Assembly: GCF_001614315.2 (NCBI RefSeq) | Contig: NZ_LVEG02000002.1 | Coordinates: forward strand, 1-64,000 | Reading direction: 5' to 3' | DNA length: 64,000 nucleotides | Origin: Halofilum ochraceum | GTDB taxonomy: Bacteria; Pseudomonadota; Gammaproteobacteria; XJ16; Halofilaceae | Shown: positions 1-64,000 of the stretch, in pieces | How the letters are laid out: each line of letters starts with the position of its first letter | Position numbering within the stretch: the stretch's first letter is position 1 | Notes under the pieces: model-generated | The model's input: only the letters and a program-made list of their open reading frames with translations | Databases searched by the model: none | What the model was told of the DNA's origin: nothing | Position numbers and translations under genes: made by a program

Positions 1-70
1 TGTGGCCCAAGAATTGTACGAAGGTGGGGCGAACCGGATGTCGATGGAAAGAAGTGATGAGGGACGGGTT

Positions 71-122
71 CCGGGGACGGTATACCGAACTCCGGGATAT
101 TCGGGGTTCGAGTATGAACTCC
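71..122. repeat. REP-like intergenic repeat (family A plus B)
   Basis: Holds the 17-mer CCGGGGACGGTATACCG (71-87), found again exactly at 44885-44901 and inverted at 7931-7947, followed by a tail of the form ATTCGGGGTTCGAGTATGAA that recurs in degenerate form at many gene ends in this window. Such palindromic intergenic units are typical of REP elements mobilised by Y1/RAYT transposases; no transposase is present here. Confidence 0.6.
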
Positions 123-127
123 TAGGG

Positions 128-146
128 CCCGGCACGGCGTGCCGGG
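128..146 (-). terminator. hairpin downstream of asd
   Basis: Perfect 8-bp stem (CCCGGCAC / GTGCCGGG) with a GGC loop, 30 bases past the asd stop codon on the asd strand. There is no T tract, so it may only stabilise the 3' end or be part of the repeat next to it. Confidence 0.35.
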
Positions 147-175
147 ATTCGCGCCGATGTCCACGGCGACCACGC

Positions 176-1291
176 TCACGCATGCTCCCGAAGGATACGC
201 AGCATACGCCGTAGAGGCTCGGCCGCGCCCCACAGGAGCTGGTCGCCGACGGTGAACGCGGCCAGGTATTCGGGGCCCATGCTGAGCTTGCGGAGGCGTC
301 CGATGGGCACGCTCAGCGTACCCGTGACCTTGGCCGGCGTCAGTTCGCGGACGGTGGATTCCTTGTCGTTCGGGATGACCTTCACCCACTCGTTGCCGTT
401 TGCGAGGAGCGCTTCGATGTCCGCGAGCGGCACGTCCTTGCGCAGCTTGATCGTCAGGCCCTGGCTGTGGCTCCGCATCGCGCCGATGCGCACGCAGATG
501 CCGTCGATCGGCACGGGGTTCTCCGCGCGTCCCAGGATCTTGTTGGCCTCGGCCTGCGCTTTCCATTCCTCGCGGCTCTGGCCGGAATCCATGGGGCGGT
601 CGATGTAGGGGATCAGGGAGCCGCCGAGCGGCACCTGGAACTGTTCCGCCGGGTAGTCGCTCGAGCGCATCGCCTCACTGATCCGGCGGTCGATGTCCAG
701 GATCGCGGAGGCCGGATCCTCGAGCTGGTCCGCGACGCTGCCGTACAGGTAGCCCATCTGGCCGAGGAGCTCGCGCATGTGCTTCGCGCCCGAACCGGAA
801 GCCGCCTGGTAGGTCATCGGCGAGATCCACTCCACCAGGTCCTGCTCCAGCAGCGCACCCATCCCCATCAGCATCAGGCTGACGGTGCAATTGCCGCCGA
901 TGAAATCCTTGTGACCGTTGTCGAGCGCCTGGTCGATCACCTGGCGGTTGACCGGGTCGAGCACGATGACACTGCTCGACTCCATGCGCAGCGTGGACGC
1001 CGCGTCGATCCAGTAGCCGTCCCAGCCGCTGTCGCGCAGATCCCGGTAGACGGCCTGGGTGTAGTCGCCGCCCTGGCAGGTGACGATCGCGTCCAGGCCC
1101 TTGAGCGCCTCGATGTCGTGCGCGTCCTGCAGCGCCGGGGCGTCCTTGCCGACATCCGGCGCCGCGCCGCCGACCTGGGAAGTGGAGAAGAACACCGGCT
1201 CGATGTCGGCGAAATCCCCTTCCTCCTGCATGCGCTGCATGAGCACCGAGCCGACCATGCCGCGCCAGCCTATGAGTCCTACTCGCTTCAT
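176..1291 (-). CDS. asd: aspartate-semialdehyde dehydrogenase
   Basis: NADPH-dependent reductive dephosphorylation of aspartyl-4-phosphate to aspartate semialdehyde, the branch point of lysine/diaminopimelate, threonine and methionine synthesis; cytosolic. The 371-residue product starts [21 protein letters not shown], the Rossmann N-terminus of the gram-negative enzyme, and contains the catalytic-cysteine segment [10 protein letters not shown] and the later [15 protein letters not shown] segment. Length matches the family (E. coli 367). The frame stays open upstream to 1708, but that extension is unlike Asd and the ATG at 1291 gives the canonical N-terminus. Monocistronic as far as can be seen. 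Confidence 0.96.
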
Positions 1292-1837
1292 CGTCCAACC
1301 CCCGGATGTCTTGCCATGAACAAGGGTCGGCCGGCCGCCTTGTTCTCCATGTAAGTCAGTATCGGCGCGGTTCCCGCGCTGATCAAGGAACCGATATTCG
1401 GGCTCGGAGTAAGAACTCCCGGTCGAGCGAACAGCCCGGACCGGAGCCGCGATGTGAGCGGCGTCAGGGAGGGGCGAGGCGGCTGCCTCAATGGCGCCAG
1501 TCCGGGCACGCGGCGCTGGCGCAAAACGGGGGTCGTTGGATTTCCCACACTTGAATCCCCGTGTGTTGCAAGTCCGGCAGCTGAAAAGGCTTTTTGTCCT
1601 GTTCGTCCCTCCGCGTTGTCCGCCAGTGCGCCGGCCACAGACCGGTATCGCCAGTAGTACGGCCGTATGCCCACAGGAGGTGACCTGGCCCGTTTGTTGC
1701 TCACGCATAACGGCCCTGTCCCCGAGCGCGCATCGCTGGTGAGTCTGCCGAAGTCCCGCGGTGATTCCATGATGTGCGATTGCCTTCGTGAACGGGCTGC
1801 CTTCCCGTTTTTCCGAACAACCTGAAGAAGATCAGCC
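1292..1837. other. intergenic region between asd and the glycosyltransferase
   Basis: About 546 bases between divergently transcribed genes, so it must hold both promoters. It contains a degenerate family B repeat around 1391-1422 (GATATTCGGGCTCGGAGTAA, then AACTCC). Open frames crossing it have no recognisable protein features. No riboswitch fold was convincing. Confidence 0.5.
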
Positions 1838-3322
1838 ATGGTGCCCACGGGTAATCGCCAGCGCAGTGAAAGTGATACGGCCCTGTATGAACCGGGAGTA
1901 GTCGCTCGCCGCTCCATTGGCGGCATGGTCACGCCCCCTCCCATCGTCACCGTCGATCGGCCGCTCCCGGAACGCGGGCGGGCCCGCTACAGGGCGGGTT
2001 CCCGACGCCGGTATGTGCCCGTGCGCATGAAGCTGGCCGGTTCACTCCTGTTCGCCGCAGGCTGGGTGGGCGGTAGTTCGTGGCTGGCGCAGCCGTGGAT
2101 TGCGGACCTCGCGGCGATCACGGGGCCCATCCTCGCCTGGGCGGTCGTAGCGGGGATCGCGCTGATACCGGGCTTAGCCAACGCGTTCGTGATCGCCAGC
2201 CTGATCATCGACCGGCGCCCGGTATATCCCGATGTGGCGGTGCCTTCGCGCGCGGTGACCATTCTGGTCGCCGCCTACAACGAGGCCGACTACATCGCGG
2301 ACACGGTGCGCAGCGTCTTCGCCCAGCAATACGAGCCGGGCCGCGAGCTGATCGTCATCGACGACGGCTCGACGGACGCGACCGCCGCCGTCGTCCAGGA
2401 TCTGATCGATCACGGTGTCGCGCCGGCGGGCGATCAGCTGCGGCTCATCCGTCAGGCCGAAAACGGTGGCAAGGCGGCCGCGCTGAATGCCGGGCTGGCC
2501 GCCGCCCGTTACGACCTGATCGTCACCCTCGATGGCGATACCTGGCTCCACCGGGATGCGCTGCGCAATCTCGTGCTCAACCACGAGGGCAGCCCGTCGA
2601 ATACCGCGGCCACCGCCGGTACCGTGCTGGTACGCAACTCGCGCGCGAATCGCCTGACCCGGCTGCAGGAGTGGGATTACTTCATGGGGATTGCCTCGGT
2701 CAAGCGCGTGCAGTCGCTGTACCAGGGGACGTTGGTCGCGCAGGGCGCGTTCTCGGCCTACGAACGATCGGTGCTGCGCGAGGTGGGTGGCTGGCAGGAG
2801 GTGGTCGGCGAGGACATTGTCCTGACCTGGGACATCATCGATCGGGACTACCGTGTCGGCTACGCGGATGACGCCATTGCCTTCACCCGGGTGCCCGAGA
2901 CCATGGGCCGCTACTTCCGTCAGCGCAAGCGCTGGTCGCGCGGGCTGATCGAGGCGTTCCGTCGTTTCCCCCGGGTGTTCTTCCGTCCCCGGCTGAATCT
3001 TCCGTTCGTCTATCTGAACTTCACTTACCCCTACCTGGATCTTATCTACATGACGGTGTTCGTACCGGGCGTGCTGGCCGCGGTGTTCTTCGGGATGTAC
3101 GCCATCGCGGGGATCATGACGCTGGTGCTGGTGCCGCTCGCGCTGCTGATGAGCCTGGTGATGTATGTCAGGCAGTTGAAGGCCTTCCGGGCCCGTGGAC
3201 TGCGTGTGCGGCGCAACCTGCTGGGCTTTGCCGGTTATCTGCTCGCCTACCAGGCGATCCTGTCGCCGGCGAGTCTCGCGGGGTATTTCGCTGAGTTGCT
3301 CGGCCGGAGGAAGAACTGGTGA
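1838..3322 (+). CDS. membrane glycosyltransferase family 2 (PgaC/cellulose-synthase type)
   Basis: Processive inner-membrane beta-glycosyltransferase, probably making an exopolysaccharide. 494 residues: hydrophobic segments near 66-85 and 95-125, GT-A domain with DDG (175-177), DGD (232-234), GED (324-326) and QRKRW (362-366), the D,D,D,Q(Q/R)xRW signature of polymerising GT2 enzymes, then several C-terminal membrane segments (about 395-445 and 460-485). The ATG at 1838 has a GAAGAAG ribosome site; later in-frame ATGs at 1925 and 2027 are possible, and residues 1-60 look poorly conserved. The stop overlaps the next gene. Closest to PgaC (poly-N-acetylglucosamine synthase), but no pgaA, pgaB or pgaD neighbour is present, so the product polymer is unknown. 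Confidence 0.85.
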   Translation: MVPTGNRQRSESDTALYEPGVVARRSIGGMVTPPPIVTVDRPLPERGRARYRAGSRRRYVPVRMKLAGSLLFAAGWVGGSSWLAQPWIADLAAITGPILAWAVVAGIALIPGLANAFVIASLIIDRRPVYPDVAVPSRAVTILVAAYNEADYIADTVRSVFAQQYEPGRELIVIDDGSTDATAAVVQDLIDHGVAPAGDQLRLIRQAENGGKAAALNAGLAAARYDLIVTLDGDTWLHRDALRNLVLNHEGSPSNTAATAGTVLVRNSRANRLTRLQEWDYFMGIASVKRVQSLYQGTLVAQGAFSAYERSVLREVGGWQEVVGEDIVLTWDIIDRDYRVGYADDAIAFTRVPETMGRYFRQRKRWSRGLIEAFRRFPRVFFRPRLNLPFVYLNFTYPYLDLIYMTVFVPGVLAAVFFGMYAIAGIMTLVLVPLALLMSLVMYVRQLKAFRARGLRVRRNLLGFAGYLLAYQAILSPASLAGYFAELLGRRKNW

Positions 3323-4248
3323 ACAGACTCCCGCCATTGCTCGTCCTGCTGCTTGCCCTGGCGCCCTGGCCGGCCGGTGCGGAGCGGCTGCGCAGCACGA
3401 CCGAGCTCGAGGTGAGCGATGACTCGGACGACATCCGCCAGACCCGCTTCACCACGGGGCTGATGCGCCCGCTCGGTGAGTCCGGGCAACACCGGGGCGG
3501 CATCGCGGTCGGTTACGATCGGCTCTCCGAGCCGGGCGACGACCACACCTTCGGTCGCGCCCGCCTCGATTACGAAGGCCGGTACGGCGCCCGCACTGGC
3601 GTTGATGTGTCGGTCGCGGCGCTCTCCGGAGAAGAGTGGTCACCGGTCACCGGTTCGGCCCTGGTGCGCCATGATTTCCAGGGACCGGTCTATGTCGAGG
3701 CCAGCGCCGGGCGCAGCTACGTCGACACCATCGCTGCCATCGAACGCGAGATCGATGTCGACAGCGCCAGTCTTTCCGTCGACCTCGGCGCGTTCGCCGG
3801 CTGGACGCTGGTGGGCGCGCATACGGTCCAGAGCTTCGGTGACGGCAACAACCGGGGCGTGACCGTCGGGCGTCTGATCTACGATGTGCCGCAGTGGGGG
3901 CCCCTGCTGATCGAGGGGCGTGCTCGAACGGTGCGCACCGACTTCGACGCGCCCGAGTACTTCAGCCCGGAGCGCGTGGATGAATATCTGGGGATCGTGA
4001 CCTGGCGGCGCCCCGTTCTCGACGATCGCTGGTTCATCGCCCTGAAGATCGGGGCCGGAAGCCAGTCGATCAACCAGGGGCCGGGCGAGGACCTCTACCT
4101 GGCCGAAGCCGAATGGCGCGGCTGGTTCTCGGACCACTGGGGTCTGGAGGCGAGCGCTGGATGCCGCAACACGGGCGATTTCAGCGCCAGCGCGGCCGAC
4201 GACTACCGGTTCTGCCTGGGCCGGATCGCACTGCTGCGCTCCTGGTAG
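3319..4248 (+). CDS. outer-membrane beta-barrel protein coupled to the glycosyltransferase (YaiO/PgaA-barrel-like)
   Basis: Starts at GTG 3319 inside the stop of the glycosyltransferase (GTGA overlap), so the two are translationally coupled. 309 residues with a signal peptide (cleavage expected after PWPAGA, about residue 22) and then alternating polar/hydrophobic strands with many aromatic girdle residues, ending in the hydrophobic strand FCLGRIALLRSW. This resembles the YaiO family and the C-terminal barrel of PgaA, which export polysaccharide. The likely role is an outer-membrane pore or accessory for the polymer made upstream; that is inference from coupling and topology. Confidence 0.7.
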   Translation: MNRLPPLLVLLLALAPWPAGAERLRSTTELEVSDDSDDIRQTRFTTGLMRPLGESGQHRGGIAVGYDRLSEPGDDHTFGRARLDYEGRYGARTGVDVSVAALSGEEWSPVTGSALVRHDFQGPVYVEASAGRSYVDTIAAIEREIDVDSASLSVDLGAFAGWTLVGAHTVQSFGDGNNRGVTVGRLIYDVPQWGPLLIEGRARTVRTDFDAPEYFSPERVDEYLGIVTWRRPVLDDRWFIALKIGAGSQSINQGPGEDLYLAEAEWRGWFSDHWGLEASAGCRNTGDFSASAADDYRFCLGRIALLRSW

Positions 4249-4417
4249 AGGCGGCGCGCCGGCATCGGGGGCGATCGGATCGAATGCAGCGGATCACGTT
4301 TCGTCCGCTCCGCCGCCCCCGTCCCCAGCCGTCGTCTCGATCATGTGCCGGAATTCCGCGGGACAGTCACCGGATAATCGATCGCCCCGTGTTCCAGGGA
4401 ACGTTGCCTCGGTCGTC

Positions 4418-4455
4418 GGGATTTTCGGGGTCAAAGTAAAAACCCAAATCTCCCT
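4418..4455. repeat. degenerate family B repeat
   Basis: TTCGGGGTCAAAGTAAAAAC, a diverged copy of the intergenic tail repeat seen at 1391, 4984 and 14194. Confidence 0.4.
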
Positions 4456-4542
4456 CAGATGCAGTGATACCGGCTCTCGTGCGCGATACACTGCTCCGTT
4501 GTTTTGCTCGATAGCGAGGCGGCGCCTCGCCGGACGTCATTG

Positions 4543-4974
4543 ATGGCCGATCGCTCGAACGGGCCTCCGCGGCCGCCACACGATGTCGCCGGTGAGGCCG
4601 CGAACGCCGATGCGCGGCAGCGCGCCCTGCGCCGCCTGGATCGCCTTGCGCACGTCCTCGATACCTGCATCCCCGTGCCCTTGCTCCGAACCCGGATCGG
4701 GCTCGACGGCCTCATCGGCCTGGTGCCCGGGATCGGGGATGCGGCCACCGGCATTCTCTCGCTATATCCCGTTGTCGAGGCTTGGCGGCTCGGGCTCCCG
4801 GTCACGACAATCCTGCGTATGCTCGGCAACGTGGGCGTGGATACGGTCATCGGTGCGATCCCGCTGGCGGGGGACCTGTTCGATTTCGCCTACAAGGCAA
4901 ACCGCCGCAATGTCGATCTGCTGCGCCAGGCGTTGCGGGCCCGGGGAGTCGATGAGTCCGCGCCCGGTGGCTGA
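4543..4974 (+). CDS. DUF4112 domain membrane protein
   Basis: About 143 residues. The core with IPVPLLRTRIGLDGLIGLVP, then GIGDAATG and later PLAGDLFDFAYKANRRN, is the diagnostic pattern of DUF4112, a small family with two hydrophobic hairpins and conserved GIGD and AGDLFD turns, predicted to be membrane-associated. Function is unknown. The ATG at 4543 is preferred; an in-frame TTG at 4504 would add 13 residues, and neither has a strong ribosome site. Confidence 0.8.
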   Translation: MADRSNGPPRPPHDVAGEAANADARQRALRRLDRLAHVLDTCIPVPLLRTRIGLDGLIGLVPGIGDAATGILSLYPVVEAWRLGLPVTTILRMLGNVGVDTVIGAIPLAGDLFDFAYKANRRNVDLLRQALRARGVDESAPGG

Positions 4975-4981
4975 CGGCGAT

Positions 4982-5012
4982 CGATATTCGGGGTCGGACT
5001 CAGAATTCCTCG
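4982..5012. repeat. family B repeat copy
   Basis: GATATTCGGGGTCGGACTCA followed by GAATTCCTC, immediately after the DUF4112 gene; it matches the repeat at 1391 with several changes. Confidence 0.5.
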
Positions 5013-5211
5013 GTGGCAGGAATATCGCGACCGCGATCCAATGACGCTCCGGGACGTAGCGTTCGTCGGGGCCCGCGACTCCATTTGCCGGTAATCGGGA
5101 ATGTTCCGGTTGGTTGTGGACGGTTCGTGGCGGGATATGGCGGTGCGACAAATGTGTTGCGGCCAGTCGTAGTTCCGCGGCAGTATTGCCCACGGTTCAA
5201 GGAGTGTAACC

Positions 5212-7050
5212 GTGGCGACCCTGATTCCCTCCATCAATACCTGCCTCCGGCGGATGACCTCGGGTGAGCGCCGATTCGGGCGTCGGCTCGAGAGCCATCT
5301 CGAGAACGACTACCTCTGCTGGTACGACGTGCCGGTCGGGCCGAAGCGCCAGCACCCCGATTTCGTCGTTCTTCATCCCTCGCGGGGCCTGCTCATCCTC
5401 GAGGTGAAGGACTGGAAGATCGACCACATCCAGCGGATCGATCGCCAGTCCGCCACGGTGCTCACCACGGACGGCGCCAAGGAACTGGTCAATCCGCTGG
5501 AACAGGCCCGACAGTACGCGCACGCGGTGATCCGCCCAATGGAGCGCGACCCGGCGCTGGTCCACCCCGAAGGGCACCGCTACGCAGGCCGGCTTCTTAT
5601 GCCTTTCGGCTACGGCGTGGTGCTGTCGCGGATCACGCGCCGTCAGTTCGACACGAGTGATCTCGGCGAGGTGCTCCCGCCGGACCGCGTCATCTGCCAG
5701 GACGAGATGACCGAGTCGGAGGACATGGAGGTATTCCAGACCCGCCTATGGAACATGTTCACCATCTATTTCGATCACCGGCTCGATCTGCCGCAGATCG
5801 ACCGGATCCGGTGGCACCTGTTCCCGGAAGTGCGCATCAGCCAAGGCAGTCTGTTCGAGTCCGACGACGTCGAGCCGGAGTCCGAGGACGTATTGCCGGA
5901 CATCCTGCGGGTGATGGACCTGCAGCAGGAACAGCTCGCGCGCAGCCTCGGTGAAGGGCATCGGGTCATCCACGGTGCCGCCGGCGCCGGCAAGACGCTG
6001 ATTCTCGTCTACCGCTGTCTGCATCTCGCGCAGATGCTGCGCAAGCCGATCCTCGTGCTCTGCTACAACCGAACCTTGGCGCGTCGAATCCAGACGCTGC
6101 TGGTGGAGAAAGGCATTCACGAAGAACGGGTCCACGTGCGCGGGTTCCACAGTTGGTGCCACAGCCAACTGCGGACATACAACGTGGGCATGCCGCGGCG
6201 AGCCCGTAAGCGCGATAAGTTCTACGACGAGATGGTCCAGCGCGTGATCGACGGGGTCGAGCGCGAGGAGATTCCCGGCGGGCAATACGGCGCCGTGCTG
6301 GTGGACGAGGGGCATGACTTCCAGCCGCACTGGCTGAAGCTGGTCGTGCAGATGGTGGATCCGCAGACGCGCTCGCTGCTGGTGCTATACGACGACGCGC
6401 AGTCGATCTACCGGCGCGGCGATGCCTTCAGCTTCTCCAGTGTCGGCATCCAGGCCCGCGGCCGCACCACGATCCTGCGAATCAATTACCGCAACACGCA
6501 GGAGATCCTCGACCTCGCCAGCAAGTTCGCCCGCGACCTCCTGACCGCCGAGCAGGCGGACGAGGACGGCATCCCGCTCGTCGTTCCGGAAACGGCCGGG
6601 CGCGTCGGCGCCCAACCGCAGCTGGTCGAGCTGCCGGACTGGCGCGAGGAGCTATCGTATATGGCCCGGCATCTGCAGCAACTGCACGATTCGGGCATCC
6701 CGTGGCGCGAGATGGCTGTGCTCTATCGCCGGAACAAGAGCGCCGACGCCATCGCGAGTGCGCTCGACGAAGCGGCCATACCCCACGAAGCGCTCGCGAG
6801 CCGCCGCAAGCGCTCGGCGTTCGATGCCAACACGGAGACGGTCAAGGTGCTCACCATGCACTCAAGCAAAGGCCTTGAATTCCGGGCCGTCGCGATACCC
6901 GGCATCAACCGCATGCCCCTTAAGGATGAGGACCCGACGGAGGAAGCACGCGTGCTCTATGTCGGCATGACCCGCGCGATGGATCATCTGCTCATTACCG
7001 GGCACGACAAGGGCGGCTTTCTGGATCAGATCCGAAGCGCCGTGGCGTGA
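5212..7050 (+). CDS. NERD-domain superfamily I (UvrD/Rep-like) helicase
   Basis: 612 residues. The N-terminus (about 17-110) is a NERD nuclease-related domain with a PD-(D/E)xK-like core: HPDFVVLHPSRG (D50) and LILEVKDWK (E64, K66). The SF1 motor follows: Walker A GAAGAGKT (about 255-262), Walker B DEGHDF (about 364), motif III YDDAQSIYRR (about 392), INYRNTQEIL, motif V LTMHSSKGLEF (about 545) and motif VI VLYVGMTRA (about 580). NERD-helicases are widespread in accessory DNA, and a DNA repair or defence role is suspected but unproven. Starts at GTG 5212 after an AAGGAGT site. The first 98 codons plus upstream DNA are duplicated in decayed form at 8850-9210. Cytosolic DNA-processing enzyme. 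Confidence 0.88.
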   Translation: MATLIPSINTCLRRMTSGERRFGRRLESHLENDYLCWYDVPVGPKRQHPDFVVLHPSRGLLILEVKDWKIDHIQRIDRQSATVLTTDGAKELVNPLEQARQYAHAVIRPMERDPALVHPEGHRYAGRLLMPFGYGVVLSRITRRQFDTSDLGEVLPPDRVICQDEMTESEDMEVFQTRLWNMFTIYFDHRLDLPQIDRIRWHLFPEVRISQGSLFESDDVEPESEDVLPDILRVMDLQQEQLARSLGEGHRVIHGAAGAGKTLILVYRCLHLAQMLRKPILVLCYNRTLARRIQTLLVEKGIHEERVHVRGFHSWCHSQLRTYNVGMPRRARKRDKFYDEMVQRVIDGVEREEIPGGQYGAVLVDEGHDFQPHWLKLVVQMVDPQTRSLLVLYDDAQSIYRRGDAFSFSSVGIQARGRTTILRINYRNTQEILDLASKFARDLLTAEQADEDGIPLVVPETAGRVGAQPQLVELPDWREELSYMARHLQQLHDSGIPWREMAVLYRRNKSADAIASALDEAAIPHEALASRRKRSAFDANTETVKVLTMHSSKGLEFRAVAIPGINRMPLKDEDPTEEARVLYVGMTRAMDHLLITGHDKGGFLDQIRSAVA

Positions 7051-7281
7051 CCCATTAAGTCAGGTTCCCGGGGCAGTACCCGAATGATCGGTCGCTCAAT
7101 CTTCCAGGGCGCCTCGCTGCGGTTGTTGTCCCCACACTGATAATTCATGCACATCCTACGGTGACTCGCTCGCACGCTGCGGGGGAATAGCCACGGCTCG
7201 TCTCTGGTAGATACGCAACCGCACAGTTCATCTTATGCGGCCATTCAATAACTTAAGACCATGACTTTTCGGGAGTGAGGC

Positions 7282-7818
7282 GTGAGCGAATCGGGAAGAA
7301 CGCCAGGCGTACAGGATTCAGGGAAAGAACACCCCGTTAATAGCGATGAGCGCGACCGCGCGGTCCCCGATCTGGAGGTAGATTCCAGTGTGGATGGAAA
7401 CCCTGACCGAAGCCGGCAACGGAGTCCGTCGACATTGAGAGAGTTCGGCGGCGGGCAGTGGCTCCTACTGTGGTTCTTCATCACCCTTGGTGTGACCTGC
7501 GGCAACCTGCTTTCGAATGCCATAACCTCGGCTGCCGTCGCCTATCAGCTGCAAGTGGCCATGTCAGAAGTGACGGAAAGCTTCAAAGAGACCTCTGCCG
7601 AGGCCCGACAGGAAGCGCAGGCGGCAGCCGAACGCAGACAGGCGGAGCAGCGGGAGCGGCGCCGGGAAAGCGACCGGGGCCAGAGCCTCGCGCGACAGTG
7701 CCAGGATTGGCGCGCCGCACATGAAGATATGGATACTTACACGACAAGGACAAAAATGAATGAGTACTGCGGGGCCTACCGCGAGTACATCCGAACCGGC
7801 CGCGTATCACGGGAGTAG
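7282..7818 (+). CDS. hypothetical protein with one TM segment and a charged coiled coil
   Basis: Unrecognised 178-residue protein. Polar N-terminal 50 residues, one hydrophobic segment (about 57-85, with WLLLWFFITLGVTCGNLLSN), then a strongly charged Q/E/R-rich helix (about 95-140, with EARQEAQAAAERRQAEQRER) likely to form a coiled coil, and a C-terminal part with paired cysteines (QCQDW and EYCGAY). GTG start with a GGGAGTGAGG site just upstream. It lies between the NERD helicase and a beta-barrel gene; no function can be assigned. Confidence 0.6.
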   Translation: MSESGRTPGVQDSGKEHPVNSDERDRAVPDLEVDSSVDGNPDRSRQRSPSTLREFGGGQWLLLWFFITLGVTCGNLLSNAITSAAVAYQLQVAMSEVTESFKETSAEARQEAQAAAERRQAEQRERRRESDRGQSLARQCQDWRAAHEDMDTYTTRTKMNEYCGAYREYIRTGRVSRE

Positions 7819-7930
7819 ACGCACGCCATAAAAGGTTTCGGGTATCTGCAGCACCTGCCATTGGACGCCGTCCGGAGATTCGGAATCGGGCAGTTCCGGA
7901 CACGTGATACTGAACAACCGCCGACGAGAT

Positions 7931-7955
7931 CGGTATACCGTCCCCGGAACTGCCG
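7931..7955. repeat. REP-like family A repeat, inverted copy
   Basis: CGGTATACCGTCCCCGG is the exact reverse complement of the 17-mer at 71-87 and 44885-44901. Confidence 0.6.
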
Positions 7956-8055
7956 TTGCGGGTCTCTTTTTCCTGATATTCACCCGCGGATTTGCTTGCC
8001 GTCTGAAGGTGCAACATATAGAGTGCGCGCGCCATCCGCCCACCAAGGACAGACC

Positions 8056-8613
8056 ATGACCCGATTCACGCCACTACTTCTCGCCGGCATCCTGTCGATG
8101 CCGTCGGTTGCCGCCGCCCAATCCTCGGATGACTTTGACAGCAACGGATACTTCGGCATTGGTGCACTGTCTTGGACATATGATGAGGACAACTTCCCCG
8201 AAGCATCTGGCACAGGGGTGCAGTTCCGTGTCGGCGGCCAAGCCGCGAAACATCTCGACATCGAAGCACGCTTTGCGACTGGTGGATCGGATACCGTAAC
8301 GGTTAACACATTTGGCGGGCCGGTGGATGTCGATGTCGAACTCGACAATGCGCTCTCGTTTTTCCTCAAGCCGCATACCGGCGGACAGCAGGTGCGCGGC
8401 TACGGGTTGCTCGGCTTCACGACTGGCGAACTGACGGCCAGCGCCGGCAACTTTTCCCAAACGGCCGACGACAGCGGCTTCTCTTACGGTCTCGGAGGCG
8501 AAGTGAAACTCGGCGACAGTCCGGTTTGGCTGAGCGTCGAGTATGTGAATTACCTTAGCGAGGATGACTACACCGTCGACGGTGTATCCGCCGGGCTTCG
8601 CTTCACTTTCTAG
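8056..8613 (+). CDS. small outer-membrane beta-barrel (OmpA-like/porin family)
   Basis: 185 residues. Signal peptide ending around AAAQSSDD, then eight or so amphipathic strands with glycine-rich turns (for example GYGLLGFTTG and FSYGLGGEVKLG) and a C-terminal strand ending in F (SAGLRFTF), the outer-membrane assembly signal. It fits the small opacity/OmpA-like barrels. The ATG at 8056 follows AAGGACA and gives a proper signal peptide; the frame is open upstream to 7861 but that part is not protein-like. Function beyond a barrel is unknown. Confidence 0.8.
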   Translation: MTRFTPLLLAGILSMPSVAAAQSSDDFDSNGYFGIGALSWTYDEDNFPEASGTGVQFRVGGQAAKHLDIEARFATGGSDTVTVNTFGGPVDVDVELDNALSFFLKPHTGGQQVRGYGLLGFTTGELTASAGNFSQTADDSGFSYGLGGEVKLGDSPVWLSVEYVNYLSEDDYTVDGVSAGLRFTF

Positions 8614-8914
8614 CCTTACGCCGACTCTTCATCATTCGCCCCGTATGGTTCGCCCTGCGGGGTGTCCTCCAGGGAGTTCTGGGGGGCCGAAGGCGGTATA
8701 CCGATCTCGAAAAGCGTTGCTGGAGTTCGGGGTCGCGGTGTGCGGGATCGGAGTAACAACTCGGCGAATACTTCCGCTCAGCGGCGATTTTCTGATCCGA
8801 CTGGGATGACCGCAGGGGCGTGAGCTCCGGGGCTTCGAGTCTCGAATGCCACAAATGCGTTGCGGGCAGGCATCACCCAACCGCACTATTGCCCACGGTT
8901 CAAGGCGTGTGGTC
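8614..8914. other. repeat-rich intergenic region
   Basis: Holds a partial family A copy (CGGTATACCG at 8694-8703), a family B tail with GGGATCGGAGTAACAACTCG (about 8740-8765), and from about 8850 the DNA duplicated from upstream of the NERD helicase (compare GCCCACGGTTCAAG at 8891 and 5189). Confidence 0.6.
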
Positions 8915-9210
8915 GTGGCGACCCTGATCCCTTCCCTCAATAACTTCCTCCGGCGGATGACCTCGGGCGAGCGCCGGTTCGGGCGGCGGCTCGAGAGTCA
9001 TCTGGAGAACGATTATCTCTGCTGGTACGACGTCGCGGTCGGACCGAAGCGCCAGCACCCCGATTTCGTCGTTCTCCATCCCTCGCGGGCCTGCTCATCC
9101 TCGAGGTGAAGGACTGGAAGCTGGACCACATCCAGCGGATCGATCGGCAGTCCGCGACCGTGCTCACGACGGACGGCGCCAAGGAACTGACGAATCCGCT
9201 GGAGTAGGCC
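8915..9210 (+). pseudogene. decayed 5' fragment of a NERD-helicase gene
   Basis: Closely matches the first 98 codons of the gene at 5212, including the GTG start and about 60 bases of leader. One G is missing from the GGGG run (now 9087-9089), which shifts the frame, and the original frame meets TAG at 9205-9207 where the intact gene has a Gln codon. Homology stops right after. Many differences fall at third codon positions, so this looks like the remnant of a once-functional paralogue rather than a fresh duplication. Confidence 0.8.
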
Positions 9211-9221
9211 CCGGGTCAAGG

Positions 9222-9257
9222 GTCAGGTCTTGCAATGAAGTCAGGTCTTGCAATGAA
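9222..9257. repeat. tandem 18-bp repeat
   Basis: Two perfect adjacent copies of GTCAGGTCTTGCAATGAA (9222-9239 and 9240-9257), immediately after the NERD fragment. The GGTCAGGTCTTGCA type of sequence is common at ends of RAYT-associated repeats; a related pair is at 47914-47995. Confidence 0.7.
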
Positions 9258-9371
9258 GCACGAGTAACCGGGGCATCTCAGATCAGGGTTTTGCCGGTGA
9301 TCGGCTCAACCCTATTCCAATCCAGAGATCCCGGTAGCAGACAGTGCCGCGGTCTGTTGACGGGAGCCCAG

Positions 9372-9393
9372 TTTGGGTATTCAATTACCCAAA
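9372..9393. promoter_or_regulatory. operator palindrome before the HTH-nucleotidyltransferase gene
   Basis: Perfect inverted repeat TTTGGGTA - TTCAAT - TACCCAAA, 15 bases before the ATG at 9408, followed by one more half-site-like ATGGGTTT (9394-9401). The position fits autorepression by the winged-helix N-terminus of the next gene. Confidence 0.65.
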
Positions 9394-9407
9394 ATGGGTT
9401 TAACGCA

Positions 9408-10040
9408 ATGAAACCAACTCGTCGACAGCCTATGCAGCCGACGCCCAGCGGCCTCGCCAATGCCCTGTTCCCGGGCACGCGCAGCAAGGTGCTCGGCCTG
9501 GTGTTCGGGCAGCCGGATCGCGCTTACTCGCTCGGCGAGTTGATCGAGCTCGCCGACGCCGGATCCGGTGCGGTCCAGCGCGAGGTGCAACGCCTCGCCG
9601 GCAGTGGCCTCCTGGCGGTCGAGACTGTTGGCCGTCAGAAGCTGTACCGCGCAAACCGGGCGGCACCGGTTTTCGATGAACTCTGTTCGCTGGTGGCGAA
9701 AACCATGGGGCCCGGGCCGCGACTGGCCAGTGCCATCGCGGCCGCGGGTGACGAGATCACGCTGGCCCTACTCTACGGGTCGGTCGCCCGCGGGACGGAT
9801 CGGGCCGACAGCGACATCGACCTGTTGCTGGTCTCGGATCGGTTGTCACTCGAGGACGTGTTCGCCTTGCTGGCACCGGTCGAAGAGGAACTCGGCCGCA
9901 GGATCAGTCCGACCGTTTATACTTCGGAGGAATTCGAGCGACGACTGCGCGAGGGCAACCCGTTTCTCAAGCGGGTGCTCGCAGGGAAGCACATCTTGCT
10001 GAAGGGAGACAGGGATGCCGTCGAGTTCCCCGCTGGATAA
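9408..10040 (+). CDS. winged-helix / MNT nucleotidyltransferase fusion (antitoxin-like)
   Basis: 210 residues. The N-terminal half (about 15-85) reads as an ArsR/MarR-like winged helix (SLGELIELADAGSGAVQREV then LAGSGLLAVETVGRQKLYRA). The C-terminal half is a minimal nucleotidyltransferase with GSVARGTDRADSDIDLLLV (about 124-142), the GSxxxG...DxD signature with both metal-binding aspartates. Overlaps the following HEPN-like gene by 26 bases. In MNT/HEPN modules the nucleotidyltransferase neutralises the HEPN toxin by modifying it; the HTH fusion suggests the same protein represses the operon through the palindrome at 9372-9393. The ATG at 9408 is preferred over an open frame back to 9291. 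Confidence 0.8.
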   Translation: MKPTRRQPMQPTPSGLANALFPGTRSKVLGLVFGQPDRAYSLGELIELADAGSGAVQREVQRLAGSGLLAVETVGRQKLYRANRAAPVFDELCSLVAKTMGPGPRLASAIAAAGDEITLALLYGSVARGTDRADSDIDLLLVSDRLSLEDVFALLAPVEEELGRRISPTVYTSEEFERRLREGNPFLKRVLAGKHILLKGDRDAVEFPAG

Positions 10041-10440
10041 TCTTGTACGAATCGGGCAGCTCAAACCCGAACCGCCGGATCGCGAGGAGTTCGCCGGGTT
10101 GCTGCGCTCGGGTCGACTTCGACTCGAGGACGCCGCCACCCGGGATTTGAGCATCGAGAGCCGATTCGATCTCGCCTACAACGCCGCCCATGCGCTGTCC
10201 CTCGCGGCACTGCGGTGGCATGGCTACCGGTCAGAAAACCGGTACCAGGTTTTTCAGTGTCTGCAGCACACGCTCGAACTGCCACCGGAAAACTGGCGCG
10301 TACTCGACCAGGCGCACCGCAAGCGCAACCTGGCTGAGTATGAGGGCCTGCTCGATGTCGAGGAGGCACTCGTGGACGGGATGGTTCGCGCCGGCCGAAT
10401 CGTCCTCGATCGGCTCAAAAAGCTGCCGCCGATTTCCTGA
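10015..10440 (+). CDS. HEPN-domain-like protein (toxin partner of the MNT protein)
   Basis: 141 residues, almost all helical. The signature region HRKRNLAEYEG (101-111) has the RN..xY pattern of HEPN proteins paired with nucleotidyltransferases; a second candidate RxnH is R50...H59 in RFDLAYNAAH. Starts at ATG 10015 with GGGAGACAGG upstream, inside the end of the MNT gene, so the pair is coupled. By family knowledge the product may be an RNase toxin; whether the RNase motif is intact is uncertain because the histidine of the classical RX4-6H is not in the RNLAEY segment. Confidence 0.7.
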   Translation: MPSSSPLDNLVRIGQLKPEPPDREEFAGLLRSGRLRLEDAATRDLSIESRFDLAYNAAHALSLAALRWHGYRSENRYQVFQCLQHTLELPPENWRVLDQAHRKRNLAEYEGLLDVEEALVDGMVRAGRIVLDRLKKLPPIS

Positions 10441-10534
10441 AGAAAATCAGGGGGCGGCCGAATAAAGATACCGTTGACGACCGGGGGTAAGCCGCGGATT
10501 TTGGGGCTGGGTCCGACTACCTGCTCCTGGAGGC

Positions 10535-10792
10535 ATGATGACCGGTGAGCCCGACCTTGACGAAGATCGCCTTGCCGAGGCCGCGCTGGCCCTGATGTCG
10601 CTGACGCTGCACGATGGTGATCGCGTGTGGAAACAGTACCCGTGGAGTCTGACGGATCGCCTGTTCGATCTCGGCTATATCACCGATCCGAAGAGCAAGG
10701 CCAAATCGGTGCAACTCACGCCGGAGGGAAAGGTCCAGGCCGAGCGCGTGCTGCGCGAGCGGTTCGGGCGCGGCGGCGGGTCAGACGGATGA
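10535..10792 (+). CDS. DUF6429 family small protein
   Basis: 85 residues: ALALMSLTLHDGDRVWKQYPW, then DRLFDLGYITDPKSKAKSVQ and LTPEG. This matches the DUF6429 pattern (a short winged-helix-like fold with conserved LTLHDG, W and DPKSKAKSV). Function unknown. Two tandem ATGs (10535 and 10538); the second has better spacing from GGAGG. Confidence 0.75.
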   Translation: MMTGEPDLDEDRLAEAALALMSLTLHDGDRVWKQYPWSLTDRLFDLGYITDPKSKAKSVQLTPEGKVQAERVLRERFGRGGGSDG

Positions 10793-10960
10793 AGCAAAGT
10801 GGATGATCAGGCTCCGGGATCTCGGGGGTCAGGGAACTCGGGGGCAGAGTAACGACCTCGCTGTGACCGGGTGTGCGGAGCTTTCACTGTGCCCCTGATC
10901 TTTTGAACCGCCTCCGCGCAATGCGCGTGCCCCCGGTAATTCATGGACAAGGGAAACGAT

Positions 10961-11632
10961 GTGTCGACCAGCATTCGGATCAGTGATCTCCAGCTCAACT
11001 ACCCCACGGAATCCGGTGAGATCGAGGTACTGAAAAGCGCGTCCCTGGAGATTCCGCCGGGCGACACCCTCGCGATCACGGGCCCGTCCGGCAGTGGTAA
11101 AACGTCTCTCCTGCTTCTCTTATCGGGGCTGCAACGACCCACCAGCGGTGAGATTCATGTCGGGGACCGGCGGCTCGGGGATATGGATGCCGACGCCCTG
11201 GCCGACTGGCGCAGCGAGCACCTCGGCATCGTGTTCCAGTCGTTCCACCTGCTTCCCGGGCTCACGGCACTGGGCAATGTGAGCCTGCCGCTGGAGATTG
11301 CCGGGCGATCCGGCGCCCGGGAACAAGCGAAGGCGATGCTCGAAGCCGTTGGCTTGGGGCCCCGGCTGCACCACTACCCGGCACAGCTCTCGGGCGGGGA
11401 ACAGCAGCGCGTAGCGATTACCCGCGCGATGGTGCATCAACCCAGTTTGCTGTTGGGCGATGAGCCGACCGGCAATCTCGACAGGGACACGGGCGAGAAA
11501 GTGCTATCCCTGTTGTTCGAACTCCATCAGGAAAGCCGATCCACGCTGGTGATGGTGACTCACGACGAGCGGGTGGCGGATCGCTGCCAGCATCGGGTGC
11601 GCATGGATGGCGGTCGACTCCATGTCGACTGA
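10961..11632 (+). CDS. ybbA: ABC transporter ATPase, YbbA/LolD type
   Basis: About 223 residues with Walker A GPSGSGKT, Q-loop VFQSFHLLPGLTALGNVSLP, signature LSGGEQQRVAITRA, Walker B LLLGDEPTGNLD and H-loop VTHDE, the MacB/LolD/YbbA subfamily of mechanotransmitting ABC proteins. GTG at 10961 has AAGGG seven bases upstream; an ATG at 10943 lacks a ribosome site. Overlaps the FtsX-like permease gene by 11 bases, so the pair forms one complex in the inner membrane. The tesA gene that neighbours ybbA in E. coli is absent here. Confidence 0.88.
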   Translation: MSTSIRISDLQLNYPTESGEIEVLKSASLEIPPGDTLAITGPSGSGKTSLLLLLSGLQRPTSGEIHVGDRRLGDMDADALADWRSEHLGIVFQSFHLLPGLTALGNVSLPLEIAGRSGAREQAKAMLEAVGLGPRLHHYPAQLSGGEQQRVAITRAMVHQPSLLLGDEPTGNLDRDTGEKVLSLLFELHQESRSTLVMVTHDERVADRCQHRVRMDGGRLHVD

Positions 11633-14183
11633 TACCCGCGCGATGTGGATGCTCCGCTTCGCGGTCTCAGACCTTCGCTCCCGCATCTCGGCGCTGAAGA
11701 TCTTTCTGGCTTGCCTGATCCTGGGCGTCACCCTCGTGGCGGCCACGGCGAGCCTGTATCGCGTCATCGAGCAAAGCCTGCTGGCGGACACCCGCGCGAT
11801 CCTGGGCGGCGACGTGGAACTGGACACCAGTGAACCCCTGCCGGATGAGGTCAAGCGCTGGATTCAGCGGGACGGCACGCTTTCGCTCGTCCGTGAGGTC
11901 GAAACCGTCGTCCGCAGTGAAAGTGCCGATGGGTTCTTCCGCGCGGAAATCCTGTTGCCGGACGCCAATTACCCGCTGTATGGGGAGCTCCGGTTACAGC
12001 CCGATCGAACCCTGGCCGCGCTGACTGCCAGGCACGATGGCCAGTGGGGCGCCGTCATCGACCCGCTTCTGGCGGAGCGCCTCGGACAGACCGTCGGCGA
12101 CGAACTGCAGATCGGTGCCGCCACATTCCGTATCACCGGTCTGATCCAGAGTCAGCCGGACCGGCGACTCAATGCCAACTGGCGTGGCCTGCCCGTGATG
12201 ATCTCCCAAAAGGGGGTCGACGCCGCAGAGCTGATACGGCCCGGCAGCCGGGTCGACTACGAATATCGCATCCAGACCGACCGCAATCTCGAGACCTGGC
12301 TGCAGGCGTTCGAAGAAGCCTTTCCCGATCAACGGTGGGACATCACCACGTTTGCCGAACGCAGCGAGCGTATCGCGGAACGCCTGGACCAGATCGCTAC
12401 CGCGTTGATCCTGATCGCATTCACCACTTTGTTCATTGGCGGTCTGGGCGTCGCCAACAGCATTCACGCGTACCTCGAGGAAAAACTGGCTACCATTGCC
12501 ACCCTTCAGACCCTGGGATTGCGACATCGTCCGCTGGTGGGCATCTATCTGCTGCAGGTGGGGATGCTGGGAACCGTGGCGGGCGTGATCGGTGGGGGGC
12601 TTGGTCTCGGGCTTGCGGCCATTGCCATCAGCGTCGCGGGCAATGCGTTCGCCTTCGTGGATACGGATGGATCCGCGTCCTGGATTTCATTGTGGCTGCT
12701 GCCGCTGTTCTTGAGTTGGTTGTTCGCGGTTCTGACCGCTTACGTCTTTGCCCTGCCGGCCCTCGCACGCGCACTCGCGGCATCACCGGCCGGACTGTTC
12801 CGCGGGCAGGTCGAGGCGGCCGGCCATCAACCCCGAACATGGCGGATCGCGAGTTACCTGCTTCTCGGCCTCTACATCGGTGCCTTGCTTTCATGGCTGC
12901 CCTCGCCGCTCATCGGCTTTCTGTTTCTCCTTGCGGTCATCGTGCTGTGGGGGCTGCTGGAAGGCATCATCAAGGCGCTCAGACTCGCCGCGAAACGCCT
13001 CGAGAACAGTGGCCTGGCGGAGCGCCATTTCGCGCTCCGGCTTGCACTGGCCAACCTGCACCGACCGGATTCCCCGCTGCGTGTAATGCTGCTGTCGCTT
13101 GGCACGGCGCTCACACTGGTCGTGGCCTGCACGCTGATTGTCGCGACGCTCCTGCGAGCACTGGAAACCACCATCCCGGAGCAGGCGCCCGCGCTGATTC
13201 TGTATGACGTGTTCCCGAACCAGATGGACACGGTCCGGTCCGGACTCCGGGACCTGGACGGCGAGAGCATGACCGAGCTTCTTCCGCTGGTCCGTTCACG
13301 ACTCACCCGGATCAACGGCCAATCCATTGCCGACGTGCTGGCGGATGACCCCGGCGCGCGACGCGAGGCGATGGGGGACGAATACAAACTCAGTTACCTG
13401 CAGAACAATCCGGAGGGGCTGGAACTGGTGCAGGGCAGCTGGTGGGACACCCCCGCGGCCGACCACAAGCCCGTATTCATGGCCATGGAGGACCGGGAGG
13501 CCAATGAGTTGGGCCTTGCCGTCGGTGATCGGGTGCAATTCAACGCCCAGGACCAGTTGGTTGACGCCGAGATCCGTGCCATCTATCGGCAAAAGGGCCT
13601 GCAAACGCGCTTCTGGTTTGAAGGCATTATGCAGAAGGGCGCACTGGACGGGATGATCAACCGCTACGTGGGCGCGGTGTACCAGACGGACAGCGCCGCC
13701 AAAGACAGTCAGCGCTGGCTCGCCCGGAATGTATCCAACGTCATCACCCTGCGTACTGCCGACTGGCTCGAAACTGCAGGCAACCTGCTGAACAAGGCGG
13801 CCGCGGGCCTCGCCGCCGTTGCCACGGTCAGCCTGCTGGCAAGCCTCCTGGTGCTGTCCAGCGTGGTCAGTGTCAGCCGCCGTCGCCAACTCTACGAGGC
13901 CAATCTGTTGCATTGCCTCGGCGCTCGCCACCGCGCGATCGCGCAGTCGATGCTCCTGGAAACCGGACTGCTGACCGTTCTGGCAACGCTCTTCGCCACC
14001 GGCCTCGGGGCGCTGATCGCCCTGCCCGTAGCCCAACTCGCGCTGAAGCTCCCGGCCGCCGGCCTCTGGTGGCTTGGCGCCCTGGTCGCCGCCGCCGTCA
14101 GCGCGCTCGCACTGGTCGGCGGTCTGCTTCCCACCCTGAAAGCCCTGCGATTGAACCCGGCCCTCCTGTTGCGTGAGGCTTGA
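11622..14183 (+). CDS. ybbP: FtsX-family ABC permease, YbbP-like
   Basis: About 853 residues. One N-terminal TM segment (near 18-38), a large periplasmic region, a TM block (about 255-430) and a second FtsX-like half with TM segments near 490-510, 720-750, 775-795 and 815-840, ending LNPALLLREA. This is the duplicated architecture of YbbP, partner of YbbA. The substrate is unproven; an envelope or lipid role is suspected for the family. ATG at 11622 lies within the end of ybbA; ATG 11607 is also possible. Confidence 0.88.
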   Translation: MSTDTRAMWMLRFAVSDLRSRISALKIFLACLILGVTLVAATASLYRVIEQSLLADTRAILGGDVELDTSEPLPDEVKRWIQRDGTLSLVREVETVVRSESADGFFRAEILLPDANYPLYGELRLQPDRTLAALTARHDGQWGAVIDPLLAERLGQTVGDELQIGAATFRITGLIQSQPDRRLNANWRGLPVMISQKGVDAAELIRPGSRVDYEYRIQTDRNLETWLQAFEEAFPDQRWDITTFAERSERIAERLDQIATALILIAFTTLFIGGLGVANSIHAYLEEKLATIATLQTLGLRHRPLVGIYLLQVGMLGTVAGVIGGGLGLGLAAIAISVAGNAFAFVDTDGSASWISLWLLPLFLSWLFAVLTAYVFALPALARALAASPAGLFRGQVEAAGHQPRTWRIASYLLLGLYIGALLSWLPSPLIGFLFLLAVIVLWGLLEGIIKALRLAAKRLENSGLAERHFALRLALANLHRPDSPLRVMLLSLGTALTLVVACTLIVATLLRALETTIPEQAPALILYDVFPNQMDTVRSGLRDLDGESMTELLPLVRSRLTRINGQSIADVLADDPGARREAMGDEYKLSYLQNNPEGLELVQGSWWDTPAADHKPVFMAMEDREANELGLAVGDRVQFNAQDQLVDAEIRAIYRQKGLQTRFWFEGIMQKGALDGMINRYVGAVYQTDSAAKDSQRWLARNVSNVITLRTADWLETAGNLLNKAAAGLAAVATVSLLASLLVLSSVVSVSRRRQLYEANLLHCLGARHRAIAQSMLLETGLLTVLATLFATGLGALIALPVAQLALKLPAAGLWWLGALVAAAVSALALVGGLLPTLKALRLNPALLLREA

Positions 14184-14581
14184 AACGGCGGCATTCGGGT
14201 CGGAGTAAGGAATCGGTGGGTGCCGTCAGGCAATAGGCAGGTTGTGACTCTGACTCCGGATTTCTTGGGGAACCTCTGATTATCGGGAGTCCTGTAGGTC
14301 GGGCTTACAGCCCGACACTCGCAAGCCCCTGATCTGTCGGGCTATAAGCCCGACCTACATTGTTCCGCAATGCTCTGGCCGGTTTTGATCATAGCTTCCT
14401 TAGTATAGAAATGATCCCGTTAATCGGGCTTGCGAGACTGCCCGCCCAGCCGGCAACAGGTCTCGGCAAAGGTGATGACAAGTCTGTCGAGGCTTCAGGT
14501 CCAGTCCCGCCCACTGTGGCGGGGCTTTGTTTTTTTGGGGTTAAGACCGGACAACGTGCATCCCGCGTATCGGACAGGCTC
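14184..14581. other. intergenic region with repeats
   Basis: About 400 bases between convergent genes. Contains a family B repeat (ATTCGGGTCGGAGTAAGGAA, 14194-14213), the palindromic block at 14273-14358, and a T-rich stretch after GTGGCGGGGC (14516-14540, TTTGTTTTTTTGGGG) that may terminate ybbAP transcription. Confidence 0.5.
14273..14358. repeat. palindromic REP-like block, copy 1
   Basis: Ends GTAGGTCGGGCTT (14294) and AAGCCCGACCTAC (to 14358), with internal GCCCGACACTCGCAAGC. A matching block in the opposite orientation lies at 17650-17735. Confidence 0.75.
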
Positions 14582-15478
14582 TTAGACCAGGTCGTGCCCG
14601 GCCGCCCGGAGGCGCCGGGCCAGTTCGGCGATATGGTCGGGACCGACCTCGCAGCAGCCGCCGACGATGGTCGCGCCCTGATCGACCCAGCCCATTGCGA
14701 AATCGGCATAGGCCGCAGGATCAAGATCGGTGCGGGCTTCCAGCGCATCGACGGTCGGCGCATCCTTCAGATAGCCCTCGGCGATGTGGGTGAAACCGTT
14801 GGCGTAGGCGCCGAACGGCCGGCCGAAGCCTTTGATGATCTCCAGCGCCGCGCTCACCGCCTCGGGGCGCGAGCAGTTGACCAGCACGGCCTCTGGGGCG
14901 AACCGCTCCACCAGCGGCGCCAGATCGTCGACCGGCTCACCCGAGCGCAGGCGGGTACCGTCGTCATCATCCACCGTTACCGCCAGCCAGACCGGCAGGC
15001 CCTGTCCCGTCGCCGCGCGCAGCGCGCCCTCGCATTGATCGACCGAGGACATCGTCTCGATCAGCAACAGATCGGCCCGATCGCCGATCAGCCGCACGGG
15101 TTCGGCATAGAGCTGCGCGGCTTCGTCGGGCGGCGGGCAGATATCCGGCCGATAAGATGCGAAGAGCGGCCCCAGCGACGCCGCGACCCGGCCCGCCCCG
15201 TGCGCGTCGCGTGCCGCCCGGGCCGAGTCCAGTGCCGTGTCGGTCAGCGCTTCCAGCTGCGCCTCCATGCCCGCGCGCCGCAGCCGGTCGCGCAGCACGG
15301 CATAGGTGTTTGTGGTGGCCACCGTCGCGCCGGCCGCGAAATAGGCGTCATGCACCGTGCGCACCAGTTCGCGGCGGTCGATCATCACCTGCGTGGACCA
15401 CAGTGGTGTCGGCCTGTCGCCGGCTCGCTTGACGAGTTCCTGTCCGATTGAGCCGTCGAGCAGCGTGATAGCGGTCAT
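14582..15478 (-). CDS. homocysteine S-methyltransferase family protein
   Basis: 298 residues. Transfers a methyl group, in known members from S-methylmethionine or betaine, to homocysteine to give methionine. Sequence shows LLDGSIGQEL at the N-terminus, VLVNCSRPEAV (first zinc Cys, about 200) and GGCCEVGPDHI (Cys275, Cys276), the complete C...CC zinc/homocysteine site of the Pfam S-methyl_trans domain. Length suits the single-domain MmuM/BhmT-like enzymes, not MetH. Lone gene; a hairpin lies in its probable leader (15514-15566). Confidence 0.88.
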   Translation of the reverse strand: MTAITLLDGSIGQELVKRAGDRPTPLWSTQVMIDRRELVRTVHDAYFAAGATVATTNTYAVLRDRLRRAGMEAQLEALTDTALDSARAARDAHGAGRVAASLGPLFASYRPDICPPPDEAAQLYAEPVRLIGDRADLLLIETMSSVDQCEGALRAATGQGLPVWLAVTVDDDDGTRLRSGEPVDDLAPLVERFAPEAVLVNCSRPEAVSAALEIIKGFGRPFGAYANGFTHIAEGYLKDAPTVDALEARTDLDPAAYADFAMGWVDQGATIVGGCCEVGPDHIAELARRLRAAGHDLV

Positions 15479-15857
15479 GGCCGGTCCTTGTCGCGGTGGG
15501 AGAATCGGGGGCAGACCACGAATAGTGGCGAATCTTCAACGGTTGGATGCCCAGAGATTCGTGGTCCGTGTGCGTCATGTTGCGGGTGCCGATCAGCCTG
15601 TGGCAAGACGCAACGGCTACGGCGCCCGCGGGTCGCGCAGCTGCTTGGTGGAAAACAGGGACATAACCGGATTCCAGTCTCGCCCGTCGATCCAGGGCGT
15701 CGGAAACACCGCCAATGGCCCCGAAATAAGCCGAAAATTCCTAAATGCCCCAGAAAGTCCCTTTGCTCGCGGTACTGGCCCCGTTATTGCAATGAAAATA
15801 CGGCAGGTACGAGGCTGCGCCTGGCGCGACCGCAGAGACGACACGGGGAGGGAAAGA
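15479..15857. other. divergent promoter region with hairpin
   Basis: About 380 bases between divergent genes. Contains a perfect 10-bp inverted repeat GACCACGAAT (15514-15523) / ATTCGTGGTC (15557-15566), 35 bases upstream of the homocysteine methyltransferase start. The rest shows no gene. Confidence 0.45.
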
Positions 15858-17565
15858 ATGCGAAAGACACAAGGGTGGTGCATCCGGGGGCTGGCGCTGG
15901 TGGCGCTACTCGGCGTGTGGAGCGGTGTGGCGGTGGCTGCGACCCCCGTGGCGTACGATCAGACGGTCGATTTCTTCGAGGGCGCGGAAATCGCGCTTTG
16001 TGGCACGGACGCCGATGACGATCCGCTGACGTATACGATCGAGTCGAACCCCGCGAATGGGTTCCTGACCGGTACAGCGCCATCCCTCACCTACGAGCCC
16101 GATGGCGGTTTCGCCGGCAGTGACAGTTTCACCTTCTCTGTCGACGATGGGACGACGGTTTCCAATACGGCGACCGTGACCATCACCGGGGGTGGTGGCG
16201 ACGTCACCAGCGGTGCCTGCAGCGGTGGCGGCGGCGGTGGCAACGCGGCCCCGGTCGCCGTCGGTGATTCCGTCAGCGTGAACGAGGATACGTCAGTGGT
16301 GATTACGCTGAGCGCCTCTGACCCGGACATTGGTGATTCACTGACCTACAGCGTCACGAGTGCCCCGACCGATGGCACGCTCTCGGGTACCGAACAGACC
16401 CTCACGTATACCCCGGATGCCGATTTCAACGGCAGCGACGAATTCACCTTCGTCGCCAACGACGGCACGGTCGATTCCAACGAGGCCACGGTGAGCATTA
16501 CCGTCAACCCGGTCAACGACCCGCCCCAGGCGATTGCACAGACCGTGGTGGGCCAGGCGAATACGCCGCTGGATATCACGCTCACCGCCACGAATGTGGA
16601 TGACGACATGCTCTCGTTCACCGTCCTGACCAACCCAAACCATGGCACGCTCAACGGCGCCCCCGACGGGGAGTACACCTATACGCCTGACACCGACTTC
16701 ACCGGCGCAGACAGCTTCCTCTTCAAAGTGTCCGACTTTTCGGGGGGGGGGCGAGAGCGAAGCGACACTGGATATCACCATCGAAGCCGCGCCCGTGTCC
16801 GGGTCCGCGATCATCAACGACACCGGCATCGCCGAGTGCGGCGGCATCGGCTCCAGCGGAGTCTCCTGCGCCGATGCTGGCGCTACCATCGATACGCCGG
16901 GGGTGCACCCCGTGAGCGGGGCCACCGTGCCCGCCGGCCAGGATGCGCTCTATGGCCGCGACGCCTACGCGAACGATGACAGCGATGGGGTCGCCGGTTT
17001 CAGCTTCACCAAGCTCGACGACAACGGCGACCCGCTGGCGGACCAGACCGTGGCCTACGGTACCGAGCCGGGGCAGGCCGTCTGGGCGTGCGTGCGGGAC
17101 AACGTCACCGGCCTGATCTGGGAGGTCAAGACGAACAGCGGGCTGCAGGACACTGACAGCCGTTACACCTGGTATGACAGCGATGGCGGGCAGGGCGGCG
17201 ACCCGGTCGGCGTGTCCGACGGCGGCACCTGTTCCGGCGCATCGGGCTGTGATACCGAGAGGTTCGTCGCCGACGTCAATGGGAACGCCTTGTGCGGTGC
17301 AACCGACTGGCGTCTACCAACCCTGGATGAACTGATCGGCATCGTGCACTTCGGAACGCCCGACACGTTCTTTACGGTCGACATCGACACGGGCTACTTC
17401 CCGAACGCCTCAGCCGCCGAGTACTGGTCGTCGTCGCGCTCAGCAGTGAGCGGACCATCGGATGCATGGTTGGTCGATTTCGGCATCGAGAACGAGCCGT
17501 TCAAGACGTACCCCGTCGACTCGAGTAAGCCCAGGGCAGTGCGTCTGGTCCGGGATGGCCCTTGA
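15858..17565 (+). CDS. secreted tandem Ig/cadherin-like and DUF1566 protein, frame broken at a poly-G tract
   Basis: Starts at ATG 15858 after GGGGAGGG, with a signal peptide ending AVAATP. The first part has three tandem Ig/cadherin-like repeats (about 25-105, 115-210, 215-295) with repeated NGFLTG/DGTLSG, LTYEPDGGFAGSDSFTFSVD and ADFNGSDEFTF motifs, as in adhesins. At 16742-16751 there are ten G residues; nine would keep the frame. As written, the first frame ends at 16979, while the DUF1566 (Lcl C-terminal) domain continues in the +1-shifted frame to 17565, with DNVTGLIWEVKTNSG, DWRLPTLDEL and AEYWSSSRS. Either phase variation, a real mutation or a sequencing slip. Likely cell-surface. Confidence 0.75.
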
Positions 17566-17649
17566 GAAGCCTCCGACCAAGTCCAGGCAGTGTGTCGAGG
17601 AAGTGTGTCGACAACGGTGCAGGGGCTGCGGCGCCGATCCGCTCCCGGC

Positions 17650-17735
17650 GGATCGGTCAGCCCGACCGATCAGAAGCTTGCGAGTGTCGGGCTGTAAGAA
17701 AAGCCCGACCTGGAAGGGCTCCCGATAACCAGAAG
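17650..17735. repeat. palindromic REP-like block, copy 2 (inverted)
   Basis: Read on the minus strand it follows copy 1 closely: GGTTATCGGGAG, CCAGGTCGGGCTTTTC, CAGCCCGACACTCGCAAGC, then GATCGGTCGGGCTG. It flanks the DUF1566 gene on the side opposite to copy 1. Confidence 0.75.
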
Positions 17736-17851
17736 TTCTTTGACTGAAACTTCGTGACCATCGGTGCGTTGGAGCCTGCGGCGCGCCTGCCATGGTGAAA
17801 CAGATACCCCGAGGCGGCGGACGTCGCCCCGCGAGCGGAAGGAGAGGCAGG

Positions 17852-18412
17852 ATGAATGCGAGAACGCTGGGCGTGGTAATGGTGTTGTTCGTCAGCGGTT
17901 GCGGTAGCGATGACGAGGCGTCATCGGTCAGCAATGAGTGTGTGCTGGAGGCATCCCGCGAGCGCACGAAGGGAGACGACTACTACGTCGTCGAGGCGGG
18001 CTCGCCCGTTCTTGCGACCGACCCGCAGACCGGCCTGACCTGGGCGAGATGCTCGCTTGGGCAAAGCAATACAGGCACGTCCTGTGGTGGCACTGGCACG
18101 ATCGTTCGCCATACCTGGTCACAGGCCCTCGGCGCGGCGCGCACCGCCAATCAGAAAGCCTTTGAAGGCCATACGGACTGGCGCTTGCCCAATGTGAAGG
18201 AGCTTTCCAGCCTCGTGGATACCGCCTGCGCGAACGTCACCATGAATACGGAGATATTCCCGGGCGTAACCCGCAGCGAGTACTGGTCTTCCTCACCCAA
18301 CGTGGATCGACCCAGCGACGCGTGGGCTGTCGATTTCGCAACCGGACGGGTGAGGTCCGCTGGGAAGACTACCAAGAGTTTCCCGGTCCGGTTGGTCCGT
18401 GGAGGCGACTGA
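17852..18412 (+). CDS. DUF1566 lipoprotein
   Basis: 186 residues. Lipoprotein signal with lipobox VSGC (Cys about 16), then one DUF1566/Lcl C-terminal domain: DPQTGLTWARCSLGQ, HTDWRLPNVKELSSLVD, SEYWSSSPNVDRPSDAWAVD, FPVRLVRGGD. Its domain clearly parallels the C-terminal domain of the preceding gene (DWRLP, EYWSSS, SDAW, RLVRDG), suggesting related surface proteins. The ATG at 17852 gives a compact lipoprotein signal and follows GGAGAGGCAGG. Ligand unknown. Confidence 0.82.
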   Translation: MNARTLGVVMVLFVSGCGSDDEASSVSNECVLEASRERTKGDDYYVVEAGSPVLATDPQTGLTWARCSLGQSNTGTSCGGTGTIVRHTWSQALGAARTANQKAFEGHTDWRLPNVKELSSLVDTACANVTMNTEIFPGVTRSEYWSSSPNVDRPSDAWAVDFATGRVRSAGKTTKSFPVRLVRGGD

Positions 18413-18490
18413 GCGCCCTTCGGGGTGGCGGCAGGGCCGGCACCGCCCCGCAGGACGCGAACCCTGCGCCGCGCAGGACGGTGGAGGCCG

Positions 18491-19279
18491 ATGAGGTTTT
18501 CCGGCCTGGCGGAGAGCCTCCCGGATGACGTTGACCCGCCGCTGGCGAGCGACTTCGCCGGCGCGCCCGCTCGGGCGGAGCGGGGCGCAGTGGTGCTGCT
18601 GCTCGGCCTCTTCTTCGGGGTCGGGTACCTGTGGGCGGGCAGCGGCCACTCGGCGGCCGATGTATGGTTCGGCGGGATCTGGCTCGATGCGCTGATCCCG
18701 CTGGTGCCGCCCTTCATCGTCTTCTACATGCTCGGCTACGTCTTCGTGCTGTCGCCGGTCTTCGTCCTGCGTAGGCGCCAGGAGTTCGAGGCGGGGGTCG
18801 TCGTGTTCGCCGGCATGCTCGGCCTCGCCTTCCTCGTGTTCCATTTCTTTCCGGTGTTCATGCACAAACCGCTCGCGATGGGCGACGATTTCCTGTCCAC
18901 CCTGACGCGCTACCAGCAGCGGACGGATGTCGTCGTCAACAACCTGCCGAGCCTGCACGTGGCCTTGAACGTCTTCGCCTGGCTGGTGCTGTTTTGCCGT
19001 GCACGCAGGACCGCGCTCTGGTTGCTGCCGGTGGTCCTGTGCATCGTGGCGTCGACCCTGTTGGTCAAGCAGCATCTGGTGCTGGATGTCCTCGGCGGTG
19101 CGGTGTGGGCCGGAGCCGGCTTTCTGGCCTGGCGGCGGTTGCGCCACCACTCCGGTACACGGATGCTGTACGCGTCGACCCTGGTCTTGCTCGTCATCCT
19201 CCTGGTCGCCCGTCTGGCGGGGCTTCCCGACGGCCCTCGGGAATTGCTCCGTTCGCTGGCAACGGTGACAGCCGCCTGA
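18491..19279 (+). CDS. PAP2-family membrane phosphatase
   Basis: 262 residues with about six TM segments. PAP2 superfamily motifs: NNLPSLHVALNVF (motif 2, SLHV) and LVKQHLVLDVLGG (motif 3, catalytic His with LD). Motif 1 is weak, and the K..RP arm is not obvious. Lipid phosphatases or phosphotransferases of this fold act on phosphatidate, undecaprenyl pyrophosphate or phosphoinositides; substrate unknown. ATG at 18491 follows GGTGGAGG. Confidence 0.78.
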   Translation: MRFSGLAESLPDDVDPPLASDFAGAPARAERGAVVLLLGLFFGVGYLWAGSGHSAADVWFGGIWLDALIPLVPPFIVFYMLGYVFVLSPVFVLRRRQEFEAGVVVFAGMLGLAFLVFHFFPVFMHKPLAMGDDFLSTLTRYQQRTDVVVNNLPSLHVALNVFAWLVLFCRARRTALWLLPVVLCIVASTLLVKQHLVLDVLGGAVWAGAGFLAWRRLRHHSGTRMLYASTLVLLVILLVARLAGLPDGPRELLRSLATVTAA

Positions 19280-19421
19280 TACGGCGTCCCGCTGGGCGTC
19301 GCATCAACGTTCCCCCGTCGCGACTCCAACCCCGGGTTCCCTGCGAATTCCCTGGACGTGGCAACAGCGTCGCGCCAGGCTCACGAATACGGTCAACCGA
19401 CCCATCTAACGGGAGCGCCCT

Positions 19422-20294
19422 TTGCGGAACAGCGTAGCCTTTCTTGTCAGTGTGATCGCGACCCTGCTCGGGCTGGGACTCGCCGTGGTGGTGGACGATG
19501 GCGCGTACAGTGTCGCCGGTCTGCCCCTGTTGGCGGCGTTGGCCCTGTTCGGCTTTGCGGTGCAGTGGCTCGTGTTCGTGCCGTCGTATCTGCGCCAGAC
19601 CGAGCATTACTACGACCTCACCGGCGCACTGACCTACGCCAGCGTGATCCTGCTGGCGGCCGGCTTCAGCGGTCCGGATGCGCGCGGGTGGGTAATCACG
19701 ATGCTGGTTCTGATCTGGTGCGGCCGTCTGGGCAGTTTCCTGTTTCTGCGCGTCAAACGCGCCGGCAAGGATGGTCGCTTTGACACCCTCAAGCCCTACT
19801 GGCCCCGCTTCTTCATGGCCTGGACCCTCCAGGGGCTCTGGGTCTTCATGACGCTGCTGGCTGCATTGATCGCGGTGACCAGCCCGGGATCCTCGGGTTG
19901 GGATGCGTGGGCTACGCTGGGGCTGTTGATCTGGGCGGGCGGCTTTGCCATCGAGGCCATCGCGGATCGCCAGAAGAGTGCCTTCAAGGCCAATCCGGCC
20001 AACCAGGGGCACTTCATCCAGCACGGGCTGTGGGCGTGGTCGCGCCATCCGAATTACTTCGGTGAGATCGTGCTGTGGACGGGGATCGCTCTGATGGCGA
20101 CGCCGGCGATGAGCGGATGGCAATGGCTGGGCTGGCTGTCGCCGGTGTTTGTCTGCTGGCTGCTGATGAAAGTCAGCGGCATTCCGATGCTGGAGCAGCG
20201 GGCCGATGAGAAATGGGGTGGCCAGGCCGACTACGAGGCCTACAAGGCGGCCACTCCGGTGTTGTTGCTCCGGCCGCCGCGGCGCAGCGCCTGA
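19422..20294 (+). CDS. DUF1295 / steroid 5-alpha-reductase-like membrane protein
   Basis: 290 residues with six or seven TM segments and the family hallmark GLWAWSRHPNYFGEIVLWTG followed by MLEQRADEKWG...YEAY, seen in DUF1295 proteins and related isoprenylcysteine methyltransferase/reductase folds. A reductase role using NADPH is inferred from the fold only. TTG start at 19422 with GGGAGCG upstream. Its stop overlaps the start of the DedA gene (TGATG), so the two are co-translated. Confidence 0.82.
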   Translation: MRNSVAFLVSVIATLLGLGLAVVVDDGAYSVAGLPLLAALALFGFAVQWLVFVPSYLRQTEHYYDLTGALTYASVILLAAGFSGPDARGWVITMLVLIWCGRLGSFLFLRVKRAGKDGRFDTLKPYWPRFFMAWTLQGLWVFMTLLAALIAVTSPGSSGWDAWATLGLLIWAGGFAIEAIADRQKSAFKANPANQGHFIQHGLWAWSRHPNYFGEIVLWTGIALMATPAMSGWQWLGWLSPVFVCWLLMKVSGIPMLEQRADEKWGGQADYEAYKAATPVLLLRPPRRSA

Positions 20295-20803
20295 TGATCG
20301 ACTCCATACTCGCGTGGGCCAGTGAGCATCGCGAGCAGGCAGTCTTCCTGGTGCCGCTGCTGGCCTTCATGGAGACCTGCGTCGGCGTGGGCCTGTTCGT
20401 CCCCGCCATGCTGCTGGTCGTCGTCACTTCGGTCTTCTACGCCAATGACTGGGCGAATCTCTGGATCATGGCGTCCATGGCGATGGTGGGCTCGTCGCTG
20501 GGCGATCACGTGGGCTTTTACGCGGGCCGCGCGATCGGCCATCGCATTCATGGCTGGCGCATCATCCAGCGCAACGCGAAACGCTGGGAACGCACGGAGA
20601 CAATGGTGCGGCGGTACGGCGTTTTCGCCATCTTCATCGGGCGTTTCATCCCGGCCATCCGCAGCCTCGTCCCCGCCATGATGGGAGTCACCGAATTCGA
20701 GCGCGCGCGCTATACCGTGTTCGACGTGGCCGCATGCAGCCTCTGGGCACTGGGGCTCGTTGCCATCGTGCAGGGCGCGTACAGGCTGTTCCTGCCTTCC
20801 TGA
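20294..20803 (+). CDS. DedA/SNARE-associated family membrane protein
   Basis: 169 residues. DedA motifs: FMETCVGVGLFVPAMLLVV (re-entrant E...P region), GSSLGDHVGFYAGRAIG and the arginine-rich helix FIGRFIPAIRSLVPAMMG. DedA proteins flip lipid carriers or phospholipids and support membrane homeostasis. Shorter than E. coli DedA (219) but has both half-repeats. Translationally coupled to the DUF1295 gene by a TGATG overlap. Confidence 0.86.
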   Translation: MIDSILAWASEHREQAVFLVPLLAFMETCVGVGLFVPAMLLVVVTSVFYANDWANLWIMASMAMVGSSLGDHVGFYAGRAIGHRIHGWRIIQRNAKRWERTETMVRRYGVFAIFIGRFIPAIRSLVPAMMGVTEFERARYTVFDVAACSLWALGLVAIVQGAYRLFLPS

Positions 20804-20835
20804 TCCACCTGTACCGCGACGCCCGGCGTTCCCGA

Positions 20836-20860
20836 TTTGATATTCGGGTTCGGGATTACG
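20836..20860. repeat. degenerate family B repeat
   Basis: TTTGATATTCGGGTTCGGGA, another diverged copy at a gene end, between convergent genes. Confidence 0.4.
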
Positions 20861-21248
20861 GCAGCTCCACCGTGGACTCGCGGCCGCCATAGCCGTGCAC
20901 CGAGTCGCGCGCCCGGATGCGTACGCGCGAGATCCCTGCCGGTATTTCGACGCCGCCCAGCGAGCGCGTGAACGGCTGCTCATTCTCGTGCGGGTGGTGC
21001 AGCACGCGCGTATCGAGCACCTCGCCGTCGGGCGTGAGCACTTCCCAGCGGTCGGCGTAATGATCCCAGCCCTCGTCGTCGTGGCGCACCGTTGCCGAGA
21101 AGCGATAGGTCCGGTCGCCCTCCGGCTCCACGCTGACGTCGACCACATCGGCCTTGCCGGCGTAGCCGCCAGTCGACAGCGCGACGAGAGCGAGGCCGAC
21201 GAGCGCCGTGATCGGCCATTTTCGGAGCATGCTATCCGTCTTTCTCAT
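20856..21248 (-). CDS. small secreted hypothetical protein
   Basis: About 130 residues. Signal peptide (LRKWPITALVGLALVALSTG, cleavage after GYAG), then a beta-rich domain: VDVSVEPEGDRTYRFSATV, HHPHENEQPFTRSLGG and RIRARDSVHGYGG. Periplasmic or secreted. Family not named with confidence; conserved hypothetical proteins of this layout occur in Proteobacteria. The start MRKTDS at 21248 has a GGGACGG site. Confidence 0.65.
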   Translation of the reverse strand: MRKTDSMLRKWPITALVGLALVALSTGGYAGKADVVDVSVEPEGDRTYRFSATVRHDDEGWDHYADRWEVLTPDGEVLDTRVLHHPHENEQPFTRSLGGVEIPAGISRVRIRARDSVHGYGGRESTVELP

Positions 21249-21405
21249 CAATCCGTCCCGCTTCAATATTGCCGGCGAACAGCTTACATCCGCCGGCCGA
21301 TTTCGAGCAGAAAAACGTCGGAGCACGGGGTTCGCTCCGGGTCGCCGAGGATCCCGCACGGCGCGGCCAGCAAGGCGGTTGCGCGTCGTGCGCGAGCGCC
21401 ACGCT

Positions 21406-22080
21406 TCACGTCTCTGCCTGGCCGTTCCGCTTCGCGATCAGGGTCTCAACGGCGGCGACGACCGCTTCCGGTTCCGCCCGTTCGGTGTAATCGTCATTCA
21501 CATACGCCCAGTGAATGACGCCATTCGGGGCGATCACGTAGGTCGCCGGCACCGGCAGGCGCCAGGTGCCATCGGCGTTGAGGCGGTCCAGCGGTGCGTC
21601 GAGGCGGCGCTGGGCCGTGCGCGCAGCCGAGGACAGCTCGAAGGTCAGACCGTAGGCCCCTGCGACTCCGTGGTCCGCATCGGTCAGCACGGCAAACGGT
21701 GGATCCCAGTCGGTTCCGGAGGCAGCAGCCCGGTCAGCGGCCTCGGGCGAGATCGCGATGAGCGCTGCGCCCGCGTCGTGGAGTGCGCCGGCCTGCTCCG
21801 CCCACGCCCGCAGTTCCAGACTGCAGAACGGGCACCACCCGCCGCGGTAGAAACTGAGCACAACGGGGCCGGACTCCAGCCACCGTGACAGGCGTACCGA
21901 ACCGCCCCGCACGTCGGGGCGCTCGAAGTCGGGTGCCCGCGTGCCTGGACCGAGCGCCCGCCCCGCCGGGTGCGACGCTGCGAGGTCCTCCAGACCGCTG
22001 CCGATCAGTTCGACCGTCTCCGCGTCCGTCTGCGCGAGGAAACGTTCTTTCGTGGCACGCGTATGCTCGCTGAGAATCAT
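21406..22080 (-). CDS. peroxiredoxin-like (AhpC/TSA) protein
   Basis: About 224 residues. Thioredoxin fold with LSFYRGGWCPFCSLELRAW: a CxxC pair (C83, C86) where the peroxidatic cysteine sits, then ISPE, DADHGVAGAYGL and PATYVIAPNGVIHW, typical of the peroxiredoxin-like proteins with GGWCPFC. Expected to reduce peroxides with thioredoxin or a similar donor. The ATG at 22080 precedes the conserved region; upstream open frame to 22182 looks non-coding. Divergent from an AhpD-like gene 220 bases away, which supports a shared redox role. Confidence 0.84.
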   Translation of the reverse strand: MILSEHTRATKERFLAQTDAETVELIGSGLEDLAASHPAGRALGPGTRAPDFERPDVRGGSVRLSRWLESGPVVLSFYRGGWCPFCSLELRAWAEQAGALHDAGAALIAISPEAADRAAASGTDWDPPFAVLTDADHGVAGAYGLTFELSSAARTAQRRLDAPLDRLNADGTWRLPVPATYVIAPNGVIHWAYVNDDYTERAEPEAVVAAVETLIAKRNGQAET

Positions 22081-22299
22081 CGCACTGTACTCATCGGGGT
22101 CGTTGCTGTAAGTGACAGCAAGTCCGGCAATACGTTCCCTGCCGATGGAGCCTGGCGTTGTCGCGGCGGCGCCCGCCAGCACCGTGGTCCGTCAGCGTGC
22201 GCGCGACGCCCGCCGACCACGTACGTAGAGATACGGATCAACGGAGGTGCCCGAGCCCTTCATGCTGTTGGCCCGTATCCAGTACAGGAGCCGCTCGCC

Positions 22300-22857
22300 A
22301 TGAGCTACCTGCCATCCGCGCCGGACACCACGCTGGTTGACCGCTTCCGGCACCTGCCCACGCTTGCCGCGCCGTTGCATGAGTTCGCGCAGCAGCTGAT
22401 GCGTGGGCCGTCCCCTTTCAGCGCTCTGCAACGCGAACGTATCGCCGCGTATGTCTCGGACCAGAATGGCTGCGCCTTCTGTCGGGATAGTCACAACGAG
22501 GTCATAGTCCATCTGGGTGGCGCGCCGGAACCACGGCCGGACTCCGTCGATGATGATCCGCTGACGCCGGTACTCACATTCGTCAGTGCACTGAACCGGG
22601 AACCGGAGAATATTGGCCAGGCGGACGTCGACAGCGTCCTGGCCGCCGGCTGGGACGAGGATGCACTGGAACATGCCGTGCTGGTCTGCGGTTTCTTCAA
22701 TCTCATGAACCGCTGGGTCGACGGCCTGGGGATCCCGAGCGACCCGGAGACCGTAAAGATGGGCGGGCGCATGTTGTACATGAAGGGATACCAGGCCGTA
22801 ATCGATATGTGTACCGATCGAGGTGATCGCCAATCGCAGGCGGGCCAGGTCCCGTAG
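22300..22857 (+). CDS. AhpD-like / carboxymuconolactone decarboxylase family peroxidase-related protein
   Basis: 185 residues, all helical. Motif CAFCRDSHNEV (C58, C61, H65) is the CxxC...H active site of AhpD-type disulfide reductases; the preceding ALQRERIAAYVSDQNGC is the usual helix. In known systems AhpD recycles a peroxiredoxin. Here the divergent neighbour is a peroxiredoxin-like protein, so a functional pair is plausible. ATG at 22300 follows CAGGAG. Confidence 0.82.
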   Translation: MSYLPSAPDTTLVDRFRHLPTLAAPLHEFAQQLMRGPSPFSALQRERIAAYVSDQNGCAFCRDSHNEVIVHLGGAPEPRPDSVDDDPLTPVLTFVSALNREPENIGQADVDSVLAAGWDEDALEHAVLVCGFFNLMNRWVDGLGIPSDPETVKMGGRMLYMKGYQAVIDMCTDRGDRQSQAGQVP

Positions 22858-22931
22858 CATATCCTCTGATCGCGTATGCATTCCGCTTCAGCGCCGGTTG
22901 CACCGGCCACGATGCACAGGGAGCAGCCACC

Positions 22932-23822
22932 ATGAACGCAGCCAAGCCGATCGATTTCCCCTACGACTCCCGCTACGCCGATGTCCTCGGTTCCAGCATG
23001 CACTACGTCGAGCACGGTTCCGGCGACCCCATTCTGTTCCTGCACGGTCAACCGACCTGGTCGTACCTCTGGCGCAACGTTCTCCCCGAACTCGAGGGCA
23101 AGGGCCGGCTGATCGCCGTCGACCTTATCGGCTATGGCCTGTCCGACCGCCCCGATCTCGCGTACGACGTCGAAGACCATATCCGGTACCTCGATGCCTT
23201 CATCGACAACCTGGGACTCGATCGGTTGACCATCGTCGGACACGACTGGGGCTCGTTCTTCGGCTTCCACTTCGCTCGCCGGCATCCGGAGCGGGTCAAG
23301 GCACTCGCCTTCATGGAGGCGCTGCTGCTGCCGGTGCCCGGCTACGAGGCCTTCGATGAACAGACCCGGGAGTTCTTCCAGACCCTGCGGGCGTCGCAGG
23401 AGAATGCCGAGCGCATGATGGTCGACGAAAACCAGTTCATCGAGGGCGTATTGCCCGCACTGACCCAGCGTGAGCTGACACAGCATGAGCTGGACGCCTA
23501 TCGCGCGCCATGGGCGAACCCGGCGGATCGCCGAATCCTCTGCAAATTCCCGCAGAAACTCTGCATCGGCGGTGAGCCGGCCGCTATCCGTGATATGCAG
23601 ATGGCGTACATGGACTGGCTGGAAACGAGCACCTTGGCCAAGCTCATCGTCCACGCCGAGCCAGGGGTACTGATCCCGCCCGAAACCGCGGCGTGGTATG
23701 CGCAGAAATTGCCGAACACCGAGACCGTCAACGTCGGTCCTGGCCTGCACTACATCCAGGAAGACCGGCCAGGAGAGATCGGTTCCGCCATCGCCGACTG
23801 GATGGATCGCCATGATCCGTGA
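22932..23822 (+). CDS. haloalkane dehalogenase-like alpha/beta hydrolase
   Basis: 296 residues. Hydrolytic removal of halide from haloalkanes in characterised relatives; cytosolic. Catalytic set: nucleophile D105 in VGHDWGS, E129 in AFMEALLLP (the HLD-II position of the acid) and H273 in GLHYIQEDRP. W106 next to the nucleophile is one halide-binding residue; the other, in the HGxP loop, is Q40 (HGQPTWSYLWRN) where HLD-II enzymes usually have Asn, so halide binding may differ. ATG at 22932 after GGGAGCAGCC. Stands alone between redox and MAPEG genes. Confidence 0.85.
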   Translation: MNAAKPIDFPYDSRYADVLGSSMHYVEHGSGDPILFLHGQPTWSYLWRNVLPELEGKGRLIAVDLIGYGLSDRPDLAYDVEDHIRYLDAFIDNLGLDRLTIVGHDWGSFFGFHFARRHPERVKALAFMEALLLPVPGYEAFDEQTREFFQTLRASQENAERMMVDENQFIEGVLPALTQRELTQHELDAYRAPWANPADRRILCKFPQKLCIGGEPAAIRDMQMAYMDWLETSTLAKLIVHAEPGVLIPPETAAWYAQKLPNTETVNVGPGLHYIQEDRPGEIGSAIADWMDRHDP

Positions 23823-23982
23823 ACGGCCGGGATCATTGCCGGTTCCGTGAGGCAAGGCGCGCAAAGAGGGGTGGTCCCGGGTGCCGACCGGGCATAGGCG
23901 TTCCAGGCCGAAACGACGGAATGTCCAACGTCTACATCCGCGCCTGCGCCGCGGATGCGATACCTCCGCCCCCTGTGCTGGA

Positions 23983-24381
23983 TCAGAAGAGCGCGGAGAC
24001 GGCGAACGCCAACAGCCACAGAGCCATACCGAGCAGCGCTAGCCAGGTCAGCGCCATGCCCCACACGCGCTCGTGCGTCGCGCCCCGCGAGCGCCCGAGC
24101 CCGCGGGCGTGCAGGATGCGACCGAGCAGGAGCGCGCCGCCGGCCGCGTGAAGGCCCGCTGGGGCGCCGCCCTGGACTTCCAGCAGGGCCAGCAGGAGCA
24201 GCGCGATCGGGATGTTCTCCACGGCATTGGCGTGCACGCGCACGGCGAGCGCGAGATCCGGGCGGTCGCCGTCTCCGATGCCGACCTGATGGCGTCGCCG
24301 CAGGCGTGGGATGCGCGCGGCGAGCCCGATGAGCAGCAGCGTGGCAAGCGCGGCGTACAGACTGGTGATCGGCAAGGGCAT
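23983..24381 (-). CDS. MAPEG-family membrane protein
   Basis: 132 residues with four TM segments. RVHANAVENIPIALLLLALLE carries the E.N.P motif of MAPEG proteins, and GRILHARGLGRSRG matches the third helix. Related to YecN and microsomal glutathione S-transferases; enzymatic activity is unproven. Transcribed after the cupin gene on the same strand (39 bases apart), so possibly co-transcribed. Confidence 0.85.
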   Translation of the reverse strand: MPLPITSLYAALATLLLIGLAARIPRLRRRHQVGIGDGDRPDLALAVRVHANAVENIPIALLLLALLEVQGGAPAGLHAAGGALLLGRILHARGLGRSRGATHERVWGMALTWLALLGMALWLLAFAVSALF

Positions 24382-24420
24382 CAGGCAGGTTCCTCGCAGG
24401 GTGTCGGGGAATGCGCGCGG

Positions 24421-24825
24421 TCAGGCGCGCCCCTCGTAGTCCTCGTCGCTGACGCGCTCGAGCCACTGCACGACCTCACCGTCGAGCGCTTCATGCACCG
24501 CGATATGGGTCATGGCCGTATCCGGCGCGGCACCGTGCCAGTGCTTCTCGCCCGGCTGGATCCAGACCACGTCGCCGGGCTGGATGGATTCGACCGGGCC
24601 ACCCTCGCGCCCCACACGGCCGCTGCCGTGCGTGATGATGAGCGTCTGGCCGAGCGGGTGGGTGTGCCAGGCGGTGCGGGCGCCGGGCTGGAAAGTGACG
24701 CGGGCACCGTGGGCGCGCGCGGGTGCCTCGGCGGCGAACAATGGCTCCAGACTGACCTCGCCCGTGAAGTATTCGGCGGGCGGCGTGCGGGCCGGGCGTT
24801 CCTCGTTGCGGGTGATCGTCACCAT
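24421..24825 (-). CDS. cupin protein resembling Mn-dependent hydroxynitrile lyases
   Basis: 134 residues, one cupin barrel. Motif 1 [20 protein letters not shown] and motif 2 PGEKHWHGA supply three His and one Gln as metal ligands, the same arrangement as bacterial cupin hydroxynitrile lyases of the Granulicella type. Many relatives are annotated only as cupins, so the reaction is uncertain. The next gene downstream on the same strand is MAPEG. Confidence 0.78.
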
Positions 24826-25064
24826 TCAGCGTGTCCTCCTGTATCGGGGCGGCGTTGCACGGCCCCCGAGGATAACCGCGATCGCCTGGATGCGCTTCGA
24901 TCATCCACTGTTGACCGCAAACAGTCAGCCCGCCACGCACGCCAAATGGGCCCGTCCGCGTCCGCGATACGGCGGGCACTGCCCGTTACCTTGTGTCTCG
25001 CCTTTTTTTGGACTAGAGGATTTGAGCGGCCTGCGGTCTCCCTCCCGCGGCAGAGGTGCTCATC

Positions 25065-25502
25065 ATGTCCCATCGATACGCCGGTGGATGCGACCACGTC
25101 CACACCCATGCCGACCACGAACCGGTCGATAATCACATCTGCCATTGCTCGGTCTGCAAGAGCGTCACGGGGCAGCCATCCACGCATGTCGTGTTTTTCG
25201 GCCACGGCGATCTCGCGGTGGATAATCCGGACGCCCTGAATCGCCAGCCATTCAATGCCGCCAACCCGGACGGACCGCTGGAGTTGTGTACCTGTGCCAG
25301 TTGCGGCGCACCGATCATGCTGGATGACAAACAACGGCGGATTCGCGCCGTGGTGCCGAACCTTATGGGGTTTGATCCGGACAGACTGCCCGCGACCTAC
25401 CATGCCTTCTTCGATCCCTCGAAGGGGGAAGAGAAGCCGGATGATGGACGGCCGGTGCACGAGTCGCTGCGCCCGGACTTTGTCTGGCCCGACCCGGCCT
25501 GA
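25065..25502 (+). CDS. GFA/CENP-V family zinc protein
   Basis: 145 residues. Cysteine pairs HCSVCKSVTG (near residue 28) and CTCASCGAP (near residue 84) plus an early Cys/His-rich part give the two zinc sites of the GFA (glutathione-dependent formaldehyde-activating enzyme-like) fold. Most members have no shown activity. ATG at 25065 with AGAGG upstream; a GTG at 25056 would add three residues. Confidence 0.8.
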   Translation: MSHRYAGGCDHVHTHADHEPVDNHICHCSVCKSVTGQPSTHVVFFGHGDLAVDNPDALNRQPFNAANPDGPLELCTCASCGAPIMLDDKQRRIRAVVPNLMGFDPDRLPATYHAFFDPSKGEEKPDDGRPVHESLRPDFVWPDPA

Positions 25503-25509
25503 GAATGGC

Positions 25510-25541
25510 CTCGACTCGATCGCCCTTGCGATCGAGTCGAG
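25510..25541 (+). terminator. strong hairpin after the GFA-like gene
   Basis: Perfect 13-bp stem CTCGACTCGATCG / CGATCGAGTCGAG with CCCTTG loop, eight bases after the stop codon. There is no T tract, so termination would have to be atypical. Confidence 0.5.
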
Positions 25542-25835
25542 CGCATTCGAACCAGGTGCATTCGATACCCGAGTGCTGATCCGCCTTTAGCGCTCTACGC
25601 AGTGCGCACGCCGACCGAAACTCGTCCGCAATCCGACATCGTTCATACCGGTTCCTTAATCCGGACTCACCCACGACACGATTGGCACTGAAGCTGAGGG
25701 TTCGCTCCACAGCGGAAGCCGGTTTCCCATTGGCGTGAACTTTGGCGCCGCCACCAAAAATAATCGCATCGCGGAAACCGGGATGCGTAACGTGGCGAAC
25801 TGTCCTTCGCACGTTCACATGTCGGGAGACATACG
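25542..25835. other. intergenic region before the fasciclin gene
   Basis: Nearly 300 bases with no gene-like frame and no repeat recognised. It presumably holds the promoter of the fasciclin gene. Confidence 0.4.
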
Positions 25836-26393
25836 ATGTTGAAAATGAGGAACAGATTCCCGTACGGCCTGCTGTCCGTTGCATTGCTCGGTCTGCTGGC
25901 TACGGGGTTGGTACAGGCGTCCATGGATCAGGGCGACGCACCGAAAAAGAATATCGTCGAGACCGCCAGTAGCGTCGACGATCTGAGCACGCTGGTTACC
26001 GCCGTGGATGCGGGCGGCCTGGTCGAGACGCTGTCGGGCGAAGGTCCGTTCACCGTATTCGCGCCGACCAACGCCGCCTTCGATAAGCTGCCCGACGGCA
26101 CGCTTACGACGCTGCTCGAGTCGGAGAATAAGGGACAGTTGCAGGCCGTGCTCACCTATCATGTGGTCGCCGGCGAGGCCCCCGCCTCTGCCGTTGTCAG
26201 CATGATCGAAGACGGTAACGGCAGCGCGCAGGTCGAAACGGTGCAAGGGCAAATGCTGACACTGACGCTCAACGGCGGAAGCGTGATGGTCGAAGACGCC
26301 AACGGCAACAGTGCCACGGTCACGGCCGCCGACGTCATGACCGCCAACGGCGTCGTCCACGTCATCGATTCCGTTCTCCTGCCGAGCGAATAA
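25836..26393 (+). CDS. secreted fasciclin (FAS1) domain protein
   Basis: 185 residues. Signal peptide (about 1-29, ending VQAS), then one FAS1 domain with the two conserved boxes: GPFTVFAPTNAAFDKLP (H1) and NGVVHVIDSVLLPSE (H2), and the YH pair LTYHVVAGE. FAS1 domains mediate adhesion; single-domain bacterial forms are secreted. GGGAG nine bases before the ATG at 25836; ATG 25845 is also possible. Confidence 0.9.
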   Translation: MLKMRNRFPYGLLSVALLGLLATGLVQASMDQGDAPKKNIVETASSVDDLSTLVTAVDAGGLVETLSGEGPFTVFAPTNAAFDKLPDGTLTTLLESENKGQLQAVLTYHVVAGEAPASAVVSMIEDGNGSAQVETVQGQMLTLTLNGGSVMVEDANGNSATVTAADVMTANGVVHVIDSVLLPSE

Positions 26394-26408
26394 GCACGGC
26401 GCATCACG

Positions 26409-26449
26409 CAACCCTGGCCGCATGCCTTGTGCGTCCAGGGTTGTTTCGG
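26409..26449 (+). terminator. terminator of the fasciclin gene
   Basis: CAACCCTGG (26409-26417) pairs with CCAGGGTTG (26435-26443), followed by TTT. The 17-base loop is large and the T run short, so this is moderately convincing. Confidence 0.45.
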
Positions 26450-26526
26450 TGATATACGGATACAGAGTAAAAACCATGAGTATCCGGATCTGATCGGATA
26501 GAGCGTGATGAATGACGTTCTACGGA

Positions 26527-27720
26527 TCAGCTACCGACGCCTGCCACCCCTGAATCGATCATGTCCTGGATCGCCTGCTCCGAATAGCCGCACTCCTTGA
26601 GCAGTTCGCCCGTGTTCTGCCCGAGGCCCGGTGCGCTTTGCCAGGGCTGTTCGGGCTGGCCGGAGAAACGTGCCGGCGCGCGGGCCTGGCGCAGTGTCCC
26701 GGCCTGCGGATGATCGTGATGGACGACCAGTTCGTTGGCCTGGACCTGCGGGTGATCGAGCATCTCGGTGCGGGTCAAAACGGGGGCGCAGGGCACCTGG
26801 TATTCCTCGAGCCGCGCGAGCCAGTGCTCGGCGGAGTCGGTCTTGATGACGGACTGGATGAGGTCGAGCCGGGCATCAATGTTCTGCTGGCGCAGTTCCG
26901 CGGTCCGGAATCTCGGGTCCTCCGCCCATTCCGGCCGGTCGAGCGCGCGGATGATCGCCTGCCACTCGCGGTCGTTCTGCACCGCGATCGCGATGTAACC
27001 CGTCGTGGTCTCGTAGACCAGGTCCTGGAAACTGGCGGCCTCCTGTTGCGGCAGCTCGCCCTGCACGAAGGTCTGGCTCCCCATGTCCGAGCTCCACAGG
27101 AAGGCGACGGTGGCGTCCAGCATGGACAGGCGCACGTGCTGGGGTTCACCGGTGCGTTCGCGGGCGAACAGGGCGGCGGTGATCGCCTGGGCGGCGGTGA
27201 TGCCGGTGACTTTGTCCGGGAGGATCGTCCGGACCAGTTGCGGGCGCCGCTCATCGGCGCCGGCCTGCACTGTCGCAAGCCCGGACAGGCCCTGGATCAG
27301 CGGGTCGTAGACCGGGCGTTGGGCGTAGGGGCCGGTATCACCGAAGCCGCTGATGGAGGCCATGATCAGCTTCGGCGCGACCTTGCGCAGCTCGTCCTCG
27401 CCGAGCCCCATGCGCTCGATCACCCCCGGGCGGAAGTTCTGGATCAACACATCCGCCGTGGCGATCAGCTTCAGCAACGCGTGATGGCCGGCCTGTTCCT
27501 TCAGGTTCAGCGCGACGGATTTCTTGTTGCGGTTGTTGTTGAGAAACGAGGCGGAGAAGTCCCCCTGCCGGTTGGCGGCATGCCGGGTGAAATCACCGCC
27601 CGCGGGGTTCTCGACCTTGATTACCTCGGCACCCTGATCCGCCAGCATCATGGTAGCGAGGGGGCCGGAGATCACGGCGGTGAGATCGATGATGCGGATG
27701 CCGTCGAGTGGGCCGGTCAT
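26527..27720 (-). CDS. CaiB/BaiF family (class III) CoA-transferase
   Basis: 397 residues. Moves CoA between carboxylic acids through an aspartyl-CoA intermediate. Family features: GIRIIDLTAVISGPLATMML, ADQGAEVIKVENP, LNLK and the catalytic Asp in RPVYDPLIQGLSG. Very close to the CoA-transferases common beside acyl-CoA dehydrogenases, but no such neighbour is here. A perfect 20-base palindrome sits 48 bases before its start (27768-27787), suggesting a dedicated repressor. Confidence 0.92.
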   Translation of the reverse strand: MTGPLDGIRIIDLTAVISGPLATMMLADQGAEVIKVENPAGGDFTRHAANRQGDFSASFLNNNRNKKSVALNLKEQAGHHALLKLIATADVLIQNFRPGVIERMGLGEDELRKVAPKLIMASISGFGDTGPYAQRPVYDPLIQGLSGLATVQAGADERRPQLVRTILPDKVTGITAAQAITAALFARERTGEPQHVRLSMLDATVAFLWSSDMGSQTFVQGELPQQEAASFQDLVYETTTGYIAIAVQNDREWQAIIRALDRPEWAEDPRFRTAELRQQNIDARLDLIQSVIKTDSAEHWLARLEEYQVPCAPVLTRTEMLDHPQVQANELVVHHDHPQAGTLRQARAPARFSGQPEQPWQSAPGLGQNTGELLKECGYSEQAIQDMIDSGVAGVGS

Positions 27721-27767
27721 AGCGTGGCCTTGTCGTCAGTTCAATCGAAAGCGGACTGCGCGCGCCA

Positions 27768-27787
27768 GCATATCCGATCGGATATGC
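27768..27787. promoter_or_regulatory. 20-base palindrome upstream of the CoA-transferase
   Basis: GCATATCCGATCGGATATGC is perfectly self-complementary. It lies between the flavocytochrome stop and the CoA-transferase start, where an operator would be. A looser TATCC...GGATA pair is present past the other end of the gene (about 26481-26500). Confidence 0.55.
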
Positions 27788-27821
27788 CGGGTCAGAGGAA
27801 ATTCCGGATGCGCTCGCGGTT

Positions 27822-29300
27822 TCAGCTGATCAGTGCGAACAGGGTGGCCGCCAGTATAAGCACGCCGGCTACGGCCATGTAGACGCGACGTGTTCGGCGC
27901 GCGATGGGGCTGCCGGCGCTGAACCGGTAGCGGAAGCGCTCGCTGGTGATCCGGCCGGGCGGGACGCCTGCCTCGACCAGCAGGGTCTCCATTGCGTCGA
28001 TCATGCCCGGCGGGGCGCAGATGAAACAGCCGATGCGCCGCCGATCCGCATCGGGCAGGCACTCGCGCAACAGCTCGGCGCCGACTGGCCCGGCCTGCGC
28101 GCCCGCGGGGCGGTCTTCTTCGTCGACGACGCGCACGATGTCCAGATCGAGGCCGCGGGTCAATTCGTCCAGTTCCTCCTGCAGGATCAGGTCGCGCCGC
28201 CAGCGGCAGGCGTAGATGAGTCGCATCGGACGCTGATCTCCCCGTTGCAGCCGGTCGCGCAGCAGTCCGAGGATAGGCGCCAGCCCGACACCACCGGCAA
28301 TGAACAGCAGCGCCGCATCGTCGTCGTCCGGTTCCCCGAAATGGCCGAATGGTCCGTCGATCCATGCGGCGGCGCCGGTCGCCACCGCGCCGATCTGCCG
28401 CGTGTAGTCACCGTTTGCCTTGATGATGAAACGCAACCCGGGGCCGTCGCCGGGCGCCGATGCGATGGAGAACGGGTGTTCGCGTAATCCCCAGGGCCCC
28501 GGCGCGATGCGCAGCCAGACGAACTGCCCGGCCTGGAACCGGAGTCCATCGTGCCGGTCGGGCTCGATCGTCAGCTCATGGATATCGTCGCCAACGGAGT
28601 GGACCGCCCGCACACGCCAGGGCCGCCGGAGCTGCAGCCACGGACGGAGCGCGTAGACCTGGAGGAGACTGAGCAGCGCCAGGCCAACCGCGCCGATCCA
28701 GAACCCGGCCACCACAGGGGAGGCGGCGGCCGTCCCGGCGCCCAGCGTGTGCACGAGGCCGAGGATCGCGATGATCGCGGCGCCGACGCCGTGACCCAGC
28801 CGCCAGCGTTCGTAGGGGATCGGCAGGTCGTCCCGGAAGATCGCCGCGAATACGAGGCCGATCAGGCCGAACCAGGCGATGAAGCCCGTCACGCCGGCCA
28901 GCGCACTGCCGCCCGGGTCCGTGTCTCCCGGTATTCCGGTCTCACCCGGGAAGAGGGCGTAGAGATAGGGGTGGAGCAGTAGCATCAGGAGGACGACATA
29001 ACCGCTGAACTGGTGGAAGCGCATGAGCGCGTCCATGCCGACAACGTCGGTGAGCAGCCGGAAGCGCCCCGAGAACGCGAATTCGAGCAGCAGCGCAGCG
29101 AAACCGACCATGGCGATGCTCGAGGCGAGGTCGCCGAGGCCGGGGCGGCCGGGCGCCTGGGCAACCACGGCGACCGCGAGCGGCAGGAGTGCCACCAACA
29201 CGTAGACGAGGATCAGCGCGAAGCCGTGGAGTGACCCGCTACGGCGCCGAGTGGCCCTCACCGGCTGTGTGGTGGTCGTGTCGATGTCGATTCTCCGCAA
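27822..29300 (-). CDS. ferric-reductase-like transmembrane flavocytochrome
   Basis: 492 residues. N-terminal six-helix ferric-reductase domain (about 25-220) with paired histidines for two haems: RFHQFSGYVVLLMLLLHP and RLGHGVGAAIIAILGLVHTL. Then an FAD domain with LREHPFSIASAP and an NAD(P) domain with FIAGGVGLAPILGLLRD, YACRWRRDL and FICAPPGMIDAME; a final TM helix (about 470-490). Electrons would pass from NAD(P)H via FAD and haem across the membrane to iron or another acceptor. The extra C-terminal helix is less usual. Divergent from the AgcS gene. Confidence 0.87.
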   Translation of the reverse strand: MRRIDIDTTTTQPVRATRRRSGSLHGFALILVYVLVALLPLAVAVVAQAPGRPGLGDLASSIAMVGFAALLLEFAFSGRFRLLTDVVGMDALMRFHQFSGYVVLLMLLLHPYLYALFPGETGIPGDTDPGGSALAGVTGFIAWFGLIGLVFAAIFRDDLPIPYERWRLGHGVGAAIIAILGLVHTLGAGTAAASPVVAGFWIGAVGLALLSLLQVYALRPWLQLRRPWRVRAVHSVGDDIHELTIEPDRHDGLRFQAGQFVWLRIAPGPWGLREHPFSIASAPGDGPGLRFIIKANGDYTRQIGAVATGAAAWIDGPFGHFGEPDDDDAALLFIAGGVGLAPILGLLRDRLQRGDQRPMRLIYACRWRRDLILQEELDELTRGLDLDIVRVVDEEDRPAGAQAGPVGAELLRECLPDADRRRIGCFICAPPGMIDAMETLLVEAGVPPGRITSERFRYRFSAGSPIARRTRRVYMAVAGVLILAATLFALIS

Positions 29301-29645
29301 TCAGGCAAATGCCACGGGCCGCATCCCTGCCCATGGGAGCGGCCATCGAGAGAAGAATAGCAGCGACAATCGGAGCTATGAGTACCGTGGCGGCTCGGGG
29401 CCACGGTACCAATGCGGTCCGCATTGCGGCTTCGAACAATCGTTCGTCTTCCAGCGGTCGATTCTTTTCGAACGGTTCCTCGGAAAAATGCGCGACACCG
29501 GCTGGGCAGGCTGCTAAAAAAGACACGGCGTGGCCGCAGAGTTGACGGCCGGATGCTTCAGGAGAACACTCGGGCGCACCGGATCGGGAGGATGTGCGCC
29601 GGCCGTCCCCGGATCAGGACTAAAACGCGATAAGGGGCCATCGCC
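29301..29645. other. divergent regulatory region with two hairpins
   Basis: 345 bases between the flavocytochrome and the symporter. Contains a perfect 10-bp hairpin GTACCGTGGC / GCCACGGTAC (29382-29409, loop GGCTCGGG) directly followed by the palindrome CAATGCGGTCCGCATTG (29410-29426). No glycine or glutamine riboswitch was recognised. Confidence 0.5.
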
Positions 29646-31064
<1,419 letters not shown>

Positions 31065-31136
31065 TCGGCGGCCCGGTCGCTGCGGCGGCCGGGTAACCTG
31101 CATGAACGCGTGCCTTCGACCGCGGGAGGTACCGGC

Positions 31137-32063
31137 GTGAGCGACGACACCGACATCGAGGCACTGCTCGAAGAAGCACTCGAGGTCGGCCGCGCCGCCG
31201 CCGGGGCGGGCGAGGTCGCGCACTACATCCCTGAACTGGCGAAGTCCGACCCGTCGCACGTCGGCATCGCGATCGCGACGGTTGACGGCGGGCGTTACGA
31301 GGTCGGCGATGCCAGGGTGCCATTCACCTTCCAGTCGGTCTCCAAGGTGTTCTCCCTGGCGCTGGTCCTGCGCGAGCACGGGCCGGAAGTGCTCGACGAG
31401 ATGGCGTGCGAACCGAGCGGTGACGCATTCCACTCGATCGTGCGCCTCGAGGAAGAGCAGGGTCGTCCGCGCAACCCCTACATCAACGCGGGCGCGATCC
31501 TGGTCAGCGGTCTCCTGCCCGGTGGCGATCCGGTGGCGAAGGTGGCCAGCCTGCAGTCATTTCTGGGCGAGGTCGGTGATGGCGCCGAGTTCAGGGTGGA
31601 CGACGAGGTCTTCAACTCCGAGGTCGAGACCGGGTACCGCAACCGGGCACTGGCGAACTACCTGCGCCACTTCGGGCTGCTCGACGATCCGCAGCAGGCG
31701 GTAGAGACCTACTTCCGCCAATGCTCGATCTCGCTCGACGCCGTGCGCCTCGCCCGGATCGGGCTGTTCCTGGCCAACCGCGGCGTGGATCCGGTGAGTG
31801 GAGAGACCGTGCTTGCGCGTGCCGATAACCGGGTGCTGGTTTCACAGATGGCGATGTGCGGGCTGTATGACGACGTCGGGCGCTTCGCGATCGACGTGGG
31901 CGTACCGGCGAAGAGCGGTGTCTCCGGCGCGATCCTCGCGGTGGTCCCCGACCGCATGAGCATCACCGCCTTCGGTCCGGCGCTTGGCCCCAAAGGCAAC
32001 AGCACGGCCGCGCTGGCCGCCCTCGCGCATCTGTCCAGACGGCTTGATCTGTCGTTGTACTAG
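31137..32063 (+). CDS. glsA: glutaminase
   Basis: About 308 residues. Hydrolyses glutamine to glutamate and ammonia; serine beta-lactamase-like fold. FTFQSVSKVFSLALVL gives the catalytic Ser-x-x-Lys, and NPYINAGAILVSGLL, NYLRHFG and VPAKSGVSGAILAVVP are typical of the GlsA/YbaS family. GTG at 31137 follows GGGAGGT with seven-base spacing; a start at 31110 is less likely. Forms an apparent operon with the AgcS symporter. Confidence 0.93.
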   Translation: MSDDTDIEALLEEALEVGRAAAGAGEVAHYIPELAKSDPSHVGIAIATVDGGRYEVGDARVPFTFQSVSKVFSLALVLREHGPEVLDEMACEPSGDAFHSIVRLEEEQGRPRNPYINAGAILVSGLLPGGDPVAKVASLQSFLGEVGDGAEFRVDDEVFNSEVETGYRNRALANYLRHFGLLDDPQQAVETYFRQCSISLDAVRLARIGLFLANRGVDPVSGETVLARADNRVLVSQMAMCGLYDDVGRFAIDVGVPAKSGVSGAILAVVPDRMSITAFGPALGPKGNSTAALAALAHLSRRLDLSLY

Positions 32064-32222
32064 TGTCCTGTAACGCAAGTTCGTCGTCTTTTCGTCGGCC
32101 CTCGAGGCGCCTGGCGGCGTTGCGCCTCCTCGCCATACGAGGCGCTATGACTCGTCGGCGCGCCTTGCCAGTCGCCACGATGCCTCGCCGAGAAAGATCG
32201 ACGAACTTGCGTTAAAGGACAC
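32063..32222. mobile_element. 160-bp MITE-like element with 24-bp terminal inverted repeats
   Basis: Left end begins GTGTCCTGTAACGCAAGTTC (32063) and right end finishes GAACTTGCGTTAAAGGACAC (to 32222); the 24-base termini pair with one mismatch. The inside has further GC-rich partial palindromes (GGCGCC, GCGCCTCC, GAGGCGC) and no coding capacity. The left end starts on the last base of the glsA stop codon. This is the structure of a non-autonomous transposable element; no target duplication could be confirmed. Confidence 0.75.
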
Positions 32223-32373
32223 CAGGAGCCTGTCCGAGAAAGCATTCACCGGCTGCTTGCTGCCTCACGCGCTCACGACCGAAGATTTCCCGGACAGCCC
32301 ACTGCCCCGCAGCGCTCACTGTTTCACGAGAGACCAGGCCAACACCGGGGAGCTGATACCTGATGGGCGCCGT

Positions 32374-34194
32374 TCAAGCCGTTGCGCCCATATGCTCGAT
32401 GAGCGCCTCGGCGGACATCGGGCGGGCGTAGTAATAGCCCTGGGCCAGCGTGTAGCCGTGCTCGCGAAGGAACCGTTCGTGACCATCGTGCTCGACGCCC
32501 TCGGCGACCAGCTCGATGCCCAGGTCATGGGCCAGCGCGCTGACGGACGTGACCACGGCGGCGCCCGGGCCGTCCGGGCAATCGTTGACGAAGCCGCGAT
32601 CGACCTTGAGCGTATTGAATGGCATGCGGATCAACCGGGCCAGCGAGGAGTGGCCCGTGCCGAAGTCGTCCAGCGCCAGCTGGAATCCCGCCTCACGCAG
32701 CCGCTGCAACGCGTAATCGACCTCGTTGATGTGCGTCGACAGCGCGCTCTCGGTGATCTCCAGCTTGATGCGCGAGGGATCGACACCGGCTGCTTGCGTG
32801 CGCTGTTTGAGCTGCTCGGTCAGTTGTGGGTCATCGAGCTGCAGCGGTGACAGGTTGACCGAAATCCACAGGTCGTGACCCTGGCGGCGCCAGGCGGCGA
32901 GATCGCTGCACGCGGCCTCGAACACCCAGAGGCCCAGTTTATGGATCAGGCCCGTCTCCTCGGCGATGGGAATGAAACGGTCCGGTCCTACCGCGTGCTT
33001 GTCGCCGCGCGGCCAGCGCACGAGTGCCTCGGCGCCAATAACCCGGGCATTTGCCGCCATCTCGACAATGGGTTGCCAGGAGACGGTGAATGCACCGCGC
33101 GTGACGGCCTCGCGCAGATCCGCTTCCACGCCCACGCGCTCGCGGAATTCCCCGAATGCATCGGGTGCGAAGTGCTGCGCCCGATTGCCGCCGTTGTCGG
33201 CGCTGGCCAGTGAGGCCGCCGATGCCGCATCGATGGCATAGTGGGCCGGCACGCCGTCCGCGAATGCCGCGAGGCCGATCGAGGCGGTGATGTTGATCCG
33301 GTCGCCATCGATGGCCATCGGCTCCGCCAGCACGGTGAGCGCCTGCTCGGCCGTTGCCTCGAGCCAATGCTCGAGTTGCGGATCATCATGCTGCATGTGG
33401 CGAACGCGAACGATAATGAAGGTGTCGCCATCGCCGCGGGCGAGCATGTCGTCAGGGCCCAGTATCCTGGCCAGTCGCTCGGACGCCGTCCGCAGGACGG
33501 TGCCGATTCCGGATTGCCCGGTCGCGCCCAGCACGAGCTCCATGCGGTCGAGCCGGACCTTGACCGCGGCGACGCCGGCTGGCGCCGGGGTGGTGTCGAT
33601 CAGTGCCTGCGCTTCCCGGATGATGCTGGCGCGGTTGCGCAGGCCGGTCACGGCATCGAATTCGATGGCGGTGCGCAGCTCCTGCTGGGAACGATGATAG
33701 TCGACCCGTAATTCCATGGTCTCGATGACGAGCTCGGCGTATTCGCGCAGCCAGCGCTCCTCGTCGGCGTCGAGCCGGGCCCGCGGCTCGCTGGCGATCA
33801 GACACAGGGTGCCGACCGCGTGGCCCTCGCGCGTCCGCAACGGCATGCCGGCGTAGAAGCGCACGTGCGGCGGGCCGGTGACGATGCCGAGGTGACGCGT
33901 GCGTGCGTCCGTTCGCAGATCCGGGATCACGAGCAGGTCGTCGTGGGCGAGAGTGAACTGGCAGACGCTGTCCTCGCGGGGACAGGTGAATCGCTGGCCC
34001 TCGAATGCCTTGACCCACTGGCGGTCATTATCCAGCAGATGGATGCCGACGCTCGGCATGTCGAAGAAGTCGGCGACCATGCGCACGATGCGATCGAAGG
34101 GCGGCTCGTAATCCGTATCGAGGATCTGGAGCCGGTGGAGCGCATCCAGCCGCGGGTCCGCGTCCTGCTTGGCGGGCACTGTGTTCTCGGGCAT
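32374..34194 (-). CDS. GAF / degenerate GGDEF / EAL signalling protein
   Basis: 606 residues. GAF domain about 15-160 (FDMPSVGIHLLDNDRQW, VCQFTLAHDDLLVIPDLRTD). GGDEF-like domain about 170-335 whose signature reads RGDGD (253-257) instead of GGDEF, so no cyclase activity is expected. EAL domain about 345-600 with EALVRW, ISVNLSPLQL, KLEITES, LDDFGTGHSSL, VDRGFV and VAEGVE, all catalytic motifs present. Probably a cytosolic c-di-GMP phosphodiesterase controlled by its GAF domain. A 9-bp hairpin lies in the leader (34214-34240). Confidence 0.9.
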   Translation of the reverse strand: MPENTVPAKQDADPRLDALHRLQILDTDYEPPFDRIVRMVADFFDMPSVGIHLLDNDRQWVKAFEGQRFTCPREDSVCQFTLAHDDLLVIPDLRTDARTRHLGIVTGPPHVRFYAGMPLRTREGHAVGTLCLIASEPRARLDADEERWLREYAELVIETMELRVDYHRSQQELRTAIEFDAVTGLRNRASIIREAQALIDTTPAPAGVAAVKVRLDRMELVLGATGQSGIGTVLRTASERLARILGPDDMLARGDGDTFIIVRVRHMQHDDPQLEHWLEATAEQALTVLAEPMAIDGDRINITASIGLAAFADGVPAHYAIDAASAASLASADNGGNRAQHFAPDAFGEFRERVGVEADLREAVTRGAFTVSWQPIVEMAANARVIGAEALVRWPRGDKHAVGPDRFIPIAEETGLIHKLGLWVFEAACSDLAAWRRQGHDLWISVNLSPLQLDDPQLTEQLKQRTQAAGVDPSRIKLEITESALSTHINEVDYALQRLREAGFQLALDDFGTGHSSLARLIRMPFNTLKVDRGFVNDCPDGPGAAVVTSVSALAHDLGIELVAEGVEHDGHERFLREHGYTLAQGYYYARPMSAEALIEHMGATA

Positions 34195-34611
34195 GGATCA
34201 GAGGCGTCCGTCGTTGCAGCGGCGAGACGAACCGCTGCAATGTTCGCAAGGAGTCCGCGGCGTAGCAGCGGGCGTGCGGATAGGCTTCCGCCTCGGCTTC
34301 GGGTTATCGGTGCACAAGGTTGGCATCGTATACCCCATGGGTTGGCTCCATGTCCGGTTTTATCGTAACGCATGCGCCCATTTGAGCCAGGAGGCTGTCC
34401 ACGCACCCTGCTGCGTTTGTAATGTGTGGTGACGGGGCCATGCCTGCAAGATTCTGGCCAGGGAGTGGGCCGGCTGAAACGCATGAGTGGACATCCGCGG
34501 ACGGCCTTTCGATCCCGTCAGGCTATTCGGGGTAGATAGAACGTTCCGGATTCATAGCGACCGTTGCTGTTCCGCCCCGAAGCAGCCCAAGTCGAGGCCC
34601 GGATTCCTCGG
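34195..34611. other. intergenic region between the EAL protein and the nitrilase-like gene
   Basis: 417 bases. Holds the hairpin TTGCAGCGG / CCGCTGCAA (34214-34240) and, near 34520-34535, a poor family B-like sequence. No gene seen. Confidence 0.4.
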
Positions 34612-35409
34612 TCATGACTGCGGCAGCGTGAGCCGATCCGCAAGGTACGGCAGTGTCGCTCGCGCCGCGGCGACCGCCGATGGTTCGATGGTGGCGACGA
34701 TCACCGCTTCCTCCCGGTGCGCGCGCGTCCGATCTTCACCCGTCGGGTCGACGATGCAGCTCGCCCCCAGGTACTCGAGCCCGTCTTCGCTGCCGGTGTA
34801 ATTGGCGTACGCGATGAAGACGCCGTTCTCGAGCGCGCGCGTGGGGATCATCTTCTGCGCGACCACCGGCCAGCGGGAGACCAGCGCGGTGGGGACCGCG
34901 AAGGTCGTGGCGCCGGCCAGCGTGCCCATGCGGGCCAGCTCGGGGAACTCCACGTCATAGCAGATCAATACGCCGATGCGGTGGCCTTCGAGCTCGAACA
35001 CGGTCACGGCGTCGCCGCGCGCATAGGTCGCCTGCTCGTCGGTGCCCGACAGTCCCAGCTTGCGGTGATTGCCGAGCGTGGCGCCGTCGGGGCCGATGCA
35101 CAGGGCGGCGTTGTACACGATCCCGTCTGCGGCCTCCGGATACCCGAGCACGATCGCGATGCCGTGTTCACGGGCGATCGCCGCCGCGCGTTGTGCCGAG
35201 GGGCCGTTGGCGGGTTCGGCGCGCGCGTGGATACGATCCGGCATGCCGCCGTACCCGGAGACGAACACCTCGGGCGTGACGAGCAGGCGTGCACCCCACT
35301 CGGCGCCCTGGCGCGCCGCGGCGTTCAGCCGGTCGAGCCGGGCCGTGGCGTCCTCGTCGCATGCCTGGCACTGGAAGACGGCGACGGTCAGTGGCGCGGG
35401 TTCAATCAT
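34612..35409 (-). CDS. carbon-nitrogen hydrolase (nitrilase superfamily)
   Basis: 265 residues. Catalytic triad visible: Glu in LLVTPEVFVSGYG, Lys in GNHRKLGLSG and Cys in GVLICYDVEFPE. Hydrolyses amides, carbamoyl groups or nitriles in the superfamily; closest by eye to the aliphatic-amidase / R-amidase type. The gene starts seven bases after the stop of the creatinase-like gene, so they form one operon, and the two enzymes probably act in sequence on a small nitrogen compound. The specific substrate is unknown. Confidence 0.86.
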   Translation of the reverse strand: MIEPAPLTVAVFQCQACDEDATARLDRLNAAARQGAEWGARLLVTPEVFVSGYGGMPDRIHARAEPANGPSAQRAAAIAREHGIAIVLGYPEAADGIVYNAALCIGPDGATLGNHRKLGLSGTDEQATYARGDAVTVFELEGHRIGVLICYDVEFPELARMGTLAGATTFAVPTALVSRWPVVAQKMIPTRALENGVFIAYANYTGSEDGLEYLGASCIVDPTGEDRTRAHREEAVIVATIEPSAVAAARATLPYLADRLTLPQS

Positions 35410-35415
35410 GCCGAA

Positions 35416-36579
35416 TCAGCCGTTGACGATGGAGAGGTCACGCGGGAAGTCGGTCAGGTACTCGAAACCGTCATCGGTCACGACCACCGAGTCGCCGATA
35501 CGGGTGCCGAACCGCTCCGGCACGCTGATACCGCCGTCGACCGCGAAGGTCATACCGCTGGCAAGCGGCGTGCGATCCCCCGGTTTGAGCTCCGGCGCCT
35601 CCAGCGCCGAGATACCGATTGCACGGCCGGTCCGGTAGCCGGGCGCATAACCGGCCTCGCGATAGACGGCGTCGGCGGCGAAGTGGACGTCCTCTGCCGG
35701 CACGCCGGGCCGCATGGCGGCCAGCGCAGCCTGCTGCGCCGCTACGGTCGTCTCGTAGGCGCGGGCCATCTCATCGGTCACCTCGCCGACGAAGAATTCG
35801 CGGTCGAATCCCAGCCGGTACTGCTTGAAGCGGACGAGGTTGCAGCAGCACAGGTAGACCGGGTCGCCGACCTGCAGTTCGCGCACGGTGGCGCGGCGGT
35901 GAACCATGGAGGTGTCCGGGCCGCTCTGAAGGATGGGCAGGCCGTGAATGGTCGGCGACACGAAGGCCTCATGACCGCGCCCGGTCAGGAATCCCGCGGC
36001 CGCGCGCGTCCCCGCGGTCAGGGCGGCCTGGGCGATCTCGTGTTCCGGTACGCCCGGCGCCAGGGCAGCGCGCACGGCCCCCATCATCGCGGTCGCGACC
36101 TCACCGGCCCGGCGCATGATCGCGATCTCCTTGTCTGACTTGATCATGCGCATCTGCCCGATCATCGGTCCGAGATCGGCGATGCGGGCGCAGTCGAAGC
36201 GTTCGTCGATGACCAGTTCGACTTCGGGGGGCGTACGCCAGGGCTCCCAGCTCAGCCGGGCGGAAGGCCGGTGGCCGTGCAACAGTTCCCGCAGCACGTT
36301 CTCCCAGCGGTTCTCGCCGCCATCCTCCCAGCCGCGCACATCCTCGACCCACGTCATGGCCGCGACCATCTCGGATTCCATCAGCGGCGTGATGACCGTG
36401 GGGGCACCGTCGCGCGGGACCAGCATCAGTGTCGGGCGGCCGTACTCGACGCCCAGGTAGCCCCAGAAGCCGCCGAAGTAGGCGATGGTGTCTTCATCCG
36501 CCAGTATGGCGAGATCGATACCCTGCTCGCCCATGCGTTGTTGCAGCAAGGCGGTGTGGTGGCGGGTCAGTTCAAGCAT
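35416..36579 (-). CDS. M24B creatinase-like hydrolase lacking metal ligands
   Basis: 387 residues, N-terminal creatinase domain plus pita-bread domain. Segments ILQSGPDTSMVHRRATV and LQVGDPVYLCCCNLVRFKQY align with the creatinase active-site region, and the candidate catalytic His is kept. The five M24 metal ligands appear replaced: Cys in LCCCN and Gly before FDREF for the two Asp, Arg in TGRAIG for His, Asp in AVDGG and RIGDS for the Glu residues. So it is more like creatinase or ectoine-hydrolase type enzymes than a peptidase. ATG at 36579 has GGAGG eight bases upstream; GTG 36588 does not. First gene of the pair with the nitrilase-like enzyme. Confidence 0.82.
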   Translation of the reverse strand: MLELTRHHTALLQQRMGEQGIDLAILADEDTIAYFGGFWGYLGVEYGRPTLMLVPRDGAPTVITPLMESEMVAAMTWVEDVRGWEDGGENRWENVLRELLHGHRPSARLSWEPWRTPPEVELVIDERFDCARIADLGPMIGQMRMIKSDKEIAIMRRAGEVATAMMGAVRAALAPGVPEHEIAQAALTAGTRAAAGFLTGRGHEAFVSPTIHGLPILQSGPDTSMVHRRATVRELQVGDPVYLCCCNLVRFKQYRLGFDREFFVGEVTDEMARAYETTVAAQQAALAAMRPGVPAEDVHFAADAVYREAGYAPGYRTGRAIGISALEAPELKPGDRTPLASGMTFAVDGGISVPERFGTRIGDSVVVTDDGFEYLTDFPRDLSIVNG

Positions 36580-36825
36580 GGAGGCCACCTCCGAACGAAT
36601 CTCCCGGAGTCTACTACGCGTGAAACGGCTTATGCCTCAGAAAACCCGCTGAAGCGGACCGGGTCGTGCTGCCGGTTATTTTTCGGCCCGGATCGCCGCG
36701 CAAGTGCACCGCGTCCATCTCCCCACCAGCTTCGAGCCCCATAGCGATGTACTGCTGTACCATGACACCGCCGGGTCGGCGGGTGACGCCATGGCCCGGC
36801 ACCGGGAGTCGCGGGAGAGGCGAGT

Positions 36826-37404
36826 ATGCTCGAATTCGTTGTCGGGATCGTCCTGTTCTTTGGTATTCACTCGATCGCGATCGTGGTGCCGGATTGGCGC
36901 AACGACATGGTGCGACGCATGGGTGCGGTGCCGTGGAAGGCGATCTACGGTCTGATCTCCATCGTCGGAATTGTGCTGCTGATCAAGGGCTACGGCGATC
37001 TCCGCTGGGCCTCGACCGCGCTGTATTCGCCGCCCGGCTGGCTGCGCCACGCAGGCATGCTTTTGCTCCTCCCGGTGTTCCCGCTGCTGCTGGCCACCTA
37101 CTTGCCGGGGCGAATCAGCGCGCGCGCGAAACACCCCATGCTGCTGGCGGTAAAGATCTGGGCGCTTGCGCACCTGCTGATGAACGGTCGGGCAGTGGAC
37201 CTCGCGCTTTTCGGAGCGTTCCTTGCCTGGGCGGTGGCGGATCGTATCGCCGCCAAGCGGCGCTCATCGCGGCCGGCGTCAGCGCCGGCCCTGCCTGCGA
37301 CGGCGGTCAATGACGCGGTGGTGGTCGTGGGCGGCCTCGCGATCTACGTCGCGTTCGTGCTCTGGCTGCATACCTGGCTGATTGGCGTGCCGGTGGTCGC
37401 CTGA
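36826..37404 (+). CDS. NnrU family membrane protein
   Basis: 192 residues with five or six TM segments. FFGIHSIAIVVPDWRNDM, RISARAKHPMLLAVKIWALAHLLMNG and a conserved ADR mark the NnrU family, first linked to nitrite/NO reduction in Rhodobacter; many members occur without denitrification genes and have heme-related or unknown roles. Lone gene, with a GAGAGGCG site before ATG 36826. Confidence 0.87.
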   Translation: MLEFVVGIVLFFGIHSIAIVVPDWRNDMVRRMGAVPWKAIYGLISIVGIVLLIKGYGDLRWASTALYSPPGWLRHAGMLLLLPVFPLLLATYLPGRISARAKHPMLLAVKIWALAHLLMNGRAVDLALFGAFLAWAVADRIAAKRRSSRPASAPALPATAVNDAVVVVGGLAIYVAFVLWLHTWLIGVPVVA

Positions 37405-37444
37405 CGCGCTGGGTGGGGGCTGACCGGTCCAGTGCTTTACGCTT

Positions 37445-37590
37445 GGGTGCTTCCGCTATATATTGAGACCGTCCTGACCGCGCGCCCAGGATATGGGCCG
37501 CACGAGGGGAACACCGGTGAGAATCCGGGGCTGTCGCGCAACGGTATGACGGGGATGCAGTCCTCCGTCGAGCCCGAATACCTCGCAGGA
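37445..37590 (+). promoter_or_regulatory. cobalamin riboswitch
   Basis: The conserved core is easily read: GAGGGGAACACCGGTGAGAA then TCCGGGGCTGTCGCGCAACG (37504-37543), and 3' GAGCCCGAATACCTCGCAG (37570-37588), matching the AGGGAA...GGTG..AATCC...GC.G...CGCAAC and the AGyC.GAATACC elements of the B12 aptamer. A GC-rich hairpin follows (37592-37613). The gene downstream is not a known B12 gene. Confidence 0.88.
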
Positions 37591-37591
37591 T

Positions 37592-37613
37592 CGGCCCGCC
37601 TCTGGCGGGGCCG
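37592..37613 (+). promoter_or_regulatory. expression-platform hairpin after the B12 aptamer
   Basis: CGGCCCGCC / GGCGGGGCCG with TCT loop, beginning right after the aptamer. There is no U run behind it, so control may be translational or through an alternative fold. Confidence 0.5.
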
Positions 37614-37745
37614 CCCGGAACCTTCGCGTCAAAGGTCCGAGGCCGAGATGCACGCAGGATTCGCCCTCACCGGGCATCACGAATCCCTTCTCCCGTCCTC
37701 GCAACGCGTTGGTTCCTCCTTGAGCCGGTTCGATCTGGAGGAGCC

Positions 37746-38144
37746 ATGTCCGAATTCCCGCACACCCGCACGCAATCCGTAACCGATGGCCAGGCGGCGC
37801 TGCGGGCCGCTGGTGTGTCCGTGATGCCCGCGTCGACGCCTGCCGGCGACCGTCCCGTCGGCTTCGATGCCGTCGAATCAGGCGATGATCCTGTGACCGA
37901 CTGGCTGCTGCAGCGCGAAGACCTCGATACGGTCGAATTCAGCGTACTGTTCGCCATCCACAAGCTGCGTGCCAGGCCTCGCACGGCCGGCTGGATCGGG
38001 CACGCCGATCTGCGCCGATGCACCGGCCTCGCTCCCGAGGCCCTCGGGCGTGCGCTGACGGTATTGCGTCACCGCGGCCTTATCTGGATGGCCCCGCACC
38101 CCGTGAAGACGGGCTGCGCGCGCTATCTCCTTCTCGTGAATTGA
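37746..38144 (+). CDS. small winged-helix protein downstream of the cobalamin riboswitch
   Basis: 132 residues, not recognised as a named family. Residues 1-50 are low in structure; 50-130 look like a winged helix: DTVEFSVLFAIHKLRARPRT, IGHADLRRCTGLAPEALGRA, LTVLRHRGLIWMAPHP, RYLLLVN. ATG at 37746 follows GGAGGAGC. It is the first gene after the cobalamin riboswitch, 155 bases from the aptamer, so its expression may answer to B12. It could be a DNA-binding regulator; targets unknown. YceH, another winged-helix protein, follows after 186 bases. Confidence 0.6.
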   Translation: MSEFPHTRTQSVTDGQAALRAAGVSVMPASTPAGDRPVGFDAVESGDDPVTDWLLQREDLDTVEFSVLFAIHKLRARPRTAGWIGHADLRRCTGLAPEALGRALTVLRHRGLIWMAPHPVKTGCARYLLLVN

Positions 38145-38330
38145 AGCGCAGCGGGTGTGGGTCCGGGACTGCAGGGCACGCTTGCTTTGCCGCGCGCTCG
38201 CCGAAGCGCGGGGAGTTGTTCACCGCCGAGGGGCATAGGCCAGACGGCCCCCTTCAAGGCGGACGGTGAGCGGCAGGCGATCGAGCGTATACTGACGCAG
38301 TTCGGCGGCACGAAAACGGGGGCGGCATTG

Positions 38331-39014
38331 ATGGAACGGGATCTCACTGCGGTCGAAATCCGCGTCCTGGGGTGTCTGCTGGAGAAGGAGGCGACCACGC
38401 CGGACCAGTATCCCCTGTCGATCAATGGCCTGGTCACCGCCGCGAACCAGAAGAGCAATCGCGATCCGGTCCTGGCACTCCCCGAGGCCGACGTGCGCGA
38501 GGCCGTGACCGGGCTGACCCGACGCGGCCTTGTGCGTCAGCCGTCGTCGTATGGTGGGCGGGTGAGCAAGTTCGAGCATCGTCTCGGGCGCGGCCCGGGC
38601 AGCGCCCTGAATGCGCCGCCGGAGCAGCTCGCGGTGCTCGCGCTGTTGTTCCTGCGCGGGCCGCAGACGCCGGGCGAACTGCGCAGCCGTGCGCAGCGTA
38701 TGGTCACGGTCGAGGGCATTGATGCCGTTGAGTCGACGCTGCAGACCCTGGCGGCGCGCGAAGAAGGCGCGCTGGTGGAGTGCCTGCCGCGCGAGCCAGG
38801 CAAGCGCGAAGCGCGCTGGACGCACCGCTTCGGTAGTGATCATGCGGAACCGGCCCCGGAGGCAGCGACCGCTGCCGGCGTCAACGCTGGAGACGATGCG
38901 CCGGTGAGGGGCGCGGACCAGGGCGATCTGGAACAGCGCGTCGCCCGGCTCGAGCGCGTCGTCGCCGACCTGTACGACCGCCTCGGCGACGATGGATCCC
39001 CGGGATCCGGTTAA
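38331..39014 (+). CDS. yceH: YceH family (DUF480) protein
   Basis: About 227 residues. LTAVEIRVLGCLLEKEATTP, DQYPLSINGLVTAANQKSNR, RRGLVRQPSSYGGRVSKFEHR and LLFLRGPQTPGELRSRAQRM are unmistakable for DUF480, a tandem winged-helix family of unknown function. The C-terminus has a coiled-coil-like DLEQRVARLERVVADLYDRL. ATG at 38331; the upstream open frame is not conserved-looking. Confidence 0.93.
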   Translation: MERDLTAVEIRVLGCLLEKEATTPDQYPLSINGLVTAANQKSNRDPVLALPEADVREAVTGLTRRGLVRQPSSYGGRVSKFEHRLGRGPGSALNAPPEQLAVLALLFLRGPQTPGELRSRAQRMVTVEGIDAVESTLQTLAAREEGALVECLPREPGKREARWTHRFGSDHAEPAPEAATAAGVNAGDDAPVRGADQGDLEQRVARLERVVADLYDRLGDDGSPGSG

Positions 39015-39293
39015 AGAACTCCCGGTGTCTGTTGCCGCGCTACGCCGGGATCGTACGTCGACCGCGCACACCCGGTCGCTCCCCTCACTGTCGCCCTGTC
39101 GGCGCTCGCGGTGTGGTTTTTTTCCTTTCGTGCCGCCTGATGGGCGGGTCGAGTCAGCGTTCTCCCTGGGTGCCCGTTGCGCGAGTGCAGCCGATAAGCC
39201 CGTCCAATGTGGACACTGGCAGACTATACTTGATCGCATGAATGCCGCGGCCGAGACGTGCAAGGCGTCGGTCAGCGATCAAGGGAGCGTTTG

Positions 39294-39722
39294 ATGTCCG
39301 CCACCGCACTGACTTCCCGCGAAATCGTCGAGCGCTATATCGACGCGGTCGCCCGGTTCGATTACGCGACCGCCCGCGCCTGCCTCGCCGACGAGGACTT
39401 CACGTACGCGGGTCCGATCAGCACGTTCCACTCGGCCGACGCCCTCGTGCAATATCTCCAGCTCGTTACGCCGATCGTGCAGCGGATCGAGATCCAGAAG
39501 GGGTTCGAGGCCGGAGAAGACGTCGCCCATTTCCTGGTGGTCGGTACCCAGCTGTCCGAGAAGCTTGCCGTCCACGTCGCCCAGTGGGCGCACGTGCGCG
39601 ATGGCCGCATCGACCGGCTTGAACTCGTGTTCGATGCGCACTGGTACCGCTCCCTTTTTCCCGGCGAGGAGGACCAGGCGCCCCGCCCGATCACGCACAT
39701 TCAGGGGCACTGGCAGGGCTGA
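39294..39722 (+). CDS. SnoaL/NTF2-like protein
   Basis: 142 residues with the NTF2-like alpha+beta cone: SREIVERYIDAVARFDYATA, CLADEDFTYAGPISTF, AHVRDGRIDRLELVFDAHWY. SnoaL-like proteins include cyclases, isomerases and ligand binders; no catalytic assignment is possible. ATG at 39294 follows AAGGGAGCG. Confidence 0.75.
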   Translation: MSATALTSREIVERYIDAVARFDYATARACLADEDFTYAGPISTFHSADALVQYLQLVTPIVQRIEIQKGFEAGEDVAHFLVVGTQLSEKLAVHVAQWAHVRDGRIDRLELVFDAHWYRSLFPGEEDQAPRPITHIQGHWQG

Positions 39723-39772
39723 CTCGCGTGCTCCAGGTGGCGCGGCCGGGTGACGTGAAAAACGGGCCTGGG

Positions 39773-40951
39773 CTACTCGGGTACCGGGTTCCTGGCGAGA
39801 AGCGGCCGCCCCGCAAGCAGGCCGACCATGGGGCCCAACGCCAGTGGGACGAGCAGCCAGGCCGGCGGTGCGACATGCTGCAGCCATTCGAGCAGGCTCA
39901 GACTCGCGATGGTGATCGCGAAGCCGATGGAGTTCACCAGCGTGAGTGCCGAGCCGACCACCGCGCGGGGCGCGAAATAAGCGGTCAGCGCCGAGAACTG
40001 CGGCGAGTCCCCCACGACGGCCACGCCCCACACGAGCAGGAACGCGACAAAGATGGGCGTGGGCGCGTACAGCAACAGCGGCGAGACCAGGCAGCATGTG
40101 GTCGACAGGCCGAGCTGGCCGAGCGCGACGCGACCGCCGCCCAGCCTGCGCACCAGCAGACCGCCACCGGCGCAGCCGAGAAAACCGGCGGCGATCACCG
40201 CGAAGGCCGTCCCCGACAGCGTGCCACCGGTCATGCCGTGGGCGCCGATCCAGACGGGCACGAATGCCCAAAAGGCGTAGAGTTCCCACATGTGACCGAA
40301 ATAGCCCAGCGCCGAGGCACGGAAATAACGCTGTCGGAAGGCATCGAGGACGCCGCTGAAGCGAACCGGCGCGCCGCGCGCCAGGTTGGGGCCCTCCGGT
40401 ACAAGGCGCACGAGCAGCCCGCCGGCCAACGCGGCCAGCGAGGCGCCGGCGATCACCAGGCGCCAGTCCCACGAGGCACCGAGGGCGCGCAGCAGATGGG
40501 GCGATGCGGTGCCAAGGACGAGCGCACCGACCAGGAAGCCCAGTGCCCGCCCCAGGCCGCCGCTGTACCATCCGGCGGCAATCTTCATCCCGACCGGGTA
40601 CACGCCCGCAAGCGAGAAACCGACCACGAAGCGCGCGGCCAGGACCAGCGTGAAATCACCCGGGGCGATGAGCACCGCCGCGTTCGCCGCGGAGCCGGTG
40701 GCGGCCGCCGCGAGGAACACGTTGCTCGGGTGGAAACGGTCGGCGATACCACCGATCGCGAACACGAGCGTGCCGATAATGAAACCGAGCTGGACGGCGG
40801 TGGTCACCAGCCCCTCGCCGCCGTCCATGTCCCACAGGATCTGCAGCGACTCGATCACGGCATTCGCCGCGAACCAGGTCGACGTCGCGAGCAGCTGGCC
40901 GACCACGATGGCCGGGAGTATCCATCGCCGCCTTCGCGTTATCTCTGGCAT
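39773..40951 (-). CDS. MFS transporter
   Basis: About 392 residues with 12 TM segments. MFS motif A-like GFIIGTLVFAIGGIADRFHP and motif C-like GFSLAGVYPVGMKIAAGWY, then a shorter second half. By eye it belongs with the CynX/NimT/NarK-like transporters; substrate unknown. ATG at 40951 follows GGGGAG. Confidence 0.88.
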   Translation of the reverse strand: MPEITRRRRWILPAIVVGQLLATSTWFAANAVIESLQILWDMDGGEGLVTTAVQLGFIIGTLVFAIGGIADRFHPSNVFLAAAATGSAANAAVLIAPGDFTLVLAARFVVGFSLAGVYPVGMKIAAGWYSGGLGRALGFLVGALVLGTASPHLLRALGASWDWRLVIAGASLAALAGGLLVRLVPEGPNLARGAPVRFSGVLDAFRQRYFRASALGYFGHMWELYAFWAFVPVWIGAHGMTGGTLSGTAFAVIAAGFLGCAGGGLLVRRLGGGRVALGQLGLSTTCCLVSPLLLYAPTPIFVAFLLVWGVAVVGDSPQFSALTAYFAPRAVVGSALTLVNSIGFAITIASLSLLEWLQHVAPPAWLLVPLALGPMVGLLAGRPLLARNPVPE

Positions 40952-41249
40952 GTCAGTCTCCCCGGCGCCCTGCGGTCGGCCCACCTGGAAAGTCCCGAAT
41001 ATGCTCGCCGGTCAGGGAAGTCCGGGGCCGCTTTCCATGGCGCTTCGAGGCATTTCGGGTCCCGTAGTTCCAGGGAACGGTAAACGTGGATCCCGGCGAC
41101 CGTAACCGGATGCCTGCTGCGGGGTATGTAATCCCTCGCCGCGATCCGGCAATCGTATCGACATTTGTCGCCGCGTGACTGACTTCCATGCGTCGCGCGT
41201 CCCTGCAAGGATTGGGTGCGCCGGACCATTGTCCGGGGACGGAGGGCCG

Positions 41250-42113
41250 ATGACGCAGCGGGAGGCGACGAGTGCGGAGCTGCGGGCCGATGCAGGGTCG
41301 CTGTGCCGCGACATCGGCGAGCGCACGGTCCGCAGTGGCGGCCTGGCCGCGGCCGAGGCATTCCTGTTGCACGCGCTCCAGCCGGGTAATCTCACGGTGC
41401 AGCGGCAGGCGTACCGCGCATTCGGCGCGGAGGTCGCCAACCTGGTCGTGGACATTGGCCCGTCGGGGGCCGCGCCGTTGATCGTCGGTGCGCACTACGA
41501 CACGGTACCGGGCACCGAGGGGGCCGACGACAACGGCAGCGCGGTCTGCGTGCTGCTGGCGCTTGCGCGACGGCTGGCGCAGCGGCCTCCGTCGGGGCCG
41601 GTGCGGCTGGTGGCGTTCACGCTCGAGGAGGCACCGGCGTTCGCGACCGGTAATCAGGGCAGCCGGGTGTTCGTGCGTGAGATGGAGCGGGCCGGCGAGC
41701 GTCCCCGGGGTGCGATCGTGCTCGAGATGGTCGGCTACACGGCGCCCGAGCAGGCCTACCCCGGCCCGTTGCGTCTGGCCGGTTATCCGTCGAGGGGCGA
41801 TTTCATCGGCATCGTGAGTAATCGACGCTCGCGCCGCCTGCTACAGGAAACGGCGAGCGGCTTCCGCCGTAATCCCGCGCTGCCCGTGGAGACCCTCACG
41901 GTGCCCCTCGACGGCGCGATCCTGCCGGCGGTGCGGCTGAGCGATCACGCCTCGTTCTGGGATGTGCGCTGGCCGGCGGTCATGGTCACGGACACGGCTT
42001 TTTTCCGGAACCCGCACTACCACTTGCCCAGCGATCGGATCGAAACCCTGGACTTCGACTTCATGGCGCGGCTGGTGGACAGCCTCGAGTGCGCGGTGAG
42101 AGTGCCGGGGTGA
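41250..42113 (+). CDS. M28 family zinc peptidase
   Basis: 287 residues. Di-zinc aminopeptidase-like domain with GAHYDTVPGTEGADDNGSAV (His, Asp and second Asp ligands), FTLEEAPAF (general base and ligand Glu), EMVGY and NPHYHLPSDRIETLD (last His). No signal peptide, so cytosolic, in contrast to many secreted M28 enzymes. ATG at 41250 follows GGAGGG. Substrate unknown. Confidence 0.85.
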   Translation: MTQREATSAELRADAGSLCRDIGERTVRSGGLAAAEAFLLHALQPGNLTVQRQAYRAFGAEVANLVVDIGPSGAAPLIVGAHYDTVPGTEGADDNGSAVCVLLALARRLAQRPPSGPVRLVAFTLEEAPAFATGNQGSRVFVREMERAGERPRGAIVLEMVGYTAPEQAYPGPLRLAGYPSRGDFIGIVSNRRSRRLLQETASGFRRNPALPVETLTVPLDGAILPAVRLSDHASFWDVRWPAVMVTDTAFFRNPHYHLPSDRIETLDFDFMARLVDSLECAVRVPG

Positions 42114-42122
42114 TGGAGGATT

Positions 42123-42141
42123 CGCCCGGGGAGCCCGGGCG
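42123..42141. terminator. hairpin between convergent genes
   Basis: Perfect stem CGCCCGGG / CCCGGGCG with GAG loop, ten bases past the M28 stop; no T tract on either side. Confidence 0.35.
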
Positions 42142-42218
42142 ACCGGACGTTCATACGGAATCCGCCTGGAGCCCCCGGGCGTCACCCCATCGCATCCAGC
42201 AAGAATGCGGTCGCGGGG

Positions 42219-43001
42219 TCAGTTGCCCTGGAGCATGATGTCCTGTTTCTCGTAGCCGTTGGGCACCTGGAATGCCGCCGGATCCACGTTCCCGGTGCTC
42301 AGGTCGCTGAGATGCCAGGTGGTCCCGTCACTCGTGATGCGCACGGCGATACCCTCCAGGCCGGGCCCGCCAGGCATGCTCGCACCCAGGCCCTGCATGA
42401 TGCTGCCGCTCAGTTCGCGCATGCCCTCGTTCATCTTCTCCATAGTCGCCGAGGCACTCGCCGGCATGCCCACTGCGGCGTTGTCGGCCAAGCAGATTTC
42501 CGAACTGCTGAACATGACCCCGACGCGGACTACTTCGCATTCGTAGCCATTGACGGTCTCCATCCTGCCGGTCCGTTCAACGCGGGTTTCCATGCCCTTT
42601 GAGAGGCCTTTTTGCCCCGCTCCGATACCGGCCTGAGTACCCTTGAGGATCTTCTCGCGCGCTTCCTTCGGCAAGCCGGCAATCTGGTCTTTCAGCGCCT
42701 CCATCGACTGCTTCCGTGCATCGGTCATCTGCTGCTGCATCTGTTGTCGCGCTTCCTCCGTAACCTCCGTGTAGGTTTTCTCCCCGTGATCGATCATCGT
42801 GAAGGTCTTCGTGGAGATGTCGTAGAGCATCGTCGCCTCTGCGGCACGGTTGTCCAGGCTTACCCCGTCATCGACGATGGAGTAGACCATTCCGGTTTCT
42901 CCATCCCGGGATTTGTAGGTGAGCGTCGTGTCGGCCAGCGCAGTGCCGGAGAGCGCAGCCACGCCGAGACCAGCGATCAATGTGATCAGACGGTGTTGCA
43001 T
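42219..43001 (-). CDS. secreted DUF4412-like protein
   Basis: About 260 residues. Signal peptide (QHRLITLIAGLGVAALSGTA, cleavage after ALA), then a beta-rich domain starting TLTYKSRDGETG and MLYDISTKTFTMIDHGEKTY, a middle Met/Gln-rich helical part (EEARQQMQQQMTDARKQSME) and a second domain with NGYECEVVRVG (possible disulfide with EICLAD). This fits the DUF4412 pattern of periplasmic proteins of unknown function. ATG 43001 follows GAAGGGAG. Confidence 0.72.
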   Translation of the reverse strand: MQHRLITLIAGLGVAALSGTALADTTLTYKSRDGETGMVYSIVDDGVSLDNRAAEATMLYDISTKTFTMIDHGEKTYTEVTEEARQQMQQQMTDARKQSMEALKDQIAGLPKEAREKILKGTQAGIGAGQKGLSKGMETRVERTGRMETVNGYECEVVRVGVMFSSSEICLADNAAVGMPASASATMEKMNEGMRELSGSIMQGLGASMPGGPGLEGIAVRITSDGTTWHLSDLSTGNVDPAAFQVPNGYEKQDIMLQGN

Positions 43002-43125
43002 TGTGGATCTCCCTTCACGGATGGGCGGAACGCCGCATGCATCAGGGGCAAAGATAGCCGTGAACCGGTGCCGATGCCAGTAATGGGAAATCCGGATTGA
43101 GCGCGGCGATCCGCTCGTCGCGTGT

Positions 43126-43479
43126 TCAGTCCGGTACCCCGAACTGCGCCTCCAGATAAGCGATGATGTCCGCCGACTCATAGAGCCAGCGAGTCCCCGC
43201 CGATTCATCGATGCGCAGACACGGCACCTGCTGGCGACCGCCGCCGGCGCCGAGTTCGGTGCGCGCTTCCGCGTCGGTGGTGATGTTGCGGCGCTGGATG
43301 GGGATATCGAGTCGGGCGAGGGCGATGAACACCCGCATGCAGAACGGGCACGTGGGCCGGTGGTACAGGGTCAGGTGTTGTGCCCTGCGCTCGACCTCGG
43401 CCTGCTGCTCCGGTGTTCGCACGGGGACGCCGGCGCGCTCGCGCAGTCCGTCGACCCTTTCTTTCAGTTGTTTGAGCAT
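43126..43479 (-). CDS. glutaredoxin / GST N-terminal domain protein
   Basis: About 117 residues. A helical leader (LKQLKERVDGLRERAGV) then a glutaredoxin fold with active site LYHRPTCPFCMRVF (CPFC), the cis-Pro segment RQQVPCLRI and LYESADIIAYLE. Thiol-disulfide exchange with glutathione is expected. ATG 43479 follows GGAAGA. Confidence 0.86.
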   Translation of the reverse strand: MLKQLKERVDGLRERAGVPVRTPEQQAEVERRAQHLTLYHRPTCPFCMRVFIALARLDIPIQRRNITTDAEARTELGAGGGRQQVPCLRIDESAGTRWLYESADIIAYLEAQFGVPD

Positions 43480-43739
43480 TACGGTCTTCCGGTCGTTGGT
43501 CGGGGCGCCTGCACCACCCTGAATTCTCGCATGGGTGGTTGATTGCGGGTTGAAGTCGGCCGTTGGCAAGCGGCTTCAGACGGGGGCGTGAGTTCCGACC
43601 GGTGTCCGGGCCCGGGGTTCCCGCGCGTGATTCCGGGCGTCGCCGTAATCGGGTGTTTCTGCCACCGCCGGTGCGTGCGCCCGCAGGCCTACGGTGACTT
43701 GCTATGCTTTTCCGGAACGCTGTCGGAGCGCGGCGCTGG

Positions 43740-44771
43740 ATGATCGATCCCGTGGCTTTCACCCTACCCTGGGCAGTCGTTGTGTTCCTTCTCTGCACGG
43801 TTGCGATCGGGGCTGCCGGCACCTGGCTGAGCGGCATCTGCGATCGGCTTGCCGACCGCACGGGTATGGGCGAGGCGTTCACGGGGGCCGTGGTGCTCGG
43901 CGCCGTAACCTCGCTCGCGGGGATCACGGTTTCGGTGACGGCGGCGCTCGATGGGCTGCCCTCGCTGGCGCTCTCCAACGCGATCGGCGGGATCGCGGCA
44001 CAGACCGCGTTCCTCGCGATCGCCGACGTCGCCTACCGCCGCGCGAACCTCGAACATGCGGCCGCATCGGTGCCGAACATGATGCAGGCGTCGCTGCTGA
44101 TCGTGCTGCTCGCGATGATGCTGACCGGGATGTTGCTGCCGCCTGTCACGATTGCCGGCGTACATCCGCTGACGCCGGCGCTGCTGCTGGTCTACGTGTT
44201 CGGGATGCGGATGGTCTACCAGAGCCGCGAGCATCCGATGTGGAAACCGCGCATGACCGGCGCCACGCGGATCGATGAACCGGAGGAGGGGGCTGCCGGG
44301 CGACCCATGGGGCGGCTCCTGGCCGAGTTCGCCGCGTCGGCGTCCGTCGTGGTGATCGCGGGAATCCTCGTCACCCGTTCGGGCGAGGCGATCGCGAGTA
44401 CCACGGGTATCTCCCAAACGGTCGTGGGCGGACTGTTTCTCGCCGTCGCCACGTCGCTGCCCGAGCTTGTGACGTCGGTGGCGGCCGTGCGCCGCGGCGC
44501 GCTGACGCTGGCTGTCGGTGGCGTGGTCGGCGGTAATGCCTTCGACACGCTGTTCGCCGCGATCGCGGATACCGCGTATCGCCCCGGATCGCTGTATCAC
44601 GCCGCCACCGAGCGCGAGGCCTTCCTGATTGCCCTGAGCATCGTCATGACCGCCGTGCTGCTGCTTGGCCTCCTCCGGCGCGAACACCTCGGGATCGGGC
44701 GCATCGGTTTCGAGAGTTTCGCAACATTGCTGCTCTATGGCTTTGCTTTATTCGTGATCGCCTGGTTCTAG
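43740..44771 (+). CDS. sodium/calcium exchanger family membrane protein
   Basis: About 343 residues with ten or eleven TM segments in two halves. Alpha repeats: GAVTSLAGITVSVTAALDG and AVATSLPELVTSVAAVRRG, the latter matching the CaCA consensus (ATSLPEL.TS), and GGVVGGNAFDTLFAAIAD. The first repeat lacks the acidic residue (SLAG instead of SLPE), which could change ion selectivity. ATG 43740 is preferred because TATGCT at 43703 looks like a -10 box; ATG 43704 is in frame. Confidence 0.85.
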   Translation: MIDPVAFTLPWAVVVFLLCTVAIGAAGTWLSGICDRLADRTGMGEAFTGAVVLGAVTSLAGITVSVTAALDGLPSLALSNAIGGIAAQTAFLAIADVAYRRANLEHAAASVPNMMQASLLIVLLAMMLTGMLLPPVTIAGVHPLTPALLLVYVFGMRMVYQSREHPMWKPRMTGATRIDEPEEGAAGRPMGRLLAEFAASASVVVIAGILVTRSGEAIASTTGISQTVVGGLFLAVATSLPELVTSVAAVRRGALTLAVGGVVGGNAFDTLFAAIADTAYRPGSLYHAATEREAFLIALSIVMTAVLLLGLLRREHLGIGRIGFESFATLLLYGFALFVIAWF

Positions 44772-44884
44772 GCGGGTGGTCTTTGGGGCGGACTTCAGCG
44801 CGACCGTTCCGTGCCTTGCAGGCACCGGGCTGAAACCGGGGGCGCTGCGGCGAGCCATCCGGGTTCGGGACGACACCCGGAGTG

Positions 44885-44908
44885 CCGGGGACGGTATACC
44901 GGACCGGT
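44885..44908. repeat. REP-like family A repeat
   Basis: CCGGGGACGGTATACCG (44885-44901), identical to the copy at 71-87, preceded by a family B-like GGGTTCGGGACGACACCCGG. Confidence 0.6.
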
Positions 44909-45012
44909 GGAGGCGATCCGGCACACCGTCTCGCGTCCCGTGCTCTCCGTTGTCTGGCCTTTTGTTCTCCCATCCACGAGATGCCTGGCCGCTTGCAGCG
45001 GAAGCGGCACGG

Positions 45013-45387
45013 CTACAGGTGCATGATTTCGCCCTTGATCGAGTAGGCGATGAAAAGCACGTCCTTGCGTGACTGCTCATCGACCTCGTGGGCCTCGAGC
45101 GTGTTCATGATGTCGTCCATGGCCGCCATGTATTCCGCCGCGCTGACGTTCATGCCGCGGTGGGTCTCGATCATGTTGCGGCCCTCGTATTGTTCCGGCC
45201 CGCCGGTGCCGGCTCCAAGGAAATCGCGGAGATGCCGCTTGGCCTGTCGAAACCGCTCCGGGTCCTCTGCGAGTGGCTCGTAGCGGGACCGGATGACCGG
45301 GTTGTTCAGGTGGGCGTCCACGATGTCGTCGACCAGCGCGGCAATGCCGTCGGCGGCGCCCAGTCGCTCGTACAGTGTGGTGCTCAT
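45013..45387 (-). CDS. truncated haemoglobin, group I
   Basis: 124 residues, 2-on-2 globin. TLYERLGAADGIAALVDDIV is the typical N-terminus; proximal His76 lies in MIETHRGMNVS. The B-helix reads VDDIVDAHLNNP, without the usual B10 Tyr at the expected place, which may alter O2 or NO chemistry. ATG 45387 follows GGAGGAGG. Divergent from an HxlR regulator with a palindrome between them. Related proteins handle NO or O2. Confidence 0.86.
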   Translation of the reverse strand: MSTTLYERLGAADGIAALVDDIVDAHLNNPVIRSRYEPLAEDPERFRQAKRHLRDFLGAGTGGPEQYEGRNMIETHRGMNVSAAEYMAAMDDIMNTLEAHEVDEQSRKDVLFIAYSIKGEIMHL

Positions 45388-45478
45388 TGTTGCCTCCTCC
45401 GTCGGTGCGTCTGCGGTGGTGCCTGGCGGTCGCTTGCGCGAACCTTGACCGCAGAGTAGGCCGCCCCGGGGAGGCACT

Positions 45479-45499
45479 CCAGTACACGGAATGTACTGG
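45479..45499. promoter_or_regulatory. operator palindrome between truncated haemoglobin and HxlR genes
   Basis: Perfect inverted repeat CCAGTACA - CGGAA - TGTACTGG, 34 bases before the HxlR start and 91 before the globin start. HxlR-family dimers bind such two-fold sites containing GTAC half-sites. Confidence 0.7.
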
Positions 45500-45533
45500 C
45501 ACGACGGGAATTCGGGGACCTATACTCGCTCGC

Positions 45534-46226
45534 ATGGCGAAAGGGTACGGCCAGTTTTGCCCACTCGCGAAGGCCGCGGAACTGCTCTGCGAGCGCTGGA
45601 CGATGATCCTCGTGCGCGAGTTGACGGCCGGGAGCCGCCGCTTCAACGATCTGCGGCGCGGCATGCCGCTCGTCTCCCCCACGCTGCTGTCACGCCGCCT
45701 GAAACAGCTGGTCGATGCCGGCGTGGTCGAGCATGTGAACGATCACAATGATTCCCCCGCTTATGATCTGACCGCGGCCGGCCGGGAATTGCGCCCGATG
45801 GTGGAGTTCATGGGGGCATGGGGACACCGCTGGGTCGGCAGTCGCCTCAACGAGGACGACCTCGATGTCAGCCTGCTGATGTGGGATATCCGCCGCGGCG
45901 TCGATGCGACACGATTCCCCGCGCACAGGGTGGTGGTCCAGTTCGAGTTTTCGGATGCGCCGCAGGGCCGTCGCGACTGGTGGCTGGTGTCGGAAAACGG
46001 CGAGACGGATCTGTGCATGGAAGATCCCGGTCACGAAGTGGACCTGCTCGTGCGCGGTGACGTCCGCTCGTTGACGGAAGTCTGGCTCTGCCGGACCACG
46101 CTGGCCGAGACACGCCGGCAGCGCGGCATCGACGTGATGGGGGATGAGCGCCTGGGCAGACAACTGCCCCTGTGGCTTCAGGGCAGCCCGCTGGCGCGAT
46201 TGGGGGAGATGGGCCCGTATCACTGA
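45534..46226 (+). CDS. HxlR-family transcriptional regulator
   Basis: 230 residues. N-terminal HxlR winged helix: CPLAKAAELLCERWTMILVR (with the family's N-terminal Cys, residue 8), ELTAGSRRFNDLRRGMPLVS, PTLLSRRLKQLVDAGVVEH. The C-terminal half (about 110-230) is an added SCP2-like domain as in longer HxlR proteins. HxlR regulators often sense thiol or electrophile stress through that Cys. ATG at 45534. Likely controls itself and the divergent truncated haemoglobin. Confidence 0.87.
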   Translation: MAKGYGQFCPLAKAAELLCERWTMILVRELTAGSRRFNDLRRGMPLVSPTLLSRRLKQLVDAGVVEHVNDHNDSPAYDLTAAGRELRPMVEFMGAWGHRWVGSRLNEDDLDVSLLMWDIRRGVDATRFPAHRVVVQFEFSDAPQGRRDWWLVSENGETDLCMEDPGHEVDLLVRGDVRSLTEVWLCRTTLAETRRQRGIDVMGDERLGRQLPLWLQGSPLARLGEMGPYH

Positions 46227-46235
46227 GGCCCGCGC

Positions 46236-46964
46236 CTACACCAGTGCCTTCGCGATCGCCATGATCCCCGCCAGCGCCGAGATCGCCAGGATGCCCACGC
46301 GCAGCCACTGGCGATCCAGGGCTCGGGCGGTGTGGGCGGAGACGAGGAAGCCGACGGCGACGGGCGGCACCAGGGAGAGCCCGAGCAGGAGTCGCGCGGT
46401 ATCCATGTGCCCGGACCACACGAGCGCGATCAGCGACATCGCGGCGCTCGGTGCGAAACAGGCCGAGATCGTCCCGCGCAGCCGGGTGCCGCGGTAACGC
46501 TGGAACGCCAGCGCCAGTGGCGGCCCACCGATGGCGGTTGCGGTGCCCATGAACCCGGACAGTCCGCCGGCAGTAAACAGCAGACGCGGTCCGAGCGCCG
46601 GCGGCGGCAGGCCGATACTGAGCGCGACTGCCAGCAGCACCAGCCCGCCGAACAGCAGCCCGAGGGTATCCTCCGGGAGCATGCCCATGAGCAGACCCGC
46701 GAGTGCGACCCCGAGGGCCAATCCAGGCAGGACGCGCCTTACAACCGCCACGTCCAGTCCCGCGCGCTCGCGCCAGGCGACCAGCGCCGAGACAAGTAGG
46801 CCGATCACGATCATCGGGGCCGGGACCAGGGCCGGGTGGATCAGATAGAGCAGCGGCGCACCGACCAGCGCGACGCCGAACCCGAGCGATCCCTGGATGA
46901 CGGTCCCACCGAACACGACCACGGCGGCGGCGAGCCATTCGGTGGGCGTGAGCACGATCTCCAA
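46236..46964 (-). CDS. TauE/SafE family membrane permease
   Basis: About 242 residues with seven or eight TM segments. VVFGGTVIQGSLGFGVALVGAPL and TAGGLSGFMGTATAIGGPPLALAFQ are the paired TauE/SafE signatures (G.GG.GxxxGxxxxxGGP). Family exports sulfite, sulfoacetate or other organic anions. No ATG near the conserved start; TTG at 46964 with GGAG upstream is proposed. It begins 43 bases after the alpha/beta hydrolase gene and may be in its operon. Confidence 0.85.
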   Translation of the reverse strand: MEIVLTPTEWLAAAVVVFGGTVIQGSLGFGVALVGAPLLYLIHPALVPAPMIVIGLLVSALVAWRERAGLDVAVVRRVLPGLALGVALAGLLMGMLPEDTLGLLFGGLVLLAVALSIGLPPPALGPRLLFTAGGLSGFMGTATAIGGPPLALAFQRYRGTRLRGTISACFAPSAAMSLIALVWSGHMDTARLLLGLSLVPPVAVGFLVSAHTARALDRQWLRVGILAISALAGIMAIAKALV

Positions 46965-47007
46965 GCTGCTGGTCTCTCCGTCGGGTGAAAAGGGCGCCGT
47001 GGCGCTG

Positions 47008-47937
47008 TCAGCGTCGTTCCGCCGTCGTGCGCTCGATGAAATCCACAATATCGGCTCGCACGGGGGCCAGGAAATCCGTTACCCCGGCGATCGCGCCGAT
47101 GATCGCTGCATGCCCGGCGGATTCGTAGAAACGCGTCTCCACGCGACCGCCCCGTGCACGGATGGCCTGCGCGAGGTTGCGGGTGTTGCCGGGCCGCACC
47201 GTATCGTCGTCGAGGCCGTGGAGCAGGTACAGCGGTGGCGCATCGCCCCGGACGTATTCGATCGGCTGGGATTCCGGAAACCGCTCCGGCGGGCCGAAGA
47301 TGGCACGCAGGTCCGTCGCCTCGATGGGCAGGAAGTCGTACGGTCCGGCAAGACCGATCATGCCGGCGGGTTGGCGACCGTCGCGGAGCCAGCGCCGGTC
47401 CAGGGCCAGCAGCGAGGCGATGTGGGCGCCCGCCGAATGGCCCATGAGGTAGATGGACGCCGGGTCGCCACCGAAACGTTCTATGTGCTCGTGGGTCCAC
47501 GCAAAGGCCCGGGCGCCGTCCTCGACGAACGCCGGGAAGCGCACCTGCGGGTACAGCCGGTAGTCGGCGACCACGACCACCATGCCCGCCTCGGCCAGGG
47601 CGGCCCCGACGAAGGCGTAATCGGCGCGGTCGCCGTCGCTCCAGCGCCCACCGTAGAAGAAGAGAACCACCGGTGCGCCGCCGGCGGGCGTCGCCGCCGG
47701 CCGGTAGACATCGAGCTGCTGGCGTTCCTGCGCGCCGTAGGCGATGCCGGATTCGGCCAGCGTGCTCGACACCGGTGCGGTCGCGTTCAGCACATCCAGC
47801 GGCGAACACCCGGTCAGGGCCAGCGTTGCGACGAGTGCCAGCGCACGGAGCGCACCAGCCCATGAAGCCTTTCCGGCCCGGCCCCGGAACGGATGCGGCG
47901 CCGCCGTGATCGAGGTCAAGTCTTCGCTTTCAGTCAT
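47008..47937 (-). CDS. alpha/beta hydrolase lipoprotein (carboxylesterase-like)
   Basis: About 309 residues. Lipoprotein signal with lipobox ALTGCSP (Cys about 44), so probably outer-membrane anchored, then an HSL-like alpha/beta hydrolase: oxyanion motif VVLFFYGGRWSDGD, nucleophile GHSAGAHIAS, Asp in HGLDDDTVRP and His in YESAGHAAIIG. Resembles kynurenine-formamidase/BD-FAE type esterases. The start is uncertain: ATG 47937 lies in a repeat (47914-47940), and the signal peptide N-region would be long; a TTG at 47919 is an alternative. Confidence 0.8.
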   Translation of the reverse strand: MTESEDLTSITAAPHPFRGRAGKASWAGALRALALVATLALTGCSPLDVLNATAPVSSTLAESGIAYGAQERQQLDVYRPAATPAGGAPVVLFFYGGRWSDGDRADYAFVGAALAEAGMVVVVADYRLYPQVRFPAFVEDGARAFAWTHEHIERFGGDPASIYLMGHSAGAHIASLLALDRRWLRDGRQPAGMIGLAGPYDFLPIEATDLRAIFGPPERFPESQPIEYVRGDAPPLYLLHGLDDDTVRPGNTRNLAQAIRARGGRVETRFYESAGHAAIIGAIAGVTDFLAPVRADIVDFIERTTAERR

Positions 47938-47995
47938 GAGCGGCGGTCGGTCGTGGTCGGGGGTCATGGTCGGGGGTCAAGTCTTTGCTTTTATG
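47914..47995. repeat. pair of GGTCAAGTCTT repeats
   Basis: GGTCAAGTCTTCGCTTTCA (from 47914) and GGTCAAGTCTTTGCTTTTA (from 47975), separated by a GGTCGG-rich tract (three close copies of GTCGG/GGTCATGG type). Related to the GGTCAGGTCTTGCA pair at 9222. The first copy overlaps the hydrolase start. Confidence 0.6.
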
Positions 47996-48143
47996 ATTTC
48001 GGGTCCCCGGCACTTCGAGGGTACGCCCATCTTCGGGCTTGGCAGCCGGATTCGCCACGCCTATGGTCGGTAGTATCAACGACTGACCATTCGAGCCGGT
48101 GAATACCGGCCGGAGCCCGCCAAACTGGAGGCATGCTCTCGCG

Positions 48144-49133
48144 ATGACCCGCAAGACCCCGCGAATCGACATCCCCGGCCCGCTCGGCTTTGGCGGTGCG
48201 CCGCTGGGCGACATGTTCGAGCGCACGGATAACCGGACCGCGCACGCGACACTCGAGGCCGCGTGGGACCAGGGAATCCGGCACTTTGATACGGCTCCAC
48301 ACTACGGCGCCGGCCTGGCCGAGCAGCGTTTTGGTTCGTTCCTGGCGACGAAGCCGCGCGACGAGTATTTCCTTTCGACCAAGGTAGGGCGCCTGCTCGA
48401 TCCGTCCCCGTCCGGTCCGGAGCCCGATGGCCCCTTCGTGCACGGCCTGTGGTTCCAGCGGCGACTCGACTACGGCGCCGACGCCGCGAAGCGCTGCGTC
48501 GAGGACTGTCTGCAGCGGATGGGCGTCGGCCGGCTCGACGTCGTGTACATCCATGATCTGGCCGAGGATGCGCTCGGTGCGGAGTGGACCGAGCACTTCC
48601 GGGTGGCGATGCAGGGTGCGGCGAAGGCGCTCACTGAACTGCGCGAGCAGGGCGTGATCCGAGGCTGGGGGCTCGGGGTGAACCGCGTTGAGCCTTGCCT
48701 GCGGGCGCTGGATGAGGCCGACCCCGACGTGTTCCTGCTCGCCACCCAATATCACCTGCTGGATACCAGCGGCGCGGAGACGCTGTTCCCGCGCTGTCTG
48801 GAGCGCGGCGTCCAGGTAGTCGTGGGGTCGCCGTTCGGCTCCGGGATCCTCGCCGGCGGCGCACACTACAACTATCAGGATGCCAGTCCCGAGGCGATCT
48901 GGCAGCGCGACCGCCTGCGTCATGTCTGCGACCGCCACGGCGTCGACCTCAAGGCCGCGGCGTTGCAGTTCAGCGCGGCCCATCCGGCCGTCGCCGCCAT
49001 CATCCCGGGCGCCAAGCGGCCTGAGCGGATCCCGCAGAACGTGGACCTGATGAAGGCGAAGATCCCGGCGGCTTTCTGGTCGGAGTTGCGCGAGCGCCAC
49101 CTGCTCCCTGACGGCGCCCACACTCCGGCCTGA
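48144..49133 (+). CDS. aldo/keto reductase (D-threo-aldose 1-dehydrogenase type)
   Basis: 329 residues, TIM barrel. Catalytic residues: Asp and Tyr in IRHFDTAPHYG, Lys in FLSTKVGRLL, His in VVYIHDL; NAD(P) region IIPGAKRPERI. The DTAPHYGAGLAEQRFG and long loop with FVHGLWFQRRLDYG resemble L-fucose / D-threo-aldose dehydrogenases. Substrate is probably a free aldose. ATG at 48144; GGAGG is about 13 bases upstream. Confidence 0.87.
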   Translation: MTRKTPRIDIPGPLGFGGAPLGDMFERTDNRTAHATLEAAWDQGIRHFDTAPHYGAGLAEQRFGSFLATKPRDEYFLSTKVGRLLDPSPSGPEPDGPFVHGLWFQRRLDYGADAAKRCVEDCLQRMGVGRLDVVYIHDLAEDALGAEWTEHFRVAMQGAAKALTELREQGVIRGWGLGVNRVEPCLRALDEADPDVFLLATQYHLLDTSGAETLFPRCLERGVQVVVGSPFGSGILAGGAHYNYQDASPEAIWQRDRLRHVCDRHGVDLKAAALQFSAAHPAVAAIIPGAKRPERIPQNVDLMKAKIPAAFWSELRERHLLPDGAHTPA

Positions 49134-49221
49134 CCCGCGCCCATGATCTCCGAGCCTATCGTTGGTCGGCGGGGCGGTGTACAAATCATTCGCAGCCCGG
49201 CCCGGAACGGTATCGAGAGCC

Positions 49222-49608
49222 ATGACGAACCCGCAGGTCGTCCACAACGATTCGACCCCCGAGTACTATTTTGAAGAGCGCTGCCACATCACCGAGTGGT
49301 GGAACAGCACGGATGATGAAGCGACCTCGATCGCGCGGGCCCGCGTCGAACCGGGTATCACCACGCGCCTGCATCGGCTTCGCGGCGTCACCGAGCGTTA
49401 CGTGATGCTGGAGGGAACGGGGCGCGTGATGGTCGATGGCCGTGCGCCGGAAACGGTGGGGCCGGGCGATGTCGTCGTGATCCCCCCGGACGCGAGTCAG
49501 CGGATCACCAACACGGGCGGGGGCGACCTGGTGTTCCTCGCGATCTGTACCCCGCGTTTCCGTCCGGCGATTTATGAAGACCTAGAGGGCGGGGATCCCG
49601 CCGCCTGA
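49222..49608 (+). CDS. cupin-domain protein
   Basis: 128 residues, single cupin barrel. Motif 1 GITTRLHRLRGVTERYVMLE and motif 2 PGDVVVIPPDASQRITNTG; here HxH is HRL and the motif 2 His is replaced by Gln, so metal binding is doubtful. Function unknown. Follows the aldo/keto reductase by 89 bases on the same strand and may act on a related sugar. Confidence 0.75.
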   Translation: MTNPQVVHNDSTPEYYFEERCHITEWWNSTDDEATSIARARVEPGITTRLHRLRGVTERYVMLEGTGRVMVDGRAPETVGPGDVVVIPPDASQRITNTGGGDLVFLAICTPRFRPAIYEDLEGGDPAA

Positions 49609-49714
49609 GTGCTCTGGGCGCCGGCGGTGTGGATCTTCGGCCGGCCGCTCCCCGCGACACCTCCGGACCCGTACAATCGCTCGTGGGATCGTATTTCATC
49701 AGGGAGGAATGGAG

Positions 49715-50950
49715 ATGAACGAAACGGATTTCGCGCGCCAGCCGGTACGGCTGCGATATGGGGTTTCGCTGCTGCGCCGCCGACAGACGATCCTCTTTAT
49801 GCTCGTGTTCTTTGGCCTTCCATTGGCCGCGTTGGCTGCACTGGTCGTGCTGCTGGGACTGCACCTGGAGGAGCCGAGGTCCCTGGCGACGCTGTTGCTC
49901 AAGGATCTTCGGGCCGCCCTGGCGGACGACCCGGCTGTCGTTTTCATGCTCTGGCTCCTGCCGCCGACGGTCATCGCGACGGCCGCGGTCCTGCTGGTCC
50001 AGCGCAGGGCCTGGCTGCGGGTTGGCCCGGGCGGGATCGAGGGATGGCTGCCCAGGTTCGTGGGGTTCGGGCTGACCGGGCAGACTGTCGGTAGCTGGCA
50101 GATCCCCCATGACCGGATCCGCGCCGTGCGACTGTTTGCGCCGCGGCGTAGCGGCGGCCGGGGTCGCCTCGAACGCCGCTTCGTCAAGGCACAGCGAATC
50201 CGGGCCAGCCGTATCGAAATCGAGACCGATCGCGAAACCATCCGCCTCAGCCCGTTCCCGTGGTACCGCCCCGATGGCCCGGATCATCGCCTCGCGATGC
50301 ACGAACTCTCGTCCCTGAGCGGCGCCGATCCGGCATCGTATGTCGAGCGGGCGCCGCTCGTGGAGCATCTGCGGCCCTTGGGTCTGACGATCGAAACGGC
50401 GGGCGAGGACGCGACCGATCTGGTGCTGTTCGGTTTCGATCTGTCACGTGACCGCGGGATGGTCGCGCAGCTCGGCCTGCTGTCCGCGGCCGGGCTCTAC
50501 GCCCTGGTCGATACGTTCTTCCTGCTGCAGTACACGCCGCTGGCGCCGATGCCGTGGGCACCATTCGCGTTGATGCTGATGGTGGCTATTCCGTTGACCC
50601 TCTGGCTGGGGCGCCGCGCGCCCGTTACCGAGCGCGTCGTGGTCGGGGCCCTGACGGTTGCCTCCCTCGCGGTCGCAGTCTATCCGGGCCTTCTGCGGTT
50701 CAATGCGGCGACCGCTGAACCGCGGGTTGTCGAGTATGCCGCGATGGCGCCGGGGCGGTTCCAGGCCGCGACCGGCGGGTATCCGGATATCGATCTGACC
50801 GGCCAGGGCCTGTCCGAGTACTGGGCACAACACGACCGCGGGGCGAGCCATCCCTTTACGCTGCTGCGCGGCGACGCGCACTTCTGGCAGCTGGACCTTG
50901 CGCCGCTGTACGAGCGCACACGCGATTACTATCGGGGGCGGGACCAATGA
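49715..50950 (+). CDS. hypothetical membrane protein
   Basis: About 411 residues, unrecognised. TM segments near 23-48, 72-95, 250-272, 278-296 and 302-322. Between the second and third lies a soluble domain (about 100-240) with a PH/YdbT-like feel: LRVGPGGIEGWLPRFVGFG, SWQIPHDRIRAVRLFAPR. The last 80 residues are soluble (YPDIDLTGQGLSEYWAQHDR). ATG 49715 is eight bases from GGAGG; ATG 49709 is too close. Could be a membrane-stress or envelope protein; no function can be claimed. Confidence 0.65.
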   Translation: MNETDFARQPVRLRYGVSLLRRRQTILFMLVFFGLPLAALAALVVLLGLHLEEPRSLATLLLKDLRAALADDPAVVFMLWLLPPTVIATAAVLLVQRRAWLRVGPGGIEGWLPRFVGFGLTGQTVGSWQIPHDRIRAVRLFAPRRSGGRGRLERRFVKAQRIRASRIEIETDRETIRLSPFPWYRPDGPDHRLAMHELSSLSGADPASYVERAPLVEHLRPLGLTIETAGEDATDLVLFGFDLSRDRGMVAQLGLLSAAGLYALVDTFFLLQYTPLAPMPWAPFALMLMVAIPLTLWLGRRAPVTERVVVGALTVASLAVAVYPGLLRFNAATAEPRVVEYAAMAPGRFQAATGGYPDIDLTGQGLSEYWAQHDRGASHPFTLLRGDAHFWQLDLAPLYERTRDYYRGRDQ

Positions 50951-51096
50951 CGCCCAGGCGGGCGCGTTCAGTGCCGGCGCATGGTCACGGCCCGCGTTTT
51001 TACCCGGACCGGGAAGTGAGAGAATCGCGCTCGCAGGCACCGTCGCGCCGGCCCTTTAGTAACGGCGCCCGCTCCCCGAGCACACGCAACCACCGG

Positions 51097-51876
51097 ATGT
51101 CCGAGTCAATGACCGCAATTCCCGCTTTTCTGGACGCGTATTACGCCGCCGGCCCCGATGGCAGCGTGCGCGTCAGCGCCGAGCAGGCCAGCGCCTTCGC
51201 CAAGGACGTCGCCGGCGATTACAACCCGCTGCACGATGTCGATGCCCGGCGCTTCTGCGTTCCGGGCGATCTGTTGTGCGCCCTGGTGCTCGGCCGCTAC
51301 GGCCTGTCCGAGCGGATGACGTTCGCGTTTCGCGACATGGTGCGTGCCGATGAGCCGCTGTATCTTCCCGAGGCCGAAACCGACACCGGATCGATCGCCG
51401 TCCGCGATGCCGATGGCGGCGTGTACCTGGAAGTGGAGCGCGCCGGGGCGGTCTGCCGCGATCCCGGGAGCATCGAGCGGTTTATACGGGAGTACGCGGC
51501 CTTCTCCGGCAAGACCTTCCCGCACTACATGATCCCGGTGCTCGAGGAGCATGGGGTGATGTTCCATCCGGACCGCCCGCTGGTGATCTACGACAGCATG
51601 GGATTCGAACTGGAAACACTCGCGTTCGGTGAGCCCGTAATGGAGCTCTCGGACCGGACGCTCGCGATCGAAGGCAAACGCGGCAGCGTGCAGTTATCGT
51701 TTGCGATGCAGGAGGACGGCGAGGCGTTCGGCGCGGGCTGGAAGAAGCTGGTAATCAGCGGCCTGCGCGATTACGACGACGAGCGCATGCGCGCCTTCGT
51801 TGAACACTTCCGAGAGCGTAAAGCCGCCTACGAGGCGGAGCGCGATGGCATGCAGCCACGCGGGTACAGCGGCTGA
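51097..51876 (+). CDS. DUF3581 protein
   Basis: 259 residues. RVSAEQASAFAKDVAGDYNP, LHDVDARRFCVPGDLLCALV, FPHYMIPVLEEHGVMFHPDR and GKRGSVQLSF match DUF3581, a gammaproteobacterial family with a MaoC hot-dog-like start (DYNPLHDVDARRFCVPGD resembles the hydratase motif). Role unknown, possibly acyl-thioester binding. ATG 51097 or 51109. Confidence 0.82.
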   Translation: MSESMTAIPAFLDAYYAAGPDGSVRVSAEQASAFAKDVAGDYNPLHDVDARRFCVPGDLLCALVLGRYGLSERMTFAFRDMVRADEPLYLPEAETDTGSIAVRDADGGVYLEVERAGAVCRDPGSIERFIREYAAFSGKTFPHYMIPVLEEHGVMFHPDRPLVIYDSMGFELETLAFGEPVMELSDRTLAIEGKRGSVQLSFAMQEDGEAFGAGWKKLVISGLRDYDDERMRAFVEHFRERKAAYEAERDGMQPRGYSG

Positions 51877-52026
51877 TTCAGGGCCCAGGGGCCGAATAAA
51901 AGGACGTTTCCCCCTTGAACCCGGCTTCCGATAGCGCGATATTTCGTATCGGCGGATCTGTCAAACGCCGCACAGACACTCCATACGGCATGGCGTTGGC
52001 CATGGATGCCATCTGGGGGCGATACG

Positions 52027-53355
52027 ATGGATGACAACACGTCTATCCAGCAGGAGTCGGCCTCGGAGCCGGCGCAGCGGGCGAATCCCCTTTCCCTGCC
52101 CACGGGGCACCGCCGTTCCATGAGCGGCCCCCGCGCGCCCGAGCGCTGGGTGGCCGTGCAGTTGCTGAACCTCGCCGGCAGTCCGCCGGTGGCGATCGAA
52201 CTCTGGAACGGCGAACGGGTTCATCCGGCGGCCGGTGGCACGCCGCGGTTCACGCTGCGTATCGGTGACCGCAAGGCCCTGTACGGCATGCTCAGCAATC
52301 CGAATCTCGCGTTCGGCGACCTCTACAGCGCCGGGCGCATCGATGTCGACGGTGACCTCGCGGAATTCCTGACCGAGGTCACGGCCCACGTCGAGCGACA
52401 GCAGGCGCGCATGCCGGCATCCGCGCGCTGGCTGGGGCGCGGCCGCGCGACCCCGAAGGCGGCCAGCGAGCGAGCGGCCAAGGGCAACATCCAGCACCAC
52501 TATGACCTCGGCAACGACTTCTATCGTCTGTGGCTCGACCGGGCGGCGATGCAGTACACCTGTGCCTATTACGAAGAACCCGAGCTGACGCTCGAACAGG
52601 CGCAACAGGCGAAACTCGAGCACGTGTGCCGCAAGCTGGCACTCCAGCCTGGCCAACGGGTCGTGGAGCTTGGCTGTGGCTGGGGCGGGCTGGCGCGGTA
52701 CATGGCCCGCGAATACGGGGTCAGCGTGCGCGCGTTCAACATCTCCCGGGAACAGGTGGAGTATGCCCGTGAGCAGGCGGCCCGTGAGGGCCTCGATGAT
52801 CGCATCGAGTACGTGCTGGACGATTACCGCAACATCTCCGGCGAGTATGACGCCTTCGTCTCGGTAGGCATGCTCGAGCATGTCGGCACGGACAATTACG
52901 CCACGGTGGCGCGGCTGATCCGCAACCACCTCCGCCCGGACGGGCTCGCGCTGATTCACACGATCGGGCGCAACCGGCCGGCGGGGATCAACGCGTGGAT
53001 CGAGAAGCGCATCTTCCCGGGCGCGTATCCGCCCAGCATCACGCAACTGACCGGACTCGCCGAGGCCGGGCCGCTGTCCGTGCTCGACATCGAGAACCTG
53101 CGCCTGCATTACGCGGAGACACTGACGGACTGGCTGGCCCGCTACGAGGACAACATCGACCAGGTCCGCGCGATGTACGACGAACACTTCGCGCGCGCCT
53201 GGCGGCTGTATCTCTCGGGCTCGATCGCGGCCTTCCGGGCCGGCACGCTGCAGTTGTTCCAGATGGTGCTCGCGCACCCGGATAACAACGGCATCCCGCG
53301 CAACCGCAAGCGCCTTCATACAGCGCCGGCATACCCGGAGGAGCCCGCGGCATGA
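52027..53355 (+). CDS. cyclopropane-fatty-acyl-phospholipid synthase family methyltransferase
   Basis: 442 residues. SAM-dependent methyltransferase acting on double bonds of membrane lipid acyl chains. N-terminal lipid-binding domain (about 35-150) with LSNPNLAFGDLYSAGRIDVD; catalytic domain with NIQHHYDLGNDFYRLWLD, MQYTCAYYEEPELTLEQAQQ, SAM motif VVELGCGWGGLARYMA, VSVGMLEHVGTDNY and NLRLHYAETLTDWLARYED. ATG at 52027. It overlaps the next flavoprotein gene by four bases (ATGA), so both are made together. The product could be a cyclopropane or, with the reductase, a methyl-branched chain. Confidence 0.93.
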   Translation: MDDNTSIQQESASEPAQRANPLSLPTGHRRSMSGPRAPERWVAVQLLNLAGSPPVAIELWNGERVHPAAGGTPRFTLRIGDRKALYGMLSNPNLAFGDLYSAGRIDVDGDLAEFLTEVTAHVERQQARMPASARWLGRGRATPKAASERAAKGNIQHHYDLGNDFYRLWLDRAAMQYTCAYYEEPELTLEQAQQAKLEHVCRKLALQPGQRVVELGCGWGGLARYMAREYGVSVRAFNISREQVEYAREQAAREGLDDRIEYVLDDYRNISGEYDAFVSVGMLEHVGTDNYATVARLIRNHLRPDGLALIHTIGRNRPAGINAWIEKRIFPGAYPPSITQLTGLAEAGPLSVLDIENLRLHYAETLTDWLARYEDNIDQVRAMYDEHFARAWRLYLSGSIAAFRAGTLQLFQMVLAHPDNNGIPRNRKRLHTAPAYPEEPAA

Positions 53356-54485
53356 GCCGGACCCACGACGTCATCATCGTTGGCGGCGGACCGTCCGGGT
53401 CGACACTGGCCTGGGCGCTGGAGCGCCGGGGGCTTCGGCCGCTGGTGATGGACAAGGCCGAGTTCCCCCGCGACAAGACCTGCGCCGGCTGGGTGACGCC
53501 GGCGGTCATGTCCGAACTCGAGGTGGATCTCGAGGATTTCGCGAAGCACTGCGTACTCCAGCCGATCCACAACTTCCGCATTGGGATGATGGGGCAGCGC
53601 GCGGTCCACAATCATCACGGCGACAGCCCCGTCAGTTACGGCATCCTCCGCCGACAGTTCGACAACTACCTGCTGCAGCGCACGGGCGCGGACAAGGCGC
53701 TGGGCGTGAAGTTCGAGTCTCTGGAGCGTGATGCGGACGGCCTGTGGTGCGTCAACGGCGAATATCGCGCGCCGCTGGTCGTCGGCGCCGGCGGGCACTT
53801 CTGCCCGATCGCCGCACGCCTGGGTGAGGGCCCCGGCAAGAACGAGACGGCGATCACCGCCAAGGAAGTCGAGTTCGAGATGAACGCCGAGCAGGCGGCG
53901 CACTGCAAGGTGCGGGAAGATACCCCGGAGCTGTGGTTCTGCCGCGACCTCAAGGGCTACGCCTGGGTCTTCCGCAAGGGCGACTATCTCAATATCGGCC
54001 TCGGCCGCGAAGGTAATCATCGCCTGAAAGAGCATCTGCAGGCATTCGTTGACGAGATGCAGGCCGAGGGCCGCCTGCCGTCGGATATGCCCGGCCGCTT
54101 CAAGGGCCACGCCTATCTTCTCTACGGTCGGGCCGAGCGCCCGTTGATCGACGATGGGCTGATGCTGATCGGCGATGCGGCCGGTCTGGCATATGACCAG
54201 AGCGGCGAAGGCATCCGGCCCGGGGTCGAATCGGCGCTGATCGCGGCCGAGGTCATCGCCGATGTCGCGGATTACGGGAAAGACGATCTCAGCCCGTACG
54301 TGCAGCGGATCAATGAACGCTTTGGTGTGCGGGCGTCCGAGGCGAAGGACTCGGGTATCGTCCTGCCCGACTGGGCCAAACTCAAGGCGGCTCCACCCCT
54401 GATGCGCTCGCACTGGTTCACCCGTCGGGTCGTCACCGAACGCTGGTTCCTGCACCAGCAGGTGCCGCCGCTGCGCGCGAGCTGA
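53352..54485 (+). CDS. geranylgeranyl-reductase-like FAD oxidoreductase
   Basis: 377 residues. FAD-binding VIIVGGGPSGSTLAWALER at the N-terminus, DKTCAGWVTP (GGR-type CxG motif), VVGAGG and second FAD motif MLIGDAAGLAYDQSGEGIRP. Family members reduce isoprenoid double bonds or oxidise aromatic and lipid substrates. Coupled by a four-base overlap to the CFA-synthase-like methyltransferase, so a lipid acyl substrate is likely: reduction of a methylene intermediate or of an unsaturated chain. Inference from context. Confidence 0.85.
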   Translation: MSRTHDVIIVGGGPSGSTLAWALERRGLRPLVMDKAEFPRDKTCAGWVTPAVMSELEVDLEDFAKHCVLQPIHNFRIGMMGQRAVHNHHGDSPVSYGILRRQFDNYLLQRTGADKALGVKFESLERDADGLWCVNGEYRAPLVVGAGGHFCPIAARLGEGPGKNETAITAKEVEFEMNAEQAAHCKVREDTPELWFCRDLKGYAWVFRKGDYLNIGLGREGNHRLKEHLQAFVDEMQAEGRLPSDMPGRFKGHAYLLYGRAERPLIDDGLMLIGDAAGLAYDQSGEGIRPGVESALIAAEVIADVADYGKDDLSPYVQRINERFGVRASEAKDSGIVLPDWAKLKAAPPLMRSHWFTRRVVTERWFLHQQVPPLRAS

Positions 54486-54992
54486 GGGGCGGCGGCCCCC
54501 GTGCCGCAGCCTACTTCCTGCACGACTCCTCAACGCGCTGTCTGGGTCTGACCAGATTCTCCCTGGTGTCTGACAGACGAACGACCAGCCATCCGGATAT
54601 CCGATCCCGGGATAGAGCGCTTCGATCAGATCGGGATTGGTCGTCGCCACCCTGTTCTCCGCATTCGATCCGCCGGAATCGGTCTGTCAGTCAGACTTCC
54701 TGAGCCACGTTTGACGGGTGAGTGGTCTTAGGCGTTGGCGTGCGCGCTTGATGTCGTGGCCCTTCGAACTCGAGCCTGCTACCCGAATACCCGCATTCCC
54801 GGCTCCAGAATCCGCCACTGATATCCCGTCCTTAGCCCATATGGGCGAAGAGAGGACATTGGCAATCGCTTATAACGGACATGCAAGAAGAAGCTCGCGC
54901 GCCGAATCCGGGGGTACTGCGCGGACAAGGGTTCGGAGAGGTCGGCGCTGACGCCGGCGGGATAATGGATCGATAACAGGGTAGAGAGTGCG
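54486..54992. other. long intergenic region before the lipoprotein
   Basis: 507 bases. Starts with a GC-rich self-complementary GGGGCGGCGGCCCCC (54485-54499). Near 54545-54580 is GTCTGACCAGATTCTCCCTG followed by GTGTCTGACAGAC, a RAYT-end-like sequence. On the minus strand a frame from 54650 codes for about 40 protein-like residues (ATTNPDLIEALYPGIGYPDG) with no known match; possibly gene debris. No intact gene seen. Confidence 0.45.
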
Positions 54993-56969
54993 ATGAAAAA
55001 ACGATTCCAATCGAAGATCAGGGCGCTTGTCGCGGGCGGGGGCAGCGTGCTCCTCGTGGCCTGCGGCGGCGGTGGCAGCGGTGGCGGGAGTGGCACCGAA
55101 ACGGGGACGGAAACCAGCACGACCTCGACGCTTTCCGGCAATGTCGAACTCGTTGATGGAACGGCCGATGTGCGTTCGTGGGACGAGCGCCTGCTGGCTT
55201 TCTTTGTGGCGGACGTCCATGCCGCCCTGGGTGGGCTGATCGACGCGCCTGACGGTACGGCGGTCCGGCTGATCCGCATCGACCAGGACGGCAACGAAGT
55301 CGATCAGCTCGACACGAGCACGACGACGGACGGGCGTTTCGAATTCGAGATCGACAGCGATATCGGTACCGGCGGCGATCTCATCATCGAGGCCGGTTCA
55401 GCCTCTGACCCCGTCCGCGCGCCAGCGGGTGGCGAGGACATTCGCGTCAATCCGATCAGTTCCATGATCGTAAACCGCGTGCTGGCCCGCGTGCAGGGCG
55501 GTGCCGCCTTCAGCGATTTCCGGGCCGTGGATCTGGCAAACCTGATCGCCATCATCGTGGAGGAGCTGGAGGCCAATCCAGCCACGATCACTGGGGCCAG
55601 CAACGCGGACTTCACCACGAACGCGGACGCGGAGGCGGGTGACGACGCCGACGAACTCATCGCATCGGTCGAGGGCGAGAACGCGGTTGCCGATAACTTC
55701 ATCGGCACCAAGAATCTGGCCGTGCTCGACGTCCTGCTCGAGGCCTTCGGCGAAACCGCCGGTTTCGCGGCGGTCAACCAGACCCTGAGCGCGGACATCA
55801 CCAGCAGTCTGCGGCTCGATGGTTCGGGGCAGACATCCGAGGAGTCCCGCAGCGAACGCGGCTGGTCGTTCGATGGCGGTGGCGGTGTTTCGAGTACGCA
55901 GTCGCAGACAACGGCTACCGAGACCCTGCCGGAGGATGCGGGCTTCTCACTGACGGTGGGCAAAGATGGCCGTCTGACGGCCGCGAACGGAGGCATCCGC
56001 GGGGCCGTATCCAGCGACGGTGATCTGTTCGCCATGACCGAGACACGCACGGAACTGAATGGCAATGGCGCGTCTTTCGGTCTTTTCACTGGTGCGTCCA
56101 GCTGGGCACCAGGTGATGTGACCGAAACGTTCAACTACGTAAAATTGACCGGTTATATCGATCTGGGCTCCGACCAGGTTGGCTTCCTGAACACCCTGAC
56201 GGGTGACGCCGATCTTGCCTGCATTGGCGGTTCGTGCGATCTCACGCTGGATCGGTTTGGTGCGGGTGGTGCGCTGCGGAAGTTCTTTTCCCAGGTGGGT
56301 CCCGGGACAACGCTTTCGACCGATTCGACCGCCGTTCAGAATTTCAACGGTTTCTCGCTGGCCGGTGTATTGGCTCTGAATGGCTTCGATCTTGGGAGCA
56401 CCGGTCGGATTGGCGGCTCGGTGGATGTGTCCGGTAAAGACTACCGCACGCGCGGTTTCGTTGCCCCCGATGCCCGGATGATGGCGCTGCAGGTCAGTTC
56501 GGAGGATGTCGGTGTTTTCGCCGAGGAGCTGTTCATCGCCTTGCCGCAGGGACAGTCCTGTGACCAGGCTACGCTCGACGGAACGTACAACACGGTCTGG
56601 CTGACCGCAGTCATGTCCGGTGCGGCCCCGGAGCAGATCGCGGTCGAGAACGAGGCGTTCAGTGTCGATGTCGACGGTGCAGCAGGCACCATTGGCATTC
56701 CTGCTGCCAGCTTCCGCGAAGCCGTGCTCACGTTCGACGGCACCAATAGCAATCTGAGCCGGGATGTGATCGAAGATACGAGCGCTTCCGTCGGTTACGG
56801 TGTGGCCACCGACTGCAAGCTTGAAATCGCCGACCAACCCGGTGATGTGGCACTTGGTGCCGTCAGCCCGGATGGCGAGGTGTTCGTGATCGCGACCTAC
56901 ACCCAGGAAGGATCGGACGAGACCTTCCAGTCCATCGCGATCGGCATGCGGCGTCCTGCCCAGCAGTAG
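54993..56969 (+). CDS. large secreted lipoprotein, function unknown
   Basis: 658 residues. Lipobox LLVACGGGG (Cys about 24) and a Gly/Ser/Thr-rich linker (25-48). Then a carboxypeptidase-like or Ig-like domain (about 48-150: GTAVRLIRIDQDGNEVDQLD, TTTDGRFEFEIDSD), a helical region (about 150-260) and a long beta-rich C-terminal half with internal similarity to self-contained beta domains. Four cysteines in the second half could form disulfides (LACIGGSCDLT; QSCDQA; ATDCKL). Exposed lipoprotein by signal; no family recognised. Ends at a strong terminator. Confidence 0.75.
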   Translation: MKKRFQSKIRALVAGGGSVLLVACGGGGSGGGSGTETGTETSTTSTLSGNVELVDGTADVRSWDERLLAFFVADVHAALGGLIDAPDGTAVRLIRIDQDGNEVDQLDTSTTTDGRFEFEIDSDIGTGGDLIIEAGSASDPVRAPAGGEDIRVNPISSMIVNRVLARVQGGAAFSDFRAVDLANLIAIIVEELEANPATITGASNADFTTNADAEAGDDADELIASVEGENAVADNFIGTKNLAVLDVLLEAFGETAGFAAVNQTLSADITSSLRLDGSGQTSEESRSERGWSFDGGGGVSSTQSQTTATETLPEDAGFSLTVGKDGRLTAANGGIRGAVSSDGDLFAMTETRTELNGNGASFGLFTGASSWAPGDVTETFNYVKLTGYIDLGSDQVGFLNTLTGDADLACIGGSCDLTLDRFGAGGALRKFFSQVGPGTTLSTDSTAVQNFNGFSLAGVLALNGFDLGSTGRIGGSVDVSGKDYRTRGFVAPDARMMALQVSSEDVGVFAEELFIALPQGQSCDQATLDGTYNTVWLTAVMSGAAPEQIAVENEAFSVDVDGAAGTIGIPAASFREAVLTFDGTNSNLSRDVIEDTSASVGYGVATDCKLEIADQPGDVALGAVSPDGEVFVIATYTQEGSDETFQSIAIGMRRPAQQ

Positions 56970-56992
56970 ACATTCGCTACAGCGTGAACGCG

Positions 56993-57024
56993 GGCCGCGA
57001 TCCTCCGGGATCGCGGCCTTTTTT
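56993..57024 (+). terminator. Rho-independent terminator
   Basis: Perfect stem GGCCGCGATCC / GGATCGCGGCC with loop TCCG, followed by TTTTTT; 24 bases after the lipoprotein stop. Confidence 0.93.
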
Positions 57025-57234
57025 ATGGTGCATCCCCGGGCAAATCGGTGCACGAATGCTGCCGCTGGCGCGGACGGGTGGATGCTGCAGCCGCGGGGAC
57101 GCCGTTTCGGTGCGGTTGCGGACATCCTCTCCGGGGAGCGGTTTGACGCGATCCGTCCCCTCGGGTCGAATAGCCGCTATCCGAACGATGGCGCACGTGC
57201 AGCAAGCAGGGGAACAGCCAGGGATGCCCGGAAG

Positions 57235-58095
57235 ATGAGCACAGCAGGCAGCGATGAGTTGATCTACCGCTGCGATGGCCGCCGGGTCGGCTGGTGCGAG
57301 TTCGGTGACCCGCGCGGTTGGCCGTTGGTCTACTGCCACGGCACGCCGGGATCGCGCCTCGAAGGCGCGTTGTTCGCGCGGGCCGCGGCGGCGCGTGGCA
57401 TCCGCATCATTGCAGTGGACCGGCCCGGCTATGGCGATACGGCACCGCTGCCGGAGCGCGCGCTGGGCGATGAGGTCGGCGATATCGAGGCGCTCCTCGA
57501 TAACCTGGGCGTGTCGCGGTTCGATGTGCTCGGTTTCTCCGGCGGCGGTCCGTATGCGATGGCCTGCGGCGCGCGCCAGCCGGAGCGTGTCCGGCGCCTG
57601 GGCCTGATCAGCAGCGTGGCACCGTTCAATCGGGTCGGAAAGGAGGGCATGGCCGACGGTTACCGCCAGTTATGGGAATTGGCCGAGTCGGATTTGCCCG
57701 CTTTCGAGGAGACTTTCGAAGCTGCGATCGCGGCGTCAGGCGACGGCTACGAGCTTTTGCTGGGCGGGGCTTCGGATTCGGATCGCGAGATCCTCCAGTC
57801 GAACGACGTCGTCGACCCGTACCGGCGAAACCTCAGGGAGGCCATGCGCGCGGGCCTGGCGGGCATGTTCGGGGATGTCCGCGCCCTTGTCGCGCCCTGG
57901 TTCTTCGACGTCACGGAAGTGCGGGCGCCGACGTTCATCTGGCACGGGGCGTGTGATGCCAATGCGCCCGTCGATATGGGCCGCTGGCTGGAGCGGAACC
58001 TGCCCGTGGCCCGCTTGATCGAGTGGCCCGGAGCGGCCCATTTCGAAGTATTCCGGCGACCGGGCGAGGTGCTGGACGGCTACACGACACCCTGA
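57235..58095 (+). CDS. alpha/beta hydrolase
   Basis: 286 residues. HGTPGSRLEG (oxyanion loop), VDRPGYGDTAP, nucleophile Ser in VLGFSGGGPYAMACG, Asp in HGACDANAPV and His in PGAAHFEVF. Typical cytosolic hydrolase of the proline iminopeptidase/epoxide hydrolase-like sort; substrate unknown. ATG at 57235 is supported by GGGATGCCCGGAAG. Own transcript, because the terminator at 56993 precedes it. Confidence 0.86.
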   Translation: MSTAGSDELIYRCDGRRVGWCEFGDPRGWPLVYCHGTPGSRLEGALFARAAAARGIRIIAVDRPGYGDTAPLPERALGDEVGDIEALLDNLGVSRFDVLGFSGGGPYAMACGARQPERVRRLGLISSVAPFNRVGKEGMADGYRQLWELAESDLPAFEETFEAAIAASGDGYELLLGGASDSDREILQSNDVVDPYRRNLREAMRAGLAGMFGDVRALVAPWFFDVTEVRAPTFIWHGACDANAPVDMGRWLERNLPVARLIEWPGAAHFEVFRRPGEVLDGYTTP

Positions 58096-58151
58096 AGGGC
58101 ACGTTGTGGTCGCTCGCGGGTCCCTGCGTGCTCGATGCCCGGATCAGCCCA

Positions 58152-58649
58152 TCAATGCAGGCGCCGGCCGGCCGGCTTTCCGGGCCCGATGCCATCGCCG
58201 GAAACCGATTCGCTGCCGCCGGTCTGCTCGCGCAACGGTGCGCCCGGGCAATGGGGGGCGAGCAGGGATGCGTAATGCAACAGCGTCATGACCGCGTGCG
58301 GTTCGACCATGTCGTGCGCGATCGCCTCGGCTTCGGCGAGCGCACCGGCCGTGGCCCGGGCATGGAGGCGGATGAATGCGGCTTCGTCCGCCCCCAGACA
58401 GGGGCACGACGGTACATGGAACCGGATCTCCCGCCGCGCGTGCAGACCGATCGTCTCCATCAGCGTGCGGAACTGCGGGATCACCGTCCGGCATCGCCGC
58501 CATCCGACCAGTTGGGCCAGATCGTCTTCCACCGCGGCCCCGAAATCGTGTTCTTCCTGGAGTGCGGAAGCCGCGTTCCGGAACGCGGCGACGAGGCGGC
58601 GCGCCCGCGGATCGAGTTCGGTCATCCAGCCTACGGCATCGCCGGACAT
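58152..58649 (-). CDS. hypothetical protein under a Fur-like site
   Basis: 165 residues, unrecognised, mostly helical. Contains FHVPSCPCLGADEAAF (CxC) plus single Cys in GWRRCRTV and PHCPG. N-terminal DPRARRLVAAFRNAASALQE and C-terminal disordered GGSESVSGDG. Likely promoter at 58680-58708 with a Fur-box-like site in its spacer, hence iron-regulated by inference. It may bind a metal or haem, but that is not shown. Confidence 0.65.
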   Translation of the reverse strand: MSGDAVGWMTELDPRARRLVAAFRNAASALQEEHDFGAAVEDDLAQLVGWRRCRTVIPQFRTLMETIGLHARREIRFHVPSCPCLGADEAAFIRLHARATAGALAEAEAIAHDMVEPHAVMTLLHYASLLAPHCPGAPLREQTGGSESVSGDGIGPGKPAGRRLH

Positions 58650-58679
58650 CGCAGTGTCCCCTGCGTCGAAACTGCGCTC

Positions 58680-58709
58680 AATCTACTATGAATGCGAGTC
58701 ATTCGCAAT
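58680..58709 (-). promoter_or_regulatory. promoter with embedded Fur-box-like palindrome
   Basis: On the minus strand TTGCGA (58708-58703) and TAGATT (58685-58680) are separated by exactly 17 bases. The plus-strand sequence AATGCGAGTCATTCGCAAT (58691-58709) is a near-palindrome and resembles Fur boxes such as AATGAGAATCATTCTCATT (15 of 19 positions by eye). The start codon is 31 bases downstream of the -10 box. Confidence 0.7.
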
Positions 58710-58862
58710 TAGGGAAAATCCGGGTCAGCTCCGGTCAGCCGGCGGCAACGCCACCCGTCTGCAGCGACCGGGATGCCGCGCTATGATATCCGCCAGAGGC
58801 TGATGATCGTGCGCGGCCCATTGCCAACGGGTCGCCTTGCGCCGTGAAGCGGAGTCCCTGCC

Positions 58863-59513
58863 GTGGATGCCCGCGACGAGATGATCGAAACGATCGTGGC
58901 GGAAACCCGGGCGACCGGCCGGCAAACCGGCCGGACCCGGCTGAATCCGCGCGTCCTCGAAGCGCTCGGCGCCGTCCCGCGCGACGCCTTCGTGCCCGAT
59001 GATCTGGCGGATCGGGCGTACGATAATCGGCCCCTCCCCATCGGCGGCGGGCAGACCATTTCGCAGCCGTTCATAGTCGCCCTGATGACCGACCTGCTCG
59101 ATCCCGAGCCCGGTGACCGGATCCTCGAAGTCGGTACGGGGTGTGGCTACCAGGCCGCCGTGCTCGCCCAACTGGTGGCCCAGGTCTACTCGATCGAATA
59201 CCTGCCCGAGCTCGCGCGCATGGCCGAGGCCACGCTCACGTGGCTCGGTTACGCGAACATCCATCTGCGCACGGGCAATGGCCGCGAAGGCTGGCTCGAG
59301 GCCGCGCCTTTTGACGGGATCATCGTCACCGCGGGGTCCACCGATGTGCCGCCGGCGCTGGTCGAGCAGCTTGCGCCCGGCGGGTGCATGGTGATCCCGG
59401 TCGGCAGTGGGCGCATGGGCCAGGAACTGCTCCGGATCACGAAGTCCGCGGACGGGCGCGTGGAACGCCAGGCCGTGCTCCCGGTCGCCTTCGTGCCGTT
59501 GCAGCACGGGTGA
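58863..59513 (+). CDS. pcm: protein-L-isoaspartate O-methyltransferase
   Basis: 216 residues. Methylates isoaspartyl sites in damaged proteins using SAM. VPRDAFVPDDLADRAYDNRP, LPIGGGQTISQPFIVALMTD, ILEVGTGCGYQAAVLAQLV, and DGIIVTAGSTDVPPALVEQL are all canonical. GTG start at 58863 with CGGAG upstream. Elsewhere pcm sits with surE and nlpD; here it stands alone. Confidence 0.94.
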   Translation: MDARDEMIETIVAETRATGRQTGRTRLNPRVLEALGAVPRDAFVPDDLADRAYDNRPLPIGGGQTISQPFIVALMTDLLDPEPGDRILEVGTGCGYQAAVLAQLVAQVYSIEYLPELARMAEATLTWLGYANIHLRTGNGREGWLEAAPFDGIIVTAGSTDVPPALVEQLAPGGCMVIPVGSGRMGQELLRITKSADGRVERQAVLPVAFVPLQHG

Positions 59514-59678
59514 TCGTTGACGCGGCTGCCGTGAAGGTCTCCGGCATGCCGGTCTGGAGGAGGTGCGGCGGATTTTCTGGCATGCTTTGCGCATGGACTC
59601 CGCGAAACGGCCCTAGGCCGCGTGGATTTGCGGTGCGGGCCCTTTGCGGGGGACCGACCGCCCGAAGGGCGGTAAGGA

Positions 59679-60877
59679 ATGCAGCCGATGCGATCATCCA
59701 GAAGTGGTGATCTCGATGCCTTTTCGGACCTGGTAGAGTCAGTGTACGAATCGGCGACGGAACTGGGGCACTGGCGGATATTCCTGGCTGGGTTGGCACG
59801 CACGCTCGATGCCAAATCGGGCATATTCCGCGTGATCAATGAGCGCGGTCCGCCGATCCGCTCCAACGTCCATTACAACCTCGATCCCGACCTCCAGCAG
59901 GCGCACGGTGAGTACCTCGTCCACAGGGACGTCTATCTGCACTTTCTCCGCGACAAGCCCGCAGGCTTCATCGTGCCCGGCGAAGCGTTCGTCGATCATC
60001 GGCGACTGCGTCGGAGGGAATTCTTCGCCGACTATCTGGCACCGCAGGACACCCATCATGTCCGTGGTGGTCTCGCCATGCGGGACCACGAGTTCACGAT
60101 CAAGTTCGGCCTCCAGCGCGATCGCGCCGCTGGACCTTCTCTGAACACGAGGCCGCGTACATCCGGCGTTTCGTGCTGCACATCCAGCGCGCCGCGCGTA
60201 TGGGCCATCTGCTCGATTTGGCGGATCAGCAGCAGGCGACGGCCGAAGGAGCGCTGGAATCGCTTGGCGTCGGCGTGGTGCTGCTCGACGAGCAGCAACA
60301 GGTCCTGCACGCCAATCCCAAGGCCGAGTCCGTCTTGGCGTGCCGTTGTGGATTGACCCAGTCCGAGGGGCGCCTGGCGCCAGTCCAGGCGGAAGATCGG
60401 GCCCGGCTGCGCGATCTGCTCGCATTGGTGCATGCAAGGGCCGGCACGAGCTGCCCGCCCGTCCCCGAGGCCATGCCCCTGACGCCCGGCGACCGCCAGC
60501 CACGAGTGCTCGTGGTCGCCACGCCGGTACCGCCGCACCGATCGGTTTTTCATGGTCCGTGGCCGCGCGCGACCGCCGCGGTCTTTATCAGTAACCTCAA
60601 CGATGCCGGTGTCCTCAATCACGAGGTGCTCGTGATGCTGTACGGGCTGACGGCCTCGGAAGCCCATCTCGCCTGTGCGCTGTCACGCGGACATGATCTG
60701 GCGGCGCTCAGCCGGGAGTGGGGCGTAAGGCGCGAGACGCTGCGGACCCATCTCAAACGCGCCTTGCACAAGACGGGCACGCACCCCCAGGCGGATCTCG
60801 TCCGTTTGCTGGCCGGCTCGCCATGGAAGCTTGCGCATGCGGTCACAGCGTCCGCATCGGCAGGGCCGTCGGAGTGA
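59679..60877 (+). pseudogene. LuxR-type transcriptional regulator with a frameshift
   Basis: The first part (59679 to about 60130) encodes LDAFSDLVESVYESATELGH...LARTLDAKSGIF and then IVPGEAF...FFADYLAPQDTHH, as in regulators with a PAS/GAF-like sensor. The second part, one base out of phase, runs from WTFSEHEAAYIRRFVLHIQR to a GerE/LuxR helix-turn-helix, LTASEAHLACALSRGHDLAA then REWGVRRETLRTHLKRALHK. A single missing base near 60120-60135 explains the break. Intact length would be about 399 residues. Real inactivation or a sequencing error; cannot tell. Confidence 0.75.
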
Positions 60878-61047
60878 CGGTCACGCGGGCACTCACCCAT
60901 TTTGGGGATGCCGTGGACGGGCGCACGCCCTACGGTTCCGGGCGTCCCGGTTGTTCATGGTCAGTCGGGCTGAGGGGGCTTCCGGGTCACCCTGTCAGTC
61001 TGCCGCGATGACCACCCGCAGCCCGGTCCCACCGGGGCAGTATCCTT

Positions 61048-61076
61048 GAGCGGCCCAACGGGCCGCTCTATTTTTT
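61048..61076 (+). terminator. Rho-independent terminator
   Basis: Perfect stem GAGCGGCCC / GGGCCGCTC with AAC loop, then TATTTTTT. It lies 171 bases past the regulator pseudogene, so either ends that transcript or a small RNA encoded in between. Confidence 0.9.
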
Positions 61077-61213
61077 CCCTCATTCCGTGCCGCGCCTCGC
61101 ATCCCTGTCCCGAAAAAGGAGGACGGCGTCGCGGCGAAGCCAGTCGGAACCACAGCAAACGGGAGCCGCGCGGGTGCTTCGAGGACCTGACCGGCGACCG
61201 GGCGCAAGAACCA

Positions 61214-61291
61214 CTACGCAAAGGCCATGCCGCTAACCCATGCCACGGTGGTCCATCCGTCCAGGGCGAGCGCGAAGCGCAGCAGTTTCAT
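61214..61291 (-). CDS. possible 25-residue small protein
   Basis: ATG at 61291 preceded by GGAGAGATCACT, an excellent ribosome site, opens a 25-codon frame ending TAG: begins MKLLRFALALDGWTTVAW and ends VSGMAFA. Hydrophobic with N-terminal positive charges, so either a small membrane protein or the truncated signal peptide of a lost gene. Weak evidence. Confidence 0.3.
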   Translation of the reverse strand: MKLLRFALALDGWTTVAWVSGMAFA

Positions 61292-61565
61292 AGTGATCTC
61301 TCCTTCAGCTTATGCCTTCCCGCGATAGCCGATGCCAGGAGTGGCCTTCAGCGGCAGATGCACATCACGGCGGCAGGTTCTGGCCGTGAAAGAGGGGGTT
61401 CTCGACGCTGCAGGTCGGATAGCCCAGCTTGGTGTGGAGCGCGGTAGACAGAAGCTCCAGTATCGCGGTATTTTTCGTTTTAGAAAATTCTGCTACATTT
61501 CGAAAAGTAACCCGCGTTACGGCAAACGCCGAAAGCGCGAGGCCCGCGTCCAAAAGGGATTCACC

Positions 61566-62297
61566 ATGGACCAACCGCTTTCCAACCTGGGGTCGCGTGT
61601 GAAAACACTCCGCCAGGAGCGCGGGCTGACGCTGCAGCAGGTGAGTGAGCGCTCAGGAGTTTCCGTATCTACGCTGAGCAAGGTCGAGAACGGACAGGTC
61701 AGCGGGACCATCAACACCATGCTCAAGATCGCACGCGGCCTGGGCGTCCTGTTCGATCATCTCCTGGAAGACACGGACACCAACCCGCCGCCCACCGGGC
61801 GCCTCGTGCGCACCACTGCCGATCAGGTCGATCGGTTCCCTACCGAGTTCTACGACTATCAGGTGCACTCGACCGAAATGGTCGGCCGACACATGCTGCC
61901 GCTGGTAATTGATGTGAAAACGCGGCAGCCGCCACCCAAAGTCGACTGGAGTACGCACGAGGGAGAGGAGTTTCTGCTCGTGCTCGAAGGGCGGGTTGAA
62001 TTTCACAGCGAACACTACGGCCCAGTCGCACTGAATCCGGGCGATAGCATCTACTTTGACAGCTCCATGCGCCACGCCTACGTGTCGGTTGGTGAGGGCG
62101 ACGCGCGCGTGATCTCGATCAGCCTTGCCCAGGAGGAGAGCGCTGCGGGGACACGTATGACACATCTGCAGCGGCGCAGAGACGACCATCAGGAACAGAG
62201 TCCATCCAGGTCCACACCCGGCGATGACGCGATCGTTCCGGCGCGGACCTCAACGTCACAGTCCAGCAACCCATTCGGGGGGAGGACAGAACCATGA
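61566..62297 (+). CDS. XRE-family regulator with C-terminal cupin
   Basis: 243 residues. Helix-turn-helix about 8-62 (LGSRVKTLRQERGLTLQQVS, ERSGVSVSTLSKVENGQVS), then a cupin about 105-195 (WSTHEGEEFLLVLEGRVEFH, LNPGDSIYFDSSMRHAYVSV). The class, including PuuR and SutR-like proteins, senses small metabolites through the cupin. The disordered C-terminal 45 residues (RRRDDHQEQSPSRSTPGDDA) are unusual. Its stop overlaps the start of the binding-protein gene (ATGA), so it almost certainly regulates this transporter operon. ATG 61566 with AAGGGA. Confidence 0.88.
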   Translation: MDQPLSNLGSRVKTLRQERGLTLQQVSERSGVSVSTLSKVENGQVSGTINTMLKIARGLGVLFDHLLEDTDTNPPPTGRLVRTTADQVDRFPTEFYDYQVHSTEMVGRHMLPLVIDVKTRQPPPKVDWSTHEGEEFLLVLEGRVEFHSEHYGPVALNPGDSIYFDSSMRHAYVSVGEGDARVISISLAQEESAAGTRMTHLQRRRDDHQEQSPSRSTPGDDAIVPARTSTSQSSNPFGGRTEP

Positions 62298-63544
62298 AAC
62301 GAAACAGGCAGCGTCACAACGGTGACCGTACCCGACTGATCAGTCTGCTTGCCGGCGGATTGCTTGCCGGCGGATTGGTCACGACAGGGCTTGTTCAGGC
62401 AGAGGAAGATCCGGTCTACTTTGGAGGCAGTTTGTGTACGACCGGTATCCAGGCGGCTCTCGATGTCCCGACTCTTGAAGGGGCGAAACTCGCCGTTGAG
62501 CATCTCAACGAAACGGGAGGCGTACTCGGGCGCGAGGTGAAATGGCGCAATCTCGACGGTAAGAGCGATCCGTCAACCGTGCGTAACAACGCGGTGCAAT
62601 TGGTCAGCGACGGTGCCGACTTCATCGTGGCACCGTGTGACTTCGATTTCGGTGGCTCTGCGCAGCGGGTCGCGCAGGATAACGGCATCGTGGGAATGTC
62701 GACCTGCGGCTCGTCTCCGAAGCACGGTTCGGCCACGCTCGGGGATCTGCAGTACACCATGGCCATGTGGAATACCGTCATGGGTGCCGCCGCCGCCGAG
62801 TATGCCCACGGCGAGCGTGACTGGGATGACGCCTACGTTGTCACCGACACGTTCATCGACTACACGACCACTCTCTCGAAGTACTTCATTGAGCATTTCG
62901 AGAATCTCGGTGGCAATGTCATCCATGAGTCCGAGTATACCCAAGGCTCCGGTGATTTCTCCGCCCAGCTCTCGACGATGAAAGATCAGCTCGAGGGCGA
63001 AGAGCTCGATGTCATCTTCATCTCCTCGTATCAACCCGATCTCAGCATGATTATTCGTACGATCCGTCAGGCGGGTATTGATGCGCCGATCGTTGGCGGC
63101 GACTCGTATGATGACCCGGGCTTGTGGGATGCGTTGGGCACGCAGTTCGGCAGTGATGTCTACTTCGCCACCCACAGTTACATGAAGGAAGGCACGGCCC
63201 CTGGCATGGATGAGTTCCTCAAACTCTACGAGGAAAAACACGGTGAGCGCCCGAAGACGTCGTTCGTCGCCACGGGTTGGGATACCGTCATGTCGATGGC
63301 TCGGGCAGCAGAAATCGCCGGAACCGTCGAAGGCAAGGCCGTCTCGAAGGCACTTGAGGAGAACGACTTCGAACTCCTGACCGGCACGATGGACTGGACC
63401 TCGGCCGACACGGGGCACCAGCCGCTCAAGTCGGTTGCTATGGTCGAACTCCAGGATGCCACGACGTCCTTCATCGGCTGGCGGACGCCGAGCAATGTGC
63501 CGACGCCGCCGTATCTCAAGGAATGGATGAAGCGTCAGGAATAG
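62294..63544 (+). CDS. LivK-like periplasmic substrate-binding protein
   Basis: 416 residues. Signal peptide (about 1-36, LLAGGLVTTGLVQAEE), then a type I periplasmic binding fold with LEGAKLAVEHLNETGGVLGR, DGADFIVAPCDFDFGGSAQR, YTQGSGDFSAQLSTMKDQ and SFVATGWDTVMSMARAAEI. Family Peripla_BP_6, binding branched-chain amino acids, urea or amides. Three cysteines (LCTTG, APCDF, STCGSS) may form disulfides. ATG start overlaps the regulator stop. Confidence 0.9.
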   Translation: MKRNRQRHNGDRTRLISLLAGGLLAGGLVTTGLVQAEEDPVYFGGSLCTTGIQAALDVPTLEGAKLAVEHLNETGGVLGREVKWRNLDGKSDPSTVRNNAVQLVSDGADFIVAPCDFDFGGSAQRVAQDNGIVGMSTCGSSPKHGSATLGDLQYTMAMWNTVMGAAAAEYAHGERDWDDAYVVTDTFIDYTTTLSKYFIEHFENLGGNVIHESEYTQGSGDFSAQLSTMKDQLEGEELDVIFISSYQPDLSMIIRTIRQAGIDAPIVGGDSYDDPGLWDALGTQFGSDVYFATHSYMKEGTAPGMDEFLKLYEEKHGERPKTSFVATGWDTVMSMARAAEIAGTVEGKAVSKALEENDFELLTGTMDWTSADTGHQPLKSVAMVELQDATTSFIGWRTPSNVPTPPYLKEWMKRQE

Positions 63545-63558
63545 ACGTCCTGGTGGTT

Positions 63559-63591
63559 GCCGGGGCGGCCGCATACCGCGGCCGCCCCGGC
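63559..63591 (+). terminator. strong intra-operon stem-loop after the binding-protein gene
   Basis: Perfect 14-bp stem GCCGGGGCGGCCGC / GCGGCCGCCCCGGC with ATACC loop, 14 bases past the stop. The following sequence is only mildly T-rich, so it may attenuate or protect the mRNA, giving more binding protein than permease. Confidence 0.7.
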
Positions 63592-63632
63592 CTTGGTTCG
63601 ATCCTTTGAACAACAGCGAGCCGGTCCCCGAA

Positions 63633-64000
63633 ATGGCCAGATTCAGCGGAGCGGAAGATTCGGGTTCTGGACTTGTAGTCCAGGGCGTGACCAAGAAATT
63701 TCATGAACTGACTGCGCTGGATACAGTGAGCATCCAGCTTCGGCGCGGAGAGGTGCTCGGGCTCATCGGGCCTAATGGTTCCGGGAAGAGCACGTTGATC
63801 AATACCATCTCGGGCGTGCTTCAACCCACCACAGGTGTCGTCCGGGTCGGCGATACCGTGATCTCGGGACGACCACCCCACCGTATCGCGCGCGCCGGTG
63901 TCGCCCGTACGTTCCAGGGCGCCCGAATCTTCCCGGCCCTGTCGGTTGAGCAAAACATTGTCGTGGCGAGTATGGGAGTTGGTGCGTCGAGACGCCAGGC
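63633..64000 (+). CDS. LivG-like ABC transporter ATPase, partial at window end
   Basis: First 122 codons visible, open to the edge. LVVQGVTKKFHELTALDTVS, Walker A GLIGPNGSGKST, NTISGVLQPTTGVVRVGD, ARTFQGARIFPALSVEQNIV (Q-loop as in LivG). Forms the transporter with the LivK-like protein just upstream. The start codon is ATG 63633; an in-frame TTG at 63606 is possible. Confidence 0.9.
   Translation, partial: MARFSGAEDSGSGLVVQGVTKKFHELTALDTVSIQLRRGEVLGLIGPNGSGKSTLINTISGVLQPTTGVVRVGDTVISGRPPHRIARAGVARTFQGARIFPALSVEQNIVVASMGVGASRRQ

Follow-up and report, generated by a model that had tools for sequence, protein, structure and literature searches.

Positions 37458-37603 (+) of the window (the whole 64-kb stretch of DNA that was analyzed) carry a cobalamin riboswitch aptamer, and the gene directly behind its leader encodes a small protein with a predicted winged-helix domain. 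The reading that best accommodates the comparisons, to which we give a probability of roughly 70%, is that the leader is an OFF switch of nrdAB (class Ia ribonucleotide reductase) descent, now driving a winged-helix regulator. The link between the RNA and the gene is well supported by genome comparison, since switch and gene stay together in three species.

A short-form cobalamin aptamer

The sole Rfam match in the 64-kb window is RF00174 at 37458-37603 (+), with 35.8 bits and E 2e-5 (cmscan). It spans the full model (1-189) and contains both stretches, 37504-37546 and 37570-37588, where an earlier note made from the sequence had placed a B12 aptamer core; the Infernal comparison proposed there as a check came out in its favor, above the gathering score of 31.5 bits. 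The conserved core with P3, P5, and P6 is present and has covariation support. In the model alignment, 53 consensus positions of the P7-P12 region shrink to 5 nt, and the peripheral P8-P12 extension is lacking, as in class II (short) aptamers; its absence accounts for the modest RF00174 score of this class-II-like form. R1, a covariance model of this RNA, scores the window leader at 113 bits, a value to be read with the window itself and both congeners being among the sequences from which R1 was built.

The same genome (3.64 Mb, 35 contigs) holds three other cobalamin switches, at 114-121 bits, two of which lie upstream of a btuB-type receptor and of cobN. The third, a full-length switch (L001 / L010:8070-9803, G000:C11; 120.9 bits), precedes a GcvT/DmdA-like protein, an unusual target whose best NCBIfam match is DMSP demethylase at 263 bits, below the cut-off of 410. 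Around the switch in the window, as had been observed from the sequence, no B12 gene is recognized among the immediate neighbors (M24 peptidase, NnrU, YceH, and SnoaL-like).

Leader architecture

A candidate sigma-70-like promoter (TTTACG, 17 nt, TATATT; 37436-37464, +) overlaps the start of the aptamer and is the only promoter-like match within 37350-38450, where shuffles lead one to expect 0.1. The CTATATATTG of the promoter region is identical across all three genomes of the genus (G000, that of the window, and its two congeners, G001 and G002). Several nrdA leaders have similar promoter-like motifs in the corresponding position, and the motif aligns across many related leaders.

Covariation supports the principal helices. 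For P3, whose 5' strand GAGG (37504-37507, +) pairs with CCUC at 37581-37584, Aquisalimonas leaders show an A-U/C-G double change; the P5 hairpin (CCGG/CCGG; 37514-37528, +), with loop L5 UGAGAAU at 37518-37524, has a C-G to U-A double change in two leaders (L061 and L032). The P13 hairpin ACCUU(CGCGUCA)AAGGU (37620-37636, +) covaries in 16 leaders, with 100% of cells paired and changes on both sides in four of its five pairs. Its loop, L13, is the presumed kissing partner of L5; the hairpin covaries strongly, yet no single loop-loop register covaries clearly. The L5 region CCGGUGAG matches 37666-37673 CUCACCGG over 8 nt; this match was considered for the kissing loop and rejected, as the congeners do not keep it.

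Directly 5' of the ATG, a good Shine-Dalgarno region, GGAGGAGCC (37737-37745, +), forms the sequestered strand of a helix with the anti-Shine-Dalgarno GGUUCCUCC (37711-37719, +). This helix appears in the MFE fold of the isolated leader, and relatives keep it through compensating changes (GGUUCCUCC/GGAGGAGCC, GGCUUCUCC/GGAGAAGCC, GUUUCCC/GGGAAAC, and CCUCUUUU/AAAAGAGG), the two strands varying in step in most leaders compared. The excess over the control is only moderate (19.2 vs 14.8, sd 2.9), and the helix is partly to be expected because Shine-Dalgarno sequences resemble one another. For the hand-made structure as a whole, 96.7% of cells are paired in the 16 leaders, 10 of 21 pairs show changes on both sides, and the covariation score is 0.368, as against 0.165 in shuffles and 0.100 at most when slid. 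By MFE folding, the complete leader does no better than shuffles (z 0.32). An antisequestor pairing the CGCG of L13 with a CGCG just 5' of the anti-Shine-Dalgarno is kept in close leaders only and is not claimed because it is absent from more distant ones.

Origin of the leader

Scanned against about 85,000 species genomes, the core sequence matched 76 loci, and a scan of viral contigs with the same sequence gave no match. Among gammaproteobacteria, a near-identical core precedes nrdA or, in halophiles, a small gene that we call family b; the core of the window is identical to those of L034, L045, L047, and L086, and aptamer, P13 hairpin, and Shine-Dalgarno helix align across most of the related gammaproteobacterial leaders. 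R1 finds matches in 43 of 369 genomes of the class. Of 27 R1 loci read by eye, 21 have an NrdA-type ATP-cone N-terminus behind them; at many, NrdB follows at 3-5 kb (G203, G346, G146, G258, and G240, for example). By its R1 matches and identical cores, the leader in the window is of the kind found upstream of nrdA. Behind the window switch, nrdAB is absent, with the winged-helix gene in its stead, and NrdB was not found in the whole genome.

Because the same RNA mostly precedes nrdA and the genus is without NrdAB, the leader probably descends from an nrdAB switch whose earlier target was lost. We infer this order of events (nrdA first) from the majority of present targets, the leader tree being too short to fix the direction of target change. 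Deletion of nrdAB between the switch and an old neighbor is not supported, since the winged-helix gene was found neither in 17 genomes with related leaders nor in the 366 other genomes of the class. The earlier note had proposed either that the switch controls a regulator or that it has lost the target it once had; comparison favors a merger of both, in which the lost target would be nrdAB and not btuB or cbtAB. It looks as though an nrdAB switch was left without its target and picked up a small gene, perhaps on two occasions.

Family b comprises proteins of about 140 aa behind the same B12 switch cassette, unrelated to the winged-helix protein, in Vreelandella, Halovibrio, Halospina, Aquisalimonas, and a MAG labeled Alcanivorax (L036:5926-6360 (-), L059:6450-6884, L057:7386-7820, L091:67-492 (-), L052:3020-3436 (-), and L083:2849-3277 (-)). 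These have no Pfam match, and their model is confident (core pLDDT about 90) and matches no PDB fold. A search of the 369 class genomes, run without a positive control, did not find the family.

Ribonucleotide reductases of the genus

All three genomes of the genus encode NrdJ-type large subunits (in the window's genome, 597 bits to TIGR02504, cut-off 400), and neither NrdB nor NrdD was found in any of them. From these searches, B12-dependent NrdJ appears to be the sole reductase of the genus, with no class I or class III enzyme. One congener alone has a second NrdJ-type reductase (G001:C17:22566-24041, L096; 548 bits to TIGR02504). In the family-b genomes tested, a single large subunit with a similar score was found and NrdB was missing; NrdB and two large subunits are both present in the nrdA-type genomes G375 and G376. 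The association of small-gene targets with loss of NrdB is suggestive only, because 42% of the class genomes are without NrdB anyway.

The regions upstream of nrdJ in G000, G001, and G002 (L093, L095, and L094) share a conserved DnaA-box-like TTATCCACAGG and two NrdR-box-like palindromes; comparison of the three revealed no shared new operator attributable to the winged-helix protein.

The winged-helix protein

The first gene behind the switch is, as previously described, an ORF of 132 residues (37746-38144, +). Between the window and G001, its winged-helix domain has dN 0.075 and dS 0.702 (dN/dS about 0.11), which marks a selected protein and no chance ORF; by this measure the gene is under purifying selection.

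Its description as a winged helix stands on Pfam matches of congeners and on the predicted fold; the window protein taken alone is borderline (HTH_Crp_2, E 0.17), with no Pfam match at curated level. The best Pfam matches among the three homologs are MarR_2 (6.6e-5, in a congener) and HTH_Crp_2 (1.1e-4). The AlphaFold model has the order H-H-E-H-H-E-E, with pLDDT about 90 over the C-terminal two thirds and a disordered N-terminus; the nearest PDB entries by Foldseek are mostly MarR- and ArsR-type regulators, none below E 0.001. Fold prediction and weak profile matches together point to a winged-helix DNA-binding domain, such as MarR-type transcription factors have; the model contains only the winged-helix core after the disordered N-terminus, without the MarR dimerization helices. 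A search for an operator or regulon of the protein found none.

From the model we infer that the protein would control other genes as a transcription factor, giving the relay that the earlier note had suggested. Winged helices also act as protein- or RNA-binding modules, and the link between switch and protein could be real with the protein no transcription factor at all, binding NrdJ, the replication machinery, or RNA in B12 shortage. The disorder of residues 8-46 in the model would suit such a role, as would the halophile cassette, where the protein driven by the same switch has a confident model without a match among known folds. Most of the best structural neighbors, however, are DNA-binding MarR/ArsR-type regulators, and MarR_2 and Crp-type HTH matches occur among the homologs; we regard a role other than transcription factor as unlikely, while deserving of real weight.

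Conservation of the switch-gene unit

Homologs of the winged-helix protein occur in three genomes only, all of the window's genus, in searches of 56 genomes and then of 369 of the class. The gene was not found in the 366 other class genomes, and 17 genomes with related leaders (before nrdA, family b, or other targets) gave weak, partial matches only. The comparison thus has one genus and three species as its base, the two congeners being MAGs labeled Ectothiorhodospiraceae. In both of these the aptamer lies directly upstream of the gene; the L006 leader scores 33.6 bits, above gathering, and the L007 leader 29.3 bits, below the gathering score of 31.5 (E 3.6e-4), with an identical core.

The neighborhood differs from genome to genome. 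In the window, the switch and the winged-helix gene come after nnrU and are followed by yceH and snoaL; in G001 they come after a YceH-like and then a SnoaL-like gene; and in G002 a carbonic-anhydrase-like gene lies upstream of the switch. The G001 site behind nnrU, equivalent to that of the window, has a 5'-truncated switch with no winged-helix gene behind it, and the intact unit is found at a distance of 10 kb. The truncated copy (L160, G001:C22:25123-25261) scores 45.9 bits with R1 and no longer has the promoter or the 5' parts of P3 and P5. It is also mutated, and a rubrerythrin/VIT-like gene (read by eye) now follows it, making it a natural riboswitch relic.

By these comparisons, which bear out the expectation that the small protein would be conserved behind the aptamer in relatives, the unit of switch and winged-helix gene is retained through a change of position. 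Its conservation in all three genomes while the neighborhood changes marks the small gene as the true current target. The switch might instead be a decaying nrdAB relic that lies by chance upstream of an unrelated gene and has no present role: its RF00174 score is below those of the other switches in the genome, a truly decayed copy exists in G001, and the expected target, nrdAB, is absent. Such decay is hard to reconcile with leader blocks identical in all three species although the proteins are as low as 35-38% identical, with intact leaders that all keep promoter-like site, aptamer, P13, and Shine-Dalgarno helix, or with the retention of the unit when its position shifts; we consider a functionless leftover quite improbable. 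That the meaningful target is yceH or another neighbor, with the small gene a passenger, is very improbable indeed: yceH (DUF480; 38331-39014, +; PF04337 1.4e-55), correctly recognized earlier as the next gene, begins 186 bp further on along the same strand, and no terminator-like site separates the two genes, but the YceH-like and SnoaL-like genes of G001 come before the switch, no YceH was seen next to that of G002, and only the small gene is constant across genomes, so that yceH is no conserved target and probably lies outside the unit.

Proposed mechanism and implications

The preferred reading, that of an OFF switch driving a winged-helix regulator, can be put in mechanistic terms. Positions 37458-37745 would form a short-form cobalamin riboswitch acting at translation of the 132-aa gene. 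By analogy with known switches (PMC11260477, PMC545781), a bound corrinoid would let L5 and L13 dock, whereupon the anti-Shine-Dalgarno at 37711-37719 would pair with 37737-37745 and hide the translation start; when B12 is scarce, the Shine-Dalgarno would be free and the winged-helix protein made. The genus would have lost nrdAB, leaving dNTP supply to rest on NrdJ, and the retained leader would now drive a protein that is most likely a DNA-binding regulator of the response to B12 shortage. A regulator switched on by such shortage is plausible because deoxynucleotide synthesis in these cells seems to depend wholly on B12. Candidate targets, at this stage guesses, include B12 uptake and synthesis, nrdJ, and replication.

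A broader proposal, which we advance tentatively and at somewhat less than even odds, is that lineages losing NrdAB kept the B12 sensor RNA and rewired it more than once to small proteins that signal shortage of B12, and hence of dNTPs: a winged-helix transcription factor here and a protein of unmatched fold in halophiles, each part of a two-step relay protecting NrdJ-only cells. In these organisms, running short of B12 should halt DNA synthesis directly. The halophile parallel (same leader, no NrdB where tested, different small protein) makes the idea testable, as it predicts that both small proteins are made only in B12 shortage and then affect survival. The leader also appears to be a traceable case of a riboswitch that outlives its target and gets a new one, a step seldom caught as RNA regulation evolves. 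Should the protein be a regulator, a single transcription factor under RNA control would convey B12 status to many genes.

Relation to known systems

In the open-licence literature, we found no description of an nrdA-type switch kept after loss of nrdAB upstream of a lone winged-helix gene; the ingredients have precedents. The ppe2 switch of M. tuberculosis is a short class-II cobalamin riboswitch that acts at translation (PMC11260477), and the leader in the window resembles such forms in its aptamer core without P8-P12, GGAA after P3, L5, P13/L13, and masking of the Shine-Dalgarno; it differs from class-II examples in targeting a lone winged-helix gene.

B12 is known to turn off B12-independent isozymes, and a cobalamin switch lies upstream of nrdDG in delta-proteobacteria (PMC545781). 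As summarized in PMC4991794 (citing Borovok 2006), nrdABS of Streptomyces is under a B12 riboswitch, and the operon includes the AraC-like regulator nrdS. The logic is the same here, and R1-related leaders precede nrdA in gammaproteobacteria; unlike those systems, the window switch has no reductase behind it, the genomes are NrdJ-only, and the small protein is not AraC-like as nrdS is. For algal metE, it has been proposed that a B12-independent enzyme was lost following prolonged repression by B12 (PMC8123684); the same scenario would fit the loss of nrdAB.

Links between B12-sensing RNA and regulators are known for PocR and EutV in Listeria/Enterococcus (PMC9943018, PMC4991794), and there, as proposed here, a B12 riboswitch works through a regulatory protein. 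Those systems use antisense RNA or interplay with the RNA-binding EutV, whereas the arrangement in the window would be simple control in cis, acting on the mRNA of the regulator itself.
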